Source: Undibacterium sp. (lineage in GTDB: Bacteria; Pseudomonadota; Gammaproteobacteria; Burkholderiales; Burkholderiaceae_D). From it: a stretch of 64,000 bases of DNA. The DNA lies in NCBI GenBank assembly GCA_030645915.1, contig JAUSNO010000021.1:1-64000 (forward strand), in the 5' to 3' direction. Below the pieces are notes generated by a model, which ran no database searches, was not told where the DNA came from, and worked only from the letters and a program-made list of their open reading frames with translations. The position numbers and the translations under genes were made by a program. Shown piece after piece: positions 1 through 64,000 of the stretch (position 1 is the stretch's first letter; the number at the start of each line of letters is the position of its first letter).

Positions 1-44
1 AACAACGTGAAGGTTGCTTCGTCGTCGCGGTGTAGTCGGGGTTT

Positions 45-94
45 CAGGCAATATATTGCCTGCCGACGTAACGGATTGCCCTTGCAAGGGCAAT
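45..94. repeat. Two adjacent perfect palindromes
   Basis: Two exact palindromes lie 12 bases apart: an 18-base one at 45-62 (CAGGCAATATATTGCCTG) and a 20-base one at 75-94 with the half site ATTGCCCTTG. They lie just downstream of the sensor kinase gene, which is read leftwards. Neither is followed by a T-run, so a simple intrinsic terminator is unlikely. They may be operators or part of a dispersed repeat. I see no convincing gene in 1-181. Confidence 0.6.
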
Positions 95-181
95 TTCCTC
101 AGCACCAAAGGGTTTTATGCCTTGCCAGAAAGGCGGAAAAACGCACACTCAAACCTGTCCAACTAAGGAATCTAGGATTAT

Positions 182-1243
182 TTAATCGGAAAACGCGACA
201 GGAAGCGCCATTTCAACGACAAAATTATCCGCTGTTTTCGCGTAGCTGACTCTGGCCTTGTCGCCGTAAATGCTGGCAAAGCGTGCCTGCAGATTTTTTA
301 GCCCTGTGCCATTTCCCGAGGTAGCTGAAGGTTGCGCATCGACCGGGTTTTGTATTGAGATATGCAACCAATGGTCGCGCACCAGGCTCTTGATGAGGAG
401 CGTGCCGCCATCAGCCAGATCGCGAATGCCATGTTTGATGGCGTTCTCCACCAGGGGTTGCAATACCATGGGCGGAATCAGGCAAGCCATCGCCGCTTCA
501 TCGATATCGATCGTCACCTGCAGTTTTTTGCCAAAGCGAATTTTTTCTATCGCCAGAAAATTCTGGCACAGGCTGATTTCGTCCTTGAGCATGACAAGCT
601 TTTTTTCCGACAGCGCCAGTGTCTGGCGATAGAAGTTGGCCAATTCTATGGTCATGCTGCGCGCGCCAGCGGCATCAATCGTGGTCAGTGCACTGATGGA
701 ATTGAGGCTGTTGAATAAGAAATGCGGATTGATCTGGGAGCGCAATACCTGTAACTCGGCGTCGCGCGCCAGCACTTGTGAATCTGCTTCACGCCGTTCG
801 GCAGTACGGACGTTGTCAAACGCGATCAGCACATCGTGGGCCAGGATGGAACACAGGTAAAAAACACTGCCAGCGATGAGAATCAGAATGGACAAGTTTG
901 GCGATAGTGTGATGCCGGCCCACGATTCACCGATGGATAATCCCAGGTAATTCCAGAGTTGACACAGGCTCAGCAGAAAAAAGCCAGAGATCAGAGAGGT
1001 GCCGCCGAATACCGCGCAGGCCAAAAAGAATCGGCGTTGCCTGAATGGTAAAGAACGGCAGACATAATATGCCGAGGCCGCCATAAAGCCACACGTGATC
1101 GATACAGGAATCGCAAAAAATAGCGCATTGGCCCAGGCGGCCAATTTGCTTGCCACCAGCAGTTTGGCAATAACGCCCCCCATCAAGAGCCATGCCAGCA
1201 TGTACCAGAGTAGTTGGCGAACATTGGATAAGACAGGGGACAT
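182..1243 (-). CDS. LytS/AlgZ-type sensor histidine kinase
   Basis: Membrane sensor kinase of the His_kinase (PF06580, LytS/AlgZ/YehU) family, 353 residues. Hydrophobic helices fill roughly residues 8-140. A short coiled linker leads to the phosphoacceptor box around His174 (QINPHFLFNSLN), the N-box near 261-272 (LQPLVENAIKHG) and a glycine-rich ATP-lid motif near 310-315 (GNGTGL). Kinases of this family normally phosphorylate a LytTR-type response regulator encoded next door. None can be read in the remaining 181 bases, so it lies outside the window or elsewhere. The gene is third in a minus-strand set after two LiaI/LiaF-like membrane proteins, which suggests an envelope-sensing role. Family call is firm; the stimulus is unknown. 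Confidence 0.9.
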   Translation of the reverse strand: MSPVLSNVRQLLWYMLAWLLMGGVIAKLLVASKLAAWANALFFAIPVSITCGFMAASAYYVCRSLPFRQRRFFLACAVFGGTSLISGFFLLSLCQLWNYLGLSIGESWAGITLSPNLSILILIAGSVFYLCSILAHDVLIAFDNVRTAERREADSQVLARDAELQVLRSQINPHFLFNSLNSISALTTIDAAGARSMTIELANFYRQTLALSEKKLVMLKDEISLCQNFLAIEKIRFGKKLQVTIDIDEAAMACLIPPMVLQPLVENAIKHGIRDLADGGTLLIKSLVRDHWLHISIQNPVDAQPSATSGNGTGLKNLQARFASIYGDKARVSYAKTADNFVVEMALPVAFSD

Positions 1244-1294
1244 GATTCTGTTTTTTTATCTTTGTTATTGCTTGAGTAACAGCGTTAGTAATAT

Positions 1295-1993
1295 TTAATT
1301 CTTGATTTCAACGCCACCCATAATGGCATAGCCAGTAATGATCAGGCGTTTTCCAGAATTCATCGCAGGGACACTTTTGTCATCAATGCCGCCCATGATG
1401 GCAATCCCGTTATTGATGATGGTCCAGTCGTTGGGCACTTTGAGCACAATGCCGCCCCAGACCGCGAACACATTGAGTACGGCTTCAGTCTCGATCGAGG
1501 CAGCGCGTAAATCCAGTTCGACTCCCCCCATGATGGCGGTGATCTCGCCACCGCGAAAATCAGGAGAAGAAATTTTACCTTGATTGCCGCTCATGACGGC
1601 AACAACATCAATTTTTGAATCGCTGCCCAAGCTTGACAGGACGTTGCTATCGGTCATTTCGCGGGTGTTTTTTATGCGGTCCTTGAAGATGATAAGGAGG
1701 CCGCCGATGATCAAAAATACTGGCCAAAAATCGCGCATGTTAAATGAGATGAAGCCGAGGCGGTTAAGCGTCATCACGATCCCGGCAGTGATCAGGGTGC
1801 CGCCGATGAGATAACCCGAATTGTTTTTTGCCTGAACAATTTTCAGTGCGCCTAAGACGATAAATACCGTGGGCCAAAACTGTAATAGGCTTCGGGTGTT
1901 GAAGATGTTCAGGTTATCTACCAGCGACAATACCCCGATGATAAGGATGAACGCGCCTAGCAATATGCGTTGTTGTGGACTAGCGTTTTTCAT
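1295..1993 (-). CDS. LiaF-like membrane protein (DUF5668 + LiaF C-terminal domain)
   Basis: A 232-residue protein with about four hydrophobic helices in residues 8-105 (LiaI-LiaF-like region) and a C-terminal domain resembling the cell-wall-active antibiotic response domain of LiaF. That domain carries four spaced copies of a short motif of the AIMGGVE type, consistent with a repetitive beta structure. In Firmicutes LiaF restrains the LiaS kinase until the envelope is stressed. Here the gene lies between a smaller LiaI-like gene and a LytS-type kinase on the same strand, with 51 bases to the kinase stop-side neighbour. A sensory or inhibitory role toward that kinase is inference. Start ATG follows AAAGGAAATTTT-type spacing, a reasonable ribosome site. 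Confidence 0.8.
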   Translation of the reverse strand: MKNASPQQRILLGAFILIIGVLSLVDNLNIFNTRSLLQFWPTVFIVLGALKIVQAKNNSGYLIGGTLITAGIVMTLNRLGFISFNMRDFWPVFLIIGGLLIIFKDRIKNTREMTDSNVLSSLGSDSKIDVVAVMSGNQGKISSPDFRGGEITAIMGGVELDLRAASIETEAVLNVFAVWGGIVLKVPNDWTIINNGIAIMGGIDDKSVPAMNSGKRLIITGYAIMGGVEIKN

Positions 1994-2063
1994 AATAAAA
2001 TTTCCTTTGAACTGATTGAATTCGTTGACTGATTTTTGTCTGTCTTGAGCGCGTGATCGGGTA

Positions 2064-2414
2064 TTACTTTTTATTTTTGACGAATCCGCTCAGGACGAAG
2101 CTCAGACCATATCCGATCAGCAGCAGAGGCCAGCTTGTCCTGAAGCTCCATCCCCATAAATGCTCGATCGAGATGAACAACCAGAACGCAAGTACCACCT
2201 GAAAACAGCCGTGAACGAATTGCGAACTGGTTTCTGCACTGATCATTTTATTGGCGCCAAAGAGCGCAATGAATACCGGCCAGTAATGCCAGATATGCCT
2301 GACATCGAGCATATCAAAACGATCCAGCAGAAAAATACCACCGACGCAAATCAGGGCGAGCCCGGTGATGAGATTTTTTCTGTTTGTATACTGCGCAGTT
2401 TCAGAGTGTGCCAT
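2064..2414 (-). CDS. LiaI-like small membrane protein (DUF5668)
   Basis: A 116-residue membrane protein with the DUF5668 pattern: a short polar N-terminus, a helix beginning LITGLALICVGGIFLLDR, then a WPVFIALFG segment and two more hydrophobic stretches, ending in a lysine-rich tail. The chosen ATG (MAHSE) is preceded by AAGGAAAGACC; a longer TTG start five codons upstream would sit on top of this ribosome site. It is first in the minus-strand set leading into the LiaF-like protein and the LytS-type kinase, so it probably belongs to the same envelope-sensing unit. Exact function is unknown. Confidence 0.8.
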   Translation of the reverse strand: MAHSETAQYTNRKNLITGLALICVGGIFLLDRFDMLDVRHIWHYWPVFIALFGANKMISAETSSQFVHGCFQVVLAFWLFISIEHLWGWSFRTSWPLLLIGYGLSFVLSGFVKNKK

Positions 2415-2579
2415 GGTCTTTCCTTTCAATTGTTGAGGAGCGCAGCTATGGCTGCGTCACAAATTCAAGATAACGCAAGCATTCTGGGAAGTCCCGCTAT
2501 TTTCGGCGAATGGCGGGAACGGGTCGGTGATTGACGAAACAGGCAGGGAATGGCGTCTTGTCCCTGCCTCATTTGCGCA

Positions 2580-3224
2580 TCAGCGCGTGTCAGTTGGCAT
2601 GACCAGTGCTGCCATCGCCATCGCATTCTGATCCGCTCCTTCGCGCAAGCCGGCAGCGATGTTGAGCCTGTCTTGCTGCGGTCTGTTTTGACTGACTTTC
2701 CATTTGCCGTTTAATCTCGTCAGGGAAATTTCTATGCCGATGATGGCCGCCAGCATCTTTTTCAGGTAATCCTCGGGCGCGTCGCTAACGTGCCATGGCG
2801 ACGCACGCTTGCTTTCATGCTGGCCGGTAAGTCGATGCAAAAGACAGAGCAGCCACTGCGCATCATCGACGACGCGCAAGTTTCCGTGCGCGTGGACTAC
2901 CGCGTAGTTGAAAGTGGGCACGACTTTGCCGCTATGTTTTTTCTCTTCGTACCAGCTTGGCGTGATGTACGCCTGCGGGCCTTGAAATACGATCAGCGCT
3001 TCGGTCGAGGTATCCAGGTTTTTCCACAAGGGATTGCTGCGCGCGATATGCGCCCTGAGTATGCCGAAAGGCGCATCAGCGCTGGGCGCCGCTATCTCAA
3101 ACGGCAGGTGATTGGCATTCATGCCATCTTGTTCCAGGGTGACCAGCGTACCCAATGGATGGGCCTGTATCAACTGGTGCAAAATTTCTAGCCGGTCTTC
3201 TGCAAAATGGGTCGGAACGTACAT
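2580..3224 (-). CDS. PaiB-like FMN-binding regulator
   Basis: A 214-residue protein of the FMN-binding negative transcriptional regulator (PaiB/Protease synthase) family. It has the family N-terminus (MYVPTHFAEDR), followed by a split-barrel flavin-binding domain with segments such as HLPFEI, GILRAHIARSNPLWK and the PSWYEEKK/VPTFNYAVVHAHG block. In Bacillus PaiB represses protease and sporulation genes; in proteobacteria the role is less clear. A longer reading frame exists upstream but overlaps the OsmC gene, so the ATG at MYVPTHF is preferred. It follows the OsmC-family gene by 4 bases on the same strand, which suggests a two-gene operon. Confidence 0.9.
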   Translation of the reverse strand: MYVPTHFAEDRLEILHQLIQAHPLGTLVTLEQDGMNANHLPFEIAAPSADAPFGILRAHIARSNPLWKNLDTSTEALIVFQGPQAYITPSWYEEKKHSGKVVPTFNYAVVHAHGNLRVVDDAQWLLCLLHRLTGQHESKRASPWHVSDAPEDYLKKMLAAIIGIEISLTRLNGKWKVSQNRPQQDRLNIAAGLREGADQNAMAMAALVMPTDTR

Positions 3225-3228
3225 GGAA

Positions 3229-3690
3229 TTATGCCGCCTCAATAGTGATTTCTGCGCGCAGAGAGTTAGCGATGTAGCAGTCTTCATGTGATTGGTGATG
3301 CAAGGATGCCAGTTGTTCTGACGAAGGTTGTACGTCGCCGGAGAAGCTGATTTCTGGCCGCAGTGTGATGCGGGTGATCGCGATTTTACCCCGTGCGTCT
3401 TTCTCCATGATGCCAACGGCATTATCGGTATATTGATCAACGGTAAAACCTTGTCTGGCCGCCAGCCAAAGGAAAAAAAGCATGTGGCAACTGGATGCCG
3501 CCGCCACCAGCGCTTCCTCCGGATCGACATTGGCAGCGACCGACATCGGCAAGGGCACCGATAAGGGCGAAGACGAGGCGGGCACCGTTAAGCCGCCATC
3601 AAATTGCCATTCGTGGGCGCGGCTGTACAGATTGTCGGTAAACGTCTGATCGCCGCGCTGCCAGAGTATGTGTGCTTGATATTGATGCAT
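3229..3690 (-). CDS. OsmC family peroxide-reductase-like protein
   Basis: A 153-residue OsmC/Ohr-fold protein. The core segment EALVAAASSCHMLFFLWLAARQG contains the family cysteine in the SSCH motif (near residue 68). A second cysteine sits near the C-terminus in SHEDCYIANSLR, the position of the second redox cysteine in OsmC. Members reduce organic hydroperoxides with a thiol pair. The C-terminal half reads ITRITLRPEISFSGD...HHQSHEDC, as in the OsmC-type subfamily YhfA/OsmC-like. The gene precedes the PaiB-like gene with a 4-base gap. Oxidative-stress defence is the likely role. Confidence 0.9.
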   Translation of the reverse strand: MHQYQAHILWQRGDQTFTDNLYSRAHEWQFDGGLTVPASSSPLSVPLPMSVAANVDPEEALVAAASSCHMLFFLWLAARQGFTVDQYTDNAVGIMEKDARGKIAITRITLRPEISFSGDVQPSSEQLASLHHQSHEDCYIANSLRAEITIEAA

Positions 3691-3754
3691 GCGAGTTCCC
3701 GGGGTGGTGGAGGACGAGGTGAGAATGTTACTGCCTCAATGGTTGGATATGCAA

Positions 3755-3815
3755 TGCGCAATGTCCATGCGCCTTCTGGCACGATATTGGCTTGAAAGGC
3801 TTATGGAGTAAGCGT
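3755..3815. repeat. Family A palindromic repeat, copy 1
   Basis: Imperfect palindrome with the left arm GCGCAATGTCCATGCGCC and a right arm of AAGGC-TTATGG-AGTAAGCG type around a centre containing TGGCACGATATTGGC. The same centre and the same CATGCGCC core recur in at least eight more intergenic gaps of this window. It lies between two divergent-from-the-gap ends: upstream of OsmC and downstream of the AlkB-type gene. Confidence 0.7.
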
Positions 3816-3826
3816 CTCTATTTTTC

Positions 3827-4456
3827 TCACTGTGCCGGAATAATCTGCCGGAAGGTCAGGTTGATGCGCGGCGCGATCGTTCTGGTTTGCTTGCTGATGC
3901 CATGCAGCCAGTGATGCTGCGTGCTGCCGGCCATGATTAACAGGCTGCCGTGCTGCAAGTCGAGATGGAGCGTTTTTTGCTCGGCGCGGGTTTTATGCTT
4001 GAGCTTGAAGGTGCGTGTCGCGCCTAAACTGAGCGAGGCGATCACCGGGTTTTTGCCTAACTCTGGCTCATCATCGCTGTGCCAGCCCATGCTGTCGCGC
4101 TGATCGCGGTAAAGGTTGAGCAGCACGCTGTTAAACGGATGGCCTGTGGCCGAACTGATGTCGTCTCTGATCTTGAGCAAGGTCGGGGTCCAGGCGCTTG
4201 GCTGCAGATGGATGCCTGAATAGCTGTAAGCTGTACCGGTGTCGCCATGCCATGCGGTGAGTCTTGGTTGCAGATGCGATTTGCCCCACACCTGGATGCT
4301 GTCTTGCCGCCATGGAGTGTCGTTCAAAAGTTGCGCGTAAAGCGCATCGGCCTCAGCGACTGGATAAAAATGCCCGGCGAAGGCTAGCTCGGCATCAACT
4401 AACGCTATGCTTTCCAGATCGGCTGGCGATTCAAATAATGACCGTGATTGATTCAA
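3827..4456 (-). CDS. AlkB-family 2-oxoglutarate/Fe(II) dioxygenase
   Basis: A 209-residue protein resembling AlkB homologues of the ALKBH2/3-like bacterial group, which remove methyl or etheno adducts from DNA or RNA bases by oxidative demethylation. The metal facial triad is visible as His126 and Asp128 (WHSDDE) with His185 (LHGISK). The 2-oxoglutarate-binding arginines are in RINLTFR (197-203). The segment LNLYRDQRDSMGWHSD is characteristic of this subgroup. Substrate (DNA versus RNA) cannot be told from sequence. It is a lone gene next to a metalloprotease on the same strand; no Ada or other alkylation-response gene is adjacent. Confidence 0.92.
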   Translation of the reverse strand: MNQSRSLFESPADLESIALVDAELAFAGHFYPVAEADALYAQLLNDTPWRQDSIQVWGKSHLQPRLTAWHGDTGTAYSYSGIHLQPSAWTPTLLKIRDDISSATGHPFNSVLLNLYRDQRDSMGWHSDDEPELGKNPVIASLSLGATRTFKLKHKTRAEQKTLHLDLQHGSLLIMAGSTQHHWLHGISKQTRTIAPRINLTFRQIIPAQ

Positions 4457-4486
4457 GCGATTCCTGCCAACTTCTTCTTCAGATGA

Positions 4487-5371
4487 TTAAAGTTGCGATG
4501 CAGCAAAGGTATTGCACTCATTGAGTTTGCCGCTTTCTATGCCGCGCTTAAACCAGCGCACCCTTTGTTCAGAACTGCCATGGGTGAATGAATCGGGTAC
4601 CACCGAACCGCGCGCCTGACGCTGCAAGGTATCGTCACCGATGGCAGTCGCCGCCTTGAGCGCGCCTTCAATATCGCCCGATTCGAGTATGCTGCGCGCC
4701 TGATTGGCATGGAAGGCCCAGACGCCGGCAAAGCAGTCTGCCTGCAATTCGAGCTTGACCGAAAGGGCGTTGCCCTGCTTTTCTGAGGCGGCATGTCGCT
4801 GCCGTTCTATCTTGTCGCTAATGCCGCTCAGGTGCTGTACATGGTGCCCGATTTCATGGGCGATCACATACGCCTGGGCAAATTCGCTCGATACCTGAAA
4901 ACGCTCACGCATGGTCTGGAAGAAAGCCAGATCGATATAGACCTTCTGATCACCCGGGCAATAGAACGGGCCGGATGCTGTGTCGCCGCGACCGCATGCG
5001 GTTGCGGTGGCGCCTGTAAAAACAGTTAACGTCGGTCTAAGGTATTCCTTGCCATTTGCGCGAAAAATATTGCCCCATACATCTTCAGTATCGGCCAGCA
5101 CCACGCTGACAAAGCGTGTGGTTCTGTCGGTGGCGCTCGCCCGTTGCGCCGGAGCCTGCTGCTGTGTTTCGCTGTCCGGTGCCGATCCGCCACTCATCAG
5201 GCTCAGTACAGTCATGGGATTAATGCCAAACAAATACGATACCACCAGGGCGATCACTACAGAACCTATCCCTATGCGTCCGCCGCCAAATCTACCGCGA
5301 CCACCAGTATTGCTGGTTTCACCACGCCTATCTTCAACATTATCGCTTTCGCGATTGCCTTCCCATTTCAT
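4487..5371 (-). CDS. YpfJ-type neutral zinc metallopeptidase
   Basis: A 294-residue protein of the putative neutral zinc metallopeptidase family (PF04228, YpfJ). A charged N-terminus and glycine-rich stretch precede a single membrane helix near residues 35-58, giving an N-in topology with the catalytic domain outside the cytoplasm. The zinc site is HEIGHH (172-177) with Glu208 in ELQADC as the likely third ligand. Cysteines at 126 and 138 flank the GRGDTASGPFYCPGDQ segment typical of the family. Length matches the usual 280-300. The substrate is unknown. Confidence 0.92.
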   Translation of the reverse strand: MKWEGNRESDNVEDRRGETSNTGGRGRFGGGRIGIGSVVIALVVSYLFGINPMTVLSLMSGGSAPDSETQQQAPAQRASATDRTTRFVSVVLADTEDVWGNIFRANGKEYLRPTLTVFTGATATACGRGDTASGPFYCPGDQKVYIDLAFFQTMRERFQVSSEFAQAYVIAHEIGHHVQHLSGISDKIERQRHAASEKQGNALSVKLELQADCFAGVWAFHANQARSILESGDIEGALKAATAIGDDTLQRQARGSVVPDSFTHGSSEQRVRWFKRGIESGKLNECNTFAASQL

Positions 5372-5387
5372 ACGGTATCCTTAAAAT

Positions 5388-6119
5388 TTATTTCGCCAGC
5401 AGTTTGTGCCGTTCATATTCGATCTTGATGATATAGCGTTGTATCGCTACTTCCATGACATGCGGCAGGTTCATGAATTGCACGCCGACCCGATAGCGGC
5501 CTTTGCCATGGCGGTCAAGCATGGTGATGTGGCGCACTACCCCCATGCAATCGAGCCTCTTTTTATCTGAAAGCGAAATGATCACGTGGGCGATCGCCTC
5601 GCCTAGCTTTACCTTAGGTTCGCCATCCATGAGCGCACCAAAGCCGCTGACACTTAGGTCGTGCAGATCCCAGTTGCACAGGCAAACGCCATCATCATTC
5701 GCCAGTTTTACCTTGAGGGCGTTCACTAAGGGAAGAACATTGCGATAATCGTCGCGTCTTTGCATGCGTACTACGCGATCGGGCAATGGCACCCAGAAAG
5801 CGTCATCGTCGCCCCAAGAAAATCGGCTAGGATCTGTGGCAGAAAATTGCACGCGTATACCGTCGGGAAACGCCATGAAAACACAGTAGTCGCTCATTGC
5901 CAGTAATTTATTGGCGCGTTCGTCGCCACCCATATCGAAGACCAGACCGTCTGATCTGGCCGCGAGCAGCATGGTCAGGATAAACTCCTGGCCACCGTTG
6001 AAATACACAGAAACGGGCTCCCTGCGATGAACCAGATCGTTCAATATATTGAGAATTTCCATCTTTCCCAATAAAAAATATTTATCCTCAATTTCTTGAT
6101 TGCTCAAGGATGCTGACAT
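5388..6119 (-). CDS. PilZ-domain, YcgR-like flagellar brake protein
   Basis: A 243-residue protein with an N-terminal YcgR-like domain followed by a PilZ domain. The c-di-GMP-binding signature is complete: an RRDDYR motif at residues 121-126 and the DLSVSGFG motif at 154-161. YcgR proteins slow flagellar rotation when c-di-GMP rises. I start at the ATG preceded by GGAG nine bases upstream; a longer frame exists but lacks a ribosome site. No flagellar genes are in the window, so a broader motility or surface role is possible. The domain call is secure. Confidence 0.9.
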   Translation of the reverse strand: MSASLSNQEIEDKYFLLGKMEILNILNDLVHRREPVSVYFNGGQEFILTMLLAARSDGLVFDMGGDERANKLLAMSDYCVFMAFPDGIRVQFSATDPSRFSWGDDDAFWVPLPDRVVRMQRRDDYRNVLPLVNALKVKLANDDGVCLCNWDLHDLSVSGFGALMDGEPKVKLGEAIAHVIISLSDKKRLDCMGVVRHITMLDRHGKGRYRVGVQFMNLPHVMEVAIQRYIIKIEYERHKLLAK

Positions 6120-6298
6120 CAGAACATCTCCGATTAAAATGATATCGATGAAAGTACCCTCTGTATCGCATCCCGTCAACAGTAACCTGTCGCCCGGGTG
6201 GTATTTGAGCGATGCTTCAAATACGGACGAATTTGGATTTTTTTTGCGCAGCCATGGAGTGATACCATCTCAGCGAAACTCTTTTGATCGGATTCAAT

Positions 6299-6796
6299 AT
6301 GAAAAAAATACTTCTGGGCTTTTATTTATCCATCGTTACCCTAGGTGTATTTGCACAAGTAAACGATGGCGACGCTGCATACAAGCAAGAAATTCAAACT
6401 TTCCTTGATCAGTGGCATGACGATGCTGCCAATACCCGCTGGAGTTACTTCGATAAAATGGCCAAAAATGCGGTCTATATAGGTACCGATAAGACCGAGC
6501 TGTGGACGCGAGATGCGTTCCGGATCTGGGCAAAGCCTTTTTTTGATCGACGATCTGCCTGGACATTCAAGGCCATCAAAAGGAATATCTATTTATCCGA
6601 AGACAAGACCTTTATTTGGTTTGACGAACTGCTCAATACCCAAATGGGTATCTGTCAGGCGTCCGGAGTCTTGCGCAAAACAGAGCGTGGTTTTGAAATC
6701 GAACATTACCAGCTATCGATTGCCGTACCCAATGAGGTGGCCAACGAGGTAACAAAAACGATCAAGGACTTTGAAGCGAAACCTGCCGCCAAATAA
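6299..6796 (+). CDS. Exported NTF2/SnoaL-like protein
   Basis: A 165-residue protein with a signal peptide (MKKILLGFYLSIVTLGVFA) and a compact domain of the SnoaL-3/DUF4440 type: a helix with QEIQTFLDQWHDDAA, then KNAVYIGTDKTELW, strands ending in FIWFDELLNTQMGICQASGVLRKTERGFEIEHYQLSIAVPNE. Such small NTF2-fold domains are often hydrolases of unknown substrate or ligand-binding proteins. A TTG start five codons earlier is possible, but the ATG gives a clean signal peptide. Its upstream gap of 179 bases is shared with the divergent PilZ gene. Function unknown. Confidence 0.8.
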   Translation: MKKILLGFYLSIVTLGVFAQVNDGDAAYKQEIQTFLDQWHDDAANTRWSYFDKMAKNAVYIGTDKTELWTRDAFRIWAKPFFDRRSAWTFKAIKRNIYLSEDKTFIWFDELLNTQMGICQASGVLRKTERGFEIEHYQLSIAVPNEVANEVTKTIKDFEAKPAAK

Positions 6797-6814
6797 GGGT
6801 TTGATCTGCCGGGA

Positions 6815-7186
6815 TTAACTCAATAGCTGGATAAAGTATTCAGCGGACCGGACGACTTTTTTTGATTCCATCCCAAAATGGTCGCGTGTTTCTTGCACGA
6901 TGAAGTCATTGACACCTTTGGTGCAAAGCAATACCCCCTGAAAATTCGTGCCGAGGTAGGTAAACGGCGTAAGCTTGGTTTTTACCGGCACATCATTGGC
7001 AAGCAATTTACGTAACTTTCGCTCTACGTCGTATAGATTTTTTTCTTCTATGGTTACCGTCGTACCCTTGGGGGTCGGGAAAGTGGTGGAGAAACTAGGG
7101 TTTTGCCCCATAGGATTTTTAAAGGCAATCTTGACGCCAAGTTTTAAAAACTTGCTGATAGCAAAAAAATCATCTTCATCGTACAT
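6815..7186 (-). CDS. Hypothetical protein, 123 residues
   Basis: I do not recognise this protein. It starts MYDEDDFFAISKFLKLG after a good AGGAGA ribosome site, has no signal peptide or membrane helix, and alternates charged and beta-prone segments (TVTIEEKNLYDVERKLRKLL, FTYLGTNFQGVLLCTKG). It ends convergent with the NTF2-like gene, 18 bases away. A start eight codons upstream is possible but would cover the ribosome site. Confidence 0.65.
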   Translation of the reverse strand: MYDEDDFFAISKFLKLGVKIAFKNPMGQNPSFSTTFPTPKGTTVTIEEKNLYDVERKLRKLLANDVPVKTKLTPFTYLGTNFQGVLLCTKGVNDFIVQETRDHFGMESKKVVRSAEYFIQLLS

Positions 7187-7497
7187 ATCCGGTCTCCTGA
7201 ATCCACGCATTTATATTGGCAGCCAGCAAAAAGCACCTGTTGGCCCGATAACATCATCGGATTGGCTAGCTTGCCATTTTTGTCGAAATAATGCCAGAAA
7301 ATTAGCGTTTGCCTCGCCCTGGAATTACCGTCGTGCTCTTTGGACAGAGTTGATCTCTTATCGCCGAAAAGGTTTTGGCTGGGGCAGGATTCACAGCAGG
7401 AACGATCCAGACTTGATTAAATGGTCATGCATTGCGCTATGATAGCGGTTGATCAGTCTCATCTTCGCTCAAATTTCCTTATTTATATCGTGTATCA
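7187..7497. other. Intergenic gap, 311 bases
   Basis: The gap separates the divergent 123-residue hypothetical gene and the HDOD gene, so it must hold promoters for both. I see no clear sigma-70 match, RNA gene, repeat or terminator. A plus-strand frame running through it overlaps the hypothetical gene in antisense and has no coding character I can support. Confidence 0.5.
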
Positions 7498-8352
7498 ATG
7501 AACTCCAAAATTTCAGAATTTGAATTCATCAAGGGTTTGACAGCGGAATTGTCGTCAAAAAACCTGGTTTTTCCTACCTCTTTAAAAACTACGATGAAAA
7601 TCAGGCGTGCGCTGGATACGCCGGATATTTCCAATGATCAGGTCGCCCGAATTATCAGTGCGGAACCCGTACTCTCTGCGCAAGTGCTTAAGTTGGCCAA
7701 TTCGGCAATGTTCAATCGTACCGGTCGAAAGATAGAGGAATTGCGCGCCGCAACTGTGCTGTTAGGATTTGGCGTGGTGCGTAATGTTGCTATCTCGGTT
7801 GGAATGAAGCAGTTGAAAGACCATCAGGCCAGCGGCCAGACCTCAGAACGGATGGAAGGCTTGTGGACCAGGAGCATGCGGGTTGCTGCGCTGTCATTTG
7901 TGCTGGCGCGCAATCTCACCAAGCTTAGTCCTGATAAGGCAATGATTGCCGGCCTGCTACATGATGTCGGCAAGTTTTATATCCTCAACCGGGCCTGTCT
8001 CTACCAGGACCTGTTTGTCTCTGAGGAGGCGCTATGGGATTTGGTGGATCAGTGGCATGCCGATATTGGCGCTGCCATTTTAGATAGCTGGGAAATGTCA
8101 GACGATATCCGTGCGGCTGTGATGGACCATAAGTCTTTGGATATTGCTGTTACAGGCAAGGCCACCTTGACTGACATCGTTGCCGCCGCCAATTTTCTTG
8201 ATGGCCATTTTGTCGGTCAGTCGATTGCCTTACTGGATTGGACTAAAGTTCCTGCGCCGTTACAGAATTTGCAGCTTGATGCGGAAAGAACCGAGAACTT
8301 GATGAGAGAAACGACGCAAGAGCTTGCGGCTATTTTACAAGTTCTCTCTTAG
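7498..8352 (+). CDS. HDOD-domain signalling protein
   Basis: A 284-residue protein consisting mostly of one HDOD domain (about residues 18-220), a degenerate HD hydrolase fold used as a signalling or protein-interaction module in proteobacteria. Conserved pieces are SAEPVLSAQVLKLANSAMFN, the RAATVLLGFGVVRN helix and AGLLHDVGKFY with His155-Asp156. No GGDEF, EAL or receiver domain is fused, so this is a stand-alone HDOD. These proteins often act in c-di-GMP or stress networks; the nearby PilZ gene is compatible but not evidence. No strong ribosome site is visible upstream of the ATG. Confidence 0.88.
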   Translation: MNSKISEFEFIKGLTAELSSKNLVFPTSLKTTMKIRRALDTPDISNDQVARIISAEPVLSAQVLKLANSAMFNRTGRKIEELRAATVLLGFGVVRNVAISVGMKQLKDHQASGQTSERMEGLWTRSMRVAALSFVLARNLTKLSPDKAMIAGLLHDVGKFYILNRACLYQDLFVSEEALWDLVDQWHADIGAAILDSWEMSDDIRAAVMDHKSLDIAVTGKATLTDIVAAANFLDGHFVGQSIALLDWTKVPAPLQNLQLDAERTENLMRETTQELAAILQVLS

Positions 8353-8365
8353 TGATCCTGGCGCC

Positions 8366-9577
8366 TCACTGGCCCATCATCGATGCCGTTCTCGGGCACA
8401 TTAACAGATCGGTAAACACTTGCCAGCGATGTGGTTCATCGACCTTGCCGGCACGTTGTTCAATATAATTTTTGACCACATCCTGGCCGAGATTGTAATT
8501 GATTACATAAGAGCGATTCTTCTCGATAAAGGCCACTCTCTGCGTCGACCTTTTTTCATCCGAGAGCGCGTATTTCATCAGTAACTTGATGGCGGCAAGA
8601 CGATCGACCTCGCCATCCAGATAACGTTTTGCCACCATGTTTCCCGCATATGACAGCTTTTGCAGGACGGCCTGTACACGATAATATAGATCTGCTTGTG
8701 CCGGGTCGATACCCGCTAGCGGAAATAAAACCCCCTTCTCAAACTGCAGCCGCTCAACTTCAGGAAACGCCACGCTGATGCCATAGTTGGCGCTCCCTTC
8801 GGCTAGAAAAGACATCGGTGAATACAACGGATAAATACAATATTCCATCCAGCCTTTGTCGTTGACCAGATGTTTCTCCATGAGCAAATTAAACACATGA
8901 TGACCGGGATAGCCTTCGTGGCTTGCCAGATCAATGGCGCGGCTAATGAACATGGGGAAGTCGGTATTGACCTGAATCAGGCTGTAGCTATTGCCTTGGT
9001 ACCAGTTGTACGCACTCCAGACCTGATCTTTCACATATTCGATCTTGAAATCTTCTTCATCGGGCAAGCTGATGTATTTTTTCGTGCGTGCGCGTGACTC
9101 ATTGATCGCAGCGGTAAACACTGCATCGAGCTTGTCACGCGGTATTTCAAAGCCGCGATGATAGGTGCTGAGACGTGCATTCAAGTCACCTTCACCAGGC
9201 AATAGCTGATCCAGCTCTGCCAGGATAAGGTCAAAATCAGCTTCTCTCAGAAGCGGTGATTGGGCGTCATACAGCGCGATTGACTCTTCATCAAAAGACA
9301 AATGCGTTCCTGATAACTGATTGATGTAAGCACGTACGGAAGTTAGTTGCAGCATCAGAAAATCTTGTCGCAAGCGCTGATCGGCCGGCGGCGCCGAGAG
9401 CGTGCTGAGCTGCTGTAGCAATTGGTCTGCGTCAGACAGCAGATCGGTCAAGGCCCGCTTTGCGGTGTCTGTCTGCCATTCGGCAGGGCCGTAATAGGCA
9501 TCAACATAAGAGCCGTCGTGCTGCCCGACGGCGAGGACCAGTTTTACATACGCTTCGGCGATTTGATTGAGTGTCAT
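8366..9577 (-). CDS. DUF885 family protein, metallopeptidase-like
   Basis: A 403-residue DUF885 protein. The family signature HEGYPGHH (220-227) resembles a zinc-binding HExxH-type helix and is followed by the FLAEGSANYG region that carries a further conserved glutamate, as in the peptidase-like members. Many DUF885 proteins are longer (about 600 residues) and exported; this one is short and shows no signal peptide. The start at MTLNQIAEAY follows GAAAG; an upstream ATG would overlap the end of the spermidine-synthase-like gene. Peptidase activity is inferred from the motif. Confidence 0.85.
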   Translation of the reverse strand: MTLNQIAEAYVKLVLAVGQHDGSYVDAYYGPAEWQTDTAKRALTDLLSDADQLLQQLSTLSAPPADQRLRQDFLMLQLTSVRAYINQLSGTHLSFDEESIALYDAQSPLLREADFDLILAELDQLLPGEGDLNARLSTYHRGFEIPRDKLDAVFTAAINESRARTKKYISLPDEEDFKIEYVKDQVWSAYNWYQGNSYSLIQVNTDFPMFISRAIDLASHEGYPGHHVFNLLMEKHLVNDKGWMEYCIYPLYSPMSFLAEGSANYGISVAFPEVERLQFEKGVLFPLAGIDPAQADLYYRVQAVLQKLSYAGNMVAKRYLDGEVDRLAAIKLLMKYALSDEKRSTQRVAFIEKNRSYVINYNLGQDVVKNYIEQRAGKVDEPHRWQVFTDLLMCPRTASMMGQ

Positions 9578-9653
9578 AGCGACTTTCAAGAATAAATGGA
9601 TTGGTGCCGACGGAAAGGAAAGTCTGGTAACAGGTAGTGCCACTAAAATTCTA

Positions 9654-10607
9654 TCATTGATGCAGATCGCTCCACTCAACGTCGCTGCCGGGTAGTTTTT
9701 CATCCGTTATCATCAGTTCCGCCACTTCGGATGTGAGCCTGATCAGTTCCTTGACTTCGTATTCATCTCTGGCATTTGCTGTCGTTGGTGCCGGTAGTTG
9801 CAAGGTACGCATTTGTTCGCTGAGCTCTTCCAATTGCAATGCGAGTGTCTGATCCAGCGCTCTTGCTGTGCCAGACATGGATGAAGTAAATATCTTATTC
9901 TCACCTTTGAACGAGAACGCAAGCAGATTGTAGCTATCGAGCGATCTGCACCACCACACTCTTTGGGAAAACTGTGAGCGCAGTTCAGTCAGCAAGGAAA
10001 CCAGCATTTTGCGCTTACCCCACATATTGGTGACAAGTATGCCTTCAGCTTTGAGCGCCGTATGGCAGGCAGCATAAAAACTGGCAGTATTGAGTGTTTC
10101 AACCAAACCCTCCATATCAAAACCATCCAACAACACGACGTCAACCTGCAAGGAATTCTGCTCGACATAAGCGATCGCATCGGTGTGAATAATCTGCAGC
10201 CTGGCATCATCAGGCGGAATCATGAACTGGTCGCGCAGGGCAATCACATCGGCATCAATTTCCAGCACGGTAATACGGCAACGTGGCAAATAACGATAAC
10301 AAAATTTAACCAGCGAACCGCCACCCAAACCTATCATCAAGATATGTTCCGGCGCAGGGTTTGCCAGCAAAAATCCCATCATGGCACTGGTGTAGCCGCA
10401 TAGCAGCTGATCGGGGTCATTGATTTTCATCGCGCTTTGTACTGATTTTTGATTGAAGTACATAAAACGTAGATTCCCTTCGTCAAATACAAAGGGTTTT
10501 CCTTGATGTTTTTGTTGTAATAATTCAAGTTGCTTGATACGAAGCGATTCGCTATCGGTTGGTTGTTTCGAGAATAATCGGGACAGGCTGGCACGTATTT
10601 TTTGCAT
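9654..10607 (-). CDS. Spermidine-synthase-like methyltransferase-fold protein
   Basis: A 317-residue protein of the spermidine/spermine synthase superfamily. The Rossmann core shows GLGGGSL (93-99), the acidic strand end LEIDAD (115-120) and VVLLDGFD (157-164). It lacks the classic N-terminal tetramerisation strands and polyamine-pocket pattern of SpeE, as do many orphan SpeE-like proteins in betaproteobacteria, so polyamine synthesis should not be assumed. The C-terminal 80 residues are acidic and helical. It is upstream of the DUF885 gene on the same strand, 76 bases apart. Confidence 0.82.
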   Translation of the reverse strand: MQKIRASLSRLFSKQPTDSESLRIKQLELLQQKHQGKPFVFDEGNLRFMYFNQKSVQSAMKINDPDQLLCGYTSAMMGFLLANPAPEHILMIGLGGGSLVKFCYRYLPRCRITVLEIDADVIALRDQFMIPPDDARLQIIHTDAIAYVEQNSLQVDVVLLDGFDMEGLVETLNTASFYAACHTALKAEGILVTNMWGKRKMLVSLLTELRSQFSQRVWWCRSLDSYNLLAFSFKGENKIFTSSMSGTARALDQTLALQLEELSEQMRTLQLPAPTTANARDEYEVKELIRLTSEVAELMITDEKLPGSDVEWSDLHQ

Positions 10608-10856
10608 TGGTAGGGGCTGTCAGTGGGAGGTTTGTTCAACATAAGGGACTGGCACACGATTTTACTTTATCCCGGCACCAAGCTTATCGAAATCAATCAG
10701 GATAGATCCGTGCTACGCTTGCCTCCTTTAATTGAATATGAAATTGACATGTCGCTTTAGGAACTTTTATTATTCTTTGACATCAGATGACCGGTGGCAA
10801 AAACGTAAATTCTTAAAGTTTAGAATAAAGTCAGAAAATAACCCGGAGCACACAAT

Positions 10857-11621
10857 ATGAAAAAACTCTTGCTGGTAATTGCCCTTGCAGCTGGATTTGG
10901 TAACGTAGCCATGGCCGATGAAGCCTTGAAAACGGCAATCGCCGGAGCGCAGCGTACGCCTGCCTATGCCGAGCGCGATGGGGCGCGTCATCCTTATGAA
11001 ACACTGACTTTTTTTGGTATTAATCCAAAAATGACGGTGGTGGAATTTTCACCAGGCGGCGGTTGGTATACAGAAATACTCGCTCCATATTTGCGTCAGG
11101 ACGGTAAGTTAATTGCTGGAGCGAATGCAAAATTTAAGCAAAAACTCGATGCGTCGCCAGCGATCTACGACAAAGTGGTGTTAACTATCTTGGATCCTGC
11201 CGGCAAACTGGATTATGCACCAAGAAATTACGCCGACATGGTGCTTACCTTCCGCAATATTCATAATTGGGTGGCAGGCGGTGATGCAGTAACAAAGAAC
11301 GTATTTCAAAGTGCCTATGACGCACTTAAAACGGGCGGTATCCTTGGTGTTGTAGAGCATCGTTTGCCAGCAGAAAAAAAGCAAGACGAAAAAGCCAGCA
11401 CCGGTTATATGCACGAAGCTTACGTGATTAAACTGGCTGAAAATGCGGGGTTCAAATTGCTTGCCAAATCAGAAATCAATGCTAATCCCAAGGACAACGC
11501 TGAACACGAAAATGGTGTTTGGGCCTTGCCGCCGGTATTGGCCAACAAAGAAAAAGATAAAGCGAAATACCAGGCTATTGGCGAAAGTGATAGGATGACA
11601 TTGAAATTTATAAAGCCCTAG
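10857..11621 (+). CDS. Exported class I methyltransferase-like protein (COG4798-like)
   Basis: A 254-residue protein with a signal peptide (MKKLLLVIALAAGFGNVAMA) followed by a Rossmann-type domain. The family pattern includes RDGARHPYETLTFFGI, MTVVEFSPGGGWYTEIL as the cofactor-binding loop, and LTFRNIHNWV. Its relatives are predicted methyltransferases exported to the periplasm, where S-adenosylmethionine is not known to be present, so the real activity is open. The ribosome site CGGAG is eight bases before the ATG. It is followed 73 bases later by a YceI gene in the same direction. Confidence 0.85.
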   Translation: MKKLLLVIALAAGFGNVAMADEALKTAIAGAQRTPAYAERDGARHPYETLTFFGINPKMTVVEFSPGGGWYTEILAPYLRQDGKLIAGANAKFKQKLDASPAIYDKVVLTILDPAGKLDYAPRNYADMVLTFRNIHNWVAGGDAVTKNVFQSAYDALKTGGILGVVEHRLPAEKKQDEKASTGYMHEAYVIKLAENAGFKLLAKSEINANPKDNAEHENGVWALPPVLANKEKDKAKYQAIGESDRMTLKFIKP

Positions 11622-11694
11622 CCCTTACCGATACGCGCTCTAAAGTAGCGAGAGACATTGCCCGGTAAGGCATTCATCGACGTTGGAGTCTGTT

Positions 11695-12261
11695 ATGTTA
11701 AGACCACTGTGCGGCCTGATTTTTTTGCTGGCTTGGTGCTCGCTGGCTGCTGCTGGCGAGCGCTATAAAATTGACCCAGAACATACCTTCAGCAGCTTTG
11801 AATATAAGCATTGGGGCTTGTCGTTACAGCGCGGGCGGTTTGATAGGAATTCCGGTTTCATCGAATTGGATCTCTCCGCAAAAAATGGCGCGATCAATAT
11901 TGAGATTGAGGCAAACTCTGTCAGCACAGGTTCAGACCTCTTTAATGACATCATGCGATCGGATAGTTTTTTTGATGCACAGCAGTACCCCAAGATAATA
12001 TTTAATTCGACCAAGCTGGTATTTGATACAGAGAGATTGACGCAGATCGAGGGCATGCTCACCATCAAAGACACGACGCGCCCCGTCATTGTTGATGTCA
12101 CCCAGTTCGGTTGCCGCTTTATGCTCATCTACCTGAAGCACGCTTGTGGTGCCAATGGTCAAACCAAAATTCTTCGCAGTGACTACAAGGTAGGGCGTTA
12201 TGTTCCTTTTGTCAGTGATGAAATTACCTTGTACTTTAGCGTAGAGGGAATCAAAGAATGA
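11695..12261 (+). CDS. YceI family periplasmic protein
   Basis: A 188-residue protein with a signal peptide ending near CSLAAA and the YceI lipocalin-like beta-barrel: YKIDPEHTFSSFEYKHWGLSLQRGRF at the mature N-terminus, the helix region SVSTGSDLFNDIMRSDSFFDAQQYPKIIF, and a C-terminal strand block DYKVGRYVPFVSDEITLYFSVEG. YceI proteins bind long-chain isoprenoid or fatty-acid-like lipids and are often base- or osmo-induced. The start was set by GGAG eight bases upstream. A cysteine pair (C-F... and HAC) in the middle is unusual and may form a disulfide. The stop overlaps a potential ATGA start of the next frame. Confidence 0.92.
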   Translation: MLRPLCGLIFLLAWCSLAAAGERYKIDPEHTFSSFEYKHWGLSLQRGRFDRNSGFIELDLSAKNGAINIEIEANSVSTGSDLFNDIMRSDSFFDAQQYPKIIFNSTKLVFDTERLTQIEGMLTIKDTTRPVIVDVTQFGCRFMLIYLKHACGANGQTKILRSDYKVGRYVPFVSDEITLYFSVEGIKE

Positions 12262-12311
12262 TGCTGCTAGAGCGTCACTGGGTGCTTTTTAGAAAAAAGG
12301 AAAATAATGCA

Positions 12312-13007
12312 ATGAAGACTCTGTATCTGGCAACATTATTCGGCGCGTTGACCTGTATCGTCTTTTCAGCGCCAATACAGGCGCAAACCATGTATCGTTG
12401 CGGTAGCGTTTTTCAGGATCGCCCCTGTGAAAATGGTCAGCAGGGTAAGATTATTGGAATTAATCGCGCGTCCAATCCAGCCGATAAGCCCGCGCTTGAT
12501 CTTGCTTGTACTCGACGTGGTGAAGAAGCGAAAAAAATTATCTGGTCACGTGAAGGCGGTGCCTCGGCAGATAAATTGATGGCAGAAACCAGCAGCAGCG
12601 AACGGCGAAAGCTGATTGCCGACGTATATGCGATCAGAGCCAATTCCAGCGAGGTGCGCGCAGCGATCGAAAACGACTGCATGGCAGAAAAAATAAGGGC
12701 ACGACAGAATGGCTATATGCCAGATGATGAAGTGTCCAGCCCATCACGTAGCGCTGAAAGAAAGTTTTCTGCTCCTGGTGAAACAGATAAGCGAGTAGAA
12801 CAGGCGATCACGGCAGACAATGCACTAGCGCGCAAACGCGACCAGTGCGATTATCTTAAGAGCCAGCTGGTGAGTAATCGTAGTAATCAGCGTGCGGGTG
12901 GTGGCAGCGACACAATGAATAGCTTGAATCAGCAGAAGATCGACATAGAAAACGCGTTGAAATCGGCTCAATGTGATAGTGTGCAAGGATCGATGCAAAT
13001 GCGTTGA
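12312..13007 (+). CDS. Exported DUF4124-like protein
   Basis: A 231-residue protein with a signal peptide (cleavage near PIQAQ) and an N-terminal stretch TMYRCGSVFQDRPCENGQQG that fits the DUF4124 pattern of a small beta domain with two cysteines. The remainder is charged, low in hydrophobics and probably helical, with SRSAERKFSAPGE linker. Function unknown. An upstream ATGATG overlapping the YceI stop could start the protein 18 codons earlier, but it would bury the signal peptide; AAGGAAAATAATGCA supports the chosen ATG. Confidence 0.75.
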   Translation: MKTLYLATLFGALTCIVFSAPIQAQTMYRCGSVFQDRPCENGQQGKIIGINRASNPADKPALDLACTRRGEEAKKIIWSREGGASADKLMAETSSSERRKLIADVYAIRANSSEVRAAIENDCMAEKIRARQNGYMPDDEVSSPSRSAERKFSAPGETDKRVEQAITADNALARKRDQCDYLKSQLVSNRSNQRAGGGSDTMNSLNQQKIDIENALKSAQCDSVQGSMQMR

Positions 13008-13040
13008 GGGATGCCGATTGTGGCAGTGTCCATCGGGTTT

Positions 13041-13078
13041 GCTACCGATCAGTCGTCAATGTAACTGATTCCGGTAGC
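13041..13078. terminator. Hairpin between convergent genes
   Basis: GCTACCG-ATCAGT pairs with ACTGAT-TC-CGGTAGC, giving a 13-bp interrupted stem with a ten-base loop. It sits 33 bases after the DUF4124-like gene and 21 bases from the end of the convergent cupin gene. No T-run follows, so termination is only probable. Confidence 0.45.
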
Positions 13079-13099
13079 AGCAAGGTGTGCCAGCAAGCA

Positions 13100-13417
13100 C
13101 TACGCGCGGGAAAAAACTTTCAGCATGTGCAGGCCTTCGGTGCCAATTGCTTCAAATGCGTACGAGCCGGCGTCCATGACGACAAGCTCGGCGGCGCTCA
13201 TGCGTAGTTCTTTACCGTCAATGCTGGTTTTGCAGCCGCCAGTCAGTATGTAAAGTGTGAACTCGTGTCCGGCTTTGATCGCGAACTGCTGGCCAGCTTC
13301 ATACGTGTTGGCATAAAATTTGAAATTTTCTGCTGGTGTGTGCAAGGCGCGAATCGCCTCGTCCGAAATCGCTGATGTCGATATCTCCGACCAGTTTTTC
13401 TTGAGTTTGTCTGTCAT
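13100..13417 (-). CDS. Small cupin-like protein
   Basis: A 105-residue protein whose second half reads as a single cupin barrel: FKFYANTYEAGQQFAIKAGHEFTLYILTGGCKTSIDGKELRMSAAELVVMDAGSYAFEAIGTEGLHMLKVF. The usual metal-binding first motif is reduced (HEFTLYIL with one histidine), so it may not hold a metal. The start is set by AGGAATAATC before ATG; a longer frame upstream is not supported. Function unknown; adjacent genes give no hint. Confidence 0.7.
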   Translation of the reverse strand: MTDKLKKNWSEISTSAISDEAIRALHTPAENFKFYANTYEAGQQFAIKAGHEFTLYILTGGCKTSIDGKELRMSAAELVVMDAGSYAFEAIGTEGLHMLKVFSRA

Positions 13418-13747
13418 GATTATTCCTGTAAAAGTAATGCCATTGTCGTGCTGTGAGCGGTAAGCCGTACTTTGCCTGGTGTACGTGCTTACGTCATGCT
13501 GCATGATAGGATTTTTCGCGAATGTGCAAAAGATGCGGGAGTATACGAGAAATTTCTCTACTCGCCTTGGGATTTATTTGCTTATTGTCAAAATAGCTCT
13601 AAAGAAAACAGATGTTTTTTCTTGTCAGTCATTGTTGAGGCCATTCCGGCGAGACGTTGGCTATTAAATATAATGCACAATCCTGTCGCCAGACGCGCAT
13701 AAACTAGCTGAAGTCCTCAGCCATTCCCATACATAGGAAATATTGAC
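13418..13747. other. Intergenic gap, 330 bases
   Basis: The gap lies between the cupin gene (minus) and a GNAT gene (plus). It contains a TATAAT-like hexamer at 13669-13674, 74 bases before the GNAT start, but no convincing -35 at the right distance. Two short overlapping plus-strand frames of 60-76 codons have no ribosome site or recognisable content, and I do not call them genes. Confidence 0.45.
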
Positions 13748-14299
13748 ATGATTAAAGGCAGTTGCTTTACCCTCCGGCATGTACGGAAAAGCGAGATTCC
13801 ACAGTTGGTCGCATTGATGAATAATCCTGAGGCAAAAGGGGAGTTCTTGTCTTTGGAGATCATGTTGCAAGGAGCGGCAGAGAAAAAACTTGAAGAGGAA
13901 TCTTATTCAAAAGAGAACAATGAAATGTTCTTGATTGTCGACGATAAAGAGTCAATCCTAGGTAGAGTGTTTCATTTTAAATCGGTCCCTTATTTCAATG
14001 CCAGAGAAATAGGTTATGGCCTATTCACCGATGCGGTTCGTGGTAAAGGCATCATGACCGAAGCGGTTAACTTGTTGACGGATTATCTGTTCAACACCAT
14101 GCTGATCAATCGCCTGGATATTCACATGCATGTCGATAATGTCGCTTCAGAAAAAGTCGCGATTAACTGCGGCTATCAAAAAGAAGGTGTTGCACGCGGG
14201 GCGTCGTTTAGTCGCGGAAAACATGTTGATCTGGCCATGTATGCGCTTCTTCGGCAGGAGTGGGAACTCTTGAAAAGTGCCGCTAATCACAAAAACTAA
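13748..14299 (+). CDS. RimJ/RimL-type GNAT N-acetyltransferase
   Basis: A 183-residue GNAT protein of the ribosomal-protein-alanine acetyltransferase type. The pattern FTLRHVRKSEIPQLVALMNNPEA opens the fold. The acetyl-CoA region reads EIGYGLFTDAVRGKGIMTEAVNLLTDYLF, in which RGKG replaces the usual RGxGxG/A loop, followed by RLDIHMHVDNVASEKVAINCGYQKEG. A substrate cannot be assigned. AGGAAATATTGAC precedes the ATG. One of five GNAT genes in the window. Confidence 0.88.
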   Translation: MIKGSCFTLRHVRKSEIPQLVALMNNPEAKGEFLSLEIMLQGAAEKKLEEESYSKENNEMFLIVDDKESILGRVFHFKSVPYFNAREIGYGLFTDAVRGKGIMTEAVNLLTDYLFNTMLINRLDIHMHVDNVASEKVAINCGYQKEGVARGASFSRGKHVDLAMYALLRQEWELLKSAANHKN

Positions 14300-14365
14300 A
14301 TGCCTGCAAGTAATGCATTGATTGATTTGCTTCTGCGTGCAGCAGCAGTAGATATTAGACGGCAG

Positions 14366-15115
14366 TTAGCCGCCCGGTTTTTTTGCCTTGAAGATTTTTT
14401 GAAGGGCAACATTGATACGTAACATCTGTTCAGCCGGGATGTCCTTGCTGCAGACGATGTAACGATCCAGACCGCGCGGCATGCCTGGCAAATCTATTTG
14501 CGTGGTCTGTTGCAAGTTCTCTTCAGACTCTTTCAAATACTCCCAGTCCTCCCTGTCGATAAACATATATGACGCCCGATTTGCCGCAACCATACGAGCC
14601 ATGTTCATCGGCAGGGTAATGCTGCGTTCTATTTTGTTCTTGCTACTCTTGATCATGGCATCGAGTTCTGGTCCATACGAGACTGCATCAACCACGCCCA
14701 TAGTCAAATTGCTGTCTGACAAAACGGCATTAAGTGTCTGATGCATAGCGACTTGCTTGATGGAAGCAGAGCTGACCAGAATAGTATGGGGCGGATCGTT
14801 ATGGAACACGCTGCTAAATTGGACAAGTGGCTCGCGCTCAGGTATGCGATACCAGCCGAAGGAACAATAATTTTTTGTTTTTATTGAGAAGTTATTCCAA
14901 ATTCTTTTTGCTGGCTCTTCAACAAACTGTGTGCGGATCTGTGCAAGGGCGAAGACTTGCTTGGCACGTTCAAGCAAGATGCCTTTTTCTACTCCATTTT
15001 CAACATATTGATGCGGTGGTTTGATGCGCCATGCCACGGTGACAAAGTCTTCAGCGGACGCAGAATAAAGCATGAGTGACAACGCCAGCATCACAGCGAA
15101 TTGAATTTTCTTCAT
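14366..15115 (-). CDS. Orphan periplasmic solute-binding protein (SBP_bac_3-like)
   Basis: A 249-residue exported protein (signal peptide MKKIQFAVMLALSLMLYSASA) of the polar-amino-acid-binding fold: VTVAWRIKPPHQYVENGVEKGILLERAKQVFALAQI, then FVEEPAKRIWNNFSIKTKNYCSFGWYRIPERE and a second lobe around MGVVDAVSYGPELD. No permease or ATPase gene is nearby, a common situation for this subgroup in Oxalobacteraceae, where the proteins may be remnants or signalling inputs rather than transporters. AGGCGG precedes the ATG. Ligand unknown. Confidence 0.82.
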   Translation of the reverse strand: MKKIQFAVMLALSLMLYSASAEDFVTVAWRIKPPHQYVENGVEKGILLERAKQVFALAQIRTQFVEEPAKRIWNNFSIKTKNYCSFGWYRIPEREPLVQFSSVFHNDPPHTILVSSASIKQVAMHQTLNAVLSDSNLTMGVVDAVSYGPELDAMIKSSKNKIERSITLPMNMARMVAANRASYMFIDREDWEYLKESEENLQQTTQIDLPGMPRGLDRYIVCSKDIPAEQMLRINVALQKIFKAKKPGG

Positions 15116-15246
15116 TTTTACCGCCTAGGCCGATGAATGCAAGGTACGTTGGGTCGTAGATCCGCTATAAAACCGATTACACCTGCCATTTTATCGCCGA
15201 GATGAATGATCCGCACACAAATTTTTGAAGTGGGAAGGCGGGACGT

Positions 15247-15291
15247 AAAAAAACCTGAAGCAGACTCTGCTGGAGCCAATGCTTCAGGTTT
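15247..15291 (-). terminator. Rho-independent terminator of the phasin gene
   Basis: Read leftwards, AAACCTGAAGC and GCTTCAGGTTT form an 11-bp perfect stem with a 19-base loop, followed directly by seven T residues. It lies 14 bases after the phasin stop codon. Confidence 0.85.
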
Positions 15292-15304
15292 AGGCGTGAA
15301 ATGA

Positions 15305-16225
15305 TTATTGACGAACGGGCTTCTTCGCGCCAGTCGCCGCACTACCCTTAGCTTTGTATGCAGGTCTGCCGCCAACAGCAGGGAAGGCTGGTTTGGCCGC
15401 TTGTTTAACCGGCGATGCGGGGAACGGTAACTTGACTGCCGATTTTTTCGCGACGACTGGTTCCGCCGCTGGTTTTGCCACGGCAACTGGTGCCGGGCTT
15501 GTTTTAACTTCTGTTGCGGTAGCGACCGTTTTTGTCTCCGCTGCTTTAATTTCTGGCTTAGCGTCAACCGTCTCTACCGCTTTAACAACGGCAGGTGCCG
15601 CAGTGGCGACATTTGTTTTACTTGCCACAGGAACTGCCTTCGCGACAGACTTTGTTTTTGCGGCAGGTTTGACCGCTTGCACGACCGGTTTGCTTGCTTG
15701 TTTGGCCGTAATTTTTGCCACCGGTTTTTCTACCTTGACTTCCGCTTCTGCCAGCAATGGCAATTGGGTATTTTTTGTTGAGGTAGCGGTTGAAGAAGAT
15801 GTTGACTCAGATTTGATCGCTGCTTGGGTCGCTATTTTTGCCCGTGGTTTTGCAGCCGCAGGAGTTGTAATTTGGAGCGCGACAGCGCTGGAACTGGTTT
15901 CTGCAACGGGAGTAAATGCTTTCAAGAACTCGCTGCGTGCATGAGTAGAAATGTCGGCTAATTCACGCGCATATGCCGTCATCTTTTCGATATGCGGATA
16001 GCTTTGTGCCTTGCTCAACGTGAGTAATTCTTCTGGCTTGCTGACAGAAAATAATTGACGCGTAGCTGCTGATGAATTTTCCAGAGATTGTTTTGCGGTA
16101 CTGATGTTCAGCGCAATTATTTTTTCCAGACTGCCAAATACCGTTTTAGACAGGGAATTAATGACAGCAAGCGGGCTCGTAATTGCAGTTTGAACAGCCG
16201 AAATTTGTTTTGAAATTGAAGACAT
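15305..16225 (-). CDS. Phasin family protein with long basic Ala/Pro/Lys tail
   Basis: A 306-residue protein. Residues about 1-110 form a phasin domain (ISKQISAVQTAITSPLAVINSLSKTVFGSLEKII, then ALNISTAKQSLENSSAATRQLFSV), the helical coat of polyhydroxyalkanoate granules. About 190 further residues are rich in Ala, Val, Lys, Pro and Thr with repeated AKPAA/AKK-like pieces and no clear fold, resembling histone-H1-like or PhaM-type tails. Typical phasins end near 180 residues, so the tail is an addition. AAGGAGAAATTT fixes the start; a longer upstream frame is unsupported. No other PHA gene is adjacent. Confidence 0.88.
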   Translation of the reverse strand: MSSISKQISAVQTAITSPLAVINSLSKTVFGSLEKIIALNISTAKQSLENSSAATRQLFSVSKPEELLTLSKAQSYPHIEKMTAYARELADISTHARSEFLKAFTPVAETSSSAVALQITTPAAAKPRAKIATQAAIKSESTSSSTATSTKNTQLPLLAEAEVKVEKPVAKITAKQASKPVVQAVKPAAKTKSVAKAVPVASKTNVATAAPAVVKAVETVDAKPEIKAAETKTVATATEVKTSPAPVAVAKPAAEPVVAKKSAVKLPFPASPVKQAAKPAFPAVGGRPAYKAKGSAATGAKKPVRQ

Positions 16226-16626
16226 AAATTTCTCCTTAAAGAGTGAATAAAGGTGCAAAAGCTTACAAAACACAGGTAAATGACGCATTGCAGCACGCAG
16301 TATTTTAACTCTGGACATCAATTTTTGATAGTAAATATTTTGCACTGCAGCATTGCTCCATTTTTCAATGTTGCCAATTTCTATTATTTTTGATTTTTAT
16401 CAAAAATTCTCGACAATAATGCGCATGAAAGAGTCGCTTGAGAATTGCTCGATATAGCACAGCCTGGCCTTCTGTTATTGCCTTGAGCAAAACCGGCGCG
16501 CATCGTCATGCGGCGCAGAAAAATGGCATGTAACGGTGCCACCTGCATGGCAATTTGAATGGCATTCCGGATCAAGCGGATCTTTCCCGTAAAATGCAGG
16601 CTTTTATACAGAATGAGAGATGCCGC

Positions 16627-16986
16627 ATGAACGCGCAAACAGACCCGCTCATCGCACTTCGTGATCAATTGCGTGGTTTTGTCGCCGAACGCGACTGGGC
16701 GCAATTTCATACCCCCAAAAATCTGGCCAGCGCACTGAGCGTGGAAGCTGCCGAGTTACTCGAACCATTTCAGTGGTTGCGCAGTGGCGAGCTGGACGAA
16801 CTGACTGCAGAAACACAGACAGATATCCGCCACGAGATGGCAGATGTCTTGAATTACCTGGTCATGCTGGCGGATAAGTTGAACGTCGATTTAATTGCCG
16901 CAGCGCGAGAAAAAATAGCGCTTAACGCGATCAAATATCCGGCCGCACAGGTGCGTGGCGATGCCAGAAAGTATTCTGGCTATTAA
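16627..16986 (+). CDS. MazG-like nucleotide pyrophosphohydrolase (dCTPase type)
   Basis: A 119-residue all-alpha NTP pyrophosphohydrolase of the MazG-like group (PF12643), related to dCTP pyrophosphatase. It carries RDWAQFHTPKNLASALSVEAAELLEPFQW with the EAAELLE magnesium-binding helix and, 30 residues later, EMADVLNYLVMLADKL with the second acidic pair. Members hydrolyse non-canonical or excess dNTPs to monophosphates. The ATG follows a GAGAG site; an upstream in-frame extension lacks one. It stands alone, followed by a palindromic repeat. Confidence 0.92.
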   Translation: MNAQTDPLIALRDQLRGFVAERDWAQFHTPKNLASALSVEAAELLEPFQWLRSGELDELTAETQTDIRHEMADVLNYLVMLADKLNVDLIAAAREKIALNAIKYPAAQVRGDARKYSGY

Positions 16987-17098
16987 TAAAAGGAAACTTC
17001 TAAAAATGGACACGTACCATCCATGCGCCTTATGGCACGATATCGCCCTGAACGCCGCACCGGTATTGCGTGTTTGTTTTTAGAAGTTCCCTTTTAAT
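16985..17098. repeat. Family A repeat copy 2 inside a longer inverted repeat
   Basis: The core (CCATGCGCCTTATGGCACGATAT at its centre, ending in GGTATTGCGTGT) matches the dispersed family. Here it is framed by an outer inverted repeat: AGGAAACTTCTAAAAA on the left and TTTTTAGAAGTTCCCT on the right, about 22 bases per arm with two differences. The whole 114-base unit begins at the MazG-like stop codon and ends about 60 bases before the WbuC start. It could be a miniature mobile element. Confidence 0.75.
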
Positions 17099-17156
17099 GT
17101 GCGACATTTTTAATCTGATTCAAACGTCTTCACTATCTCCATGGGCGACAAAACCG

Positions 17157-17630
17157 ATGATCACTTTGATACATAGCAATACCTTGGCAGAGCTGTCGCT
17201 GGCGGCTAAGTCAAGCCCGCGCTTGCGCAAGAATTTGAATTTTCACAGCAGCAATGATTCTGCCTGTCACCGCCTGCTCAACGCGCTTGAGCCGGGCACC
17301 TATGTGCAGCCGCACTGCCATGCAGACCCTGAAAAAGACGAAACCATGATTGCGCTGAAAGGGCGTTTCGGCATTCTTATTTTTGACCAGACGGGCGCCA
17401 TTGTAGAGCAATTCATCATGGCGGCAAGCGAGGGCAACCTGGGGGTAACGATCCCGGCAGGCGTGTTCCACAGCATGCTTGCCTTGGAAAGCGGTTCGGT
17501 CTTTTTTGAAAGCAAGGCCGGCCCCTACGCAGCATTGAGCGATGCCGAAAAAGCCCACTGGGCACCGACAGAAGGTGAAGCCGGATGCGCTGCCTATCTG
17601 AACATGTTGACCGCCAGATTTTTACCTTAA
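17157..17630 (+). CDS. WbuC family cupin protein
   Basis: A 157-residue cupin-fold protein of the WbuC type, named from O-antigen clusters of Enterobacteria. Characteristic pieces are RKNLNFHSSNDSACHRLLNALEPGTYVQPHCHADPEKDETMIALKGRFGILIFD, with the metal-site histidines in PHCHADPEKDE, and GVFHSMLAL near the C-terminus. In spite of the name it is often found far from polysaccharide genes, as here, and its reaction is unknown. The start at MITLIHSN is preferred over an upstream GTG/ATG extension that would run into the repeat region. Confidence 0.88.
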   Translation: MITLIHSNTLAELSLAAKSSPRLRKNLNFHSSNDSACHRLLNALEPGTYVQPHCHADPEKDETMIALKGRFGILIFDQTGAIVEQFIMAASEGNLGVTIPAGVFHSMLALESGSVFFESKAGPYAALSDAEKAHWAPTEGEAGCAAYLNMLTARFLP

Positions 17631-17663
17631 TCAATTTTCCTCCACTCAATAGAGAGATTCACT

Positions 17664-18386
17664 TTGAAAAATAATGTATCCCGCGCCAGTATTCTTGCCG
17701 CCATGCTGTTGTCGTTCAATCTGCCGGCATCTGCCGCCAATAATGTTGACCAGCTGCTCAACCTCAGCCAGACAGAGTTCGGATTGTTAGCCAGGGATTT
17801 TACCGCCGCTGCCAGTTATAAGGCCGTGGCACCGGGTGCGCCGCTGGGCATCACCGGCTTTGATATCGGCGCAGAACTCAGCGTGACACAACTGGCCAAT
17901 GACAATGTCTGGAAAAAAGCCGGTGCGGATATTTCTTCGTTAATCTTGCCGAAAATTCACCTGCACAAAGGCTTGCCGTTCAATATCGATCTTGGCGCAT
18001 CGCTTGCTGCCATGCCAGACTCGGATATCAAGATCATGGGGCTGGAAGCCCGCTATGCGATTCTTGCCGGCGGCATCGCCGAACCTTCATTGTCGATGCG
18101 GGTTGCCGTGACACGCTTGTCAGGTGTCAGCCAGCTTGATCTGGAGACCAAAAGCATCGAGCTTACCGCCGCCAAGGGTTTTCTGATCTTTACGCCTTAT
18201 GTTGGCGTGGGCCGCGTATGGGGCAGCGTCACCCCGCACGCAGGCAGCTTGTACAAAGTATCCCCGGTAGCGAATAAGTTATATGCGGGCCTGAATACTA
18301 ATTTTGGCTGGATCAATGTAGCAGGCGAAGCTGACCGTACGGGCGATAACGATACCTTCAGCATCAAGCTAGGATTCCGCTGGTAA
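17664..18386 (+). CDS. Exported beta-barrel-like protein, TTG start
   Basis: A 240-residue exported protein (signal peptide SILAAMLLSFNLPASAAN). The mature part alternates short hydrophobic strands with glycine turns and ends in KLGFRW, a C-terminal aromatic residue as in outer-membrane beta-barrels. Segments such as ITGFDIGAELSVTQLAND and LGLEARYAILAGG fit a porin-like strand pattern. I do not recognise a named family. No in-frame ATG precedes the signal peptide; a TTG after AGAGAGATTCAC is the best start. It follows WbuC by 33 bases and may be cotranscribed. Confidence 0.72.
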   Translation: MKNNVSRASILAAMLLSFNLPASAANNVDQLLNLSQTEFGLLARDFTAAASYKAVAPGAPLGITGFDIGAELSVTQLANDNVWKKAGADISSLILPKIHLHKGLPFNIDLGASLAAMPDSDIKIMGLEARYAILAGGIAEPSLSMRVAVTRLSGVSQLDLETKSIELTAAKGFLIFTPYVGVGRVWGSVTPHAGSLYKVSPVANKLYAGLNTNFGWINVAGEADRTGDNDTFSIKLGFRW

Positions 18387-18439
18387 ATGCGATAAAAACG
18401 CAATCCGCACGCAGCCAGCGGATTGTGGATCGTCATTGA

Positions 18440-19666
18440 CTATGAAGCGTGCTGGCGCGCATTGCGATATAAATCCGGGATTTTATTCTTGCTTAAGGCC
18501 ATCATCCATAAGCTGCCCAGCGCCAGCAGGAACCAGTTCAGGCTTACCCATTGCAGACGTTGGGCCAGGTCAAAAAGGACGCCGCCTAACAGGCTGCCTA
18601 TCATGGTGCCCATGCTTTGATAAAACATTTGCTGCGACATCAGCTTGGAAGTCTGTTCAGAAGAGTTACTGGAAAAACGGGCAATCACCACATCAAACGA
18701 GGGCCCGTAAAATACCTGGCCAAACGATAGCAAGATTGCTGAGGCAATCACTGCACTGGCATGCTGGCCCGCCACTACCATCAGGGCAAAACTGACGAAC
18801 AGGCAACCATAGCCTATCTGTAAAAAGCGGAAATGATCACGCATCCGGATCGCACGTTTCGAGATCGGAATCTGGAAAAAAATAATCACCAGCGCCGCTA
18901 GCCAGAACGGCGTGGATACCGGCACCTCCGGTGTAAATTTAGGGATGTGCAAGCTAAAGCCTATCATCGGCTGTACCGCAAAACACCAAAACACGGCGTT
19001 TGACAAATGAAACTTCAATGGCAGTTTTGCCGGTTCTGCGTTGCTCAACTCTGCCAGTCGCGTCACTGTATTTTGCCCGGCGAGTGACAGACTCAATGCC
19101 TCATGTTTGCTGATGGCGCGCATGGCATACAGCATGAAGATGCCGTAAGCGATAAAGCTCAGCAATACAAACAAGAAAACCATCTTCAGGCTATGTATCG
19201 GCACCCAACCGGCGATCAGGTAGCCGCCCACCAGACCAATGCGAATCGCAAACGCCAGACGGCTAAAGAGGGATGTCTGATCAAGCTCCTTGAGTTTCAG
19301 CAAATAGTTTTTAAGTCCGGGAAAAGACAAGCCGCTTCCCAGGCCCGCCAGCAAGGCGAACAAGGCCAGCGCCCAGGCTTGCTGCAAGTACGCCATGCAA
19401 TACAGCGCTATCCCTTCCAGCAAGATATTGCCTGAGATGACCAGCGGGTGATTGGCAAAGCGAGGATAGTGCCCACCCAGATGCGAGCCCAGCACGCGCC
19501 CGAGGTTAAGTCCAAACAAAATGGCTGCGGCCCAGGTGCCGGAAAAATTCTTGCCGGTCTCGGAAACGATCAAGGGCGTATACAAGGCAACGCCAGCCGA
19601 GGCAAGCGCGACACCGACATAAATCAGGTAAGAGTTGAAAACAGGATTGAAGGCTTTATTTGACAT
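18440..19666 (-). CDS. MFS transporter
   Basis: A 408-residue major facilitator protein with about twelve hydrophobic helices. The loop between helices 2 and 3 reads GLNLGRVLGSHLGGHYPRFAN, a loose version of the MFS motif. Helix 5 carries GLGSGLSFPGLKNYLLKL. Basic residues before helices fit an inside-positive topology. The substrate cannot be read from sequence; the pattern recalls drug/multidrug-type proton antiporters. The start lacks a strong ribosome site; an ATG nine codons upstream is an alternative. It converges with the barrel-like gene. Confidence 0.85.
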   Translation of the reverse strand: MSNKAFNPVFNSYLIYVGVALASAGVALYTPLIVSETGKNFSGTWAAAILFGLNLGRVLGSHLGGHYPRFANHPLVISGNILLEGIALYCMAYLQQAWALALFALLAGLGSGLSFPGLKNYLLKLKELDQTSLFSRLAFAIRIGLVGGYLIAGWVPIHSLKMVFLFVLLSFIAYGIFMLYAMRAISKHEALSLSLAGQNTVTRLAELSNAEPAKLPLKFHLSNAVFWCFAVQPMIGFSLHIPKFTPEVPVSTPFWLAALVIIFFQIPISKRAIRMRDHFRFLQIGYGCLFVSFALMVVAGQHASAVIASAILLSFGQVFYGPSFDVVIARFSSNSSEQTSKLMSQQMFYQSMGTMIGSLLGGVLFDLAQRLQWVSLNWFLLALGSLWMMALSKNKIPDLYRNARQHAS

Positions 19667-20023
19667 GGGGTGAGCAGCATGGTGACGCTGCATGATGCTG
19701 CTGAAAACGATGATTGGTCTGACAATGCAACAGTACAAAAGTTGCGTTTGAGTAGTTTATCTTATTTTTTTGTGCGATTGACCGTTCGATTGGATGAAAA
19801 AAATGCAGATAACTCCAGGTGAATGTTGGCCGGCGCCTGGCCAAGGTGTGGCGCATCGTTGCCAGACAGGCCAGATAGCAATCGAATCTTGCTCACTTGC
19901 TCATTAGATATGAATGTTACATTCACTCACATTTTTACAGCAATTTCAGTCAACTTATTGCAGCGTATTTTCGTTAAATAGGTAACACTGCACGCCATTC
20001 AATTTTTTACAGGACTGATACAA
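19667..20023. other. Intergenic gap with a perfect TGAATGT-T-ACATTCA palindrome
   Basis: This 357-base gap separates the MFS gene (minus) from the glycine-zipper gene (plus). At 19911-19925 it holds TGAATGTTACATTCA, a perfect 7-bp-arm palindrome of the kind bound by TetR-family dimers. It lies about 100 bases before the glycine-zipper start. No TetR gene is adjacent. The rest is AT-rich with no other recognisable element. Confidence 0.45.
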
Positions 20024-20704
20024 ATGACCCAGACACCAACCGCAAAACGCATTCACCCATTAGTTGCCGCTGCTGCGGTATCAATCATTGTGGTAAGTCT
20101 GGTAGGTGTTGCCGCGATAACGGGGGTTATTCCTACTTCCAATAGCGCGCCAACACCGGACAGCCAGATGGCCGCTGCAGATAGGCAGGAAGCGGATGCC
20201 AGAAACCAGGATCCGACGGTAACGCCTGCCGCCAATGGCGGATCTAAGGAAACCGCGCAGCAGCAAGACAAGCTTAGCCACAAGGCGAAAGCGGAAACAA
20301 AATATCAACAGAAAGATGACGACAACAACACCTCAGCGAACGTGGCTCAGGCACCGGCAATTTGCGAAAGTTGCGGGGTAGTCGAATCGGTTCGCACCGT
20401 TGAACGGGCAGCGCAAAAAGGCAGTGGTTTAGGTGCTGCCGCGGGTGCCGTACTGGGTGGCGTATTGGGGCATCAGGTGGGTGGTGGCAATGGCCGCAAA
20501 CTCGCTACCGTAGCCGGTGCCGTCGGGGGTGGATTTGCGGGTAACGAGATAGAGAAACGTAACAACACCAATATTACCTATGAAGTGCGCGTACGCATGG
20601 AAAACGGCAATACCCGTACCTTTACACCGTCAGCACAACCAGACTGGCGCGCCGGTGACCATGTCAGGATTGTCGATGGACGTTTGACTTCAAATGAAAG
20701 ATAA
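20024..20704 (+). CDS. Glycine-zipper 2TM domain protein
   Basis: A 226-residue protein with one N-terminal membrane anchor (AAAAVSIIVVSLVGVAAITG), a long polar linker rich in Gln, Asn and Lys, and a C-terminal glycine-zipper domain: AAQKGSGLGAAAGAVLGGVLGHQVGGGNGRKLATVAGAVGGGFAGNEIEK followed by YEVRVRMENGNTRTF. The domain is the Rick_17kDa-type fold common in envelope proteins. A CESCG motif just before it could bind metal or form a disulfide. Likely inner-membrane anchored and periplasmic. Structural role in the envelope is inference. Confidence 0.85.
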   Translation: MTQTPTAKRIHPLVAAAAVSIIVVSLVGVAAITGVIPTSNSAPTPDSQMAAADRQEADARNQDPTVTPAANGGSKETAQQQDKLSHKAKAETKYQQKDDDNNTSANVAQAPAICESCGVVESVRTVERAAQKGSGLGAAAGAVLGGVLGHQVGGGNGRKLATVAGAVGGGFAGNEIEKRNNTNITYEVRVRMENGNTRTFTPSAQPDWRAGDHVRIVDGRLTSNER

Positions 20705-20705
20705 G

Positions 20706-20783
20706 ACACGCCCGACATGAGGCAATCAGCATGCGTCTTGTGGCACGATAATGGCCCGGGAGGCCGATGGATACTGCGTGTTG
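20706..20783. repeat. Family A palindromic repeat, copy 3
   Basis: Begins two bases after the glycine-zipper stop. It holds CATGCGTCTTGTGGCACGATAATGGCC in the centre and ends GGATACTGCGTG, matching the dispersed family. The left arm is degenerate, with GACACGCC replacing the usual CACGCA arm. Confidence 0.6.
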
Positions 20784-20820
20784 ATCGTTGATACTTGGTA
20801 TTTCGTACTTCGATGATTGA

Positions 20821-20853
20821 AAAAAAAGGACGGCTAAAACCCGTCCTTTTTTT
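20821..20853. terminator. Bidirectional rho-independent terminator
   Basis: AAAAAAAGGACGG pairs with CCGTCCTTTTTTT around a short CTAAAAC loop. Poly-A before and poly-T after the GC stem make it work from either side. It separates the glycine-zipper gene from the convergent glutaredoxin-like gene. Confidence 0.9.
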
Positions 20854-20858
20854 GTCAC

Positions 20859-21239
20859 TTATGCTGCGGCAAACTGCGTTCTTAAGTAAGCGATGATATC
20901 GTTGGATTCATACAGCCACTTCACGCTGCCATCGGCATTGCTGATCTGCAGACAAGGCACCTTGGGGCTGCCGCCTTGGGCCAATAGTGCCTGCCGGTGT
21001 TCCGCTGAACTCTGGGTATCGCGTAATGCAATAGTCAGCGACAGGCGACGCATTTCCTGGCGCACCTTGATGCAAAACGGGCAGGTATTGAACTGATACA
21101 GCGCAAGTTTCTGGCAGGCGGCATCAACGCGGGCCTGCTCGGCTTGAGCTCGCTGCACGCCCTGTGGCCGGGTCAGGCGCTCCTTGAGTAGCATGACTGG
21201 GCCAAGAATGGTGCGCAGTAGTCTAAAAAATAGTTTCAT
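20859..21239 (-). CDS. Glutaredoxin / GST-N-like protein
   Basis: A 126-residue protein with a thioredoxin fold of the glutaredoxin or GST N-terminal type. The redox site is CPFC at about residues 52-55 (LYQFNTCPFCIKVRQEMRRL), followed by VPCLQISNADGSVKWLYESNDIIAYL, the glutathione-binding cis-proline and SND block. About 45 residues before the domain are basic and hydrophobic (MKLFFRLLRTILGPVMLLKERL) and may anchor it to the membrane, an unusual addition. Disulfide exchange with glutathione is inferred. A start 12 codons upstream is possible. Confidence 0.88.
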   Translation of the reverse strand: MKLFFRLLRTILGPVMLLKERLTRPQGVQRAQAEQARVDAACQKLALYQFNTCPFCIKVRQEMRRLSLTIALRDTQSSAEHRQALLAQGGSPKVPCLQISNADGSVKWLYESNDIIAYLRTQFAAA

Positions 21240-21320
21240 GGATGAGCTCGGTGGTATGTGTTTGAGGTAAAGCAAGGATAGCGCCGCATTGTACGCGAGG
21301 CCGCCTTGCTACGGTTATTG

Positions 21321-21496
21321 AACCGAGATTTTCCATTAGACGCACCAAAGGTGCTATTTGAGCGCTGAGGGCGCATTTTCGGTCAATTTTGCCGTTCTTC
21401 GTTGCTCATGGCTAGCCATGAGCGCCTCATTCACGATAAAACTGACGCGAAAAATGCATCCCTAATCATCTCAAATCCTAATGGAAATTCTCGGTT
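21321..21496. repeat. 176-bp MITE-like long imperfect palindrome
   Basis: Left end AACCGAGATTTTCCATTAG (21321-21339) and right end (21478-21496) are inverted repeats with one mismatch over 19 bases. Homology between the arms continues inward, with insertions, to an exact 20-base palindrome at the centre (21404-21423, GCTCATGGCTAGCCATGAGC). No coding frame lies inside. The 400-base gap between the glutaredoxin-like and the next hypothetical gene is almost wholly this element plus repeat copy 4. A shortened TTGAACCGAGATTT is also seen near 56783, suggesting a second, decayed end. Confidence 0.75.
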
Positions 21497-21540
21497 GGAT
21501 CCAAACAGAATAACTTGCGTTCTTCAAACTGAGATGACGG

Positions 21541-21602
21541 CACGCAATCTACATGCGCTTACTGGCACGATTTCGGGCTGCAAGGCGCATGCAGATTGCG
21601 TG
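21541..21602. repeat. Family A palindromic repeat, copy 4
   Basis: The clearest palindrome of the family. Left arm CACGCAATCT-ACATGCGC and right arm GCGCATGC-AGATTGCGTG pair almost fully; the centre contains ACTGGCACGATTTCGGGCTGCAAG. The changes in the arms are matched on both sides, so pairing is conserved. Confidence 0.8.
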
Positions 21603-21639
21603 TTGTATTTTAAAGTTTGGCCGAGTCTGGTCGTGCAGG

Positions 21640-22125
21640 CTAGCCGGATTTTTGTGTTTTTGCGATGAAATCGGCATGCGGATAATCCGCCACTGAAAAA
21701 TCGAATCCGCGCGATGTCAGCCAATCACAGGCGTCTTTGAGTGTTGAAAAATAGTGCACCAGATTTTCCGGTAAGTTGCCGGTCTGGCGCCGGTGAATCT
21801 CTTGCCGTAAGGTATCGGGCACCACTACAGCAAGGCACACGCAACCATGATTAAACGCCCAGTCGCGCATTTCCGGAAAAGCCTGCAATGAATCAATATT
21901 CGACATCTCCCAATACTCTGCATTGGTCAAGCCAGCCCAGGCACTACCAACGGGCGCTTTTTGTTTGGTATCGCGAAAGCAAGCCCAGGTGCCATCCTCA
22001 TTAAAGCTGCCGGAGGTCGTGCGCACGAGCACATTACGCACCAGGGTAATTGCCCATTCACCATGTATTTTCATTGGGATCAAAACCGTATTATCGAATG
22101 CATGATTGTACTCAATTTGCTGCAT
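21640..22125 (-). CDS. Hypothetical protein, 161 residues
   Basis: I do not recognise a named family. No signal peptide or membrane helix. It reads as an alternating alpha/beta domain (MKIHGEWAITLVRNVLVRTTSGSFNEDG, then NAEYWEMSNIDSLQAFPEMRDWAF and CVCLAVVVPDTLRQEI, ending DACDWLTSRGFDF). The C-terminal helix-strand pattern loosely recalls STAS-like or SpoIIAA-like proteins, which is a weak guess. It is a single gene between a mobile-repeat gap and the Hsp20 gene. Confidence 0.7.
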   Translation of the reverse strand: MQQIEYNHAFDNTVLIPMKIHGEWAITLVRNVLVRTTSGSFNEDGTWACFRDTKQKAPVGSAWAGLTNAEYWEMSNIDSLQAFPEMRDWAFNHGCVCLAVVVPDTLRQEIHRRQTGNLPENLVHYFSTLKDACDWLTSRGFDFSVADYPHADFIAKTQKSG

Positions 22126-22272
22126 GCTTTGAGATTGCTCGTGCGCAAGCTTGAACCCGCTGGCTGATTCGCTCAGACCGCTTTCTTCGCTCTGTACCGT
22201 GGCCCGATTTTCCCCTGGCGCTCGGTCGGCACCTCACTGCCTTTGATATGTATCAAATAGCTAACAAGATCC

Positions 22273-22298
22273 CTTGAAATAGTTAAAAAAACATCTAT
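22273..22298 (+). promoter_or_regulatory. Putative sigma-32 heat-shock promoter
   Basis: CTTGAAA is followed after 12 bases by CATCTAT. This is close to the RpoH consensus (CTTGAAA, 11-16 bases, CCCATNT). It lies about 75 bases before the Hsp20 start. Confidence 0.45.
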
Positions 22299-22372
22299 CT
22301 TTTAATGCGGGCGGCGGTCGCCTTGAATCAGGTGGTGCGACGCATTTTTGTTAACGTGGACAGGAGAACAGC

Positions 22373-22804
22373 ATGGGTGCATTAGTCAATCGGCGTCAGG
22401 TTTTTGACGATTTTTTTCGCGATATCGCACCGGGGTTTTATGTCCGGCCTTTACATGGCGACCCCTTGCCCTCGCCAAATCAGATCAAGATTGATGTCAA
22501 GGAAAACGACAAGAATTACACCGTGCATGCCGAAGTGCCTGGTGTCAGCAAAGAAGAAATTAACGTCTCGCTCGATGGCAATGTCGTGACACTGCGCGCC
22601 GAAATCAAGCAAGAGGACAGCACGAATAAAGATGAGAAGATGCTGCGCACCGAACGCTACTATGGCGAGGTATCACGCAGCTTTCAGTTGCCTGTTGATA
22701 TCAATACCGCGGAAGCCAGTGCCAAATATGATAAAGGCGTGCTGACGCTGACATTACCTAAAAAGCAGATGGTCGGCAGTGTCCAGAAATTGAGAATCGA
22801 TTGA
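22373..22804 (+). CDS. Hsp20 / alpha-crystallin family chaperone
   Basis: A 143-residue small heat-shock protein. The alpha-crystallin domain covers about residues 36-130: IKIDVKENDKNYTVHAEVPGVSKEEINVSLDGNVVTLRAEIKQE, then RSFQLPVDINTAEASAKYDKGVLTLTLPK, the A-x-x-x-x-G-V-L motif. The C-terminal tail lacks a clear I-x-I/V motif, so oligomer contacts may differ. Such proteins hold unfolded clients for Hsp70. A GGAGAA ribosome site and a sigma-32-like promoter lie upstream. Confidence 0.95.
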   Translation: MGALVNRRQVFDDFFRDIAPGFYVRPLHGDPLPSPNQIKIDVKENDKNYTVHAEVPGVSKEEINVSLDGNVVTLRAEIKQEDSTNKDEKMLRTERYYGEVSRSFQLPVDINTAEASAKYDKGVLTLTLPKKQMVGSVQKLRID

Positions 22805-22809
22805 GGTTT

Positions 22810-22849
22810 GCATTGCGCCGCAGGTGATACCTGGCATGCGGCGCAATGC
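22810..22849. terminator. 12-bp hairpin between convergent hsp20 and pepD
   Basis: GCATTGCGCCGC and GCGGCGCAATGC form a perfect 12-bp stem with a 16-base loop. The position between two convergent genes suggests termination in both directions, although only CTTGCGTTATT follows instead of a T-run. Confidence 0.6.
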
Positions 22850-22872
22850 CTTGCGTTATTGCCGCCGGCAAA

Positions 22873-24339
22873 TTATTTGGCCGGGATCCGTTCCAGCACG
22901 GCCAGCAGCAAAGTCCAGTATTGGCCAACGGTAGTGATGTTTACCATCTCATCGGGGCCATGCGGATAGCGTATGGTCGGGCCGATCGACACCATATCCA
23001 GATTGGGATAATTCTTTTTGAACAGGCCACATTCCAGACCCGCATGGATCACCATGATCTTCGGCTCTCTGTTGTAAATGCTCTCGTAAGTGTCCTTGAC
23101 GATCGCCATTACCGGCGAGCTGGTGTCGGGCTTCCAGCCCGGATAACAGCCGGTAAATGCCACCGTCGCACCGGCCAGATCGCACAGCGATTGCAACGTG
23201 CTTTCGATGTTTTCGCGGCCGCTATCGATCAACGAACGCAGCATGCAGATGACGCTCACGCTATTGTCCTGCGTGCCGACTACGCCCAGATTCAATGAGC
23301 TTTCGGTCACGCCGGTGATCTCATCGCTCATGCGCACCACGCCATTCGGGCAGCTGTTGAGCAAATTGATCAAGATTTTTTGCGCGGCTGCCTGCATGGT
23401 TTGCTGTGGTGCTGGCGTTGCGCCCAGCGTCAATTTGATGGCAGGTTCGGCTGTGGCCAGCTCGGCCTGCAAAATGCCCTGATACTGCGCCACGCGCTGT
23501 TGCAGCAAATCCGCCATGCTGGCAGGCACGGTAAAGCTGCACTGCGCTTCACGCGGGATCGCATTGCGCAGCGAGCCGCCCTTGAGCTCGCTCAGCATCA
23601 TGCCCAGCTCGGTCGCATGCCCGGCCAGAAAGCGCGCCAGCAATTTATTCGCATTGCCGCGACCCAGATGGATATTCACACCGGAATGCCCGCCCTTCAG
23701 GCCAGCGATGCTGAGCGTGTAGGCAAGGTGATCGGCGTTTGCTGCCTGCCATTGCAACGGCACAGTGATCTCCGCATCCACGCCGCCAGCACAACCCATG
23801 TAGATTTCGCCTTCCTGTTCAGAGTCGGTATTGATCAGGATATCCGCATTAAGCATGTCCGCCTGTAAGCCAAACGCGCCAGTCATGCCGGCCTCTTCAT
23901 CGACCGTCAGCAAGACTTCCAGCGGGCCGTGCCGGATATCGTCAGCACTCAGGATCGCCAGCGCAGACGACATGCCGATGCCGTTGTCCGCGCCCAGCGT
24001 GGTGCCGGTGGCCTTGACCCACTCGCCGTCGATCCACGGCTGTATGGCGTCGGTGACAAAGTCATGCAGCTTATCGGCGTTCTTCTGCGGCACCATATCC
24101 AGATGCGCCTGAAGTACCACGGTCTTGCGGTCTTCCATACCCTTTGTCGCCGGCTTGCGGATAATCAGATTACCCACATGATCCTCGACCACTGCCAGGC
24201 CGCGCTCTTTGGCCCAGGATTGAATATGCTGGCTGAGCGCCGCCTCATGCCCGGAAGGGTGCGGTATCGCACAAATTTGTTCAAACCATTGCCACAAAGG
24301 CTGAGGAAAAAGCTGATTGATTGGGGTAATTGTAGTCAC
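22873..24339 (-). CDS. pepD: Aminoacyl-histidine dipeptidase PepD, GTG start
   Basis: A 488-residue M20 dipeptidase of the PepD type, which splits carnosine-like Xaa-His and other dipeptides in the cytoplasm. Metal-site motifs are in order: AHLDMV (His79, Asp81), LGADNG (Asp118), VDEEAG (Glu148/149) and TDSEQEG (Asp172), with HAGLECG near the C-terminus. Length matches E. coli PepD (485). A GTG after AGGATACCTATC is chosen as the start; an upstream extension would add about 60 residues of non-family sequence. It stands alone, convergent with hsp20. Confidence 0.94.
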   Translation of the reverse strand: MTTITPINQLFPQPLWQWFEQICAIPHPSGHEAALSQHIQSWAKERGLAVVEDHVGNLIIRKPATKGMEDRKTVVLQAHLDMVPQKNADKLHDFVTDAIQPWIDGEWVKATGTTLGADNGIGMSSALAILSADDIRHGPLEVLLTVDEEAGMTGAFGLQADMLNADILINTDSEQEGEIYMGCAGGVDAEITVPLQWQAANADHLAYTLSIAGLKGGHSGVNIHLGRGNANKLLARFLAGHATELGMMLSELKGGSLRNAIPREAQCSFTVPASMADLLQQRVAQYQGILQAELATAEPAIKLTLGATPAPQQTMQAAAQKILINLLNSCPNGVVRMSDEITGVTESSLNLGVVGTQDNSVSVICMLRSLIDSGRENIESTLQSLCDLAGATVAFTGCYPGWKPDTSSPVMAIVKDTYESIYNREPKIMVIHAGLECGLFKKNYPNLDMVSIGPTIRYPHGPDEMVNITTVGQYWTLLLAVLERIPAK

Positions 24340-24491
24340 GATAGGTATCCTGATATGGGGGTGGCCCTTGGCTATGGTAGAGGGGCCGAGGGCGGCAAGT
24401 TTAGCATAGGCTTGTGGCGGCACATTGATGCGGCGCAGGGGCAGGCGGGCGATCAGATGTCTTGGAAGCTGTGCTAGCTTCTGAAAATGGA

Positions 24492-24553
24492 CACGCAGTC
24501 TCCATGCGCCTTCTGGCATGAAAATGGCCTGCAAGGCGCATGGGTATTGCGTG
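24492..24553. repeat. Family A palindromic repeat, copy 5
   Basis: CACGCAGTCTCCATGCGCCTT pairs with AAGGCGCATGGGTATTGCGTG around CTGGCATGAAAATGGCCTGC. The flank GCTTCTGAAAATGGA before it matches the flank CTTCTAAAAATGGA of copy 2, which points to a longer shared unit. Confidence 0.8.
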
Positions 24554-24619
24554 AAGCTTTTTGGGTTTTTTGAGGGTGCTTGCCGCAGGCGCGCGCTCAG
24601 GGTGCAGCCGCCAGGCGGC

Positions 24620-25309
24620 TCACAGGCGGCTTACTACCCGCACCGGTGTTTCGCAATAGTCACGAAAACCCATGCGCAGATAGAGCTGATGCGCGATGGT
24701 ATTGCTGCTCATCACATGTAGGAAAGGCGTCTCGCCTGCCAGCAACTGGCGCCGGATCAAGCGATTCATCAAGTGACGCGCCAGGCCCTTGCCCTGAAAA
24801 TCCGGATGGGTGCAGACGCCGCTGACTTCACGATAGACCCCGGCACACATGCGTTCACCCGCCATCGCGATCAGGCGATCACCCTCAAAGCAGCCCAGAT
24901 ATTCACCCAGCTCGATGGTGCGCAGGCCAAACGGGCCGGGGTTGGTCAAGGTGGCAAGCGCCAAGGCCTGCGGCGCATGCCCGCCGTCAAGTCTGACGCA
25001 GGTAAAAGCCGCATCCACCTGCGGCAGGTCGCCATCCCACACCATGCGAAACATCGCCCCCTCGGCATCAATGCACCAGCCCAGAGGCGCAGTACCAGTC
25101 CAGCCGCTGCAATAAAAATGTTCGCCGGCATCGCAAAATGGCAGCAAGGCAGCAAAATCAGGCCGCTGCGCATCGGCAAAACCCAGAATCGGCGAGAAGC
25201 CCTTGGCATAACGCCGCGCCTCACTCGTACCTGCAGCAAAGCAGGCGTGCTGGCCATTGAGGGTGTGCCATAAAATATTATCGAGCAGATGATGTGGGGG
25301 CTTGGACAT
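24620..25309 (-). CDS. GNAT N-acetyltransferase (FR47-like)
   Basis: A 229-residue protein with a C-terminal GNAT fold of the FR47/Gcn5 type. The acetyl-CoA loop is VSGVCTHPDFQGKGLARHLMNRLIRRQL with the QGKGLA signature, followed by FLHVMSSNTIAHQLYLRMGFRD. The first 100 residues form an additional N-terminal lobe, as in two-domain acetyltransferases. The start ATG is preceded by no strong ribosome site. Substrate unknown. Confidence 0.88.
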   Translation of the reverse strand: MSKPPHHLLDNILWHTLNGQHACFAAGTSEARRYAKGFSPILGFADAQRPDFAALLPFCDAGEHFYCSGWTGTAPLGWCIDAEGAMFRMVWDGDLPQVDAAFTCVRLDGGHAPQALALATLTNPGPFGLRTIELGEYLGCFEGDRLIAMAGERMCAGVYREVSGVCTHPDFQGKGLARHLMNRLIRRQLLAGETPFLHVMSSNTIAHQLYLRMGFRDYCETPVRVVSRL

Positions 25310-25462
25310 GGGTTTGGCCGGATGGAATTAAACAGCTGAAAGGATGAGCGGAAAGTGTAGCAGACGGCCGTTGTGCCCAGCTGTACGCCTCAGCTCCATT
25401 TAATCAGACTGTGGCGCGTTTGCTCGCTACAATAGCCGTTTTTAGCAGATGGCCTTCAAGCG

Positions 25463-26188
25463 ATGAATCCTTATCAAACAATCCCCTCAGCCTTGCTTAA
25501 TCATGCAGGCTTAAATTGCCATGCAGTGTTTGACATCGCCGCGCTCCCGCCTGACCTACGCGCGCGGCTGGTGGTAAGTTGCCCGCAAGCGGCAAGCTAC
25601 CGGCAACTGATCCTGATCGGCCACGGCGGCAGCGCATTCTGGCAAGCACTGCAAGCCTCCGGCCGGGAATTGACCCGCAATGAAAGCGCGCATCCGGTGG
25701 ATGACTTTACCGTAGCCACCGTGCAGCAATTCTTGCAATCGGAATTTACCGGCGTGCCTTATGAGATCGTGTATCCGGGCAGCTATACGGTCAGCCTGCA
25801 AGAGTTAGGCAAATTGGCGGGCTGGCATCACCCGTCACCGTTCATGGTCGGGATTAATGCCACTTTCGGCTCCTGGTTCGCCTACCGTGCGGTGGTGCTG
25901 GCCAATACCGATCTGCCCGCCACCATGCCGGTACAAACGGAATCGCCCTGTGCCAGCTGCGTAGCAAAACCCTGCATCAGCAGCTGCCCGGCACATGCCC
26001 TGGACGACGATAAGTTCGATCTGCACAAATGCCTCAGCTACCGACGACAAACCGATTCAGCCTGCAAAAACACCTGCGTGGCGCGCACCAGTTGCCCGGT
26101 AGCCAGCGAGCACCGTTACAGCGACGCGCAAATCCATTATCACTATGGGCGTTCGATGCAGGTGATAGAGGCGTTAAAAGCGGGGTAG
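25463..26188 (+). CDS. QueG-related iron-sulfur protein
   Basis: A 241-residue protein with an N-terminal alpha/beta domain (LLIGHGGSAFWQALQASGRE, then VDDFTVATVQQFLQSEFTGVPYEIVYPG) that recalls the cobalamin-binding domain of epoxyqueuosine reductase and its MMACHC relatives. A C-terminal cysteine cluster follows, CASCVAKPCISSCP at about 173-186, then further cysteines in KCLSY, ACKNTC and TSCP. The first set fits one [4Fe-4S] site. It is shorter than QueG (about 350-380) and lacks its HEAT-like tail. Redox function is inferred. It stands alone upstream of the transposase. Confidence 0.65.
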   Translation: MNPYQTIPSALLNHAGLNCHAVFDIAALPPDLRARLVVSCPQAASYRQLILIGHGGSAFWQALQASGRELTRNESAHPVDDFTVATVQQFLQSEFTGVPYEIVYPGSYTVSLQELGKLAGWHHPSPFMVGINATFGSWFAYRAVVLANTDLPATMPVQTESPCASCVAKPCISSCPAHALDDDKFDLHKCLSYRRQTDSACKNTCVARTSCPVASEHRYSDAQIHYHYGRSMQVIEALKAG

Positions 26189-26193
26189 AAAGC

Positions 26194-26214
26194 GTAGGGT
26201 GCGCCATGCACACC
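26194..26214. repeat. REP-like repeat, family B, copy 0
   Basis: A single REP with GGGTGCGCCATGC and one substitution (ACACC for GCACC). It lies in the 46-base gap between the iron-sulfur gene and the 3' end of the transposase gene, so the transposase gene is flanked by REPs on both sides. Confidence 0.8.
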
Positions 26215-26234
26215 ATGCCAGGAATCGCCAATAT

Positions 26235-26774
26235 TTACTCTCCAAAGAGTCCATCGACATCGGCGCTGATCCCCCAATCCGGCACAAGCACGCCTTGCTC
26301 CACATAACGATGAAATGTCGAATGTGGCCAATCCAGCGCACGCTGAACCAAGCCATGCTTGACCGGATTCCAGTGTATGTAATCGACATGCCGTGCGAAG
26401 TCTTCGTCATCGCGAATTTGGTGTTCCCAAAATCGTCGTTGCCAGATGCCGGATTCTTTTCTTTGCAGTCGTGATGCCGATAAATCAGCAGCAGAAAAAT
26501 CATCGGCACAGCCTTGCGAGACCATGCGTTTGATCATGGACCAGCGCACAGAAAAATCCGCGTCCCCTTCAGGCAAGGTCCAGATGCAGTGCAAATGATC
26601 AGGCAGCAAAACCCAGGCATCGATTTCGAAGGGATGTGTGAGACGGGTGTTTTGTACCGCGGTGCGCAATGCATGGCGCAATGAATCAGTTGTCAAAATT
26701 GGCCGACGGCGAAAGCTATTCACGGTGAAAAAATACGTGCCGCCAGCAATATTTGAGCGTCGATAATTGGACAT
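26235..26774 (-). CDS. REP-associated tyrosine transposase (RAYT, TnpA_REP)
   Basis: A 179-residue HUH-superfamily transposase of the IS200-like Y1 type, domesticated with REP sequences. The N-terminus matches RAYTs (YRRSNIAGGTYFFTVNSF). The HUH pair is His60-x-His62 in DHLHCIW, and the C-terminal helix carries DYIHWNPVKHG with Tyr132, the probable nucleophile. Such proteins cut single-stranded REP hairpins; they usually do not form classical ISs. Family B REPs lie at 26194-26214, 26900-26991, and further copies follow downstream. The ATG at MSNYRRSN is chosen by family alignment; no strong ribosome site is seen. Confidence 0.95.
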   Translation of the reverse strand: MSNYRRSNIAGGTYFFTVNSFRRRPILTTDSLRHALRTAVQNTRLTHPFEIDAWVLLPDHLHCIWTLPEGDADFSVRWSMIKRMVSQGCADDFSAADLSASRLQRKESGIWQRRFWEHQIRDDEDFARHVDYIHWNPVKHGLVQRALDWPHSTFHRYVEQGVLVPDWGISADVDGLFGE

Positions 26775-26899
26775 CGGCGAGACATGAGGATAGAAAATCA
26801 CAGCCTGCCTTGAACGCAATGAAGCGTCAATGCTTATAAAAAAATAACCTGGCGATGGGTTCTTCATGGCAGAGAAAGTTGTGCAGACATTGGTATCTT

Positions 26900-26991
26900 G
26901 TAGGGTGCGCCATGCGCACCGATGGTTCAAGATCAATAGCGGGTCATTATTCGAGAGTAATGATTTGCTTGGTGCGCATGGCGCACCCTAC
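26900..26991. repeat. BIME: two inverted family B REPs
   Basis: The left REP (GGGTGCGCCATGCGCACC core) and right REP (GGTGCGCATGGCGCACCC core) are perfect inverted copies over 21 bases, separated by 50 bases starting GATGGTTCAAGATCAA. The pair is 92 bases long and lies just 5' of the transposase gene. Its internal segment is shared with the BIME at 28583-28674. Confidence 0.9.
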
Positions 26992-27103
26992 GAGGTACGC
27001 ACATGCAGTAAGTACAATACGATACGCTTTGCGTTAGATATATCTATTGAAAGACAATAAAGCAATTACAATCCGGTGTTATATTTTTCTCATCAGGTGT
27101 CGT

Positions 27104-27811
27104 ATGCGCGTTTTGCTTAATGCTGTGGTGCTGTTGGTCTTTACTCAAACCCTGAGCCTGCCAGCTGTGGCAGACGAGCCGCTTACTGTGCCGGCATCCG
27201 CGGCATCGGTGGCATCAGTTGCTGCAACGCCTGAGCCTGCCTCAGAGCCGCCGAAAAAGAATGATCTCACCATTGATATCACCAAGGTCTGCGCTGTTCC
27301 TGGCTATCCTGATGCCGCACGTCGTTTCGGTATGCAAGGCAAAACCATAGTGAAACTGATGATAGACGAGACCGGCAAGATCAACGCCTTTGAGCTAGCC
27401 AGAAGCAGCGGCTGGAAACTCCTTGATCTTACTGTGATGCGCGCCATCGTCGGATGCCAGGTGATTCCCGCAGGCCGTTGGATACCGAGCGAACGTTTTA
27501 TCGCCTACTTGTGGCAATTCGATAAAGGCTATACCAGCCCCGCTGTGATCGACCAGAAAAGCTGCCAAGCCTCAGAAAAACTCCGCATTGCAGACGATAA
27601 GGACAAAGAGCTCGGCATCGTGGTCGGTATCTATACTGACGCCAGCGGAAAAGTGATAGACGCGAAAGTCCAGTGGGGTAGCGACGACGAACAGCTAGAT
27701 CAGGAAAGCCTGCGCATCGCCAAGTCCTGTGGTTATGCGCCTGCTGAACGCAGCGGCAAGCGCATCGGCAATGCCGGATCGATCCGATTTGTGGCGAAGG
27801 CGGTTCAGTAA
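27104..27811 (+). CDS. TonB-like C-terminal domain protein, exported
   Basis: A 235-residue protein with a signal peptide (MRVLLNAVVLLVFTQTLSLPAVA), a short Pro/Ala/Ser linker and a TonB C-terminal-like domain: YPDAARRFGMQGKTIVKLMIDETGKINAFELARSSGWKLLDLTVMRAIVGCQ. A second, weaker copy of the same fold follows (LGIVVGIYTDASGKVIDAKVQWGSDDEQLDQESLRIAKSCGY). The absence of an N-terminal anchor and an ExbB/ExbD neighbour argues against a normal energy transducer. AGGTG precedes the ATG. Confidence 0.85.
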   Translation: MRVLLNAVVLLVFTQTLSLPAVADEPLTVPASAASVASVAATPEPASEPPKKNDLTIDITKVCAVPGYPDAARRFGMQGKTIVKLMIDETGKINAFELARSSGWKLLDLTVMRAIVGCQVIPAGRWIPSERFIAYLWQFDKGYTSPAVIDQKSCQASEKLRIADDKDKELGIVVGIYTDASGKVIDAKVQWGSDDEQLDQESLRIAKSCGYAPAERSGKRIGNAGSIRFVAKAVQ

Positions 27812-27867
27812 TTCAGCGCATGGCCACAGCAAAATTTTTGCCGGGAAGGCGCAAGCAAAGTCAGCTC

Positions 27868-27888
27868 GTAGGGTGCGCCATGCGCACC
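27868..27888. repeat. Solo family B REP
   Basis: A full-length REP identical over its 21-base core to the left REP of the BIMEs, followed by CGATGG as in the others. It lies in the gap between the convergent TonB-like and YdeI genes. Confidence 0.9.
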
Positions 27889-27905
27889 GATGGTTAAAAA
27901 AACAG

Positions 27906-28511
27906 TCAGCAATTCTGGTATTTCCAGTTGCGGCTTTTGCCTTCCGCCATCCACTCTATCGCCTGCGCCAGGCGCTTGTCACGCGTGGCGTCGGTCTTGG
28001 CTTCGGTGTACCACTCTACGTAATCTTTCTTTTTGGAAGGCGAAAAAGCCTCGTAGGTCGCCAGCGCCAGCGGGTTATTTTTTAGCGCGGCAATAAACGC
28101 AGGCGGCACTTCCAGCTCCTTTTTTTCTGCGGCGGGTTTGCTGCGCGATGGCGCCTTGACTCCCGCATCGTGCAGCTTCATCGCCTGCTTGATGAGCTTG
28201 GCAAAATCTTTATCGCTGGGTAAATCCGCCAGTGTAGTGATGCGGCCAAACTGCCCCATGGCGTGTTGCAGCGTGCTGTCGATTTGCAGTAATTCGCCTA
28301 ACCAAAAGCCGAAGGCGCAATGCTGCTTGAACGCAGCGAAATGACAAAAAATGCCGCCTTTATATTCCAGATGCGGCATGCCCCACTTGATCGTCTCGAC
28401 CGCATCCGGGCAATGCGCATGTAGTTGGGATCGGAGGTGCTGAAGAATAGCCTGGGCGAACGCTGGGGATTTGGCGATGTAGGCGTCTATGCGCGGATCT
28501 TGGCTTGGCAT
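27906..28511 (-). CDS. YdeI/OmpD-associated family protein (DUF1801)
   Basis: A 201-residue protein with an N-terminal DUF1801 domain (PRIDAYIAKSPAFAQAILQHLRSQLHAHCPDAVETIKWGMPHLEYKGGIFCHFAAFKQHCAFGFW) and a C-terminal YdeI-like segment (VPPAFIAALKNNPLALATYEAFSPSKKKDYVEWYTEAKTDATRDKRLAQAIEWMAEGK). The domain pair is typical of the bacteriocin-protection YdeI family. The biochemical function is unknown. AAAGGAATTCCA precedes the ATG. Confidence 0.9.
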   Translation of the reverse strand: MPSQDPRIDAYIAKSPAFAQAILQHLRSQLHAHCPDAVETIKWGMPHLEYKGGIFCHFAAFKQHCAFGFWLGELLQIDSTLQHAMGQFGRITTLADLPSDKDFAKLIKQAMKLHDAGVKAPSRSKPAAEKKELEVPPAFIAALKNNPLALATYEAFSPSKKKDYVEWYTEAKTDATRDKRLAQAIEWMAEGKSRNWKYQNC

Positions 28512-28582
28512 TGGAATTCCTTTAACAAAAACCGCCGTTGGATTTATGGCACGCGCTTAGTGGCCAAGCACTCTGTAGCCTT

Positions 28583-28674
28583 GTAGGGTGCGCCATGCGC
28601 ACCGATGGTTCAAAATCAACAGCGGATAAATATTGCAGAGTAGCTGTTTGAATGGTGCGCATGGCGCAGCCTAC
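28583..28674. repeat. BIME: two inverted family B REPs, second copy
   Basis: Same 92-base length and the same internal start (GATGGTTCAAAATCAAC) as the BIME at 26900-26991; the right REP has one change (GCAGCC for GCACCC). It lies in the gap between the YdeI and the small zeta-linked gene. Confidence 0.9.
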
Positions 28675-28696
28675 CAGGCACGCACGCTTCGCTTGT

Positions 28697-28882
28697 TTAA
28701 CCGTTTTTGTGCTCTGCCGCGTCTTCTTGCACTGAAGGGGTTTTCAAAAATCCCAACTTGCGTGCTTTTTCAACGGCTTCGACCACCGCTTGTTTCACCA
28801 CTTTATTTAGCTCGGCCGTATCACGCAATTTTTCCGAGATGGTGCCGGGTGATGAGGTTAAATTGTTTGAATTTTGTTCCAT
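28697..28882 (-). CDS. Small protein overlapping the zeta-like gene
   Basis: A 61-residue acidic-to-basic helical protein (ISEKLRDTAELNKVVKQAVVEAVEKARKLGFLK in the middle). The ATG sits 25 bases inside the end of the zeta-like gene and is preceded by GAAAGA. The overlap implies translational coupling. Small partners of P-loop toxins are usually the antitoxin, but the order (toxin first) and lack of family match leave this open. Confidence 0.6.
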   Translation of the reverse strand: MEQNSNNLTSSPGTISEKLRDTAELNKVVKQAVVEAVEKARKLGFLKTPSVQEDAAEHKNG

Positions 28883-29433
28883 GATTCTTTCTCGAAAATA
28901 GTTGTGGCCTGCTTGTCAAACCCTTCTGCGATCAATAGTGGATCGGCCAATTTTGAATTGTCGAAGAGGCTCCATTCGTCGGCTAGTGGCAAATACAAAT
29001 TACGGAAATTTTGTATGCTACGTACATAGCGCCGTTCTATTACATCGCTTGGTATATGATGCCCACCCATTTTCACACGCAACGCCACACGTTCCTTTGC
29101 AAGCTCAATACTATTAAGCCAGACAAAACACAGGCCAACATGATAACCCTGCGATTTCAGCCTTTTTAAAAACACCGAAAATGTGCGGCTGGATAAGGTA
29201 GATTCAAACGCAAAACTCTTGCCAGAACCGGCCAATTCGTCAAGTCGACGCAACATAATCCGCCCCGCCTCAAACGCCGCACTTTCAGGATTAAATGCCG
29301 ACAAACCCGCAGCGATTTGATCCGCATTCACAAAATCAGGCACCGCCAGATAATCACGCAAGACCAAAGGCGCAATGGTGGATTTACCAGCACCATTGGG
29401 GCCACCGATGACGATTACGTGGGGTTGTGACAT
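28858..29433 (-). CDS. Zeta-toxin-like P-loop kinase
   Basis: A 191-residue P-loop protein of the zeta toxin family (PF06414-like). The Walker A motif is GGPNGAGKST (10-19). Asp38 in FVNADQIAAGL and the helix NPESAAFEAGRIMLRRLDEL match substrate-binding parts of the family. FAFESTLSSRTFSVFLKRLKSQGYHVGLCFVWLNSIELAKERVALRVKMGGHHIP fits the lid and phosphate-recognition region. Classical zeta toxins phosphorylate UDP-N-acetylglucosamine and arrest wall synthesis. The chromosomal short form here might instead act in DNA or nucleotide metabolism. It is translationally coupled to a 61-residue gene and neighbours a CoiA-like gene. Confidence 0.85.
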   Translation of the reverse strand: MSQPHVIVIGGPNGAGKSTIAPLVLRDYLAVPDFVNADQIAAGLSAFNPESAAFEAGRIMLRRLDELAGSGKSFAFESTLSSRTFSVFLKRLKSQGYHVGLCFVWLNSIELAKERVALRVKMGGHHIPSDVIERRYVRSIQNFRNLYLPLADEWSLFDNSKLADPLLIAEGFDKQATTIFEKESWNKIQTI

Positions 29434-29475
29434 GGCTTGTCGAATTCCTTTTTTTTTGCGTGATCTTTAGTTATT

Positions 29476-29569
29476 CGTAAGGCGTGAGCGCAGCGTATTA
29501 CAAGGTTTTTAACCATTCCATACGGCGCAATACGCTGCGCTATTGACGCCCTACGTAGTACGCCTTACG
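29476..29569. repeat. Family C palindromic repeat
   Basis: CGTAAGGCGT at the left end and ACGCCTTACG at the right end frame an inner pair, GCGCAGCGTATTAC and GCAATACGCTGCGC. The core looks like a third REP type. It lies between the stop of the CoiA-like gene and the zeta-like gene and may also terminate transcription from the CoiA-like gene. Confidence 0.7.
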
Positions 29570-29575
29570 GCCTTT

Positions 29576-30739
29576 TTATAAAGAACGGATTCCCAATGAA
29601 TAAGAACTTAAATTAATAATTATTGGTTTTAATTGCGAACGATGAAATGAATATGCCTGAATGATAGGATCAAACTCTATATTTAATTCTTGAAAAACTT
29701 CTAATGCTCGTTCCTTACCTGATTTGGGTTTGCAGTACGCAAACTCCATTGAACCGTGAAATAAATCTAGTCCACCATCTATAGTTGTATAAGAAAGTGT
29801 CTGGAAATTTTTCAAGTGGAAAAAATGTGATTGTGCTTCTGTCCAATTATTTTTTTGTGCAGAAGATTTTATTTTTTCAATTTCTTTTAGTTTTTTTTCG
29901 GTTTCAATCGATTTACTAATTTCGTTAAAATTTTCATCTTCAGAGATTTTTTGTTGATTCTTAGTCTGCTGTTTTACTAATTGTTCAAGCTCTCTTACAC
30001 GGCGTTTTCGATTTACTTCATTATGTTCAATTTCTTGTTTTGCGAATTCTTCCATTGCTTCAGCGACAAGTGCTCGTCGTGCTTCCTCAATTTTTGAATC
30101 GAAGAGCCATGTTTTTAGGTCATTTTCAAAGAAAAGAACTTGTTCTAAATCGGAAACCTTATTTAATTTAAACTTCGACAAATCGATTTCTATTGATGAC
30201 AAGCCAATCTCTTTTAGTTTACTAATTTTTTCTTCATCACATTTATGAGTAACAAAAATCTCAATTAAATATTCTTTTCCTTGTACGTTAATCAATATGT
30301 CTGGGCGAACTGAGGCCACACGTTTTTCAATTTCTACTGAATCAATCTGCAATTCCATGCTAGGAATAACTTTGGATAAGTTGATAGGGCGTATTGGCCC
30401 ATCCATTGATGTCGAAATCGTATGCGAAGGCGTTACGAAATAACTACGAGATGCAAAAAGTTCCTTTGCGAGCCAATGCAACATTGTTTCGATCGCGTAC
30501 TGACATTCGGCTCCAGATTCATGGGCAAATGAATGCGCTTTCTTAGATCCTTGTCGCGCGACTAGGGGCTCACCGCATGCTAAGCATGTGCAATCACATG
30601 CTTTCCCATTTGGAACTGAGTCAATGTGGACAAATTGCCCATGACTGTTTCGAGCGAAAACAACTATTGGTTCAAACTCTGATGCAATCAATGTATTGGA
30701 GTCGAGTGCCAAAAATTCGTTTTTGTTTATTAATGTCAT
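29576..30739 (-). CDS. CoiA-like competence/nuclease family protein, AT-rich
   Basis: A 387-residue protein. The N-terminus holds a cysteine-rich zinc-ribbon-like part (Cys48, 50, 52, 55 in CDCTCLAC) followed by HSFAHESGAECQY, as in CoiA-like proteins. The next domain resembles a PD-(D/E)xK endonuclease: RPDILI (Asp147), then YLIEIFVTHK (Glu160). The middle (about 210-300) is a charged coiled coil. The gene is strikingly AT-rich against its neighbours, which suggests transfer. Competence genes in this phylum do not include CoiA, so a defence or DNA-processing role is possible. No strong ribosome site. Confidence 0.75.
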   Translation of the reverse strand: MTLINKNEFLALDSNTLIASEFEPIVVFARNSHGQFVHIDSVPNGKACDCTCLACGEPLVARQGSKKAHSFAHESGAECQYAIETMLHWLAKELFASRSYFVTPSHTISTSMDGPIRPINLSKVIPSMELQIDSVEIEKRVASVRPDILINVQGKEYLIEIFVTHKCDEEKISKLKEIGLSSIEIDLSKFKLNKVSDLEQVLFFENDLKTWLFDSKIEEARRALVAEAMEEFAKQEIEHNEVNRKRRVRELEQLVKQQTKNQQKISEDENFNEISKSIETEKKLKEIEKIKSSAQKNNWTEAQSHFFHLKNFQTLSYTTIDGGLDLFHGSMEFAYCKPKSGKERALEVFQELNIEFDPIIQAYSFHRSQLKPIIINLSSYSLGIRSL

Positions 30740-30781
30740 TCCGTTGCCGTCTCTTGTTGATAGCGATAAATATGAATTTTA

Positions 30782-32521
30782 TTACTTCCCCCACGAATCC
30801 TTCAAAGTAGTAACCCGATTAAACACCGGCTTACCAGCAACAGAATCGACTCTGTCCGCGACAAAATACCCATGCCGTTCAAACTGGAAACGCTCGTCCG
30901 GCATCGCTGCAGACATGCCGGGTTCCAGATAGGCCTTCACCACTTCCAAGGCATTTGGATTCAGCAAGGCCATGAAATCTTTGCCGCCTGCATCGGGGTT
31001 TGCATCGGTGAATAAACGGTCATACAAACGCACTTCGGCTTCCAGTGCGGTCGCTACGCTGACCCAGTGGATGTTGCCTTTGACTTTGTAGTTGGCGCTG
31101 CCTTCTGTGCCTGATTTGCTGTCGGCGAAGTAGTTGCAATGGACAGCTGTAATCACACCGTTCTCGTCTTTATCGCAGCCTGTGCATTCAACGACGTAGC
31201 CGTAACGCAGTCGCACCTTGTTGCCGGGGTAGAGGCGGAAGTAGCCTTTGCTTGGTTCTTCCATGAAGTCGTCCGCTTCTATCCAGACTTCTTTGCTGAT
31301 GGGGAACAGGCGTAAGCCGCGTTCTGGAAAATGCGGATGCACTGGTGAACTGCATTCGACTGTTTCGCCTTCGGGGAAGTTGTCGATGATGAGTTTGAGC
31401 GGGCGCAGCACGGCGGTGGCGCGTGGCGCTTTTGGGTCAAGGTCTTCGCGCAGGCAGCCTTCCAGCGTGCTGTAGTCTATCCAGCCGTCGGAGCGGGTGA
31501 CGCCTATGCGTTCGCAGAAGCTTTGTATCGCCTCTGGCGTGTAACCACGGCGGCGCAGGCCGTTAATGGTGGGCATGCGTGGATCATCCCAACCGCTGAC
31601 AACCTTGTCTTCGACCAATTGGCGTAGCTTGCGCTTGCTCATGACTACGTAAGTTAAATTCAGGCGGGAAAATTCGTATTGTTGCGGCACCGGTTGCGTG
31701 AAGAAACCGCCTTCGGCTGCGCGCGCGATGATCCAGTCGTAGAAAGGGCGGTGATCCTGGAATTCCAGCGTGCAGATCGAGTGCGTGATGTTTTCTATCG
31801 CGTCTTCCAGCGGATGCGCGTAGTCGTACATCGGGTAGATGCACCAGGCGTCACCGGTGCGGTGATGGTGTGCATGACGGATGCGGTAGATGGCTGGGTC
31901 GCGCAGGTTCATGTTGGGCGATGCCATGTCTATCTTGGCGCGGACGATGTGTTCGCCGCCCTGGAATTCGCCTGCCTTCATTCGGCGCAGTAAATCCAGT
32001 GATTCAGCGGCGCTGCGATCGCGGAAAGGCGAGTTGACGCCGGGTTTGCTGAAATCACCACGGTTGGCGGCCATGTCTTCGGCCGATTGGGTGTCGACGT
32101 AGGCGTGCCCTGCGGTAATCAGGTATTCGGCTATCGCATAGAATTTGTCGAAATAATCGCTGGCAAAGTACAGGTGGTCGCCTGTGGAGCCATTCCAATC
32201 GAAGCCCAGCCATTTGACGCTGTCCATGATGGTGTCGACGTATTCCTGATCTTCTTTTTCTGGATTGGTGTCGTCAAAGCGCAGATGGCAGACGCCGGCG
32301 TAATCGCGTGCGAGGCCAAAATTGAGGCAGATGGATTTGGCGTGGCCGATGTGTAAATAACCGTTAGGCTCCGGCGGGAAGCGGGTGATCACGCTGGGCA
32401 AACCGTCGCGCGTGTATTTGCCTTCGGCGAGGTCTTTGTCAATGATGGCGCGCAGGAAATTGGATGCGGGTGCCGGGGCTGTTTCTTTGTTTTTAGTGTC
32501 GTTGCTCATGTTGTTGCTCAT
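30782..32521 (-). CDS. glnS: Glutaminyl-tRNA synthetase
   Basis: A 579-residue class I tRNA synthetase that charges tRNA-Gln. The HIGH motif appears as NGYLHIGH at 57-60, and the KMSKS-like loop as VMSKR near 293. A C-terminal anticodon-binding beta-barrel pair follows (VNYFADSKSGTEGSANYKVKGNIHWVS). Length fits GlnS of betaproteobacteria. The start is uncertain: two in-frame ATGs lie four codons apart and no clear ribosome site is seen; the first is used. Confidence 0.97.
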   Translation of the reverse strand: MSNNMSNDTKNKETAPAPASNFLRAIIDKDLAEGKYTRDGLPSVITRFPPEPNGYLHIGHAKSICLNFGLARDYAGVCHLRFDDTNPEKEDQEYVDTIMDSVKWLGFDWNGSTGDHLYFASDYFDKFYAIAEYLITAGHAYVDTQSAEDMAANRGDFSKPGVNSPFRDRSAAESLDLLRRMKAGEFQGGEHIVRAKIDMASPNMNLRDPAIYRIRHAHHHRTGDAWCIYPMYDYAHPLEDAIENITHSICTLEFQDHRPFYDWIIARAAEGGFFTQPVPQQYEFSRLNLTYVVMSKRKLRQLVEDKVVSGWDDPRMPTINGLRRRGYTPEAIQSFCERIGVTRSDGWIDYSTLEGCLREDLDPKAPRATAVLRPLKLIIDNFPEGETVECSSPVHPHFPERGLRLFPISKEVWIEADDFMEEPSKGYFRLYPGNKVRLRYGYVVECTGCDKDENGVITAVHCNYFADSKSGTEGSANYKVKGNIHWVSVATALEAEVRLYDRLFTDANPDAGGKDFMALLNPNALEVVKAYLEPGMSAAMPDERFQFERHGYFVADRVDSVAGKPVFNRVTTLKDSWGK

Positions 32522-32674
32522 TGCGGGTGCATTCAAAAAGTAATGGGATGACAAGCATTTTACCGTAGCAAGGGGCTGGCGCGGCATTGCATTGCAGGGG
32601 AAATGCGCGATGTTTCAGGCAAATCCCTTGCAAACATGCAAAAAAGGCACTCTTTTTTTGATCGGGGCTTGCGT

Positions 32675-33136
32675 TTATGCGGACGGCTTGATCATCACAT
32701 AGTGCGCAATACCATCTTCCAGCATTACATCGGATGCCGTGGCGAAACCATAGGATAGGTAGAATTTTTCCAGATAGGCTTGCGCGTGTATGCGTACCGT
32801 TTGGCCGGGGTAAGTCGCTTCGATGAACGCCATGCCTTTGCTTAGCAGTTGCTTGCCGATGCCGGTTCCGCGTGCGGCGTTGCTGGTGATGACCCTGCCC
32901 AGCGAGACTTCGGCAAACTTAAGCCCCGGCGGCACGATGCGCATGTAGGCGGCAACCTGCTGATCGCTAGCCCAGCCGATGAGGTGCATGCAATCGAAAT
33001 CGGCACCGTCGATGTCCTGATACACACAGTTTTGCTCAACAATAAATACCTCGGAGCGCATGCGGAGTATGGCGTAGAGCTGGGCGGCGCTGAGTTCAGA
33101 AAAGTGGGCGCATTGCCAGGTGATGTTCTGTTGCAT
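32675..33136 (-). CDS. ElaA-like GNAT N-acetyltransferase
   Basis: A 153-residue GNAT of the ElaA type. It opens HFSELSAAQLYAILRMRSEVFIVEQNCVYQDIDGADFDCMHLIGW, a family hallmark, and has the acetyl-CoA loop NAARGTGIGKQLLSKGMAFIEA. ElaA proteins are small cytoplasmic acetyltransferases with unknown substrates. It lies upstream of glnS on the same strand, separated by 153 bases. Confidence 0.92.
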   Translation of the reverse strand: MQQNITWQCAHFSELSAAQLYAILRMRSEVFIVEQNCVYQDIDGADFDCMHLIGWASDQQVAAYMRIVPPGLKFAEVSLGRVITSNAARGTGIGKQLLSKGMAFIEATYPGQTVRIHAQAYLEKFYLSYGFATASDVMLEDGIAHYVMIKPSA

Positions 33137-33168
33137 AAAGAATTATTGGTTTTGTCGGGATGTCATAT

Positions 33169-33198
33169 TAAATCCATTTAGTGAATTTAATGGATTTA
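33169..33198. repeat. Perfect 10-bp inverted repeat
   Basis: TAAATCCATT and AATGGATTTA are exact inverted copies with a ten-base AT-rich loop, about 33 bases upstream of the ElaA-like start. It could be an operator or a remnant of a mobile end; no T-run follows on either side. Confidence 0.5.
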
Positions 33199-33358
33199 TG
33201 TAGGCAAACACTACATTTGCTTGAATCGATGCGCATGCACGCTGCTTACTTGCAGCTTCGCTGCCGTGTTGAACAGCGTCATGAAACTGAGCGTTTGCAG
33301 CAAGGCACTTTTTATGTTTCAGAAGGGCAGAAAGAGCGTGTGGCGGCAGTATTCATTT

Positions 33359-33613
33359 TTATTGGTGATCGGTTTTTATTGCGCGTTGTTTCCTGCGCCT
33401 TCTGACGCTGTGGGCCAGCACGACTGCGCCGTGCAGCATCAGGATAATGCCCCAGGCAAAGAGCACGCGCACGCCTATCTGCTCGTCGGCGTCATGACAA
33501 TGGATCAGGATGAAACCTGCGTTGACCAGGGCGAAGGCAGACAGATGAACAAGGAATGCAATGGTAAGTCCTAGACCGGCCTGAACGTCGTGGTAGCTGC
33601 TTTCTTTTGCCAT
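33359..33613 (-). CDS. 2TM-domain small membrane protein
   Basis: An 84-residue protein with two hydrophobic helices (IAFLVHLSAFALVNAGFILI and GIILMLHGAVVLAHS) and a basic tail RRRRKQRAIKTDHQ. The pattern HDVQAGLGLTIAFLVHLSAFALVN fits the 2TM domain family (PF13239). Function unknown. A longer upstream frame lacks support; the ATG at MAKESSYHD is preferred. Confidence 0.75.
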   Translation of the reverse strand: MAKESSYHDVQAGLGLTIAFLVHLSAFALVNAGFILIHCHDADEQIGVRVLFAWGIILMLHGAVVLAHSVRRRRKQRAIKTDHQ

Positions 33614-33928
33614 GATGATTTTTTGCTGACGCCTGCTGTGATGGAATGAACGGATTTTCCTGTTAGCGGCGGCAAGCATCAAACGGTAAGCGACGAGATG
33701 GCGATTCTTCACCCCGAGCTGCAAAAAAACTGGCGCGAAGTCTTCGCAAACCACTGTGTTTGGTGGCGCCGGATCGTGTTTTGGCGCAATTTTCCGAAGA
33801 TTATCTTGTTTTTCTAAATTGTGGCAACTGGGCCTGCTTAGCTGATATATTTGCCAAAAATATTTTTTGAGACCCGCTCTGTATGTCGATCACATGCAGA
33901 GTTTTATGATGGAATATTAGGAAAATTC
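33614..33928. other. Intergenic gap, 315 bases
   Basis: The gap sits between the divergent 2TM gene and the M2 peptidase gene. It is expected to hold promoters for both. I see no clear element beyond two weak AT-rich patches. Confidence 0.4.
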
Positions 33929-35773
33929 ATGACCACGCAAAAAAAACTGGCAGCCGCACTGGTTGCCTTGGCAGTCGTAGCGGCCTATCCGGCCAGCGCT
34001 CAAACTCAAACTCAGACCAAACAATCGACCCGGCAACAAAAACAGGCCGCACCGACGGTCGCGGAAGCTGAAAAATTTCTCAAGAATGCAGAAGCGCGCC
34101 TGGAGAAATTATCCAATACGGCGCAACGCGCTGCCTGGGTGTACGAGACCCACATTACCGACGACACCGAGGCGATGTCGGCGCAGGCCAGTGAGCAGGC
34201 ATTGGAGGCCATGGGCCAGATCGCTTTGGAAGCGCGCCGTTACAATGGCTTGCCTTTATCGGCCGATAGCAAGCGTAAATTAAAACTGCTGCAATTAAGC
34301 CTGAGCATCAGCGATGCCAAAGACCGTGAAGCGTATACGCGCCTGGCGGCATCGATGTCCGGTGAGTATGGCAAGGCCAAGTATTGCCGCCAGGCTGGTG
34401 ACGCTGCGTCTTGCCTGGACTTGGGGCAGATGGAAAAAATCATGGCGGAAAGCCGCGACCCCGCCTTGCTGAAAGAGGTGTGGCTGGGTTGGCATAAGGA
34501 GGCCGCCAAGTACAAGGATAGCTATGCGCAGTACGTGGGTCTGTCGAACAAGGGCGCGCGCGAAATGGGTTTTGCCGACACCGGTGCGATGTGGCGCTCG
34601 CAATACGATATGCCGGCAGATGTATTTGCCGCCGAGTCTGAACGTCTGTGGCAACAGGTCAAACCTTTGTATGATTCGCTGCACATGTATGTGCGCCTGA
34701 AATTGCGTAACACTTACGGTAAAGACCTGGTGCCAAAAGAAGGCGCGATACCGGCGCATCTGTTTGGCAATATGTGGAGCCAATCATGGGAAAATCTGTA
34801 TCCGCTGGTCAAGCCGCAAGGGCCGGCAGCATCGCTGGATGTGGGCGACGTACTCAAGAGCAAAAATATCGACGCCAAGGCCATGACGCAGTTTGGCGAA
34901 GGCTTTTATACCTCGCTGGGGATGGAGAAATTACCAGCCACTTTCTGGCAAAAATCGCAGCTGACCAAGCCGCGCGACCGTGAAGTGGTGTGCCACGCAT
35001 CGGCCTGGGATCTGGATAACCTGACCGATGTGCGCATCAAGATGTGCATCACGCCGACCGCTGAAGACTTCCTCACCATCCATCACGAGCTGGGGCATAT
35101 CTACTACGATCTGGCCTACCGCAATCAGCCGCATTTGTTCAAGAACGGCGCGAATGATGGTTTCCACGAGGCGATAGGCGACACCGTTGCCCTCTCGGTT
35201 ACACCAGACTATCTGAATAAACTGGGCTTGCTGAAAGACGTGCCGGATGCGTCACAAGACATCGGCGTCTTGCTCGATCGCGCCTTGCAAAAAGTGGCGT
35301 TCCTGCCGTTTGGTTACATGGTGGATCAGTGGCGCTGGAAAGTGTATTCGGGCCAGGTCAAACCGGCTGATTACGATAAAGTCTGGTGGGAATTGCGCGA
35401 GAAATATCAAGGCGTAAAACGCCCTGCAGCGATGGAGCTAAATGGCTTTGACGCCGGTGCCAAGTACCACGTTGCCGCCGATGTCGCCTATTCACGCTAC
35501 TTCATCGCGCATATCCTGCAATTCCAGTTCCACCGCGCCTTGTGCCGTGAGGCCGGCTACGTCGGTCCGCTGAATCGCTGCTCGGTCTATGGCAATAAGA
35601 AAGCCGGCGAAAAATTTCAGACGATGTTGACCATGGGTGCCAGCCGTCCCTGGAATGAGGCACTGAAAGCGGTGACCGGTGAAGAGCAGATGGATGCCAC
35701 CGCCATACTCGATTATTTTGCGCCATTGAAGGTCTGGCTTGATGCGCAGAACAAGGAGCTGAGCAAGGAATAA
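33929..35773 (+). CDS. ACE-like M2 family peptidyl-dipeptidase
   Basis: A 614-residue peptidase of family M2, the bacterial relatives of angiotensin-converting enzyme, which release dipeptides from the C-terminus. Signal peptide MTTQKKLAAALVALAVVAAYPASA, then about 580 residues of helical domain. The zinc site is HHELGH (His386, Glu387, His390) with Glu414 in GFHEAIGD as third ligand. Length fits a single-domain ACE. It is expected to be periplasmic. AGGAAAATTC precedes the ATG. Confidence 0.96.
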   Translation: MTTQKKLAAALVALAVVAAYPASAQTQTQTKQSTRQQKQAAPTVAEAEKFLKNAEARLEKLSNTAQRAAWVYETHITDDTEAMSAQASEQALEAMGQIALEARRYNGLPLSADSKRKLKLLQLSLSISDAKDREAYTRLAASMSGEYGKAKYCRQAGDAASCLDLGQMEKIMAESRDPALLKEVWLGWHKEAAKYKDSYAQYVGLSNKGAREMGFADTGAMWRSQYDMPADVFAAESERLWQQVKPLYDSLHMYVRLKLRNTYGKDLVPKEGAIPAHLFGNMWSQSWENLYPLVKPQGPAASLDVGDVLKSKNIDAKAMTQFGEGFYTSLGMEKLPATFWQKSQLTKPRDREVVCHASAWDLDNLTDVRIKMCITPTAEDFLTIHHELGHIYYDLAYRNQPHLFKNGANDGFHEAIGDTVALSVTPDYLNKLGLLKDVPDASQDIGVLLDRALQKVAFLPFGYMVDQWRWKVYSGQVKPADYDKVWWELREKYQGVKRPAAMELNGFDAGAKYHVAADVAYSRYFIAHILQFQFHRALCREAGYVGPLNRCSVYGNKKAGEKFQTMLTMGASRPWNEALKAVTGEEQMDATAILDYFAPLKVWLDAQNKELSKE

Positions 35774-35830
35774 AGACGTTTGAAAGAACAGGTAGCGTAC
35801 TTTGTTCTTAAAAAATTAAAAGTGAGCAAG

Positions 35831-35902
35831 CCCACCACGCACTGTCCATGCGCCTTACCAGCCTGCATTGTCTGGAAGCCGCATGAACAGTGCGTGATGG
35901 GC
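35831..35902. repeat. Family A palindromic repeat, copy 6
   Basis: CCCACCACGCACTGTCC and ACAGTGCGTGATGGG form the arms, with one mismatch between them; the centre is CATGCGCCTTACCAGCCTGC. It lies between two convergent genes and reads through a T-rich flank (TTTTTTAATT), so it might double as a terminator for either. Confidence 0.75.
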
Positions 35903-35937
35903 GGGGTGCTTTTTTAATTTATTTTTGCCGCTGATGC

Positions 35938-36774
35938 CTACTTGCAGGCCAGGGTTTGGATCGATACCTTGCAAGGAATATTGCGCTCCCTGATCCGGGC
36001 ATACTCTCCATTGGCGATCATGCTGTGGAAGGTTTTGTTAAAGCGATCGACAAACGCGGCATTGATGGTCTTTTTGCTGAAGGCGACCATGGCAGAGTCG
36101 TTAGAGGCGATGACATCGCTTTTTGTGATGAGCTCACGCAATGCCAACTGCTGAAGTTCAATCAGGCCTGTCGCCTCGTCGGCAATCAGTCCGTCTATCC
36201 GCCCCAGCTCCAGCATTTTCCAGCCGTTGCGCCGGGTATAAACGGGTGTCAGACGCGTTGAAAATGCAGGAATTTTGATGAGTTCATCAAACCGGGGGCC
36301 GTAAGATACATTGATCTGGACGCCAAGCTTGAAGTCGCTTCCCATGATGTCGTCAAGTTTCTTCAACTTAAATTTTTCAAGTGAAGGCTTTGCAACAAAC
36401 AAGACGTTGGGTGAGGTATTGACTATCGTTGAAAAAAGCGCAAAGCGATTCCGCTGCTCGTTTTGTAGTGCGCCTGGCAAAATATCAAGCCGGCCCGCTT
36501 CCAGTTCAAGCAGCGCGCGTGCCCAGGGCATCTCGACAAATTTTGCGCTGCATCCCATTTTTTGCAATGCATCGCGCACCAGTTCGACATAAAAACCAGT
36601 CAATATGCCTTGCTCGTTGCGCGACGAATACGGCACATCATCGTTCCAGCGGACAGTTTTTTCACATTCTGCCGCATACGATGAAGGCGATTGCATGGCG
36701 AACATGAATCCGATGACGACAATTGACATCAAGTTGGCCGGATGCCAGCGGTTGTTGCTCAGTCGATTTTTCAT
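35938..36774 (-). CDS. Orphan periplasmic solute-binding protein (SBP_bac_3)
   Basis: A 278-residue protein with an N-terminal hydrophobic signal or anchor (LMSIVVIGFMFAMQSPSSYA), then a typical polar amino-acid binding fold: VRWNDDVPYSSRNEQGILTGFYVELVRDALQKMGCSAKFVEMPWARALLELEAGRLDILPGALQNEQR. The second lobe has ELIKIPAFSTRLTPVYTRRNGWKMLELGRIDGLIADEATG. It has no permease or ATPase nearby and resembles the first orphan binding protein in the window. It may sense rather than transport. The ATG lacks a strong ribosome site. Confidence 0.85.
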   Translation of the reverse strand: MKNRLSNNRWHPANLMSIVVIGFMFAMQSPSSYAAECEKTVRWNDDVPYSSRNEQGILTGFYVELVRDALQKMGCSAKFVEMPWARALLELEAGRLDILPGALQNEQRNRFALFSTIVNTSPNVLFVAKPSLEKFKLKKLDDIMGSDFKLGVQINVSYGPRFDELIKIPAFSTRLTPVYTRRNGWKMLELGRIDGLIADEATGLIELQQLALRELITKSDVIASNDSAMVAFSKKTINAAFVDRFNKTFHSMIANGEYARIRERNIPCKVSIQTLACK

Positions 36775-36906
36775 TTGCCGGGTGCGTCCTGTGTGATGAG
36801 CGGATGTTTGCTGACAAAGTGTAGAGTTATTCCGTGCCATTGCGTTTTTTTTCGCTGATCATGGGTTTTGCGGCTGGCGCGTGCGGCAAAATTTTGAATG
36901 GCACCG

Positions 36907-36976
36907 CCACCACGCAAGCCCCATGCGATCTGCAGGCCAGGCAGGCCGGAAAGGCGCATGAACAGTGCGTGATGGG
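36907..36976. repeat. Family A palindromic repeat, copy 7
   Basis: CCACCACGCAAGCCCCATGCG and AAGGCGCATGAACAGTGCGTGATGGG. The right arm is identical to that of copy 6 over 15 bases, while the left arm diverges. The two copies bracket the solute-binding gene. Confidence 0.75.
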
Positions 36977-36988
36977 CATGCTGCCTGG

Positions 36989-38245
36989 TCATTTTTTAAT
37001 GTCCTGATTGGTAATGATGCCCAGGTCTTTCAGTTCAGCGATCTTTTCAGGCGGGTAGTGCAGGACGTCGCGCAGGATCAGGTCGGTATGCTGCCCAAGC
37101 AGCGGCGGCGGTGCGCCATACTGGGCTGGCGTGGCCGACATCTTGATCGGATTGCCGACCAGCCGCACTTCGCCCGCGCTAGGGTGGGGCAGTGTGATGC
37201 ACATGTCGCGCGCAATGACTTGCGGATTGTCAAACACGTCGCCCAGGGTATTGATGGGGCCGCAGGGGACACCGGCCGCTTCGAGCAAGTGTATCCATTC
37301 ATGCCTGGTTTTTTGTTTGACCATGTCGGCCAATAGCGGCACCAGCGCATCACGGTGCTGCACCCTTGCCGGATTGGTGGCGTAGCGTTCATCGTCCGCC
37401 AATTCCGGCCTGCCGCCTGCCTGCACAAACTTGCGGTACTGACCGTCATTGCCTGTCGCCACAATGATGTGTCCATCGGCGCTGGCGAAGGTCTGGTAAG
37501 GCACGATATTCGCATGCGCATTGCCCTGGCGCGTCGGCACCTGGCCGCTGGTCAGGTAGTTGCTGCTCATGTTGGCCAGCATCGCCACCTGTACGTCGAG
37601 CAATGCCATGTCGATGTACTGGCCCTCGCCGGTACGGTCGCGGTGGGTTAATGCCGCCATCACCGCGATGGTCGAGTACATGCCTGTCATCAGGTCGGCA
37701 ATCGCGATGCCAGCCTTTTGCGGGCCGCCGCCCGGCAAGTCATCACGCTCGCCGGTAATCGACATGAAGCCGCCCATGCCCTGGATGATGAAGTCGTAAC
37801 CAGCGCGATGGGCGTAGGGTCCGGTCTGGCCAAAGCCGGTGATCGAGCAATACACCAGATCCGGCTTGAGTTGCTTGAGTGATTCGTAATCAAGCCCGTA
37901 TTTTTTTAATTGCCCGACTTTGTAATTTTCCAGCACGACATCCGATTGCAGCGCCAGATCACGGATAATCTGCTGACCTTGGGTGGTGGCAATATCGACG
38001 GTGATCGCCCGCTTGCCACGATTGGTCGATAGATAGTAAGCCGCCTCCGTGGTGTTATTGCCCTGCGCGTCGCGCAAGTACGGCGGACCCCAGCTACGCG
38101 TGTCGTCACCGCTGCCCGGGCGCTCCACCTTGATGATGTCGGCGCCGAGATCCGCCAGATTTTGCGCACACCACGGCCCTGCCAGAACACGCGTGAGATC
38201 GAGTACCCGTATATGCCCCAGCGCCGTCTTGTTTTTATCTTGCAT
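36989..38245 (-). CDS. CaiB/BaiF family CoA-transferase
   Basis: A 418-residue type III CoA-transferase. These enzymes move CoA between carboxylic acids through a catalytic aspartate, here Asp184 in AIADLMTGMY. Other marks are LDLTRVLAGPWCAQNLADLGADIIKVERPGSGDDTRSWGPP at the N-terminus and SYNFGRGKRA-like NRGKRAITVDI. The length is normal. The acyl substrate cannot be told. It is divergent from the UgpQ-like gene with 44 bases between, so the two share a promoter region. AGGATATAGGCAA precedes the ATG. Confidence 0.95.
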   Translation of the reverse strand: MQDKNKTALGHIRVLDLTRVLAGPWCAQNLADLGADIIKVERPGSGDDTRSWGPPYLRDAQGNNTTEAAYYLSTNRGKRAITVDIATTQGQQIIRDLALQSDVVLENYKVGQLKKYGLDYESLKQLKPDLVYCSITGFGQTGPYAHRAGYDFIIQGMGGFMSITGERDDLPGGGPQKAGIAIADLMTGMYSTIAVMAALTHRDRTGEGQYIDMALLDVQVAMLANMSSNYLTSGQVPTRQGNAHANIVPYQTFASADGHIIVATGNDGQYRKFVQAGGRPELADDERYATNPARVQHRDALVPLLADMVKQKTRHEWIHLLEAAGVPCGPINTLGDVFDNPQVIARDMCITLPHPSAGEVRLVGNPIKMSATPAQYGAPPPLLGQHTDLILRDVLHYPPEKIAELKDLGIITNQDIKK

Positions 38246-38289
38246 TTGCCTATATCCTGTTGAATCAATCAATTATTGCGGGAAAAATC

Positions 38290-39021
38290 ATGTGGCCTTA
38301 TCCCAAAGTCATCGCGCATCGCGGCGGCGGCACTCTTGCTCCGGAAAATACCATCGCTGCCATGCAATGTGGTCTCGATTATGGCTTTCATGCGGTTGAG
38401 TTTGATGTGATGTTATCAAAGGACGGCGTTCCTGTGCTGATGCATGACCCGATATTTGGCCGCACCGTATCCTCTGAAGGCGGGGTTGCGACGACTCTCG
38501 CGGCCGATTTGTTGCAGATGGATGCAGGCCGCTGGTTTGCCGGGCGCTTTGCCGGTGAGTGCGTTCCCAGTTACGCAGCGGTGGTGCGTTTTTGCCAGCA
38601 ACATGGCATCTGGATGAATGTCGAGATCAAGCCGGTGCCAGGCTTCGAGCAGGAAACTGGCAGGGCGGTAGCGCGCGTGACCAGGCAATTGCATGCGGCT
38701 GACGCCTTATTGCCGCTATTTTCTTCTTTTTCTTTTGATGCATTGCTGAGCGCCAAAGGCGAGGCGCCGGGTGTTCCGCGGGGATTGTTGATGGACCAGA
38801 TTGAGCCAGGCTGGCTAGGCGCTTTACAGGAAATCGAGGCCGTCTCGCTGCACACCAACCATAAGTACTTAACTGCAGAACTGGCACGTAAAATCAAGGA
38901 TGCCGGCTATGGTTTGCTCTGCTATACCGTCAATACGCCGGAGCGCGCTGCAGAAATAGGCGGGTGGGGCGTGGATGCGTTTTGTACCGACCGTATTGAT
39001 CTGATTCCGGCTGAATTTTAG
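38290..39021 (+). CDS. ugpQ: Cytoplasmic glycerophosphodiester phosphodiesterase
   Basis: A 243-residue GDPD-family enzyme that hydrolyses glycerophosphodiesters to glycerol 3-phosphate and an alcohol. Catalytic and calcium-site motifs are IAHRGG (His10-Arg11), AVEFDVMLSKDGVPVLMHDP (Glu37, Asp39, His52) and WMNVEIKP. No signal peptide, matching UgpQ rather than GlpQ. The name is by family; the Ugp transporter is not in the window. Confidence 0.9.
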   Translation: MWPYPKVIAHRGGGTLAPENTIAAMQCGLDYGFHAVEFDVMLSKDGVPVLMHDPIFGRTVSSEGGVATTLAADLLQMDAGRWFAGRFAGECVPSYAAVVRFCQQHGIWMNVEIKPVPGFEQETGRAVARVTRQLHAADALLPLFSSFSFDALLSAKGEAPGVPRGLLMDQIEPGWLGALQEIEAVSLHTNHKYLTAELARKIKDAGYGLLCYTVNTPERAAEIGGWGVDAFCTDRIDLIPAEF

Positions 39022-39201
39022 CTGGCTTTGTTTCTTTTCTGATACTTACAATTTCTTACTCAGCTTACAGATTTTGATGTCAGCGCTTTTTTAAGCCGGC
39101 CCGTTATAGGTACATGGGCAACACGCTCATTCGGTAACACAGGCTGTAACTGGCAGTATCCAATTAACTTAATTAACTTTCCTTACTTTGAAAGAACTAT
39201 C

Positions 39202-39537
39202 ATGAAAACAGTCAATATCGCCGCCATCGTTCTTGCAAGCTTGTTCGCTATTCCTGCTTTTGCACAAAATACCAATACGCCGAATATTGATAAGCGCGAG
39301 GCAAATCAACAAGCTCGTATCGCCAATGGCATTAATAGTGGCGCACTGACAGCGCAAGAAACTGCGAATTTGGAAAAACGCGAAGCGAAGATCGAAGCTG
39401 ATAAACAAATGGCGAAGGCGGACGGCAAAGTGACCAAGGCAGAACGCGCCAAGTTGCAGCACGAGGAAAACAGAGCGAGCAAGAAAATCTATGCAAAGAA
39501 ACATAATGCCCGCGCGACTAGCCCTGCAAGCAATTGA
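39202..39537 (+). CDS. Small exported charged protein
   Basis: A 111-residue protein with a signal peptide (MKTVNIAAIVLASLFAIPAFA) and a mature part that is almost entirely charged: REANQQARIANGINSGALTAQETANLEKREAKIEADKQMAKADGKVTKAERAKLQHEENRASKKIY. The heptad-like spacing suggests helices; the GALTAQE and DGKVTKAE segments resemble calcium-binding-like loops of EF-hand proteins but are not complete. Function unknown. Confidence 0.8.
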   Translation: MKTVNIAAIVLASLFAIPAFAQNTNTPNIDKREANQQARIANGINSGALTAQETANLEKREAKIEADKQMAKADGKVTKAERAKLQHEENRASKKIYAKKHNARATSPASN

Positions 39538-39598
39538 TTCCCGTCATTCATTCGTGGCCTTGCATGCATAAAATGCGCTAACGGCAGGTAAAAAAACC

Positions 39599-39633
39599 AA
39601 AACCCGTCCAGTAGACAATGCTGGACGGGTTTT
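39599..39633. terminator. Strong rho-independent terminator
   Basis: AAAACCCGTCCAG and CTGGACGGGTTTT form a 13-bp stem with a nine-base loop; the T-run follows. It ends the small exported gene and insulates alaS. Confidence 0.9.
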
Positions 39634-39733
39634 GCATTTTTTGAGGTAATTTCTGTGCCCTTATCACGTATAATCGACGGCTAAATTCGTTTTTTGCCTT
39701 CCTTTTGTCTTTAATTTTATCCATATTGAATCT

Positions 39734-42346
39734 ATGAACTCGTCAGAAATCCGCGATAAATTCCTTAAATTTTTTGAATCCAAGGGACACAGCATAGTCC
39801 GTTCATCCAGCCTGATCCCGGGCAATGATCCAACTTTGTTGTTCGTCAACTCTGGCATGGTGCAGTTTAAAGACGTGTTTTTGGGACAGGATAAACGTAG
39901 CTATACCCGCGCCACCACATCGCAACGCAGCGTGCGTGCCGGCGGTAAGCATAACGATCTGGAAAACGTCGGCTACACGGCGCGCCATCATACTTTTTTC
40001 GAGATGCTGGGCAATTTCTCGTTCGGTGATTATTTCAAGCGCGATGCAATTCATTATGCGTGGGAGTTACTGACGGTTGTTTACGGCCTGCCAAAAGACA
40101 AATTGACAGTCACCGTGTATCAGGAAGATGACGAGGCCTACGCGATCTGGCAGAACGAAATCGGCGTGCCGGTAGAGCGCATCATCCGCATCGGCGACAA
40201 TAAAGGCGCACGTTACGCCTCGGATAATTTCTGGCAGATGGCCGACACCGGCCCATGCGGTCCATGCAGCGAGATTTTTTATGATCACGGCGCCGATATC
40301 TGGGGCGGTCCTCCGGGTTCGCCGGATGAAAACGGTGACCGTTTCATCGAGATCTGGAACCTAGTGTTCATGCAATTTAACAAGGACGAGCAAGGTGTCT
40401 TGCATCCATTGCCTAAGCCTTGCGTCGATACCGGCATGGGTCTGGAGCGCATCGCAGCGGTATTGCAGCACGTGCATTCGAACTATGAAATCGATATTTT
40501 CCAAAACCTGATCAAGGCGGCTGCGCGTGAAACCGGCTGCACCGATCTGAACAATAACTCTCTCAAGGTCATCGCCGATCACATCCGTTGCGCTGCCTTC
40601 CTGATCGTTGACGGGATTATTCCCGGCAATGAAGGACGTGGTTACGTCTTGCGCCGCATTACGCGCCGCGCCTTGCGCCATGGCCATAAACTGGGTCAGA
40701 CCAAACCGTTTTTCTACAAGCTGGTAGCAGATCTGGTCAAGGAAATGGGTGTGGCTTATCCTGAACTGGCAGATGCTGCCGAGCGTGTTGCGCAAGTGCT
40801 TAAACAAGAAGAAGAGCGCTTCGGTGAAACGCTGGAACACGGCATGAAAATTCTGGAAGCCGCGCTCGCCAAGGATGGTAAAAATCTGGATGGCGGCACA
40901 GCGTTCGCCTTGTACGACACCTATGGTTTTCCGCTGGATCTGACTGCCGATATTTGCCGCGAACGTAATGTGGTGCTGGACGAAGCGGGCTTTGATGCGG
41001 CGATGGCGCATCAAAAACAAACCGCACGTGCTGCAGGCAAATTCAAGATGGCGGCGGCGATTGAATACAGTGGCGAGAAGACCAAATTTGTCGGCTACGA
41101 ACAACTCAGCCACGACAGCAAAGTGATCGCTTTGTATGTTGACGGCAGTCCGGTCACTGAAATTAGCGCAGGTCAGCAGGCAATAGTCGTGCTTGATGTT
41201 ACGCCGTTCTATGCCGAATCTGGCGGCCAGTGCGGTGACTCTGGTATCTTGCAAGCCAGCGCTGGTGTGGTGTTTGAGGTGGCCGACACACAAAAAATTC
41301 AAGCCGATGTGTTCGGTCATCATGGCATGTTGAGTTCCGGTTCTTTGAGTATCGGACAAAGCGTCAAGGCGCAAGTAGCGACAGCTGTGCGCGCGCAAAC
41401 CGTGCGCAATCACTCGGCAACGCATTTGATGCACAAGGCCTTGCGTGAAGTACTGGGAGCGCATGTGGCGCAAAAAGGTTCATTGGTCGATGTCGATAAA
41501 ACGCGTTTCGATTTCAGTCATAACGCGCCGATGAGCAACGATGAAATTCGTCAGGTAGAGATCATCGTCAATCGCGAAATTCTGGCAAACGTGTCGACAC
41601 AAGCGCAGGTGATGTCGTTTGATGATGCCGTTAAACACGGTGCGATGGCTTTGTTCGGCGAAAAATACGGCGACGAAGTGCGCGTGCTCGATATCGGCAG
41701 TTCGCGCGAACTTTGCGGTGGTACGCATGTCTCGCGTACCGGCGATATCGGCTTATTCAAGATCGTGGCCGAAGGTGGAATCGCCGCCGGCATCCGTCGG
41801 GTGGAAGCGGTGACTGGTGAAGTTGCTCTGAGTCTGGTGCAGAGTATGGACACCCGTATTGCTGAAGCGGCGGCAGTGCTGAAGGCGCAACCGGAAGAGT
41901 TGACGCAGCGTATCGTGCAAGCACAAGAACACATGAAGTCGCTGGAAAAAGAAGTGACCGCGCTGAAAACGAAACTGGCAGCCAATCAGGGTGATGCGCT
42001 GGTGACTAAGGCACTGGAAATCAAGGGCGTGAAAGTACTCGCTGCAGCACTGGATGATGCTGATGGCACCGCATTGCGCGATACCGTGATTCGCTTGAAA
42101 GATCAGTTAAAGAGCGCCGTCATCGTGTTGGCTTCGGTGCAGGACGGTAAAGTCAGCCTGGTCGCTGGCGTGACTGCAGACTGTATTGGCAAAGTCAAAG
42201 CAGGCGATTTGGTGAACTTTGTCGCGCAACAGGTCGGCGGCAAAGGTGGCGGGCGCCCCGATATGGCGCAGGCGGGCGGCACTGATCCTGCCGGATTGCC
42301 GAAAGCATTGGCCGAGGTCGCTGACTGGTTGAGCCAACGTCTTTAA
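39734..42346 (+). CDS. alaS: Alanyl-tRNA synthetase
   Basis: An 870-residue class II tRNA synthetase with an editing domain. It begins [16 protein letters not shown], typical of AlaS. The editing-site metal motif is [10 protein letters not shown] near 560 with CGGTH near 661. A C-terminal oligomerisation domain ends with [15 protein letters not shown], the conserved C-Ala tail. Length fits the bacterial enzyme. A TATAAT lies at 39669-39674 but with no good -35, so the promoter is uncertain. Confidence 0.98.
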
Positions 42347-42370
42347 TTTATTGTGAGTGATTGAGCGCTT

Positions 42371-42889
42371 ATGATCTTTATCCGCCGTGCAGAACTTGCT
42401 GATGCAGCACAGATACAGCGGGTTTACGCCAGTACCAATACCTATTCAGGCACCTTGCAGCTGCCTCATCCTACTACTGAGATGTGGCAGGAGCGGTTGC
42501 GGCAAATCGAGCCTACTGACACCTTGCTGGTGGCAATGTTCGACGGTGTCGTGGTCGGAACCGGTGGTTTGCGCCAGGAGAAAAACATCCGCAGAAGGCA
42601 CGTCGCAAGCGTTGGCATGGGCGTAGCGGACTCTTTTACCGGACGTGGTGTTGGTAGCGCTTTATTGGCCGAGTTATTGAATCTGGCAGATAACTGGCTC
42701 AATCTTGCGCGTCTGGAACTGACGGTGTTTCGTGATAATGCAGCTGGTGTGCACCTGTACGAGAAATTTGGATTCGAGATTGAAGGCATGCATAGAGCGT
42801 ACGCATTGCGTAACGGTGTTTTTGTCGACGCTAACTCGATGGCGCGATTTCATCCTAAGCAACCGCGAGTCCCTCAAAGCGGTTTGTGA
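42371..42889 (+). CDS. GNAT N-acetyltransferase (YhhY/AaaT-like)
   Basis: A 172-residue GNAT resembling E. coli YhhY: IRRAELADAAQIQRVYASTNTYSGTLQLPHPTTEMWQERLR at the start. The acetyl-CoA loop is SVGMGVADSFTGRGVGSALLAELLNLA, followed by RLELTVFRDNAAGVHLYEKFGFEIEG. YhhY relatives acetylate amino acids. It begins 24 bases after alaS and may be cotranscribed. Confidence 0.92.
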   Translation: MIFIRRAELADAAQIQRVYASTNTYSGTLQLPHPTTEMWQERLRQIEPTDTLLVAMFDGVVVGTGGLRQEKNIRRRHVASVGMGVADSFTGRGVGSALLAELLNLADNWLNLARLELTVFRDNAAGVHLYEKFGFEIEGMHRAYALRNGVFVDANSMARFHPKQPRVPQSGL

Positions 42890-43062
42890 TTGAAATATAA
42901 GTTTGTCTGAGTTTTAATTAGGTTGCCGTAAAAAAATTGTCAATATTTTACTAATATATTTTAACTTGTTGCGTTGCACCATTGTGTTGAATTTTCCGGT
43001 AGAATTGTTTTCAGATAGTTTTTCGCATTTGTTTATTCTATTTTTTCGCTACTGGAAAAATC

Positions 43063-43290
43063 ATGCAATTCAATAAAGAGTTGGACGCGCGCGGTTTAAA
43101 CTGCCCACTTCCCATTTTAAAGACCAAGAAGGCGCTCGCTGATATGATCACGGGGGAAGTGTTGCGCGTCATGGCGACAGATCCTGGCTCTGTGCGGGAT
43201 TTCAAGGCTTTCTCAAAACAAACTGGGAACGAATTATTGTCGCATCTGGAAAATAGTAAAGAATTTGAATACTTTATCAAACGCAAATGA
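43063..43290 (+). CDS. tusA: TusA-type sulfur transfer protein
   Basis: A 75-residue TusA/SirA protein that carries persulfide sulfur for tRNA thiolation or cofactor synthesis. The signature is LDARGLNCPLPILKTKKAL with the active cysteine in CPLPIL (Cys14), and the C-terminal pair DPGSVRDFKAFSKQTGNELL is typical. No TusBCD or IscS is nearby. The preceding 170 bases are very AT-rich. Confidence 0.95.
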   Translation: MQFNKELDARGLNCPLPILKTKKALADMITGEVLRVMATDPGSVRDFKAFSKQTGNELLSHLENSKEFEYFIKRK

Positions 43291-43349
43291 TGTAGCTGTT
43301 TTAGTGGCTATTTTGATAGTGTTTTTATTTCGTCATTAATTTTTGTTGT

Positions 43350-43384
43350 AAAAAACCCTCAAATATTTTTGTGGGTTTTTTTTC
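43350..43384 (+). terminator. Rho-independent terminator of tusA
   Basis: AAAAAACCC and GGGTTTTTT pair across a 14-base loop, followed by further T residues. Confidence 0.85.
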
Positions 43385-43521
43385 GCCTGTAATTTAATGA
43401 TTCATTTCTTTAGTGTTTTATCCGGTTTTTAGATCTGGTGCTCTACTATCGCGGTGGATTGAAAAGAACGATCGTGCTAAATTGGCGACTATTAAGGCGT
43501 TTCGTTCTATAATCGACACAG

Positions 43522-43537
43522 TTTACGTTTACGTCAA
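43522..43537 (+). promoter_or_regulatory. LiuR-like operator upstream of etfBA
   Basis: TTTACGTTTACGTCAA is an imperfect palindrome (TT-ACGT-xx-ACGT-AA) that resembles sites bound by the MerR-family regulator LiuR of branched-chain amino acid and fatty acid catabolism in proteobacteria. It lies 9 bases downstream of a TATAAT, where a repressor would block RNA polymerase. The identity of the regulator is inference from motif memory. Confidence 0.45.
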
Positions 43538-43660
43538 TTAGCAGCATTCAGCATCGGCTAGTTGTGGTTAGTGAGATGCGCGCAGTTTTCAAATCAATTG
43601 CATCAATCCGTATCATCATCTCTGTTTAAAATTTAGCTCATTATCAATAAAGGCAGAACT

Positions 43661-44413
43661 ATGAAAGTCCTGGTACCAGTCAAACGTGTGGTCGACTATA
43701 ACGTCAAAGTCCGCGTCAAATCCGATGGCACTGGCGTTGATATCGCCAACGTCAAAATGTCGATGAACCCATTCGATGAGATTGCGATTGAAGAAGCCAT
43801 GCGCCTGAAAGAGGCCGGTGTGGTGACCGAAGTGATCGCAGTATCTTGCGGCGTTCTGCAATGCCAGGAAACCTTGCGCACTGCAATGGCTATTGGCGCT
43901 GATCGCGGCATTTTGGTAGAGACTGACGCAGAATTGCAGCCGCTGGCCGTCGCCAAGCTGCTCAAGGCACTGGCGGATAAAGAGCAACCGCAACTGATCA
44001 TTCTTGGTAAGCAGGCGATTGATGATGATTGTAACCAAACAGGCCAGATGTTGGCGGCCTTGCTGGGCTGGCCGCAAGCCACGTTTGCGTCCAAGGTGGT
44101 TGTAGCCGACGGCAAGGCAATCGTCACGCGTGAAGTCGATGGCGGTCTGGAAACACTGAGCCTGACTCTGCCAGCGATCATCACTACCGATCTGCGTTTG
44201 AATGAGCCACGTTATGTGACTTTGCCTAACATCATGAAGGCAAAGAAAAAACAGCTGGATAACGTCAAGCCAGCGGATCTGGGTGTGGATGTGACTTCTC
44301 GCGTCAAGACTCTGAAAGTGGTTGAGCCTGCTAAACGCTCCGCCGGTATCAAGGTGCCGGATGTGGCGACTTTGGTTGCCAAACTCAGGAACGAAGCTAA
44401 AGTTATTGCTTAA
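43661..44413 (+). CDS. etfB: Electron transfer flavoprotein beta subunit
   Basis: A 250-residue EtfB. With EtfA it accepts electrons from acyl-CoA and other dehydrogenases and passes them to ETF-quinone oxidoreductase. Typical pieces: [39 protein letters not shown] and the AMP-binding [30 protein letters not shown]. It heads the etfBA pair, followed by an acyl-CoA dehydrogenase. Confidence 0.98.
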
Positions 44414-44498
44414 TGCTAATAGCGACGCGCGTAAAATTTTAAGAATAATCCCGGGACAATATTAAGTAATTTTGTTCCGTACTAAAGTGGAAAACATC

Positions 44499-45428
44499 AT
44501 GACTACACTCGTCATCGCTGAACACGACAATGCTAGCCTTAAGGGCAGCACCCTCAATACCATTACTGCTGCAGTTAAATGCGGTGGCGATGTGCATGTA
44601 TTGGTTGCAGGTCACAATGCAGCGGCAGCGGCACAAGCCGTATCCCAAATTGCGGGAGTCGCTAAAGTATTGCATGCAGATGCAGCACATTTTGCTGATG
44701 GACTGGCTGAAAATATCGCTGAGCAAGTGCTGGCAATTGCCTCTGCATATAGCCATATCCTGGCGCCGGCAACCGCATACGGTAAAAATATTTTGCCACG
44801 CGTCGCAGCAAAATTAGACGTGTCGCAAATTTCGGAAATCACCAAGGTGGATGCTCCGGATACGTTTGAGCGTCCAATTTATGCAGGTAACGCAATCGCG
44901 ACTGTTCAATCTACCGATGCCATCAAAGTCATTACCGTGCGTAGTACCGGTTTTGATGCTGCTGCGAGCGGTGGTTCTGCTGCGGTGGAAAGCATTACTG
45001 CTGTTGCTGATTCCGGCAAATCTGCATTTGTGTCGCGCGAAGTGGCAAAGTCGGATCGTCCAGAATTGACCGCAGCTAAGGTCATCGTTTCTGGTGGTCG
45101 TGGCATGGGCTCTGGCGAAGCATTTAAATTGCTCGAACCTTTGGCTGACAAGCTCGGTGCCGCCATGGGCGCATCCCGCGCAGCAGTTGACGCTGGCTAT
45201 GTACCAAATGACTGGCAAGTGGGACAGACTGGCAAGATCGTCGCGCCGCAGTTATATATTGCGGTTGGTATCTCAGGTGCGATTCAGCATCTGGCTGGTA
45301 TGAAAGATTCAAAAACGATCGTGGCCATCAACAAAGACCCTGAAGCGCCAATTTTCTCTGTTGCTGATTACGGTATCGTTGGCGATCTGTTCGAGATCGT
45401 GCCGCAACTGATCGCAGAGCTAGGTTAA
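44499..45428 (+). CDS. etfA: Electron transfer flavoprotein alpha subunit
   Basis: A 309-residue EtfA. The C-terminal FAD domain shows [102 protein letters not shown], the family signature. It follows etfB by 85 bases. The start at MTTLVIAE gives the expected N-terminus; an earlier in-frame codon lacks family similarity. Confidence 0.98.
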
Positions 45429-45476
45429 TGCAAAAGCCGGCGCCACCGTCGGCTTTACAACACTTAAGTACTAATT

Positions 45477-45555
45477 TGGACAGGATAGACAGGTTTGTCG
45501 TGTAACTGACAGAAGATTTTCTGTGGTTCTGGGATGATCCTGTTGATCCTGTCCA
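45477..45555. repeat. Nested inverted repeats between etfA and acd
   Basis: Outer arms TGGACAGGATAGACAGG and CCTGTTGATCCTGTCCA match in 15 of 17 positions (inverted), with an inner perfect stem ACAGAA/TTCTGT around GATT. The TGGACAGGAT end is a widespread short-repeat motif in Burkholderiales by my recollection. It lies within a probable operon, directly before the ribosome site of the dehydrogenase gene. Confidence 0.6.
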
Positions 45556-45573
45556 TATTTTTTGGAGTTAAAA

Positions 45574-47364
45574 ATGAGTTATGTTGCCCCGTTAAAAGAC
45601 ATGCTGTTTGTGATGAACGAATTGGCTGGCCTGGCTGCAGTGAATGCCTTGCCGAATTGTGAAGATGCCACGCCAGAGACGGTAGAAGCGGTGCTGGAAG
45701 AAAACGCCAAATTTGCCGGTGAGGTCGTTGCGCCGTTGAACTGGGCTGGCGATCAGGCGCCTAGCTATTGGAAAGACGGCCAGGTTTTCACCACCAAAGG
45801 CTTTAAAGAAGCCTTCAAGCTGTTTGGTGAGGCGGGATGGCAAGGTGTGCAGCATCCTGCAGAATTTGGCGGCCAAGGCTTGCCTAAGCTGGTAGCGACG
45901 CCGTGCATAGAAATGTTGAATTCGGCGAGTATCTCTTTTGCCTTGTGCCCACTGTTAACGGATGGCGCCATCGAAGCTTTGCTGACTGCCGGTAGTGATG
46001 AGCAAAAAGCGATTTATCTGGAGAATTTGATCTCCGGTAAGTGGACTGGCAGCATGAATCTGACCGAGCCACAGGCTGGCTCTGATCTGGCTGCGGTGCG
46101 TACCCGCGCTGTGCCGCAGGGCGATGGCACTTACAAAGTTTTCGGCACCAAGATCTTCATCACTTATGGTGAACACGATATGGCTGAAAATATCATCCAT
46201 CTGGTGTTGGCGCGCACTCCCGATGCCCCAGAAGGTGTCAAAGGTATTTCTCTATTCATCGTGCCGAAATTTTTGGTCAATGCTGACGGATCGCTGGGCG
46301 AGCGCAATGATGCTCATTGTGTTTCGATCGAGCATAAATTAGGGATCAAGGCCAGTCCGACAGCCGTCCTGCAATTTGGCGATAACGGCGGTGCGGTCGG
46401 TACCTTGGTCGGACTTGAGAATCGCGGCCTGGAATATATGTTCATCATGATGAACGCGGCGCGCTTCGGTGTTGGCATGCAAGGCATAGGCGTGGCGGAA
46501 CGCGCTTATCAAAAAGCGGTTGGCTACGCCAGAGATCGCGTGCAGTCGCGTGATCTGGCCGGTTCTGCCGGTCCTGTGACGATTATTCATCACCCTGATG
46601 TGCGTCGCATGCTGATGTCTATGCGCGGGCAGATTGAAGGCGCGCGTGCTTTGGCTTACGTCGCTGCCGCTTTGAGCGATGCTGCGCATCATCATTCTGA
46701 CGAGGCGACCCGCAAATCGAATCATGCGACTTACGAATATCTTGTGCCTATCGTTAAGGGCTGGTCGACCGAGATGTCCTTGGATGTCACTTCAACTGGC
46801 GTGCAAGTGCATGGCGGTATGGGCTTTATCGAAGAGACCGGCGCCGCGCAACATTATCGCGATGCCAAAATTCTGACGATTTACGAAGGCACGACAGCGA
46901 TTCAGGCGAATGATCTGGTCGGTCGAAAGACTGCGCGTGATGGCGGCGCCGTCGCCAAATCCTTGATAGTGCTTGTGCGTGCGACTGAAGCTGCATTGGC
47001 TGACAGTCAATCCAGTGATCTGCAGGCGATCGGACGTCAGTTGGCCTTGGGTTCTGCGGCGCTGGAAGACGTGGTTAACTATGTTGTGGTTAATTTCAAG
47101 AGCGATATTAAAGGCGTTTTTGCCGGTAGCGTGCCATATCTGAAACTCGCAGGTATTGTCTTGGGCGGCTGGCAAATGGCGCGTGCCGCCTTGATTGCAG
47201 AGCAGAAGCTGCAGGCTGGCGAGGGCGATGCCGGTTTTTACAAGGCAAAAATTGCGACAGCAAGATTCTTTGCAGATCACATCCTGTCAGCGGCGCAAGG
47301 CTTGCGTTCTTCCATCGTGGATGGCAGCGCTGGTGTACTCGCCATGAGCGAAGATCAATTCTGA
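45574..47364 (+). CDS. Acyl-CoA dehydrogenase (FadE/DmdC-like, ~600 residues)
   Basis: A 596-residue acyl-CoA dehydrogenase of the long type: an N-terminal extra segment, the usual alpha-helical and beta-barrel domains (WTGSMNLTEPQAGSDLAAVRTRA for FAD and substrate binding) and an extra C-terminal domain. IYEGTTAIQANDL near 435 holds the usual catalytic-glutamate region. The group includes 3-methylmercaptopropionyl-CoA and other acyl-CoA dehydrogenases, so the substrate is not set. It follows etfBA after 145 bases, and electrons would pass to EtfBA. GGAG before the ATG. Confidence 0.94.
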   Translation: MSYVAPLKDMLFVMNELAGLAAVNALPNCEDATPETVEAVLEENAKFAGEVVAPLNWAGDQAPSYWKDGQVFTTKGFKEAFKLFGEAGWQGVQHPAEFGGQGLPKLVATPCIEMLNSASISFALCPLLTDGAIEALLTAGSDEQKAIYLENLISGKWTGSMNLTEPQAGSDLAAVRTRAVPQGDGTYKVFGTKIFITYGEHDMAENIIHLVLARTPDAPEGVKGISLFIVPKFLVNADGSLGERNDAHCVSIEHKLGIKASPTAVLQFGDNGGAVGTLVGLENRGLEYMFIMMNAARFGVGMQGIGVAERAYQKAVGYARDRVQSRDLAGSAGPVTIIHHPDVRRMLMSMRGQIEGARALAYVAAALSDAAHHHSDEATRKSNHATYEYLVPIVKGWSTEMSLDVTSTGVQVHGGMGFIEETGAAQHYRDAKILTIYEGTTAIQANDLVGRKTARDGGAVAKSLIVLVRATEAALADSQSSDLQAIGRQLALGSAALEDVVNYVVVNFKSDIKGVFAGSVPYLKLAGIVLGGWQMARAALIAEQKLQAGEGDAGFYKAKIATARFFADHILSAAQGLRSSIVDGSAGVLAMSEDQF

Positions 47365-47381
47365 TCATTGCAGCTTTAAAC

Positions 47382-47413
47382 AAAAACGGCACAAGATTTC
47401 TTGTGCCGTTTTT
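47382..47413. terminator. Bidirectional terminator after the dehydrogenase
   Basis: AAAAACGGCACAAG and CTTGTGCCGTTTTT form a perfect 14-bp stem with a four-base loop, with A- and T-runs on the outer ends. It also serves the convergent TM2 gene. Confidence 0.92.
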
Positions 47414-47432
47414 GTTTGTGTTTTAAGCCGGG

Positions 47433-47849
47433 TTAGCCATCAACCCCGCCCGTATAAAGCAAGGCAAATCCTCGTGCTAAAACGAAGATTAAAGCAAACG
47501 CGCCAACTGCAGTCGTCAATACAAGAATGAGTGCCAGTGTCCACGTCGATTCACTCTTTTGAGTCGACTCTGGATTGTACTGTGCATCCCACTTTTCATC
47601 TGATTTCAGTCCTAGTATCAAGGCAGTAAATAGGCTGACAAGAAGGGAGAGAGCCCACGGACTCATGGTGAGCAGGAATGGCAGGTTGAACATTAAATTC
47701 GCCATTAATAACGATATTGGCAGGCTGGTGAAATGCAGCCAGGCCCATTGATCCGATTTGCCGAAGAGATAAAAGCGATGCGCGCCTATGCTGCCAAGTA
47801 CAGCGGCTAATAAAGTAGCAAGGGTTTTGTTTTTATGTTTTGTTGTCAT
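47433..47849 (-). CDS. TM2-domain membrane protein
   Basis: A 138-residue protein opening KNKTLATLLAAVLGSIGAHRFYLFGKSDQWAWLHF, the TM2 motif with the conserved GxxGxHRFYLG turn. Three or four hydrophobic helices follow. TM2 proteins are small membrane proteins of unknown role. It stands alone and convergent with the acyl-CoA dehydrogenase gene. Confidence 0.88.
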   Translation of the reverse strand: MTTKHKNKTLATLLAAVLGSIGAHRFYLFGKSDQWAWLHFTSLPISLLMANLMFNLPFLLTMSPWALSLLVSLFTALILGLKSDEKWDAQYNPESTQKSESTWTLALILVLTTAVGAFALIFVLARGFALLYTGGVDG

Positions 47850-48203
47850 CGTGATGTTTTAAAATGGCGAAAAAATTGATTTTGCGTCTGTGCTCAGGCA
47901 TTTCGACGCGTTAAGTGAGTGATGCAAACTCTGATTTTATAGGATTTGCACTAGCAGTAATTAGTTAATGGATAAATGCGAGAAAAGTATCTTCGTCCTG
48001 AGCATCCTTGTATCGATTCGTTGAGTGTCCCGACTGAACTATTGGCTTATGTTATTTTGACGGTACTCATTTATCCGTATGTTGGATTTTGTCTCGAATA
48101 ACCTACTTTAATCTCCTTTGATATGGATAGTTCTTGCGTAGTTTGCCAAGGGCAGGCTATAATTTACGGCTTTTTCCGTCTTTAGACATTTTTTGGAAAT
48201 ATT
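47850..48203. other. Intergenic gap before rpsP
   Basis: A 354-base gap carrying the rpsP promoter near its right end (listed separately). The rest is AT-rich and shows no gene, repeat or RNA that I can support. Confidence 0.5.
48134..48163 (+). promoter_or_regulatory. Probable sigma-70 promoter of the rpsP operon
   Basis: TTGCGT (-35) is followed after 18 bases by TATAAT (-10). A G-rich stretch at +1 and a short leader of about 35 bases lead to rpsP. Confidence 0.65.
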
Positions 48204-48455
48204 ATGGTCGTTATTCGTTTAGCTCGTGGTGGTGCAAAAAAGCGCCCTTTTTACAATATCGTTGCAACAGATTCACGCAATCGTCGTGATGGTCGTTTCA
48301 TCGAGCGTATCGGTTTCTACAATCCGGTAGCAACTGGCAATGCTGAGACTATGCGTGTCGCAGCTGATCGCCTGGCTTACTGGCAAGGCGTTGGCGCACA
48401 ATTGTCGCCAGCAGTTGCTCGTCTGGTTGCTCAGACTGCAAAAGCAGCAGTTTAA
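48204..48455 (+). CDS. rpsP: 30S ribosomal protein S16
   Basis: An 83-residue S16 protein of the small ribosomal subunit. It begins [41 protein letters not shown], the standard conserved block. It heads the classical rpsP-rimM-trmD-rplS operon. A good sigma-70 promoter is upstream. Confidence 0.99.
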
Positions 48456-48459
48456 TAGC

Positions 48460-49032
48460 TTGTCTGCTAATTTAGCTGCAGGTTTGGCTAATACACTTGC
48501 TCCTGATGATTTGGTCCTTGTGGGCTATGTCTCAGGAGCATTTGGTCTTCAAGGATGGGTAAAGGTTCGCCCTTATTCATCTACTGCAGATGCAGTGTTG
48601 TCTGCCAAGACCTGGTGGCTGGAAAGCCCGCAGCAGCCAGAATTGCGCGATGTTGATCGTCTCGAATGTAAAATTCACGGCGAAGATGTTGTTGCAAGAT
48701 TGGTCGGTGTAGCTGATCGCAATGCTGCTGAAGCACTTAAAGGTACGACGGTAAAGATTTCGCGCAAGCTTTTCCCCGTATTGCCGGATGGTGAATTCTA
48801 TTGGCTGGATTTGATCGGTTTGTCAGTCGAAAATTTGCAGGGCGAAAGCCTGGGGCAGGTACGTGATCTGATGGACAACGGTGCACATCCGATTTTGCGC
48901 GTGGCAGCTGCCGATGTTCCCGAAAGTGAACTGGTAAAATGTGAGCGATTGATTCCCTTTGTTGATAATTTTGTCAAGGAAGTGGATCAGAAAGCACGCA
49001 AAATTACGGTTGACTGGGGGCTGGATTATTAG
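48460..49032 (+). CDS. rimM: 16S rRNA processing protein RimM, TTG start
   Basis: A 190-residue RimM, a 30S-subunit maturation factor that binds S19. It has the N-terminal RimM beta-barrel (DLVLVGYVSGAFGLQGWVKVRPYSS) and the PRC-like C-terminal domain (GEFYWLDLIGLSVENLQGESLGQV). No ATG or GTG fits after rpsP; a TTG at 48460, four bases after the rpsP stop, gives the family N-terminus. Translation is probably coupled to rpsP. Confidence 0.95.
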   Translation: MSANLAAGLANTLAPDDLVLVGYVSGAFGLQGWVKVRPYSSTADAVLSAKTWWLESPQQPELRDVDRLECKIHGEDVVARLVGVADRNAAEALKGTTVKISRKLFPVLPDGEFYWLDLIGLSVENLQGESLGQVRDLMDNGAHPILRVAAADVPESELVKCERLIPFVDNFVKEVDQKARKITVDWGLDY

Positions 49033-49073
49033 CAGTTGTGGTTCATGGAGTGCGTTTATGAGATCAGAAAGCT

Positions 49074-49820
49074 ATGCAGTTTGATGTCATAACGCTGTTC
49101 CCCGAAATGTTCACTGCGCTGACTCAGTCAGGTATTACGCGACGGGCATTTGAGCAAAAAAAATGCGAATTGGCTTTGTGGAATCCGCGTGATTTTACTA
49201 GCGATAAACATCGCACCGTGGATGACAGGCCGTATGGCGGTGGTCCTGGTATGGTGATGCTGGCGAAACCCTTGCAAGCGGCAATTTTTGCGGCCAAGGA
49301 GCGTCAGGCGCAATTGACTGCAGCCCCACCGCATGTGATTTATCTTTCGCCGCAAGGGAAACCTCTGACACACCAGCGTGTGATGGATTTTTCTCAGCAA
49401 TCCGGTTTGGTTTTGTTATGCGGACGTTACGAAGCGGTAGACCAGCGTTTGCTTGATCAATACGTCGATGAAGAAATCAGCCTCGGCGATTTTGTATTGT
49501 CTGGTGGCGAGTTGCCTGCAATGGCATTGATGGACGCAGTGATACGACAGTTGCCTGGCGTCTTGCATGATGATGCCTCCGCAGTTGAAGATAGCTTTGT
49601 CAATGGCTTGCTTGATTGTCCGCATTACACCCGCCCTGAAGTGTTTGATGAGCAGGCGGTGCCAGCCGTGCTGTTAGGCGGGAACCATGCTGAAATTGAA
49701 AAATGGCGCCGTCAGAAATCACTGCAAGCCAGCTTTCTAAAGCGTCCGGATTTAATTGTTCAGGCGCGTGCAGCAGGTTTGCTCAGCAAGGCTGATGAGA
49801 AATTTTTAGGTAGTTTGTAA
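49074..49820 (+). CDS. trmD: tRNA (guanine37-N1)-methyltransferase
   Basis: A 248-residue SPOUT enzyme that methylates G37 of tRNAs reading CUN, CCN and CGG. It begins [27 protein letters not shown]. The knot region shows [14 protein letters not shown] and [19 protein letters not shown]. The gene follows rimM by 41 bases, the normal operon order. Confidence 0.99.
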
Positions 49821-49962
49821 AACAGTTTGTAGTGCCGCCAGATCGCATGATCTGGCATTAAAGAGTGAACTTCGGTGTCAACCTGAGTTCGCATGTTAAA
49901 CCCCATCCTCTACTGAGCATCGTTTCATTGGCGTCAGCAAGATGGTAATTGGAGTAATAAAA

Positions 49963-50346
49963 ATGGATTTAATCCAAACTTTAGAGGCAGAAGAAATTGC
50001 TCGCCTCGGTAAGAAGATTCCTGATTTCGCACCTGGCGACACAGTCATCGTTAACGTTAACGTAGTTGAAGGCACACGCAAGCGTGCTCAGGCTTACGAA
50101 GGCGTTGTGATTTCTCGTCGTAACCGTGGTTTGAATTCAAACTTCATCGTTCGTAAGATTTCATCTGGTGAAGGCGTTGAGCGTACATTCCAATTGTATT
50201 CTCCGCTGATCGCTTCGATCGAAGTTAAGCGTCGTGGTGATGTACGTCGTGCCAAGTTGTACTACTTGCGTGAACGTTCAGGTAAATCTGCTCGTATTAA
50301 AGAGAAATTGCCAACCCGCAAGACAGCAGCTCCAAAAGCAGCGTAA
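49963..50346 (+). CDS. rplS: 50S ribosomal protein L19
   Basis: A 127-residue L19, at the interface of the two ribosomal subunits. The pattern [62 protein letters not shown] is diagnostic. The start follows GGAG; a longer upstream frame has no support. A terminator follows 20 bases later. Confidence 0.99.
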
Positions 50347-50368
50347 TATTTGCTTTAGCGGTATGTTG

Positions 50369-50399
50369 AAAAAAGGGATGCCACTGGCGTCCCTTTTTT
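50369..50399 (+). terminator. Terminator of the rpsP operon
   Basis: AAAAAAGGGA and TCCCTTTTTT form a 10-bp stem that is extended by TGCC/GGCG, ending in a T-run. Confidence 0.9.
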
Positions 50400-50454
50400 A
50401 TTTCAATGTAGAAATTTAGTAGCAGAAATTTTAGTGGTGAAACAAGAGAATATT

Positions 50455-51123
50455 GTGGTGAAGTTGATTTTCAATCCGGAAGATATGCCGATACATTCGA
50501 TCGCGAGTGAAGGCGCTTTGCCGCCGTCGCGCCTTTCGGGTGAATGGTTGCGGCAGCGTTTTAGTCAGCCACCGATCTGGACGCCGGAGACGACTGATGA
50601 GCATTTGCTGGCGGCAGTGCCGGCGTTCAAGTCTGCCTCCGTATTGATACCCCTGGTGCAACGCGAGAATGGATTGGGTCTGCTACTCACGCACAGGTCG
50701 GTACATTTAAATAACCATGCCGGGCAAATTAGTTTCCCTGGCGGCCGCTTCGAATCTGGCGATGCTTCAAGAATAGAAACTGCGCTACGTGAGGCACAGG
50801 AAGAAATCGGTCTTGATCGGCAGCATGTCGATGTGATTGGTGCGCTACCACAGTACCGTACCTCTACCGGTTACGACGTGACGCCGGTTGTCGCCTTGCT
50901 TCATCCACCGCTTGTGCTTACGCCAGATCCGGTTGAAGTGGCGTCTATTTTTGAAGTTCCCTTGAGTTTCTTGATGGATCCAAAAAACCATCAGCGTCGT
51001 TCGGTAACATTGCCGAACGGTGCAGGCATACGTACTTTTTACGCGATGCCATATCACCAGCACTTCATCTGGGGCGCCACCGCCGGAATGCTGCGTAATT
51101 TATTCCATTTGCTGCGCGCTTGA
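50455..51123 (+). CDS. NUDIX hydrolase, CoA pyrophosphatase type
   Basis: A 222-residue NUDIX enzyme of the NudL/CoAse type that splits CoA and its derivatives to phosphopantetheine and 3',5'-ADP. The box reads GGRFESGDASRIETALREAQEEIGL, and the NuCoA-type LLLTHRSVHLNNHAGQISFPGG precedes it. The start is unclear: several GTG codons run in frame; GTG at 50455 follows CAAGAGAATATT best. The same gene often follows the ribosomal operon in Burkholderiales. Confidence 0.93.
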   Translation: MVKLIFNPEDMPIHSIASEGALPPSRLSGEWLRQRFSQPPIWTPETTDEHLLAAVPAFKSASVLIPLVQRENGLGLLLTHRSVHLNNHAGQISFPGGRFESGDASRIETALREAQEEIGLDRQHVDVIGALPQYRTSTGYDVTPVVALLHPPLVLTPDPVEVASIFEVPLSFLMDPKNHQRRSVTLPNGAGIRTFYAMPYHQHFIWGATAGMLRNLFHLLRA

Positions 51124-51257
51124 GGATCTGACTGCTTCGATTAGCGAGTGATATGGCGCGCAGCTCTGAACATGCTTCAAAATCTGGCTAAATCAGTTTA
51201 CACTTGCCGCATTCACAAATTCATTCCAAAACGGAAACGATTGAAGATCCCCCAGCC

Positions 51258-52208
51258 ATGACATTTCTTTCCATACTTTTCGCTTTACTCATCGAACAAT
51301 TGAAACCATTGCGGGTGGACAATCCTATATACCTGCAGGTACAAAATCTTGCGGCCAAGGTTGAGGGTTGGTGCAACGCAGGCAAAGCCAAACATGGCCG
51401 TACCGGATGGTGGATCGTCGTCGGTTCATTGACGGTACCTACGGCATTGATTTATTGGCTGTGCCTGTATATCAATCCTTTTGCCGCATTGGTATGGAAT
51501 GTGATCATTGTTTATCTCACCCTTGGATTTCGTCGCTATAGTCATTATTTCACGTCGATACAGCTGGCTTTGAGCTCCGGTGATGAGGCTGCCGCCAGGA
51601 AGTATCTGGCGGAATGGATTAATCGCGACACCACCGATTTAGATGCTTCAGAAATCTCTCGCCTCGCTGTAGAACGGTCGCTCATCGCCTCGCATCGCAA
51701 TGTATTCGGTGTGTTTTTTTGGTTCCTGATGCCAGTTGGCCCTGCCTGTGCCGTCATGTACCGTTTGGCGGAATTTCTCTCCAGGCAATGGAATGAACCT
51801 GAGAACATGAAAAATGAAGAGTTTGGTCAATATGCGACCAAATTCTTTTACTGGATAGACTGGATTCCAGCGCGCCTGACCGCGGTCGCTTTTGCCGTAG
51901 TGGGTAATTTTGAAGACGCGATTTACTCTTGGCGCAATTATGCAGATCGCTGGCCGGACGAATTGGTTGGTATTATTTTATCCTCGGGCGGCGGCGCCAT
52001 CGGCGTGCGCCTCGGCGAGCCGGAAACCAAAGCCATTATCTTGAATGCGGATGCCAGTGCAGTTGATATTGATAGCCTGGAACTGGAGAGCCAGCCTGGT
52101 GTAGAAGCGTCGCCAAGGTCCTTGCAAAGTGCAGTTGGCCTGGTCTGGCGTGCCTTGTTATTGTGGATGCTATTGTTATTGTTGCTGTCATTTTCCATGT
52201 GGCTGTAG
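51258..52208 (+). CDS. CobD/CbiB-like membrane protein
   Basis: A 316-residue membrane protein of the CobD/CbiB-related family. Cobalamin-type CbiB adds aminopropanol in vitamin B12 synthesis; many relatives, including the AmpE-type, have no known role. Hydrophobic helices lie near residues 3-18, 55-90, 160-180 and 295-312. No other B12 gene is adjacent, so the biosynthetic role is not supported. The ATG is preceded by CCCAGCC, a weak site. Confidence 0.8.
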   Translation: MTFLSILFALLIEQLKPLRVDNPIYLQVQNLAAKVEGWCNAGKAKHGRTGWWIVVGSLTVPTALIYWLCLYINPFAALVWNVIIVYLTLGFRRYSHYFTSIQLALSSGDEAAARKYLAEWINRDTTDLDASEISRLAVERSLIASHRNVFGVFFWFLMPVGPACAVMYRLAEFLSRQWNEPENMKNEEFGQYATKFFYWIDWIPARLTAVAFAVVGNFEDAIYSWRNYADRWPDELVGIILSSGGGAIGVRLGEPETKAIILNADASAVDIDSLELESQPGVEASPRSLQSAVGLVWRALLLWMLLLLLLSFSMWL

Positions 52209-52233
52209 TTGTCTCTTGACTCCGGATACATTG

Positions 52234-52767
52234 ATGCCGCAGATAGAAATCTATCCGCCGGTCGTTGCTGACGCCGCAGCTTTGCTTGATTTCGAGCTGG
52301 CAAACCGCGCTTACTTTGAGCGCAGAATCAACGCAAGGCCAGCGAGATTTTATAGCCATGAGGCGGTAAGGTATTCGATTGAAGAGGCAATCCAGCATCG
52401 ATTGCTCGGGACTGCCTATCAATATCTGATCAAGTCGTCTGGAAAAATTCTTGGCCGGGTCAATCTGAGCGGCGTGGAAAAATCGTATTACAACAAGGCG
52501 ACGCTGGGCTACCGGATAGGCGAAGCGCACGGCGGCAGCGGCGTTGCGACGCGTGCCGTGAATCTGGTGTTAACCGAAGCGTTTGAAAAACTGGGCTTGT
52601 GGCGCATAGAAGCCCTGGTGCGCGACGACAATATCGGCTCGGTGCGTGTGCTGGAGAAAAATGGGTTTGCTCTTTTTGGCCGTGCCAGGCAAAGCATGTA
52701 TTTCAATCAGGCCTGGCACGACCTTCTGCATTTTGAATGCCGCTCACCCAAGGGCCCCAGCGTCTGA
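52234..52767 (+). CDS. RimJ/RimL-type GNAT N-acetyltransferase
   Basis: A 177-residue GNAT. N-terminus MPQIEIYPPVVADAAALLDFELANRAYFERRI, acetyl-CoA region TLGYRIGEAHGGSGVATRAVNLVLTEAFEKLGLWRIEALVRDDNIGSVRVLEKNGFALFG, the RimJ-type loop GGSGVA. It starts 25 bases after the CobD-like gene, in the same direction. Substrate unknown. Confidence 0.9.
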   Translation: MPQIEIYPPVVADAAALLDFELANRAYFERRINARPARFYSHEAVRYSIEEAIQHRLLGTAYQYLIKSSGKILGRVNLSGVEKSYYNKATLGYRIGEAHGGSGVATRAVNLVLTEAFEKLGLWRIEALVRDDNIGSVRVLEKNGFALFGRARQSMYFNQAWHDLLHFECRSPKGPSV

Positions 52768-52788
52768 ACTGCCGATTTGGTGCTGCCG

Positions 52789-53490
52789 TTACCAAGGTAA
52801 TTTTTCACCGGTGTACGAGTAAAATTGCCCGCTGTCATCTGCCGTCAAACCATCCAATACCTTCAGCATATCTCTGGCGGCATCATGCGCCGGCCGGCCT
52901 ATCTCTGCGCCACGGAATGGCTGTGACAAAGACGAATTCACTGTGCCCGGGTGCAGCGCGATCAAAGCGGTGTTGGGCTGGGTTCGCCGGATCTCGATGG
53001 CGGCCGTCTTGAGCAGCATATTGAGCGCAGCCTTGGAGGAGCGATAGCTGTACCAGCCGCCCAGGCGATTGTCTTCTATGCTGCCAACCTTGGCCGAGAG
53101 CACTGCCATCACGGCTTTGTCTTTGGCCAGCAGTTTGGAAAAATGCCGCAGCACCATCGCAGGGCCAAAAGTGTTGATCTGGAAGGTTGCCAGCATTTGC
53201 TCGTAGTGCAGATCACCGAGTTTTTTTTCCGGCATGAATTCGGCCGCGTGCAAGACGCCGGTCGCATTGATGATAAGGTGAAACGGCGCTTGTCCGGCGA
53301 GTGCGGATGCGGCATCGGCGATGCTCGCTTCGCTGGTGAAATCAATCGCCGGTTGCGATTGGCGGTGCAAACCGATGACCAAGGCGCAACGCGGATCGGC
53401 ATTGAGCAGGTCGACAAAGGCCGTACCGATCGCCCCGGAAGCGCCTATCACCAACGCCTTGTATTGTTCTGGAAGTGAATGCATGTGCAT
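52789..53490 (-). CDS. Short-chain dehydrogenase/reductase
   Basis: A 233-residue SDR. The cofactor motif is GASGAIG (16-22), the catalytic pair is in SYRSSKAALN (Tyr and Lys), and ATG replaces the usual NAG in IINATGVLH. It is a single-domain Rossmann reductase of unknown substrate. The start at MHMHSLPE is chosen because it lies just after the end of the next gene and a ribosome-like GGATGGG is upstream. It ends a minus-strand run with the Trp-rich gene and the photolyase. Confidence 0.9.
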   Translation of the reverse strand: MHMHSLPEQYKALVIGASGAIGTAFVDLLNADPRCALVIGLHRQSQPAIDFTSEASIADAASALAGQAPFHLIINATGVLHAAEFMPEKKLGDLHYEQMLATFQINTFGPAMVLRHFSKLLAKDKAVMAVLSAKVGSIEDNRLGGWYSYRSSKAALNMLLKTAAIEIRRTQPNTALIALHPGTVNSSLSQPFRGAEIGRPAHDAARDMLKVLDGLTADDSGQFYSYTGEKLPW

Positions 53491-53492
53491 GG

Positions 53493-53714
53493 CTACACCC
53501 ATCCTTGCAGCCAGAGTGATGCATCAGTCAGTTCGCGCCAGTCGATGCGTCGTTTTTCCCTGGAATAGACGGCCTCGATTTCTACCCATTCAATCTTGCC
53601 GTCAGGCGCATCCGGCAGGATTACTTCGCTGACCAGAAAATGTTTTTGCTTGGCGACGACCTTGACTGCGGTCCATTTCGTCAGTAGCAACTTCTTGGGA
53701 TGGAGTGGATTCAT
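53493..53714 (-). CDS. Trp-rich small protein (TIGR02450 family)
   Basis: A 73-residue protein that begins MNPLHPKKLLLTKWTAVKVVAKQKHFLVSEVILP, as in the TIGR02450 family, with tryptophans at 14, 40, 56 and 68 approximately. It is a small conserved protein with no known function. It is followed at 2 bases by the SDR gene in the same direction. In many gammaproteobacteria and cyanobacteria it sits near photolyases. AAGGAAAAAACAC precedes the ATG. Confidence 0.85.
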   Translation of the reverse strand: MNPLHPKKLLLTKWTAVKVVAKQKHFLVSEVILPDAPDGKIEWVEIEAVYSREKRRIDWRELTDASLWLQGWV

Positions 53715-53763
53715 TGTGTTTTTTCCTTGATAGAACTGACTACAAATTTCAAATAGTGGCAGG

Positions 53764-53833
53764 CCCAGCACGCACTATCCATGCGCCTTAGCGGGCAGAG
53801 TGGCTGGAAACCCGCATGGAATATGCGTGGTGG
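53764..53833. repeat. Family A palindromic repeat, copy 8
   Basis: CCCAGCACGCACTATCCATGCGCC and CCGCATGGAATATGCGTGGTGG form the arms. The left part CCCA-CACGCAC matches copies 6 and 9. It sits between the Trp-rich gene and the photolyase gene. Confidence 0.75.
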
Positions 53834-53866
53834 AGGTGTTCCTTTTTAAATTTGATCGCGTAACGT

Positions 53867-55408
53867 TCATAATTCATCAATCCTGTCGCGCAATCCGGTT
53901 GCCTGCGCCTGCAAGGCCTCCACCGCTGCCGGGTCCATTTTGCGCAATTGCGGATACACCATGCCTATGCGCGGATTGCTCGACAGTGTCGCCGCGTTAC
54001 GTGCAAAAAAATCCCAGTACAGTGCATTGAACGGGCAGGCATTTTCGCCTATGCGCAGTTTTTTATCGTAGTGGCAGCCCTTGCAATAGTCGCTCATGCG
54101 GTCGATGTAGGCGGCGCTTGAGACATACGGCTTGGTCGCCAGCAAACCGCCATCGGCAAACTGGCTCATGCCTATGGTATTGGGCAGTTCCACCCACTCA
54201 AACGCGTCGATATACACGCCCAGATACCAGCGATGCACGTCGGCCGGATTGAGCCCCGCCAGCAGCGCAAAATTACCGATCACCATCAGCCGGTGAATGT
54301 GGTGCGCATGCGCGTGTTGCAGCGATTGGCCAATCGCGTTGGCCAGGCAACGCATCTTGGTATTGCCAGTCCAGAACCAGGCCGGAACCGGGCGCGTATG
54401 TCCGAACACATTCTGCTCGGCATAAGCCGGCATGTGCTGCCAGTACACGCCACGGATATACTCGCGCCAGCCGAGTATCTGGCGGATATAGCCTTCGGCC
54501 GACGTGAGCGGCACATGTCCGGCACGCCAGGCCGCTTCCACCTTGGCGACTACCTCACGTGGCCCCAGCATCTTGGTGTTTAATGCGAACGAGAGCAGCG
54601 AGTGGAACAAGCGCCAGGCCTTGCTGCTCATGGCATCCTGAAACTCGCCAAAATGCGGCAAGGCATGTTCGACAAAGGCATCCAGTTGTAGCAAGGCTTC
54701 GTCACGATGCAGCGGCCAGGCGAACGAGGCGGCATTCGGCTCGCCGAAACTTTGGATACCCGCCGCCTGGATGCTTTCCCACAGGGCAGTGTGATCGTGG
54801 CGCTGGCGAAAATCTGCCGGTTCCCAGGGAATGCCGGGCCAGGATTTTCGGTTGTCGTGATCGTAATTCCACTGGCCGCCCACCGGCTTGTTGGCATCAT
54901 CCATCAGCACCTGATGCTTGGCGCGCATGTGGCGGTAGAAATGCTCCATCAGCCATTTTTTACGTCCGGCGAATAATGCGACTGCCTCATCGTGACGGGT
55001 GTAGAAATGCTCGCTGTCGACCATGCGGCAAGCGATCTTCGACGTGCGGCAGTAGTCGGCCATTTGCTGATCGAGCCGCCATTCGTCCGGCGCCTGATAG
55101 TCAAATTCGCTGACCTGGTAATGCGCGATCAGGTCATCGAGATTGGCTGGCAACGATTGCCGGTTGGCCGGATCATCAATCGCCAGGTAATGCACGCGAT
55201 GGCCGGCTGCGGTGAGCTGGCGCGCCAGCTCGCGCATGCCGGCAAAAATCGCAATGATCTTTTGCGCGTGATGTAGTACGTAATCGGTTTCCTGGCGCAC
55301 TTCCATCATGACGTAAATCACATCGTCATGCCGGTGCGCAAACCAGCTATGCAAGGGGTTGAGCTGATCGCCCAGGATCAGGCGCAAAGTGGTGTTGGTC
55401 GTCATCAT
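53867..55408 (-). CDS. Iron-sulfur bacterial cryptochrome/photolyase (FeS-BCP)
   Basis: A 513-residue photolyase-like flavoprotein. An N-terminal alpha/beta domain ([19 protein letters not shown]) precedes an all-alpha FAD domain with [20 protein letters not shown] and [16 protein letters not shown]. Four cysteines (354, 442, 445, 458) match in spacing the [4Fe-4S] ligands of Agrobacterium PhrB as I recall them. These enzymes repair (6-4) photoproducts or act as cryptochromes, using a ribolumazine antenna. The ATG overlaps the stop of the upstream DUF2256 gene by four bases (ATGA), so they are one transcript. Confidence 0.95.
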
Positions 55409-55572
55409 ATTTTCTGGCTATTCGATTTTTGCCGGTGTCGGTTATTGCTGCAGCGTTCGGAACAGTATTTCACTTCATCCCAGACTTTTTCCCATTTTTT
55501 GCGCCAGATGAAGGGCAGCCCGCAAGTGAGACAGAGTTTGTTCGGAAGGTCGGATTTTTTGCGCATTTTCAT
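55405..55572 (-). CDS. DUF2256 zinc-ribbon-like small protein
   Basis: A 55-residue protein, shorter than common calling limits, starting [20 protein letters not shown]. The four cysteines CLTC and CSERC form a probable zinc site, with [16 protein letters not shown] between them. DUF2256 proteins are strongly linked to photolyase and cryptochrome genes. Here it overlaps the photolyase start. A second ATG two codons later is possible. The role is unknown. Confidence 0.9.
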
Positions 55573-55790
55573 TTAAAAATCTCCACTTCGCTCAGCTTGG
55601 CGTTTGCCTGTCAGGTTCGGTGTTTTACCACGTTTTTGTCTAAGTGTTTTTCAGCCGTTGCGAACGGGCGATTTACCGCTGGCGGTAGCCGGTTGCCATT
55701 CTATGCCTGTCCAGTTATAGTCAAAACGAAGTCGACAAATATCCCATCCGCTTATCCCACCCGCTTAATTTCGAAGAAAGAGAGAACGCT

Positions 55791-56435
55791 ATGCAACAGA
55801 TCCTCGTTTATGGTGACTCGCTGTCATGGGGAATTGTTCCTGGCACGCGCCAGCGTCTGGCCTTTGATGCGCGCTGGCCAGGTGTGATGGAGATCAGCTT
55901 GGAAAGCAAGGGACAAGCCGTGCGCGTGATTGAAGATTGCCTGAACGGCCGTCGCACGGTGTGGGACGATCCCTACAAAGCAGGGCGCAATGGCATCGAG
56001 GGTTTGGCGCAGCGCATGGAAATCCACGCGCCGCTTGCATTGGTGATCGTGCTGCTTGGCACCAATGATTTTCAGTCCATGCACCAATTCAACGCCTGGC
56101 ATTCGGCACAGGGCATCGCCGCATTGGTCAATGCCATACGGCAGGCGCCGATAGAGCCGGGCATGCCGCTGCCGGCCATCCTGATCGTGGCGCCGCCGCC
56201 GCTGGATGTTCCCAAAGGGCCGCTGGCACCCAAGTTTGAAGGCGGGCAGGAGAAATCCATCGGCCTTGCGGCAGCATACGAGGACATGGCGGCAAGCTTG
56301 GGATGTCATTTTTTTGACGCTGGCAGCGTGACGCTGTCCAGTCGCGTCGACGGCATTCATCTGGATGCAGGGCAGCATCAGATTTTGGGCCAGGCCATGA
56401 GCTTTTTTGTTGCTGCGCTGTTGCGCGCCAATTGA
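55791..56435 (+). CDS. SGNH/GDSL esterase-like hydrolase
   Basis: A 214-residue SGNH hydrolase of the arylesterase type. The nucleophile is Ser10 in VYGDSLSWG, block III reads VLLGTNDF with Asn92, and the Asp/His pair is in DGIHLDAGQH (Asp187, His190). No signal peptide, so it is cytoplasmic. Ester or peptidyl substrate unknown. It overlaps the next gene by one base (TGATG). Confidence 0.93.
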   Translation: MQQILVYGDSLSWGIVPGTRQRLAFDARWPGVMEISLESKGQAVRVIEDCLNGRRTVWDDPYKAGRNGIEGLAQRMEIHAPLALVIVLLGTNDFQSMHQFNAWHSAQGIAALVNAIRQAPIEPGMPLPAILIVAPPPLDVPKGPLAPKFEGGQEKSIGLAAAYEDMAASLGCHFFDAGSVTLSSRVDGIHLDAGQHQILGQAMSFFVAALLRAN

Positions 56436-56758
56436 TGTCGACTGTCTCACTTTATCTGCCGCCGCATATTCTTGGCTGGGTCGGCGTCTGGTATTTGCTG
56501 GCCAGCCTGGTTTGCTTCGCCATTTATGCAATAGATAAATTGGCGGCCATCGCCGGTCGCAGGCGAGTGTCAGAACGGGCGTTGATCACGTGGGGCTTGC
56601 TCGGCGGCTGGCCCGGTGCGATTGTGGCGCAGCGCCTGTTGCGCCATAAAACAAGCAAGACCCGTTTTCTCTTGGTGTTTTGGCTGAGTGTGGTTCTGAA
56701 TATTCTTGTTCTGTTGTTGTCTTATTTTGTCGCCACCTCATTTTTAGCCTCAAATTAG
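56435..56758 (+). CDS. DUF1294 small membrane protein
   Basis: A 107-residue membrane protein. VWYLLASLVCFAIYAIDKLAAIAGRRRVSERALITWGLLGGWPGAIVAQRLLRHKTSKTRFLLVFW is the DUF1294 pattern. Two to three helices and a short cytoplasmic loop. Unknown role. The ATG overlaps the SGNH stop. Confidence 0.9.
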   Translation: MSTVSLYLPPHILGWVGVWYLLASLVCFAIYAIDKLAAIAGRRRVSERALITWGLLGGWPGAIVAQRLLRHKTSKTRFLLVFWLSVVLNILVLLLSYFVATSFLASN

Positions 56759-56828
56759 TCAGGCAGGGGATGCAGCTGGCCTTGAACCGAGATTTGAAAT
56801 GTTATTGCGACTATCAAAATGAACCAGG

Positions 56829-56899
56829 CCCAGCACGCAATACCGGTGCGGCCTGCAGGCCAGATGCTGCCAGCAGGCGCATGGGGCGTGCGTGCTGGC
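56829..56899. repeat. Family A palindromic repeat, copy 9
   Basis: CCCAGCACGCAATACCGG with GGCGTGCGTGCTGG at the end; the CGCATGG core is near the right end. Just upstream lies TTGAACCGAGATTT, which resembles the end of the 176-bp palindrome at 21321. Confidence 0.65.
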
Positions 56900-56938
56900 A
56901 GGGGCGTATTTTCAAAAAATACCGGGGGGCAGAAAGGT

Positions 56939-57577
56939 TTAATGTTTTTTGCGTAGCGATGTCATCATCAGCACTGCCATGCCGGCCAGCAAGAGCAAAT
57001 AGCTTGCAGGTTCCGGCACCGCCACGCTGGCAGCGTGGACGCTTAAACTTGGTCCCCAGACGGCTTCTTCCATATCGCGCCCGGTCTCGGCATTGATATC
57101 GAATTGAGCCGCCAGGCCATTCGCTTCAGAATAGGAGTAGCCGCTATAAGTGAGCAGGGGGTTGACGATGAAATTGTTGACGCCCCAGGTAAAGTTGTCG
57201 CCGGTGCTGTTGCCGATAATGCGGTACATTTCGCCCGCATTTAGCCTGATTGATGCGATGTTGCTGTAGCGGAAATTGCCAAGCAAGGTGTCGCTGAGGC
57301 TGACGATGGTTTCAGCCAGTTTTGTCCCGTCCATCTTGAACAAGGCAACGCTATGTGACGAAGTGGAAGGCCCGTCGTCATAATAGGCCAGGGCATCGAC
57401 GTCCAGATCCTGATTGGCGAAAAAACTAATGCCAAAATTGTAATCGACGCCAAAGTTGGCACTGAAACCAGGCGCATCAAATTCAAAGGCAGGATCGATG
57501 CTTGTTGCACTGGCACACATCGCCAATGACATGCCGGTAGCCAGAATCAATGAGCGCAAGAGTGTTGAGATTTTCAT
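56939..57577 (-). CDS. PEP-CTERM sorting protein
   Basis: A 212-residue exported protein: signal peptide (SLILATGMSLAMCASA), a beta-rich domain, and the C-terminal PEP-CTERM sorting tail VPEPASYLLLLAGMAVLMMTSLRKKH. PEP-CTERM proteins are processed by exosortase and linked to exopolysaccharide; no exosortase gene is in the window. The domain probably is a lectin- or carbohydrate-type fold, but that is a guess. Confidence 0.9.
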   Translation of the reverse strand: MKISTLLRSLILATGMSLAMCASATSIDPAFEFDAPGFSANFGVDYNFGISFFANQDLDVDALAYYDDGPSTSSHSVALFKMDGTKLAETIVSLSDTLLGNFRYSNIASIRLNAGEMYRIIGNSTGDNFTWGVNNFIVNPLLTYSGYSYSEANGLAAQFDINAETGRDMEEAVWGPSLSVHAASVAVPEPASYLLLLAGMAVLMMTSLRKKH

Positions 57578-57646
57578 TTTTCTTCTTTCTTAAATGAGGG
57601 TCGAGGCTCGCGCCTGGCGCGAGCCGTGTTGATTAAATATGCTTAA

Positions 57647-60337
57647 TTAACGTGTACCCAGTCCGCCAAAAGTATCGACGGCATATCCATCCCATTCTGC
57701 CGCCGGGTTCCAGACCGCCGGTGCGCCAGGTGGAATGCTGCCCTGCGTAATACTGGCTTTGCGACGTATTGTGCTATTGAGTGTCGTCACGGTGCCATCA
57801 GTCCAGGCTGTACCAGGATTAAAGCCAACCTGGCCAATGGCATCGATGACATTGCCGTTTTTCTCTAGCGTAATGGCATCGTTGCCGTTAAAGTTGGTCA
57901 CACTGCTCACCAGCTTGATACCAGTGACGATTGCTGCAGGGGTGAGGCTGGCGTGGACTAAGGTCAATGTGCTGCCGGCGGCAATGCTGCCGGATAGGTT
58001 TTGCGTGCTGGTGGCGACGGTTGCGCCGTTGGCGTATAGCTTGACGCGATACACACTGAGATCAATCGAGGCGTTGCTGGGGTTGTAGATTTCCAGCGCC
58101 TTGTTGTTGCTGGTGCCCTCGACGTATTCACTGAAGAACAACTCAGTGCCTGCGCCCGATCCAGGTGCACTGGCGACAATGATGCTGCCGGTCAGCTGCA
58201 CGCTGATTCCCTGTGCATCGGTGGCCAGCAAGCTGATCGTGTATGACCCTGCGCTGGCATAAACTTTTGATGCGCTGGTGGTATTCAATGCCAGGGCTTG
58301 TGGTGCGCTGCCATCGCCCCAATCAACGGTCAACGCTGCAGAACCGCTGGCGTTGGCGACGCTCGTTACTATGCCGGTGATGCTGACGCTGTCCCCGGCT
58401 TGCGCACTTGTCGGGAAATTTGCATTCAAGGTAGGCAACACGGTCACTGGGTCGGGATTCAAGTTCAGACCCAGCAGCACCGGATCGTGATCTGATGAGC
58501 GATATGGCGTTACGTCATAACGATCATTGGTTTTGAATTCGGTGTTGTAATCGAGTACCTCCGGTTCATCGGCATTGATGTGCCACACCGTGACGCTGCT
58601 TACCTGCGATTTCAAATTATTGCTGGCGAAGGCATGGTCAAGGGCACCGGTTTCCCCATCAAATACATACGAATAACGCTCGTTTGCCGGCAGGCGACGT
58701 AAAAGGCTTTCAAAATTACCTGCCTCAAGAACGGCGAGCGGGTCTTCATTTAAATAAGAGTTGAAATCGCCGACCATCAACACATCTGGCTCGCCGGAGT
58801 TGGCGACCAGGCCTGCCACCCAGTTTTTCAGGGTAGTGGCCTGAGTCACGCGTGCGATGTTCCAGCAGCCTTGTCCTAAATCACGATTCACATTGCTGGC
58901 GCCACTTGGGCATGAGCCTTTGCTTTTTAGATGATTGACCACAAACCAGAAGCTGCCATTATTGCCTGTCGCCGCAAAGCGCTGTGCAACCGGCGGACGC
59001 ATGCCGCCATCAACGACAAAGCCGGCATCGTTGGGAACGACAGCAGTGCCAATTGGCTTTAGCTTATTGGCCTTGTAAATAATCGCCACCTTAATCTCGT
59101 CAGTCCCTGGCTTGCCGCTGTTGATGTAGCTATACGTGTTAGCACCCATTTTGGCATTGACCGCCGCGACTAAGTCACCAATGGTCGTGCTGGCATTGTT
59201 TTCTATTTCCATCAAGCCCAGCACGTCTGCATTCAAGCCTGCGATGGTGCTGACCAGTTTGTCTTTCTGGCGGGTAAATTCCAATGCCGAGTTGGCACCG
59301 CGCTGATTGAGCGTGGTGAAATAATTGAGTACGTTCAAACTGCCAGCCGTGAGCGTGCCGGTGGGCGCTGCCGGTGCACTCGGGCGCGGATTGCCTGGGG
59401 TGAAAGTCGCTTGCTGAGTCGGCTGGATACGGTAGGCGCCAAAGGACCAGGTCAGGATGCCCTGTACGTTTTGTACGGTATCTCCAGCACGACGCGTGCC
59501 GGTCTTGTCGCTGGCTGATAAGTACGGGGTAGGGTTGGGGTTGGAAGGCGAGATACCATCATCAAGCACGATTTTTGAACGCGCATTGAGGTCTGCGTTT
59601 GCAATGGCGTCTGTGCTGGTCGGATGGTTGTAGGGCTGGTAGAGCCGTTGCGGCGCCAGAATCATCTCGCCGTATTGCCCCAGACTATGCACATCGTTGA
59701 CAGTCAGTGTCTGGGTAAATTTGACCAGCATGCCTTCATACGCTTCCAGGGCACCGACGCTGACTAGCGGAAGTGAGATAACCAGGGGTTTAATCGTAAT
59801 GCCGGTGCCGCAGACAGAGACCTGGCTTAATTGACTGATTTGCGTGAGCGTGCCGACATCGGTTGCAGCAGATTTGTATTCCTCTACCGTACCACTCACC
59901 TGCACATAATCACCGGCCTTGACTGGCGTGGCATTGACAGGCGCATAGACAAAAATACCTTCGGAAGTTTGTGCGTCCTTGTCGGTGATGACCTGCTGAA
60001 TGAAAAATCCCTTTAACTGATTTGATGCCTGAAAATCGCCCGTCACGACACCGCGCACACTCACCAGTTGTCCAAGCAAAGGGCTGGTTTCGGATGTTCC
60101 TTGAACTGCATTGATCGCCAGCAAGGTATTTGGTGCAGCGGGGCAGGCTGGCAGAGTAGTCGGGCTGCCGAGCGCCAGCATCAGTTTTTCTGCTTGCGTA
60201 CCGCTAGTGAGGTTTTCTTGTGTGGTGCCGCCGCAGCCGGTAAGTGAGGCTGCGATACTTGCCGCGACACATAAACCTGATATTCTTGACCATTTCTTCA
60301 GGCTGTTCAGCCCGATTCTCTCTACATAACGCCCCAT
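57647..60337 (-). CDS. ExeM/NucH-family extracellular endonuclease
   Basis: An 896-residue secreted nuclease. A lipobox SLTGC with Cys35 near the N-terminus suggests a lipoprotein, but some relatives are released. Residues 60-320 hold an OB-fold-type region. Residues 330-625 form an endonuclease/exonuclease/phosphatase domain (LMEIENN, GDFNSYL and SSDHDPV). Residues 640-715 are PKD-like (VDWGDGSAP) and 730-865 a lamin-tail domain (FFSEYVEGTSNNKALEIYNPS). The enzyme probably degrades extracellular DNA. GGGGAATAAT precedes the ATG. Confidence 0.93.
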   Translation of the reverse strand: MGRYVERIGLNSLKKWSRISGLCVAASIAASLTGCGGTTQENLTSGTQAEKLMLALGSPTTLPACPAAPNTLLAINAVQGTSETSPLLGQLVSVRGVVTGDFQASNQLKGFFIQQVITDKDAQTSEGIFVYAPVNATPVKAGDYVQVSGTVEEYKSAATDVGTLTQISQLSQVSVCGTGITIKPLVISLPLVSVGALEAYEGMLVKFTQTLTVNDVHSLGQYGEMILAPQRLYQPYNHPTSTDAIANADLNARSKIVLDDGISPSNPNPTPYLSASDKTGTRRAGDTVQNVQGILTWSFGAYRIQPTQQATFTPGNPRPSAPAAPTGTLTAGSLNVLNYFTTLNQRGANSALEFTRQKDKLVSTIAGLNADVLGLMEIENNASTTIGDLVAAVNAKMGANTYSYINSGKPGTDEIKVAIIYKANKLKPIGTAVVPNDAGFVVDGGMRPPVAQRFAATGNNGSFWFVVNHLKSKGSCPSGASNVNRDLGQGCWNIARVTQATTLKNWVAGLVANSGEPDVLMVGDFNSYLNEDPLAVLEAGNFESLLRRLPANERYSYVFDGETGALDHAFASNNLKSQVSSVTVWHINADEPEVLDYNTEFKTNDRYDVTPYRSSDHDPVLLGLNLNPDPVTVLPTLNANFPTSAQAGDSVSITGIVTSVANASGSAALTVDWGDGSAPQALALNTTSASKVYASAGSYTISLLATDAQGISVQLTGSIIVASAPGSGAGTELFFSEYVEGTSNNKALEIYNPSNASIDLSVYRVKLYANGATVATSTQNLSGSIAAGSTLTLVHASLTPAAIVTGIKLVSSVTNFNGNDAITLEKNGNVIDAIGQVGFNPGTAWTDGTVTTLNSTIRRKASITQGSIPPGAPAVWNPAAEWDGYAVDTFGGLGTR

Positions 60338-60426
60338 ATTATTCCCCAATTTAATGAATGAAAAAAATGCATTTTATGTTTAACAAATGACAATGACATG
60401 ACATATTGTTGGATTTTTTGAAATAA

Positions 60427-60454
60427 AGCAAACGTTTGCGCAATGCTTTGCGCA
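60427..60454. promoter_or_regulatory. LacI/PurR-like operator with overlapping palindrome
   Basis: GCAAACGTTTGC (60428-60439) is a perfect 12-base palindrome and AAGCAAACGTTTGCGC agrees with the E. coli PurR consensus except at the last base. A second palindrome TGCGCAA/TTGCGCA overlaps it. The site lies about 90 bases upstream of the nuclease start. A LacI-family regulator is a reasonable guess; none is in the window. Confidence 0.45.
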
Positions 60455-60747
60455 GATTTCTTTAGAGCATTAAAATAGGGTGAAATTGGTGATTTTTGTT
60501 AGTTGAGAACGGGTTAGGCGTCGCGGACCTGCAATCAGAGTAGGCGCAGACGATGCAGGAAACAGAGCGGAGGGATGTGAAGTGATGCGATGACGTGCTG
60601 TCACGCCAATGTCCGGCATACTTGGACTACCCCTATTGCGCTGAATCGGCTGCTACTGAGGCATTGGACTTTACTAAATGGTAAAAAGCGCTATAGTAAG
60701 CAGGTAACATTGCTTCTGTTGCATCAAAGTTTTATCTGCGATGTGTT

Positions 60748-60776
60748 TTGGAATCAAGTCTTCTATAAGATATAAT
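60748..60776 (+). promoter_or_regulatory. Sigma-70 promoter of the DUF3579 gene
   Basis: TTGGAA (-35) and TATAAT (-10) are exactly 17 bases apart. The -10 lies about 93 bases before the start codon. Confidence 0.6.
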
Positions 60777-60794
60777 ACCTAAGTTGTTTGAAAG

Positions 60795-60832
60795 CTTGGT
60801 GCCAGGGTTACCGCCCGGTGAACTTTACCAAG
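60795..60832 (+). promoter_or_regulatory. Structured leader hairpin of the DUF3579 mRNA
   Basis: CTTGGT and ACCAAG close a stem that encloses CCAGGG/CCCGG with a bulged A. A T-run (TTTTTT) follows nine bases later. It could be an attenuator or protein-binding hairpin within the predicted leader of about 85 bases. Confidence 0.4.
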
Positions 60833-60868
60833 TGATAGTCTTTTTTAGCGTCAGGGCAAGCCGATCAC

Positions 60869-61222
60869 ATGGCCGATTCCATTAAAAACAATTCGACACC
60901 AAAACGTGAATTTTTCATCCATGGTCTGACCAGTGATGGAAAACAGTTTCGACCCAGCGATTGGGCTGAACGCCTTTGCGGTGCAATGTCTTGCTTCCGC
61001 CCGGACGCCGGCAGAAATGCGCATCTGGTGTATTCGCCCTATGTACGCCCGGCGTTGCTCAATGGGGTGCGTTCGGTAGTGGTCAACGAAGCCTTGCGAG
61101 AGATCGAGCCCCTGGCTTATCACTTTGTGCTCAGTTTTGCCAAAGACAATGATTTGCAAATCATTGACGCGTGTTTGCTGCCAGATCCGCCTGCTGCCAG
61201 CCAAAGCCAATCCGGTAAATAA
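60869..61222 (+). CDS. DUF3579 family protein
   Basis: A 117-residue protein specific to betaproteobacteria (DUF3579): FFIHGLTSDGKQFRPSDWAERLCGAMSCFRPDAGRNAHLVYSPYVRPALLNGVRSVVVNEALREIEPLAYHFVLSFAKDNDLQI. No signal peptide or membrane helix. Function unknown. It converges with the LysR gene, six bases away. Confidence 0.92.
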   Translation: MADSIKNNSTPKREFFIHGLTSDGKQFRPSDWAERLCGAMSCFRPDAGRNAHLVYSPYVRPALLNGVRSVVVNEALREIEPLAYHFVLSFAKDNDLQIIDACLLPDPPAASQSQSGK

Positions 61223-61227
61223 CGCCC

Positions 61228-62142
61228 TTATTGCTTGACTAAAAACGCTTGCGTGACTTGTTCACGCAGCCAGCGGTTGGCCGGATCATTTTCTACATTC
61301 TGGTGCCAGTACAAATACACATCCCACGACGGCATAGGCAAAGGTAGCGCCAGTATCTGATTCTGAAACTGTTCATTCGCAATGCGTGCATAGCGCTCGG
61401 GCATGGTTAGCAGCAAATCAGTCTGACTGACCACGCGGCAGGCCGCAAAATAGTGCTGGCAGCGCAGCCGGACGTGGCGTTGCAGGCCCAGACGACTCAG
61501 TTCAAAATCTTCCAGTCCCATGCCCTTGCGTCTTGAGCTCGCCAGGACATGCTCTGCTTTCAAATAGGTATCGAGATCCAGCATTTTTTCATTTGTGATG
61601 ACGGGGTGCCCTTTGCGGGCGATCACCACCGTCGTGTCCTGGACGACTTTCAGACGCTCAATTTCATTCGGTAATGGCAATAACATATCTATCGCCAGAT
61701 CGATGGTGCCTGCAGCCAATTCGCTGACCAGCTCTCTTCTCTCTACCTGTATCGCCGCCAGACTGATGCGTGGCGCCTGGTATGTGATGCTTTTCAGCAG
61801 CGGCGGCAGCACCGTCGATTCCAGTACATCACGCAGGGCCAGATTAAATTGCTTGCTGGCCTGAGTGGGGTCAAACTTGCCGGCGTCGGCCAACGTCACT
61901 TCCAGACCGCGCAGAGCGGCACGCACCGGTTCAATGATGCTGCGCGCCAAAGGTGTAGAGACCATGGCATGACCCTGGCGCACGAATAGAGGATCATCAA
62001 AGATCAGGCGCAGGCGGGCCAGCGCATGACTGATGGCAGGTTGTGTCAGATGCAGTTGCTGACTGGCACGGGTTACGCTGCCCTCGGTATAGATGGCGTC
62101 AAACACCGTAAAAAGATTTAAGTCGACTTGAGATATATGCAT
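61228..62142 (-). CDS. LysR-type transcriptional regulator
   Basis: A 304-residue LysR regulator. The N-terminal HTH reads LNLFTVFDAIYTEGSVTRASQQLHLTQPAISHALARLRLIFDDPLFVRQGHAM, followed by the two-lobed effector domain. Typically it would control the divergently transcribed histidine phosphatase and the acyl-CoA dehydrogenase beyond, sharing a 93-base AT-rich intergenic region. The effector is unknown. Confidence 0.95.
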   Translation of the reverse strand: MHISQVDLNLFTVFDAIYTEGSVTRASQQLHLTQPAISHALARLRLIFDDPLFVRQGHAMVSTPLARSIIEPVRAALRGLEVTLADAGKFDPTQASKQFNLALRDVLESTVLPPLLKSITYQAPRISLAAIQVERRELVSELAAGTIDLAIDMLLPLPNEIERLKVVQDTTVVIARKGHPVITNEKMLDLDTYLKAEHVLASSRRKGMGLEDFELSRLGLQRHVRLRCQHYFAACRVVSQTDLLLTMPERYARIANEQFQNQILALPLPMPSWDVYLYWHQNVENDPANRWLREQVTQAFLVKQ

Positions 62143-62235
62143 GAAATTAATTAAGATTGATAATAACTATTCATTTGATCAATTATAGCCTGGGCCTTAC
62201 ACTGGCTTCATCAAGTTTTTTCAAAGGCAGAAACA

Positions 62236-62973
62236 ATGGCGCAAATTTATCTGGTCCGGCATGGTCAGGCTTCTTTCGGCAGCCAGAATTACGACCAGTT
62301 GTCTGATCTGGGCAGTGAACAGGCCAGACACCTGGGGCGGTGGTGGGCGGCACGTGATTTGTCGGTGTCGCGCGTGGTTACCGGCAAGCTGCAACGGCAT
62401 CTGCAAACGGCCCGCGCCTGCATCGCGGAGATGCATGGAATTTCCGAACAAGAACTTGATACCGTTAGCTGGCACAGCGACTTTGGTTTCAATGAATATA
62501 ACCACCACGAGGTGCTGGCCAGACATGTGCCTGCCTTCGATGACCCGGCAGAGGTGAAACGTTTTTTGATGAACACGCCCAACGGCAAGCAGGCATTTCA
62601 GGATATTTTTGCGCAAGCCATCGCACGTTGGATGTCGGGCGCGTTTGATCAGGAATATGCAGAAACCTGGCAGACGTTTCGCCAGCGTTGCGTGGCAGCA
62701 TTAGAGCGTCAGATCAGTCACCCAGAGCCCGCTAAGAATATCGTTATCTTCACTTCTGGCGGCACCATCTCGGCCTTGTGTCAGCACGTATTGGGTTTTC
62801 CCGATGCGCGCTTTGCAGAATTGAACTGGTCGCTGGTCAATAGCGCCGTCACGCGGTTCCATTTGCAGCCGGCCGAATCAACCGAAAAGCCGGCACGACT
62901 GGCGCTGGCTTATCTGAATAATTTCTCGCATCTTGAACATGCCAATCAGCCTGAAATCATTAGTTACGTATAG
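62236..62973 (+). CDS. Histidine phosphatase family protein
   Basis: A 245-residue member of the phosphoglycerate-mutase-like superfamily. The catalytic motif is LVRHGQASFG (His9), with SDLGSEQARHLGRW and the second histidine region IVIFTSGGTISAL. A phosphatase is likely; the substrate is unknown. It is the first gene of a plus-strand unit with an acyl-CoA dehydrogenase 60 bases later. Confidence 0.93.
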   Translation: MAQIYLVRHGQASFGSQNYDQLSDLGSEQARHLGRWWAARDLSVSRVVTGKLQRHLQTARACIAEMHGISEQELDTVSWHSDFGFNEYNHHEVLARHVPAFDDPAEVKRFLMNTPNGKQAFQDIFAQAIARWMSGAFDQEYAETWQTFRQRCVAALERQISHPEPAKNIVIFTSGGTISALCQHVLGFPDARFAELNWSLVNSAVTRFHLQPAESTEKPARLALAYLNNFSHLEHANQPEIISYV

Positions 62974-63033
62974 GACGATTGTTTACATTTTTCCGGATTT
63001 TAATTTGAATTTAACTAACAAAGGGAGCACAAC

Positions 63034-64000
63034 ATGGATTTCCAGTACAGCCCAAAAGTAATCGCCTTGCAGGCACGTCTGATCGCCTTCATGGATGAAC
63101 ATATTTACCCCAATGAAAAAGTATTTTACGGCGAGATCGAAGCCAATCGCCATGCCGGCAACGCCTGGATACCGACCAAGATAGTCGAGACGCTCAAGGA
63201 AAAAGCGCGCGCTGCCGATCTGTGGAATTTGTTCTTGCCAGAATCGAGCCATGGTGCAGGATTGACTAATCTTGAATATGCGCCACTGTGCGAGATCATG
63301 GGGCGTTCGCTCTGGTCGGCCGAGGTGGTTAACTGTGCCGCGCCAGATACCGGCAATATGGAAGTGTTCGCGCGTTACGGTACGCCGGAACATCAGGAAA
63401 AATGGCTCAAGCCCTTGCTTAATGGCGAGATTCGTTCCTGCTTCGCCATGACCGAGCCCGGGGTTGCCTCGTCAGACGCTACCAATATCGAAGCTTCCAT
63501 CGTGCGTGACGGCGATGAGTATGTTGTCAATGGCCGCAAATGGTGGTCGTCAGGCGCCAATGATCCGCGCTGCAAGGTATTCATCTTCATGGGCAAGAGT
63601 GACCCGGCCAATACCAATCGCCATCAGCAACAGTCGATGATTATTGTGCCGCGCGATACCAAGGGCGTGACGATCTTGCGCGCACTGCCGGTATTCGGCT
63701 ACGACGATGCGCCGCATGGCCACGGCGAAGTCTTGTTTGAAAACGTACGCGTGCCGGTATCGAATATCTTGTTGGGCGAAGGCCGTGGTTTTGAAATCGC
63801 CCAGGGTCGTCTTGGGCCTGGCCGCATCCATCACTGCATGCGTTTGATCGGTCTGGCGGAACGCGCTTTGGAAGATATGTGCAAACGTACTTTAAGCCGC
63901 GTGGCATTTGGCAAGCCGGTGGCGGAGCAGGGCGTGACACTGGAGCGCATCGCCAATTCGCGCATCCTGATTGATCAGGCACGCTTTCTGGTGCTGAACG
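63034..64000 (+). CDS. Acyl-CoA dehydrogenase, cut by window end
   Basis: The first 322 residues of an acyl-CoA dehydrogenase; the frame is open to the end of the window. AAGGGAGCACAAC precedes the ATG. It has [44 protein letters not shown] and [20 protein letters not shown], similar to the ACAD10/11 type of enzymes. It sits behind a histidine phosphatase and LysR; the usual partners in this group are a phosphotransferase-like gene further on, which is outside the window. Confidence 0.93.

Follow-up and report, generated by a model that had tools for sequence, protein, structure and literature searches.

Introduction

Photolyases have generally been studied as stand-alone enzymes. One partner gene found beside a photolyase is ybgA, which accompanies a different class of photolyase and belongs to a family unrelated to DUF2256. 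The closest described relatives of the enzyme treated here are iron-sulfur (FeS) photolyases: PhrB of A. tumefaciens (4dja), 7ykn/8a1h and SePhrB of S. elongatus. PhrB and SePhrB carry FAD and an FeS cluster when made in E. coli, where PhrB also binds DMRL (PMC3204975, PMC9178010), and SePhrB made in this host repairs 6-4 photoproducts (PMC9178010). The available portions of these accounts mention no DUF2256 partner (PMC3204975, PMC9178010). A second point of comparison is provided by the class II LitR phrB/cryB regulons of Pseudomonas, in which a photolyase, a short-chain dehydrogenase/reductase (SDR) and small unknown genes are light-inducible under a MerR-type LitR, and for which DUF2256 is not named in the accessible parts of the source (PMC9758184). 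DUF2256 itself has been listed among domains frequent in bacterial proteins of no more than 50 residues (PMC11796252). The literature that we searched, which covered few subscription papers, reported no link between DUF2256 and FeS photolyases and gave no match for TIGR02450 or DUF2389. Without an assigned function in that literature, DUF2256 here gains a specific class of partner, and a widespread photolyase accessory, if it proves to be one, would mark a gap between the test tube and the cell.

Organization of the photolyase locus

The whole stretch of Undibacterium DNA that was analysed, 64,000 nucleotides in length, is referred to below as the window. Between positions 52789 and 55572 its minus strand carries genes for DUF2256, an FeS (6-4) photolyase, a TIGR02450/DUF2389 protein and an SDR; a preliminary description had placed these four genes there, the first two overlapping by four bases, and every one of them was recovered with that span, strand and overlap. 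The DUF2256 gene (55405..55572, minus strand) encodes a basic protein of 55 aa with four cysteines in a zinc-finger-like arrangement, and its ATG is preceded by GGAG as read from the sequence. Its stop codon TGA (55405-55407) shares the tetranucleotide ATGA (55405..55408, minus strand) with the photolyase start codon at 55406-55408, an arrangement that is likely, on sequence grounds, to couple translation of the two genes. The same four-base overlap is present in 17 of the 32 loci that have a recognised photolyase-family start just downstream, among 79 loci examined. A second ATG of the photolyase gene lies just after the first, at 55403-55405.

The photolyase gene (53867..55408, minus strand; 513 aa) is followed by a gap of 152 bases (53715..53866), in which there is an imperfect hairpin that is not significant (-40.7 kcal/mol, z -1.5) and no terminator-like site on the minus strand. 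Given this gap and its hairpin the four genes may form two transcripts, separated between photolyase and DUF2389. The DUF2389 gene (53493..53714, minus strand; 73 aa) overlaps the SDR gene (52789..53502, minus strand; 237 aa) by 10 bases if the latter starts at 53502, and use of downstream ATGs would abolish this overlap. The intergenic region between DUF2256 and a divergent GDSL gene (55573..55790) is the expected site of the promoter of the module; no sigma-70 promoter was found upstream of DUF2256 on its own strand, and an Rfam scan of 52000-57500 gave no match.

The photolyase and its small neighbor

The predicted photolyase matches the DPRP domain (PF04244) with 250 bits and is similar over residues 7-511 to 7ykn (515 bits) and 4dja (441 bits). 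Its C354, C442, C445 and C458 align with C350, C438, C441 and C454, which hold the FeS cluster in the PhrB chain 4dja, and together with the motif HHIHRLM at 369 and the antenna loop YVLHH at 43 they reproduce the four FeS cysteines, HH motif and YVxHH loop of these relatives. By domain, full-length similarity and the four cysteines the enzyme is assigned to the FeS-BCP/CryPro (6-4) class, and its family and conserved residues predict blue-light repair of (6-4) photoproducts.

The 55-aa protein belongs to the DUF2256 family (78.5 bits with PF10013, for which the cut-off is 25) and has 15 K/R and 5 D/E residues. An alignment of 68 DUF2256 sequences, from which two partial matches (L168, L169) and near-duplicates were left out, shows invariant C14, C17, W23, R24, W31, C37, S38 and C41, so that the four cysteines and the serine of the TRASH/FCS signature CX2C ... 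CSX2C are conserved throughout. The TRASH clan holds metal-binding domains (PMC4047054). DUF2256 has the layout CxxCG..W...CSxRC in common with the gyrase inhibitor YacG (DUF329) and other TRASH/FCS zinc fingers, but the loop that joins its two cysteine pairs, basic and rich in W, is longer. Structural comparison gave only non-significant likenesses: a model of DUF2256 (pLDDT 76, pTM 0.51) weakly resembles the FCS finger 2w0t (Z 2.3), the best three Foldseek matches are YacG chains of 4tma (E 1.1-1.9), and hhalign against YacG returned a probability of 55. DUF2256 does not match the YacG Pfam family at E<=0.1 and is not counted as a member of it. The best match among solved structures, ribosomal L24 (E 0.015), was taken as chance. 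DUF2256 is most likely a zinc finger of TRASH/FCS type, which would bind zinc. A motif scan of 80 named DUF2256 loci found no natural fusion of DUF2256 with a photolyase.

Co-inheritance of DUF2256 and FeS photolyases

Among 39 Undibacterium congeners, DUF2256 was found in 27 and the FeS photolyase in 30, with both in 27; none of the nine congeners lacking the photolyase has DUF2256, and three of the 30 with it are without DUF2256 over the cut-off. The two genes lie on the same strand within 1.5 kb in 26 of the 27 congeners. Across 249 genomes of the phylum, where the best 28 first-look candidates at most were scored per genome, each gene was found in 52 and both in 45 (Fisher p 1.7e-34, a value that ignores shared ancestry), and counting by genus (132 genera) gave 41 with DUF2256, 42 with FeS photolyase and 38 shared. 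Co-occurrence, the check named in the preliminary description, is accordingly non-random for this pair (27/27 DUF2256 carriers in the genus, 45/52 in the phylum), and these counts rule out random association. When the two genes are no more than 2 kb apart, DUF2256 is upstream in seven of the 45 genomes, downstream in 10 and on the opposite strand in four; another five pairs are 2-15 kb apart and 19 are distant or on different contigs. Such varied order indicates that the link is not merely one inherited operon.

Exceptions occur on both sides. Seven of the 52 phylum genomes with DUF2256 have no FeS photolyase, a renewed search finding no clear one, and two of these seven (G189, G205) have no photolyase-family gene at the thresholds used. 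Seven of the 52 phylum FeS genomes are without DUF2256 over the cut-off, and a re-search covering the photolyase-only genomes (three from the genus, seven from the phylum) added DUF2256 in none of the ten. DUF2256 was detected in two of 14 named controls, both with an FeS photolyase. Caulobacter vibrioides and Synechococcus elongatus both have DUF2256 and an FeS photolyase domain, and the control Haloferax volcanii has this photolyase domain and no DUF2256. From Haloferax volcanii and the FeS genomes without DUF2256 it follows that DUF2256 is dispensable. On plasmids, a photolyase lies within 5 kb in just two of seven inspected stretches that have DUF2256 at their centre, and one of three stretches built around an FeS photolyase has an annotated DUF2256.

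The association tracks the FeS type. In the 80 named loci a photolyase-family gene is located within 6 kb of DUF2256 in 46, and in 31 of those it is of FeS type. A Cupriavidus plasmid carries DUF2256, photolyase and excinuclease cho consecutively. Cry-DASH or HWHCHF-type enzymes were rejected as the main driver, being often physical neighbors but not predictive without the FeS type: in its absence DUF2256 is found in 0 of 3 HWHCHF-type and 1 of 3 Cry-DASH genomes (few genomes, hence low power), and FeS genomes with neither type have DUF2256 in 23 of 28 cases. Here the HWHCHF-type comprises 19 genomes at E<=2.5e-88 with at most the best six candidates scored in each, so that the set may be incomplete, and without the truncated copy of G212; the Cry-DASH set comprises 18 genomes over the cut-off, with G164 and G248 added by hand for the conditional counts.

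Possible roles of DUF2256

In the bacteria examined, genomes usually have either both DUF2256 and the FeS photolyase or neither, which makes DUF2256 a likely candidate helper of this enzyme. Our preferred reading, to which we give a probability of roughly 45%, is that the core of the locus is a two-gene photorepair unit in which the DUF2256 zinc finger supports the FeS photolyase by acting on DNA or a partner protein, and not in cofactor building. The photolyase would repair (6-4) photoproducts in DNA using blue light; DUF2256, probably produced in coupled fashion from the photolyase message, would most likely contact DNA or a DNA-bound protein and would help the photolyase to reach or hold its lesion. 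A more specific version is proposed only tentatively: DUF2256 would be a dedicated protein partner of the FeS class. Its YacG/FCS-like finger would attach to DNA or to a protein bound there, which might be a topoisomerase or nucleoid protein, and would open or mark (6-4) lesions for the enzyme inside the cell; assays with purified enzyme and short DNA would not require this action.

Involvement of the small protein in iron-sulfur or antenna loading had been suggested at the outset, and more broadly it might load or protect the FeS cluster, FAD or lumazine antenna. That DUF2256 tracks FeS photolyases across the sampled genomes of the phylum, has four cysteines and resembles a clan with metal-binding domains is consistent with this role. 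However, no DUF2256 is found in the E. coli genome, and the PhrB and SePhrB made there carry their cofactors as described above, SePhrB also being active; a required loading role is disfavoured by these published enzymes (PMC3204975, PMC9178010). S. elongatus itself has DUF2256. The ten re-searched FeS genomes without DUF2256 also speak against it, and we regard any cofactor role as quite improbable.

DUF2256 might otherwise act independently under UV or photo-oxidative stress and be kept with photolyases only through common habitats and regulons. The loose gene order and the seven phylum genomes with DUF2256 and no FeS photolyase point in this direction, as do plasmids: Pantoea accounts for 57 of 133 DUF2256 plasmid records, and the one Pantoea stretch inspected has no annotated photolyase within 5 kb. 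On the other hand, habitat alone should also tie DUF2256 to the commoner class I superfamily, which with all types together is matched in 111 of 249 genomes (at most the best six candidates per genome scored), whereas FeS photolyases predict DUF2256 better, and the ATGA overlap at 17 of 32 loci also speaks against this view. An independent role is for these reasons unlikely. Outside plasmids, no phage record contains DUF2256 at E<=1e-3, and one DUF2256 locus was seen among viral contigs.

The least probable of the alternatives is that DUF2256 passes on light or redox information from the FeS protein, which serves as a cryptochrome in some bacteria. CryB of R. sphaeroides, an FeS member, alters gene expression and stands under an RpoHII promoter (PMC3320616), and binding to nucleic acid would be conceivable for a zinc finger so small and basic, but the window enzyme retains the residues of a repair enzyme.

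Possible light regulation and the wider neighborhood

The neighborhood had also been proposed to be a light-response module, which is supported in relatives and not for this genome. A LitR-like MerR gene is directly upstream of DUF2256 at eight of 27 genus loci, and seven of these eight have a conserved operator-like repeat ahead of DUF2256, found by eye with no chance estimate behind the count and with two near-identical pairs leaving about five independent cases. In this respect these relatives resemble the Pseudomonas LitR regulons (PMC9758184). In the window genome, in contrast, a search with the LitR-like protein of these relatives, the one LitR class covered, gave no homologue at E<=1e-5, and the photolyase is of FeS type; the intergenic region 55573..55790 has no LitR-type operator, TGTACA-N12-TGTACA has no match in the window with two mismatches permitted, and GAACCG-N28-CGGTTC is absent from the 1.7 kb upstream of DUF2256.

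The other two genes are placed in their families by domain scores. The 73-aa protein scores 67.7 bits with PF09493 (cut-off 25) and 42.3 with TIGR02450 (cut-off 36.85), with K13, W14, T15, H25, F26, L62, W68, G71 and W72 invariant in 25 sequences. Its fold search returned SH3-like barrels and pieces of reductases, none at E<=0.001, and among solved structures ribosome modulation factor (E 0.28) was dismissed as a chance match. The SDR matches PF00106 (adh_short) with 45.9 bits (cut-off 26.6), and its best NCBIfam model, NF006532, reaches 179 bits, below the cut-off of 330. The view that both small families are often near photolyases applies strongly to DUF2256; TIGR02450 is no more than 2.6 kb away from the FeS photolyase in 17 of 23 congeners and, among the matches listed, near a photolyase in only five of 16 phylum genomes. 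The SDR cluster accompanies 17 of the 27 DUF2256 loci in the genus, whereas an SDR is present at 5 of 52 in the phylum and at 6 of the 80 named ones. Both genes would be part of a wider light-stress neighborhood and are probably not essential to the DUF2256/photolyase pair. Distances from DUF2389 to class I photolyases were read among the matches listed. In a further likeness to the Pseudomonas LitR regulons, DUF2389 of two genomes (G228, G275) adjoins a cluster made up of thiouracil desulfurase/DUF1722, MerR and class I photolyase genes, which carries exact TGTACA-N12-TGTACA boxes.

Gene Organization in the Window

Four genes run on the minus strand of this Undibacterium DNA: DUF2256 (PF10013, a small predicted zinc-finger protein; 55405-55572, 55 aa), an FeS-type photolyase (53867-55408, 513 aa), the Trp-rich DUF2389/TIGR02450 (53493-53714, 73 aa from the ATG common to close relatives, or 92 aa from an upstream GTG) and a short-chain dehydrogenase/reductase (SDR; 52789-53502, 237 aa). 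The set named in the preliminary description is therefore all present, and its first two members overlap by the four bases ATGA. Between photolyase and DUF2389 lie 152 bases that contain an imperfect hairpin (z -1.5), a GNAT gene converges on the set from below, and on the other flank of DUF2256 the genes of a GDSL esterase and DUF1294 point away, the latter (56432-56758, plus strand) sharing a four-base overlap with the esterase gene. A palindromic element, possibly a REP-like repeat, has two intergenic copies (53760-53830 and 56825-56900) that have CAGGCCCAGCACGCA in common, for which two exact matches, and four with at most two mismatches (0.35 expected), were counted.

The solved structures nearest to the photolyase are prokaryotic 6-4 photolyases (7ykn, 515 bits; 4dja, 441 bits). 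Since the four cysteines, the HHIHRLM motif and the YVLHH antenna loop all align with 4dja, it would be expected to act on (6-4) photoproducts with FAD, an FeS cluster and lumazine.

Association of DUF2256 with the FeS Photolyase

Among 39 Undibacterium genomes, all 27 carriers of DUF2256 belong to the 30 with an FeS photolyase, none of the nine genomes lacking that enzyme has DUF2256, and in 26 of the 27 pairs the two genes share a strand and are no more than 1.5 kb apart. Across 249 genomes of the phylum, DUF2256 and the photolyase were each found in 52, and 45 genomes carry the two (p 1.7e-34, ancestry ignored), the DUF2256 search having scored only part of its first-look candidates; collapsed to 132 genera the numbers are 41 for DUF2256, 42 for the photolyase and 38 shared, and all these counts are raw, with shared phylogeny left in. 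A second search of the ten photolyase-only genomes, in which every candidate or almost every one was scored, left DUF2256 below cut-off in all ten, and the seven DUF2256-only phylum genomes gave no clear FeS photolyase. The non-random association proposed earlier has thus held, and we consider the link real with a probability of about 0.85; no published report of it was found in searches that missed most subscription journals.

The 45 phylum pairs comprise 21 within 2 kb (7 upstream, 10 downstream, 4 opposite), 5 at 2-15 kb, and 19 that are distant or on separate contigs. Repeated re-joining in varied orders, and the keeping of both genes where they are separated, make a functional link a better reading than a single ancestral operon. 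Of 14 named controls, two (Caulobacter vibrioides and Synechococcus elongatus) carry the pair, and Haloferax volcanii has the domain of this photolyase and no DUF2256. One Undibacterium genome (G036:C1:1160673-1164952), with no DUF2256 over cut-off, retains an FeS photolyase some 3 kb away from a LitR-like gene.

Plasmids make a weaker case. In seven DUF2256-centred stretches a photolyase adjoins the gene in Tritonibacter and Acinetobacter, and none lies within 5 kb in Pantoea, Spirosoma, Azospirillum, Hirschia or Salipiger; in three stretches centred on the FeS photolyase, an annotated DUF2256 is present in Cupriavidus and none in Sodalis or Salinivibrio, by a gene table that is incomplete. 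Pantoea accounts for 57 of the 133 plasmid records with DUF2256 (in L177, the single such stretch examined, no photolyase lies within 5 kb). Another small protein, TIGR03643/DUF2805, adjoins DUF2256 on Acinetobacter plasmids and in a Polynucleobacter (L181:4998-5401, L203:6001-6412).

Which Photolyase Type DUF2256 Follows

Other photolyase-family genes often adjoin DUF2256, namely Cry-DASH and a type of about 510 residues with the motif [HY]WHCHF. Two examples of this HWHCHF type (L136:5677-7206, minus strand; L092:3899-5446, plus strand) fall under the cut-offs of all NCBIfam models matched, and for the L136 protein no solved structure scored higher than 127 bits. Strong matches occur in 19 of 249 phylum genomes, searched, as for class I photolyase, with only part of the first-look candidates scored. 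Locus L092 carries, in this sequence, HWHCHF-type, DUF2256, Cry-DASH, FeS photolyase, DUF2389 and SDR; there (3899-9671) and in L097 and L110, all from Undibacterium relatives, up to three distinct photolyase-family genes flank DUF2256.

Within the best 80 named DUF2256 loci of at least 541 relatives (Proteobacteria, Bacteroidota, Verrucomicrobia and others), a photolyase-family gene is no more than 6 kb away in 46, some contigs ending sooner; by best of three queries these are FeS (31), HWHCHF-type (15) and Cry-DASH (9), with two or more types in eight loci. The ATGA overlap recurs in 17 of 32 loci with a photolyase-family start recognised just downstream (79 examined), one of the 17 involving the HWHCHF type. 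In genomes without FeS photolyase, DUF2256 accompanies the HWHCHF type in 0/3 and Cry-DASH in 1/3; in FeS-photolyase genomes lacking both other types it is present in 23/28. Without the FeS enzyme, then, these two types do not predict DUF2256, few genomes standing behind the test; the exception is genome G272, with DUF2256 directly behind Cry-DASH.

Possible Role of DUF2256

Eight positions are invariant across 68 DUF2256 sequences (C14, C17, W23, R24, W31, C37, S38 and C41), and the protein has 15 K/R against 5 D/E. Available text of PMC4047054 places it in the TRASH clan; its model (pLDDT 76) weakly resembles the FCS finger 2w0t (Z 2.3) and, again weakly, YacG (E 1.1; hhalign 55 percent). 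The preliminary description suggested that DUF2256 might aid iron-sulfur or antenna loading. As a required step this is disfavoured, given that, in the accessible portions of PMC3204975 and PMC9178010, the Agrobacterium tumefaciens and S. elongatus enzymes expressed in Escherichia coli carry their cofactors and the latter is active in vitro; S. elongatus itself has DUF2256. For this reason we tentatively prefer, at slightly under even odds, that DUF2256 would act in vivo, either on DNA or together with some other protein.

Probable Light Control and the Wider Neighbourhood

A LitR-like MerR gene stands directly ahead of DUF2256 in 8 of 27 Undibacterium loci, and upstream of it in seven (L095, L099, L102, L104, L111, L112, L114) lies GAACCG-N28-CGGTTC, near a likely promoter and followed in five by N5-CGGTTC, a candidate operator of the regulator. 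In the window's genome this LitR-like protein has no match at E<=1e-5, and the repeat is missing from the 1.7 kb ahead of DUF2256. Excerpts of published work describe light-induced LitR regulons in Pseudomonas, P. putida cryB among them (PMC9758184), operons with photolyase-family genes raised by blue light in Vibrio cholerae (PMC5241685), and control of Rhodobacter sphaeroides cryB by RpoHII (PMC3320616). By analogy with these cases and the LitR-like loci, light or photo-oxidative control is likely for such genes in general, a statement made for the group rather than for the window's genome.

DUF2389 and the SDR look like members of a wider light-stress neighbourhood. An SDR that clusters with the window's own lies close to DUF2256 in 17/27 Undibacterium loci, and the SDR is found in 5/52 phylum loci and 6/80 named loci (the best 80 of at least 541 relatives). 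The nearness of TIGR02450 to photolyases, claimed earlier, stands within the genus (within 2.6 kb of the FeS type in 17 of 23 carriers) and fades beyond it: DUF2389 occurs in 16 of 249 phylum genomes, 12 of them with FeS photolyase, and in five of the 16 a photolyase-family gene among those listed is no more than 3.2 kb away. The one Vibrio and one Salinivibrio plasmid opened have DUF2389 without a photolyase neighbour. In genomes G228 and G275 it sits beside a cluster of thiouracil desulfurase/DUF1722, MerR and class I photolyase whose upstream boxes equal the LitR site TGTACA-N12-TGTACA, as its consensus appears in the available part of PMC9758184, and G228 has an extra T(G/A)TACA-N12-TGTACA box ahead of an amine oxidoreductase-DUF2389 pair.
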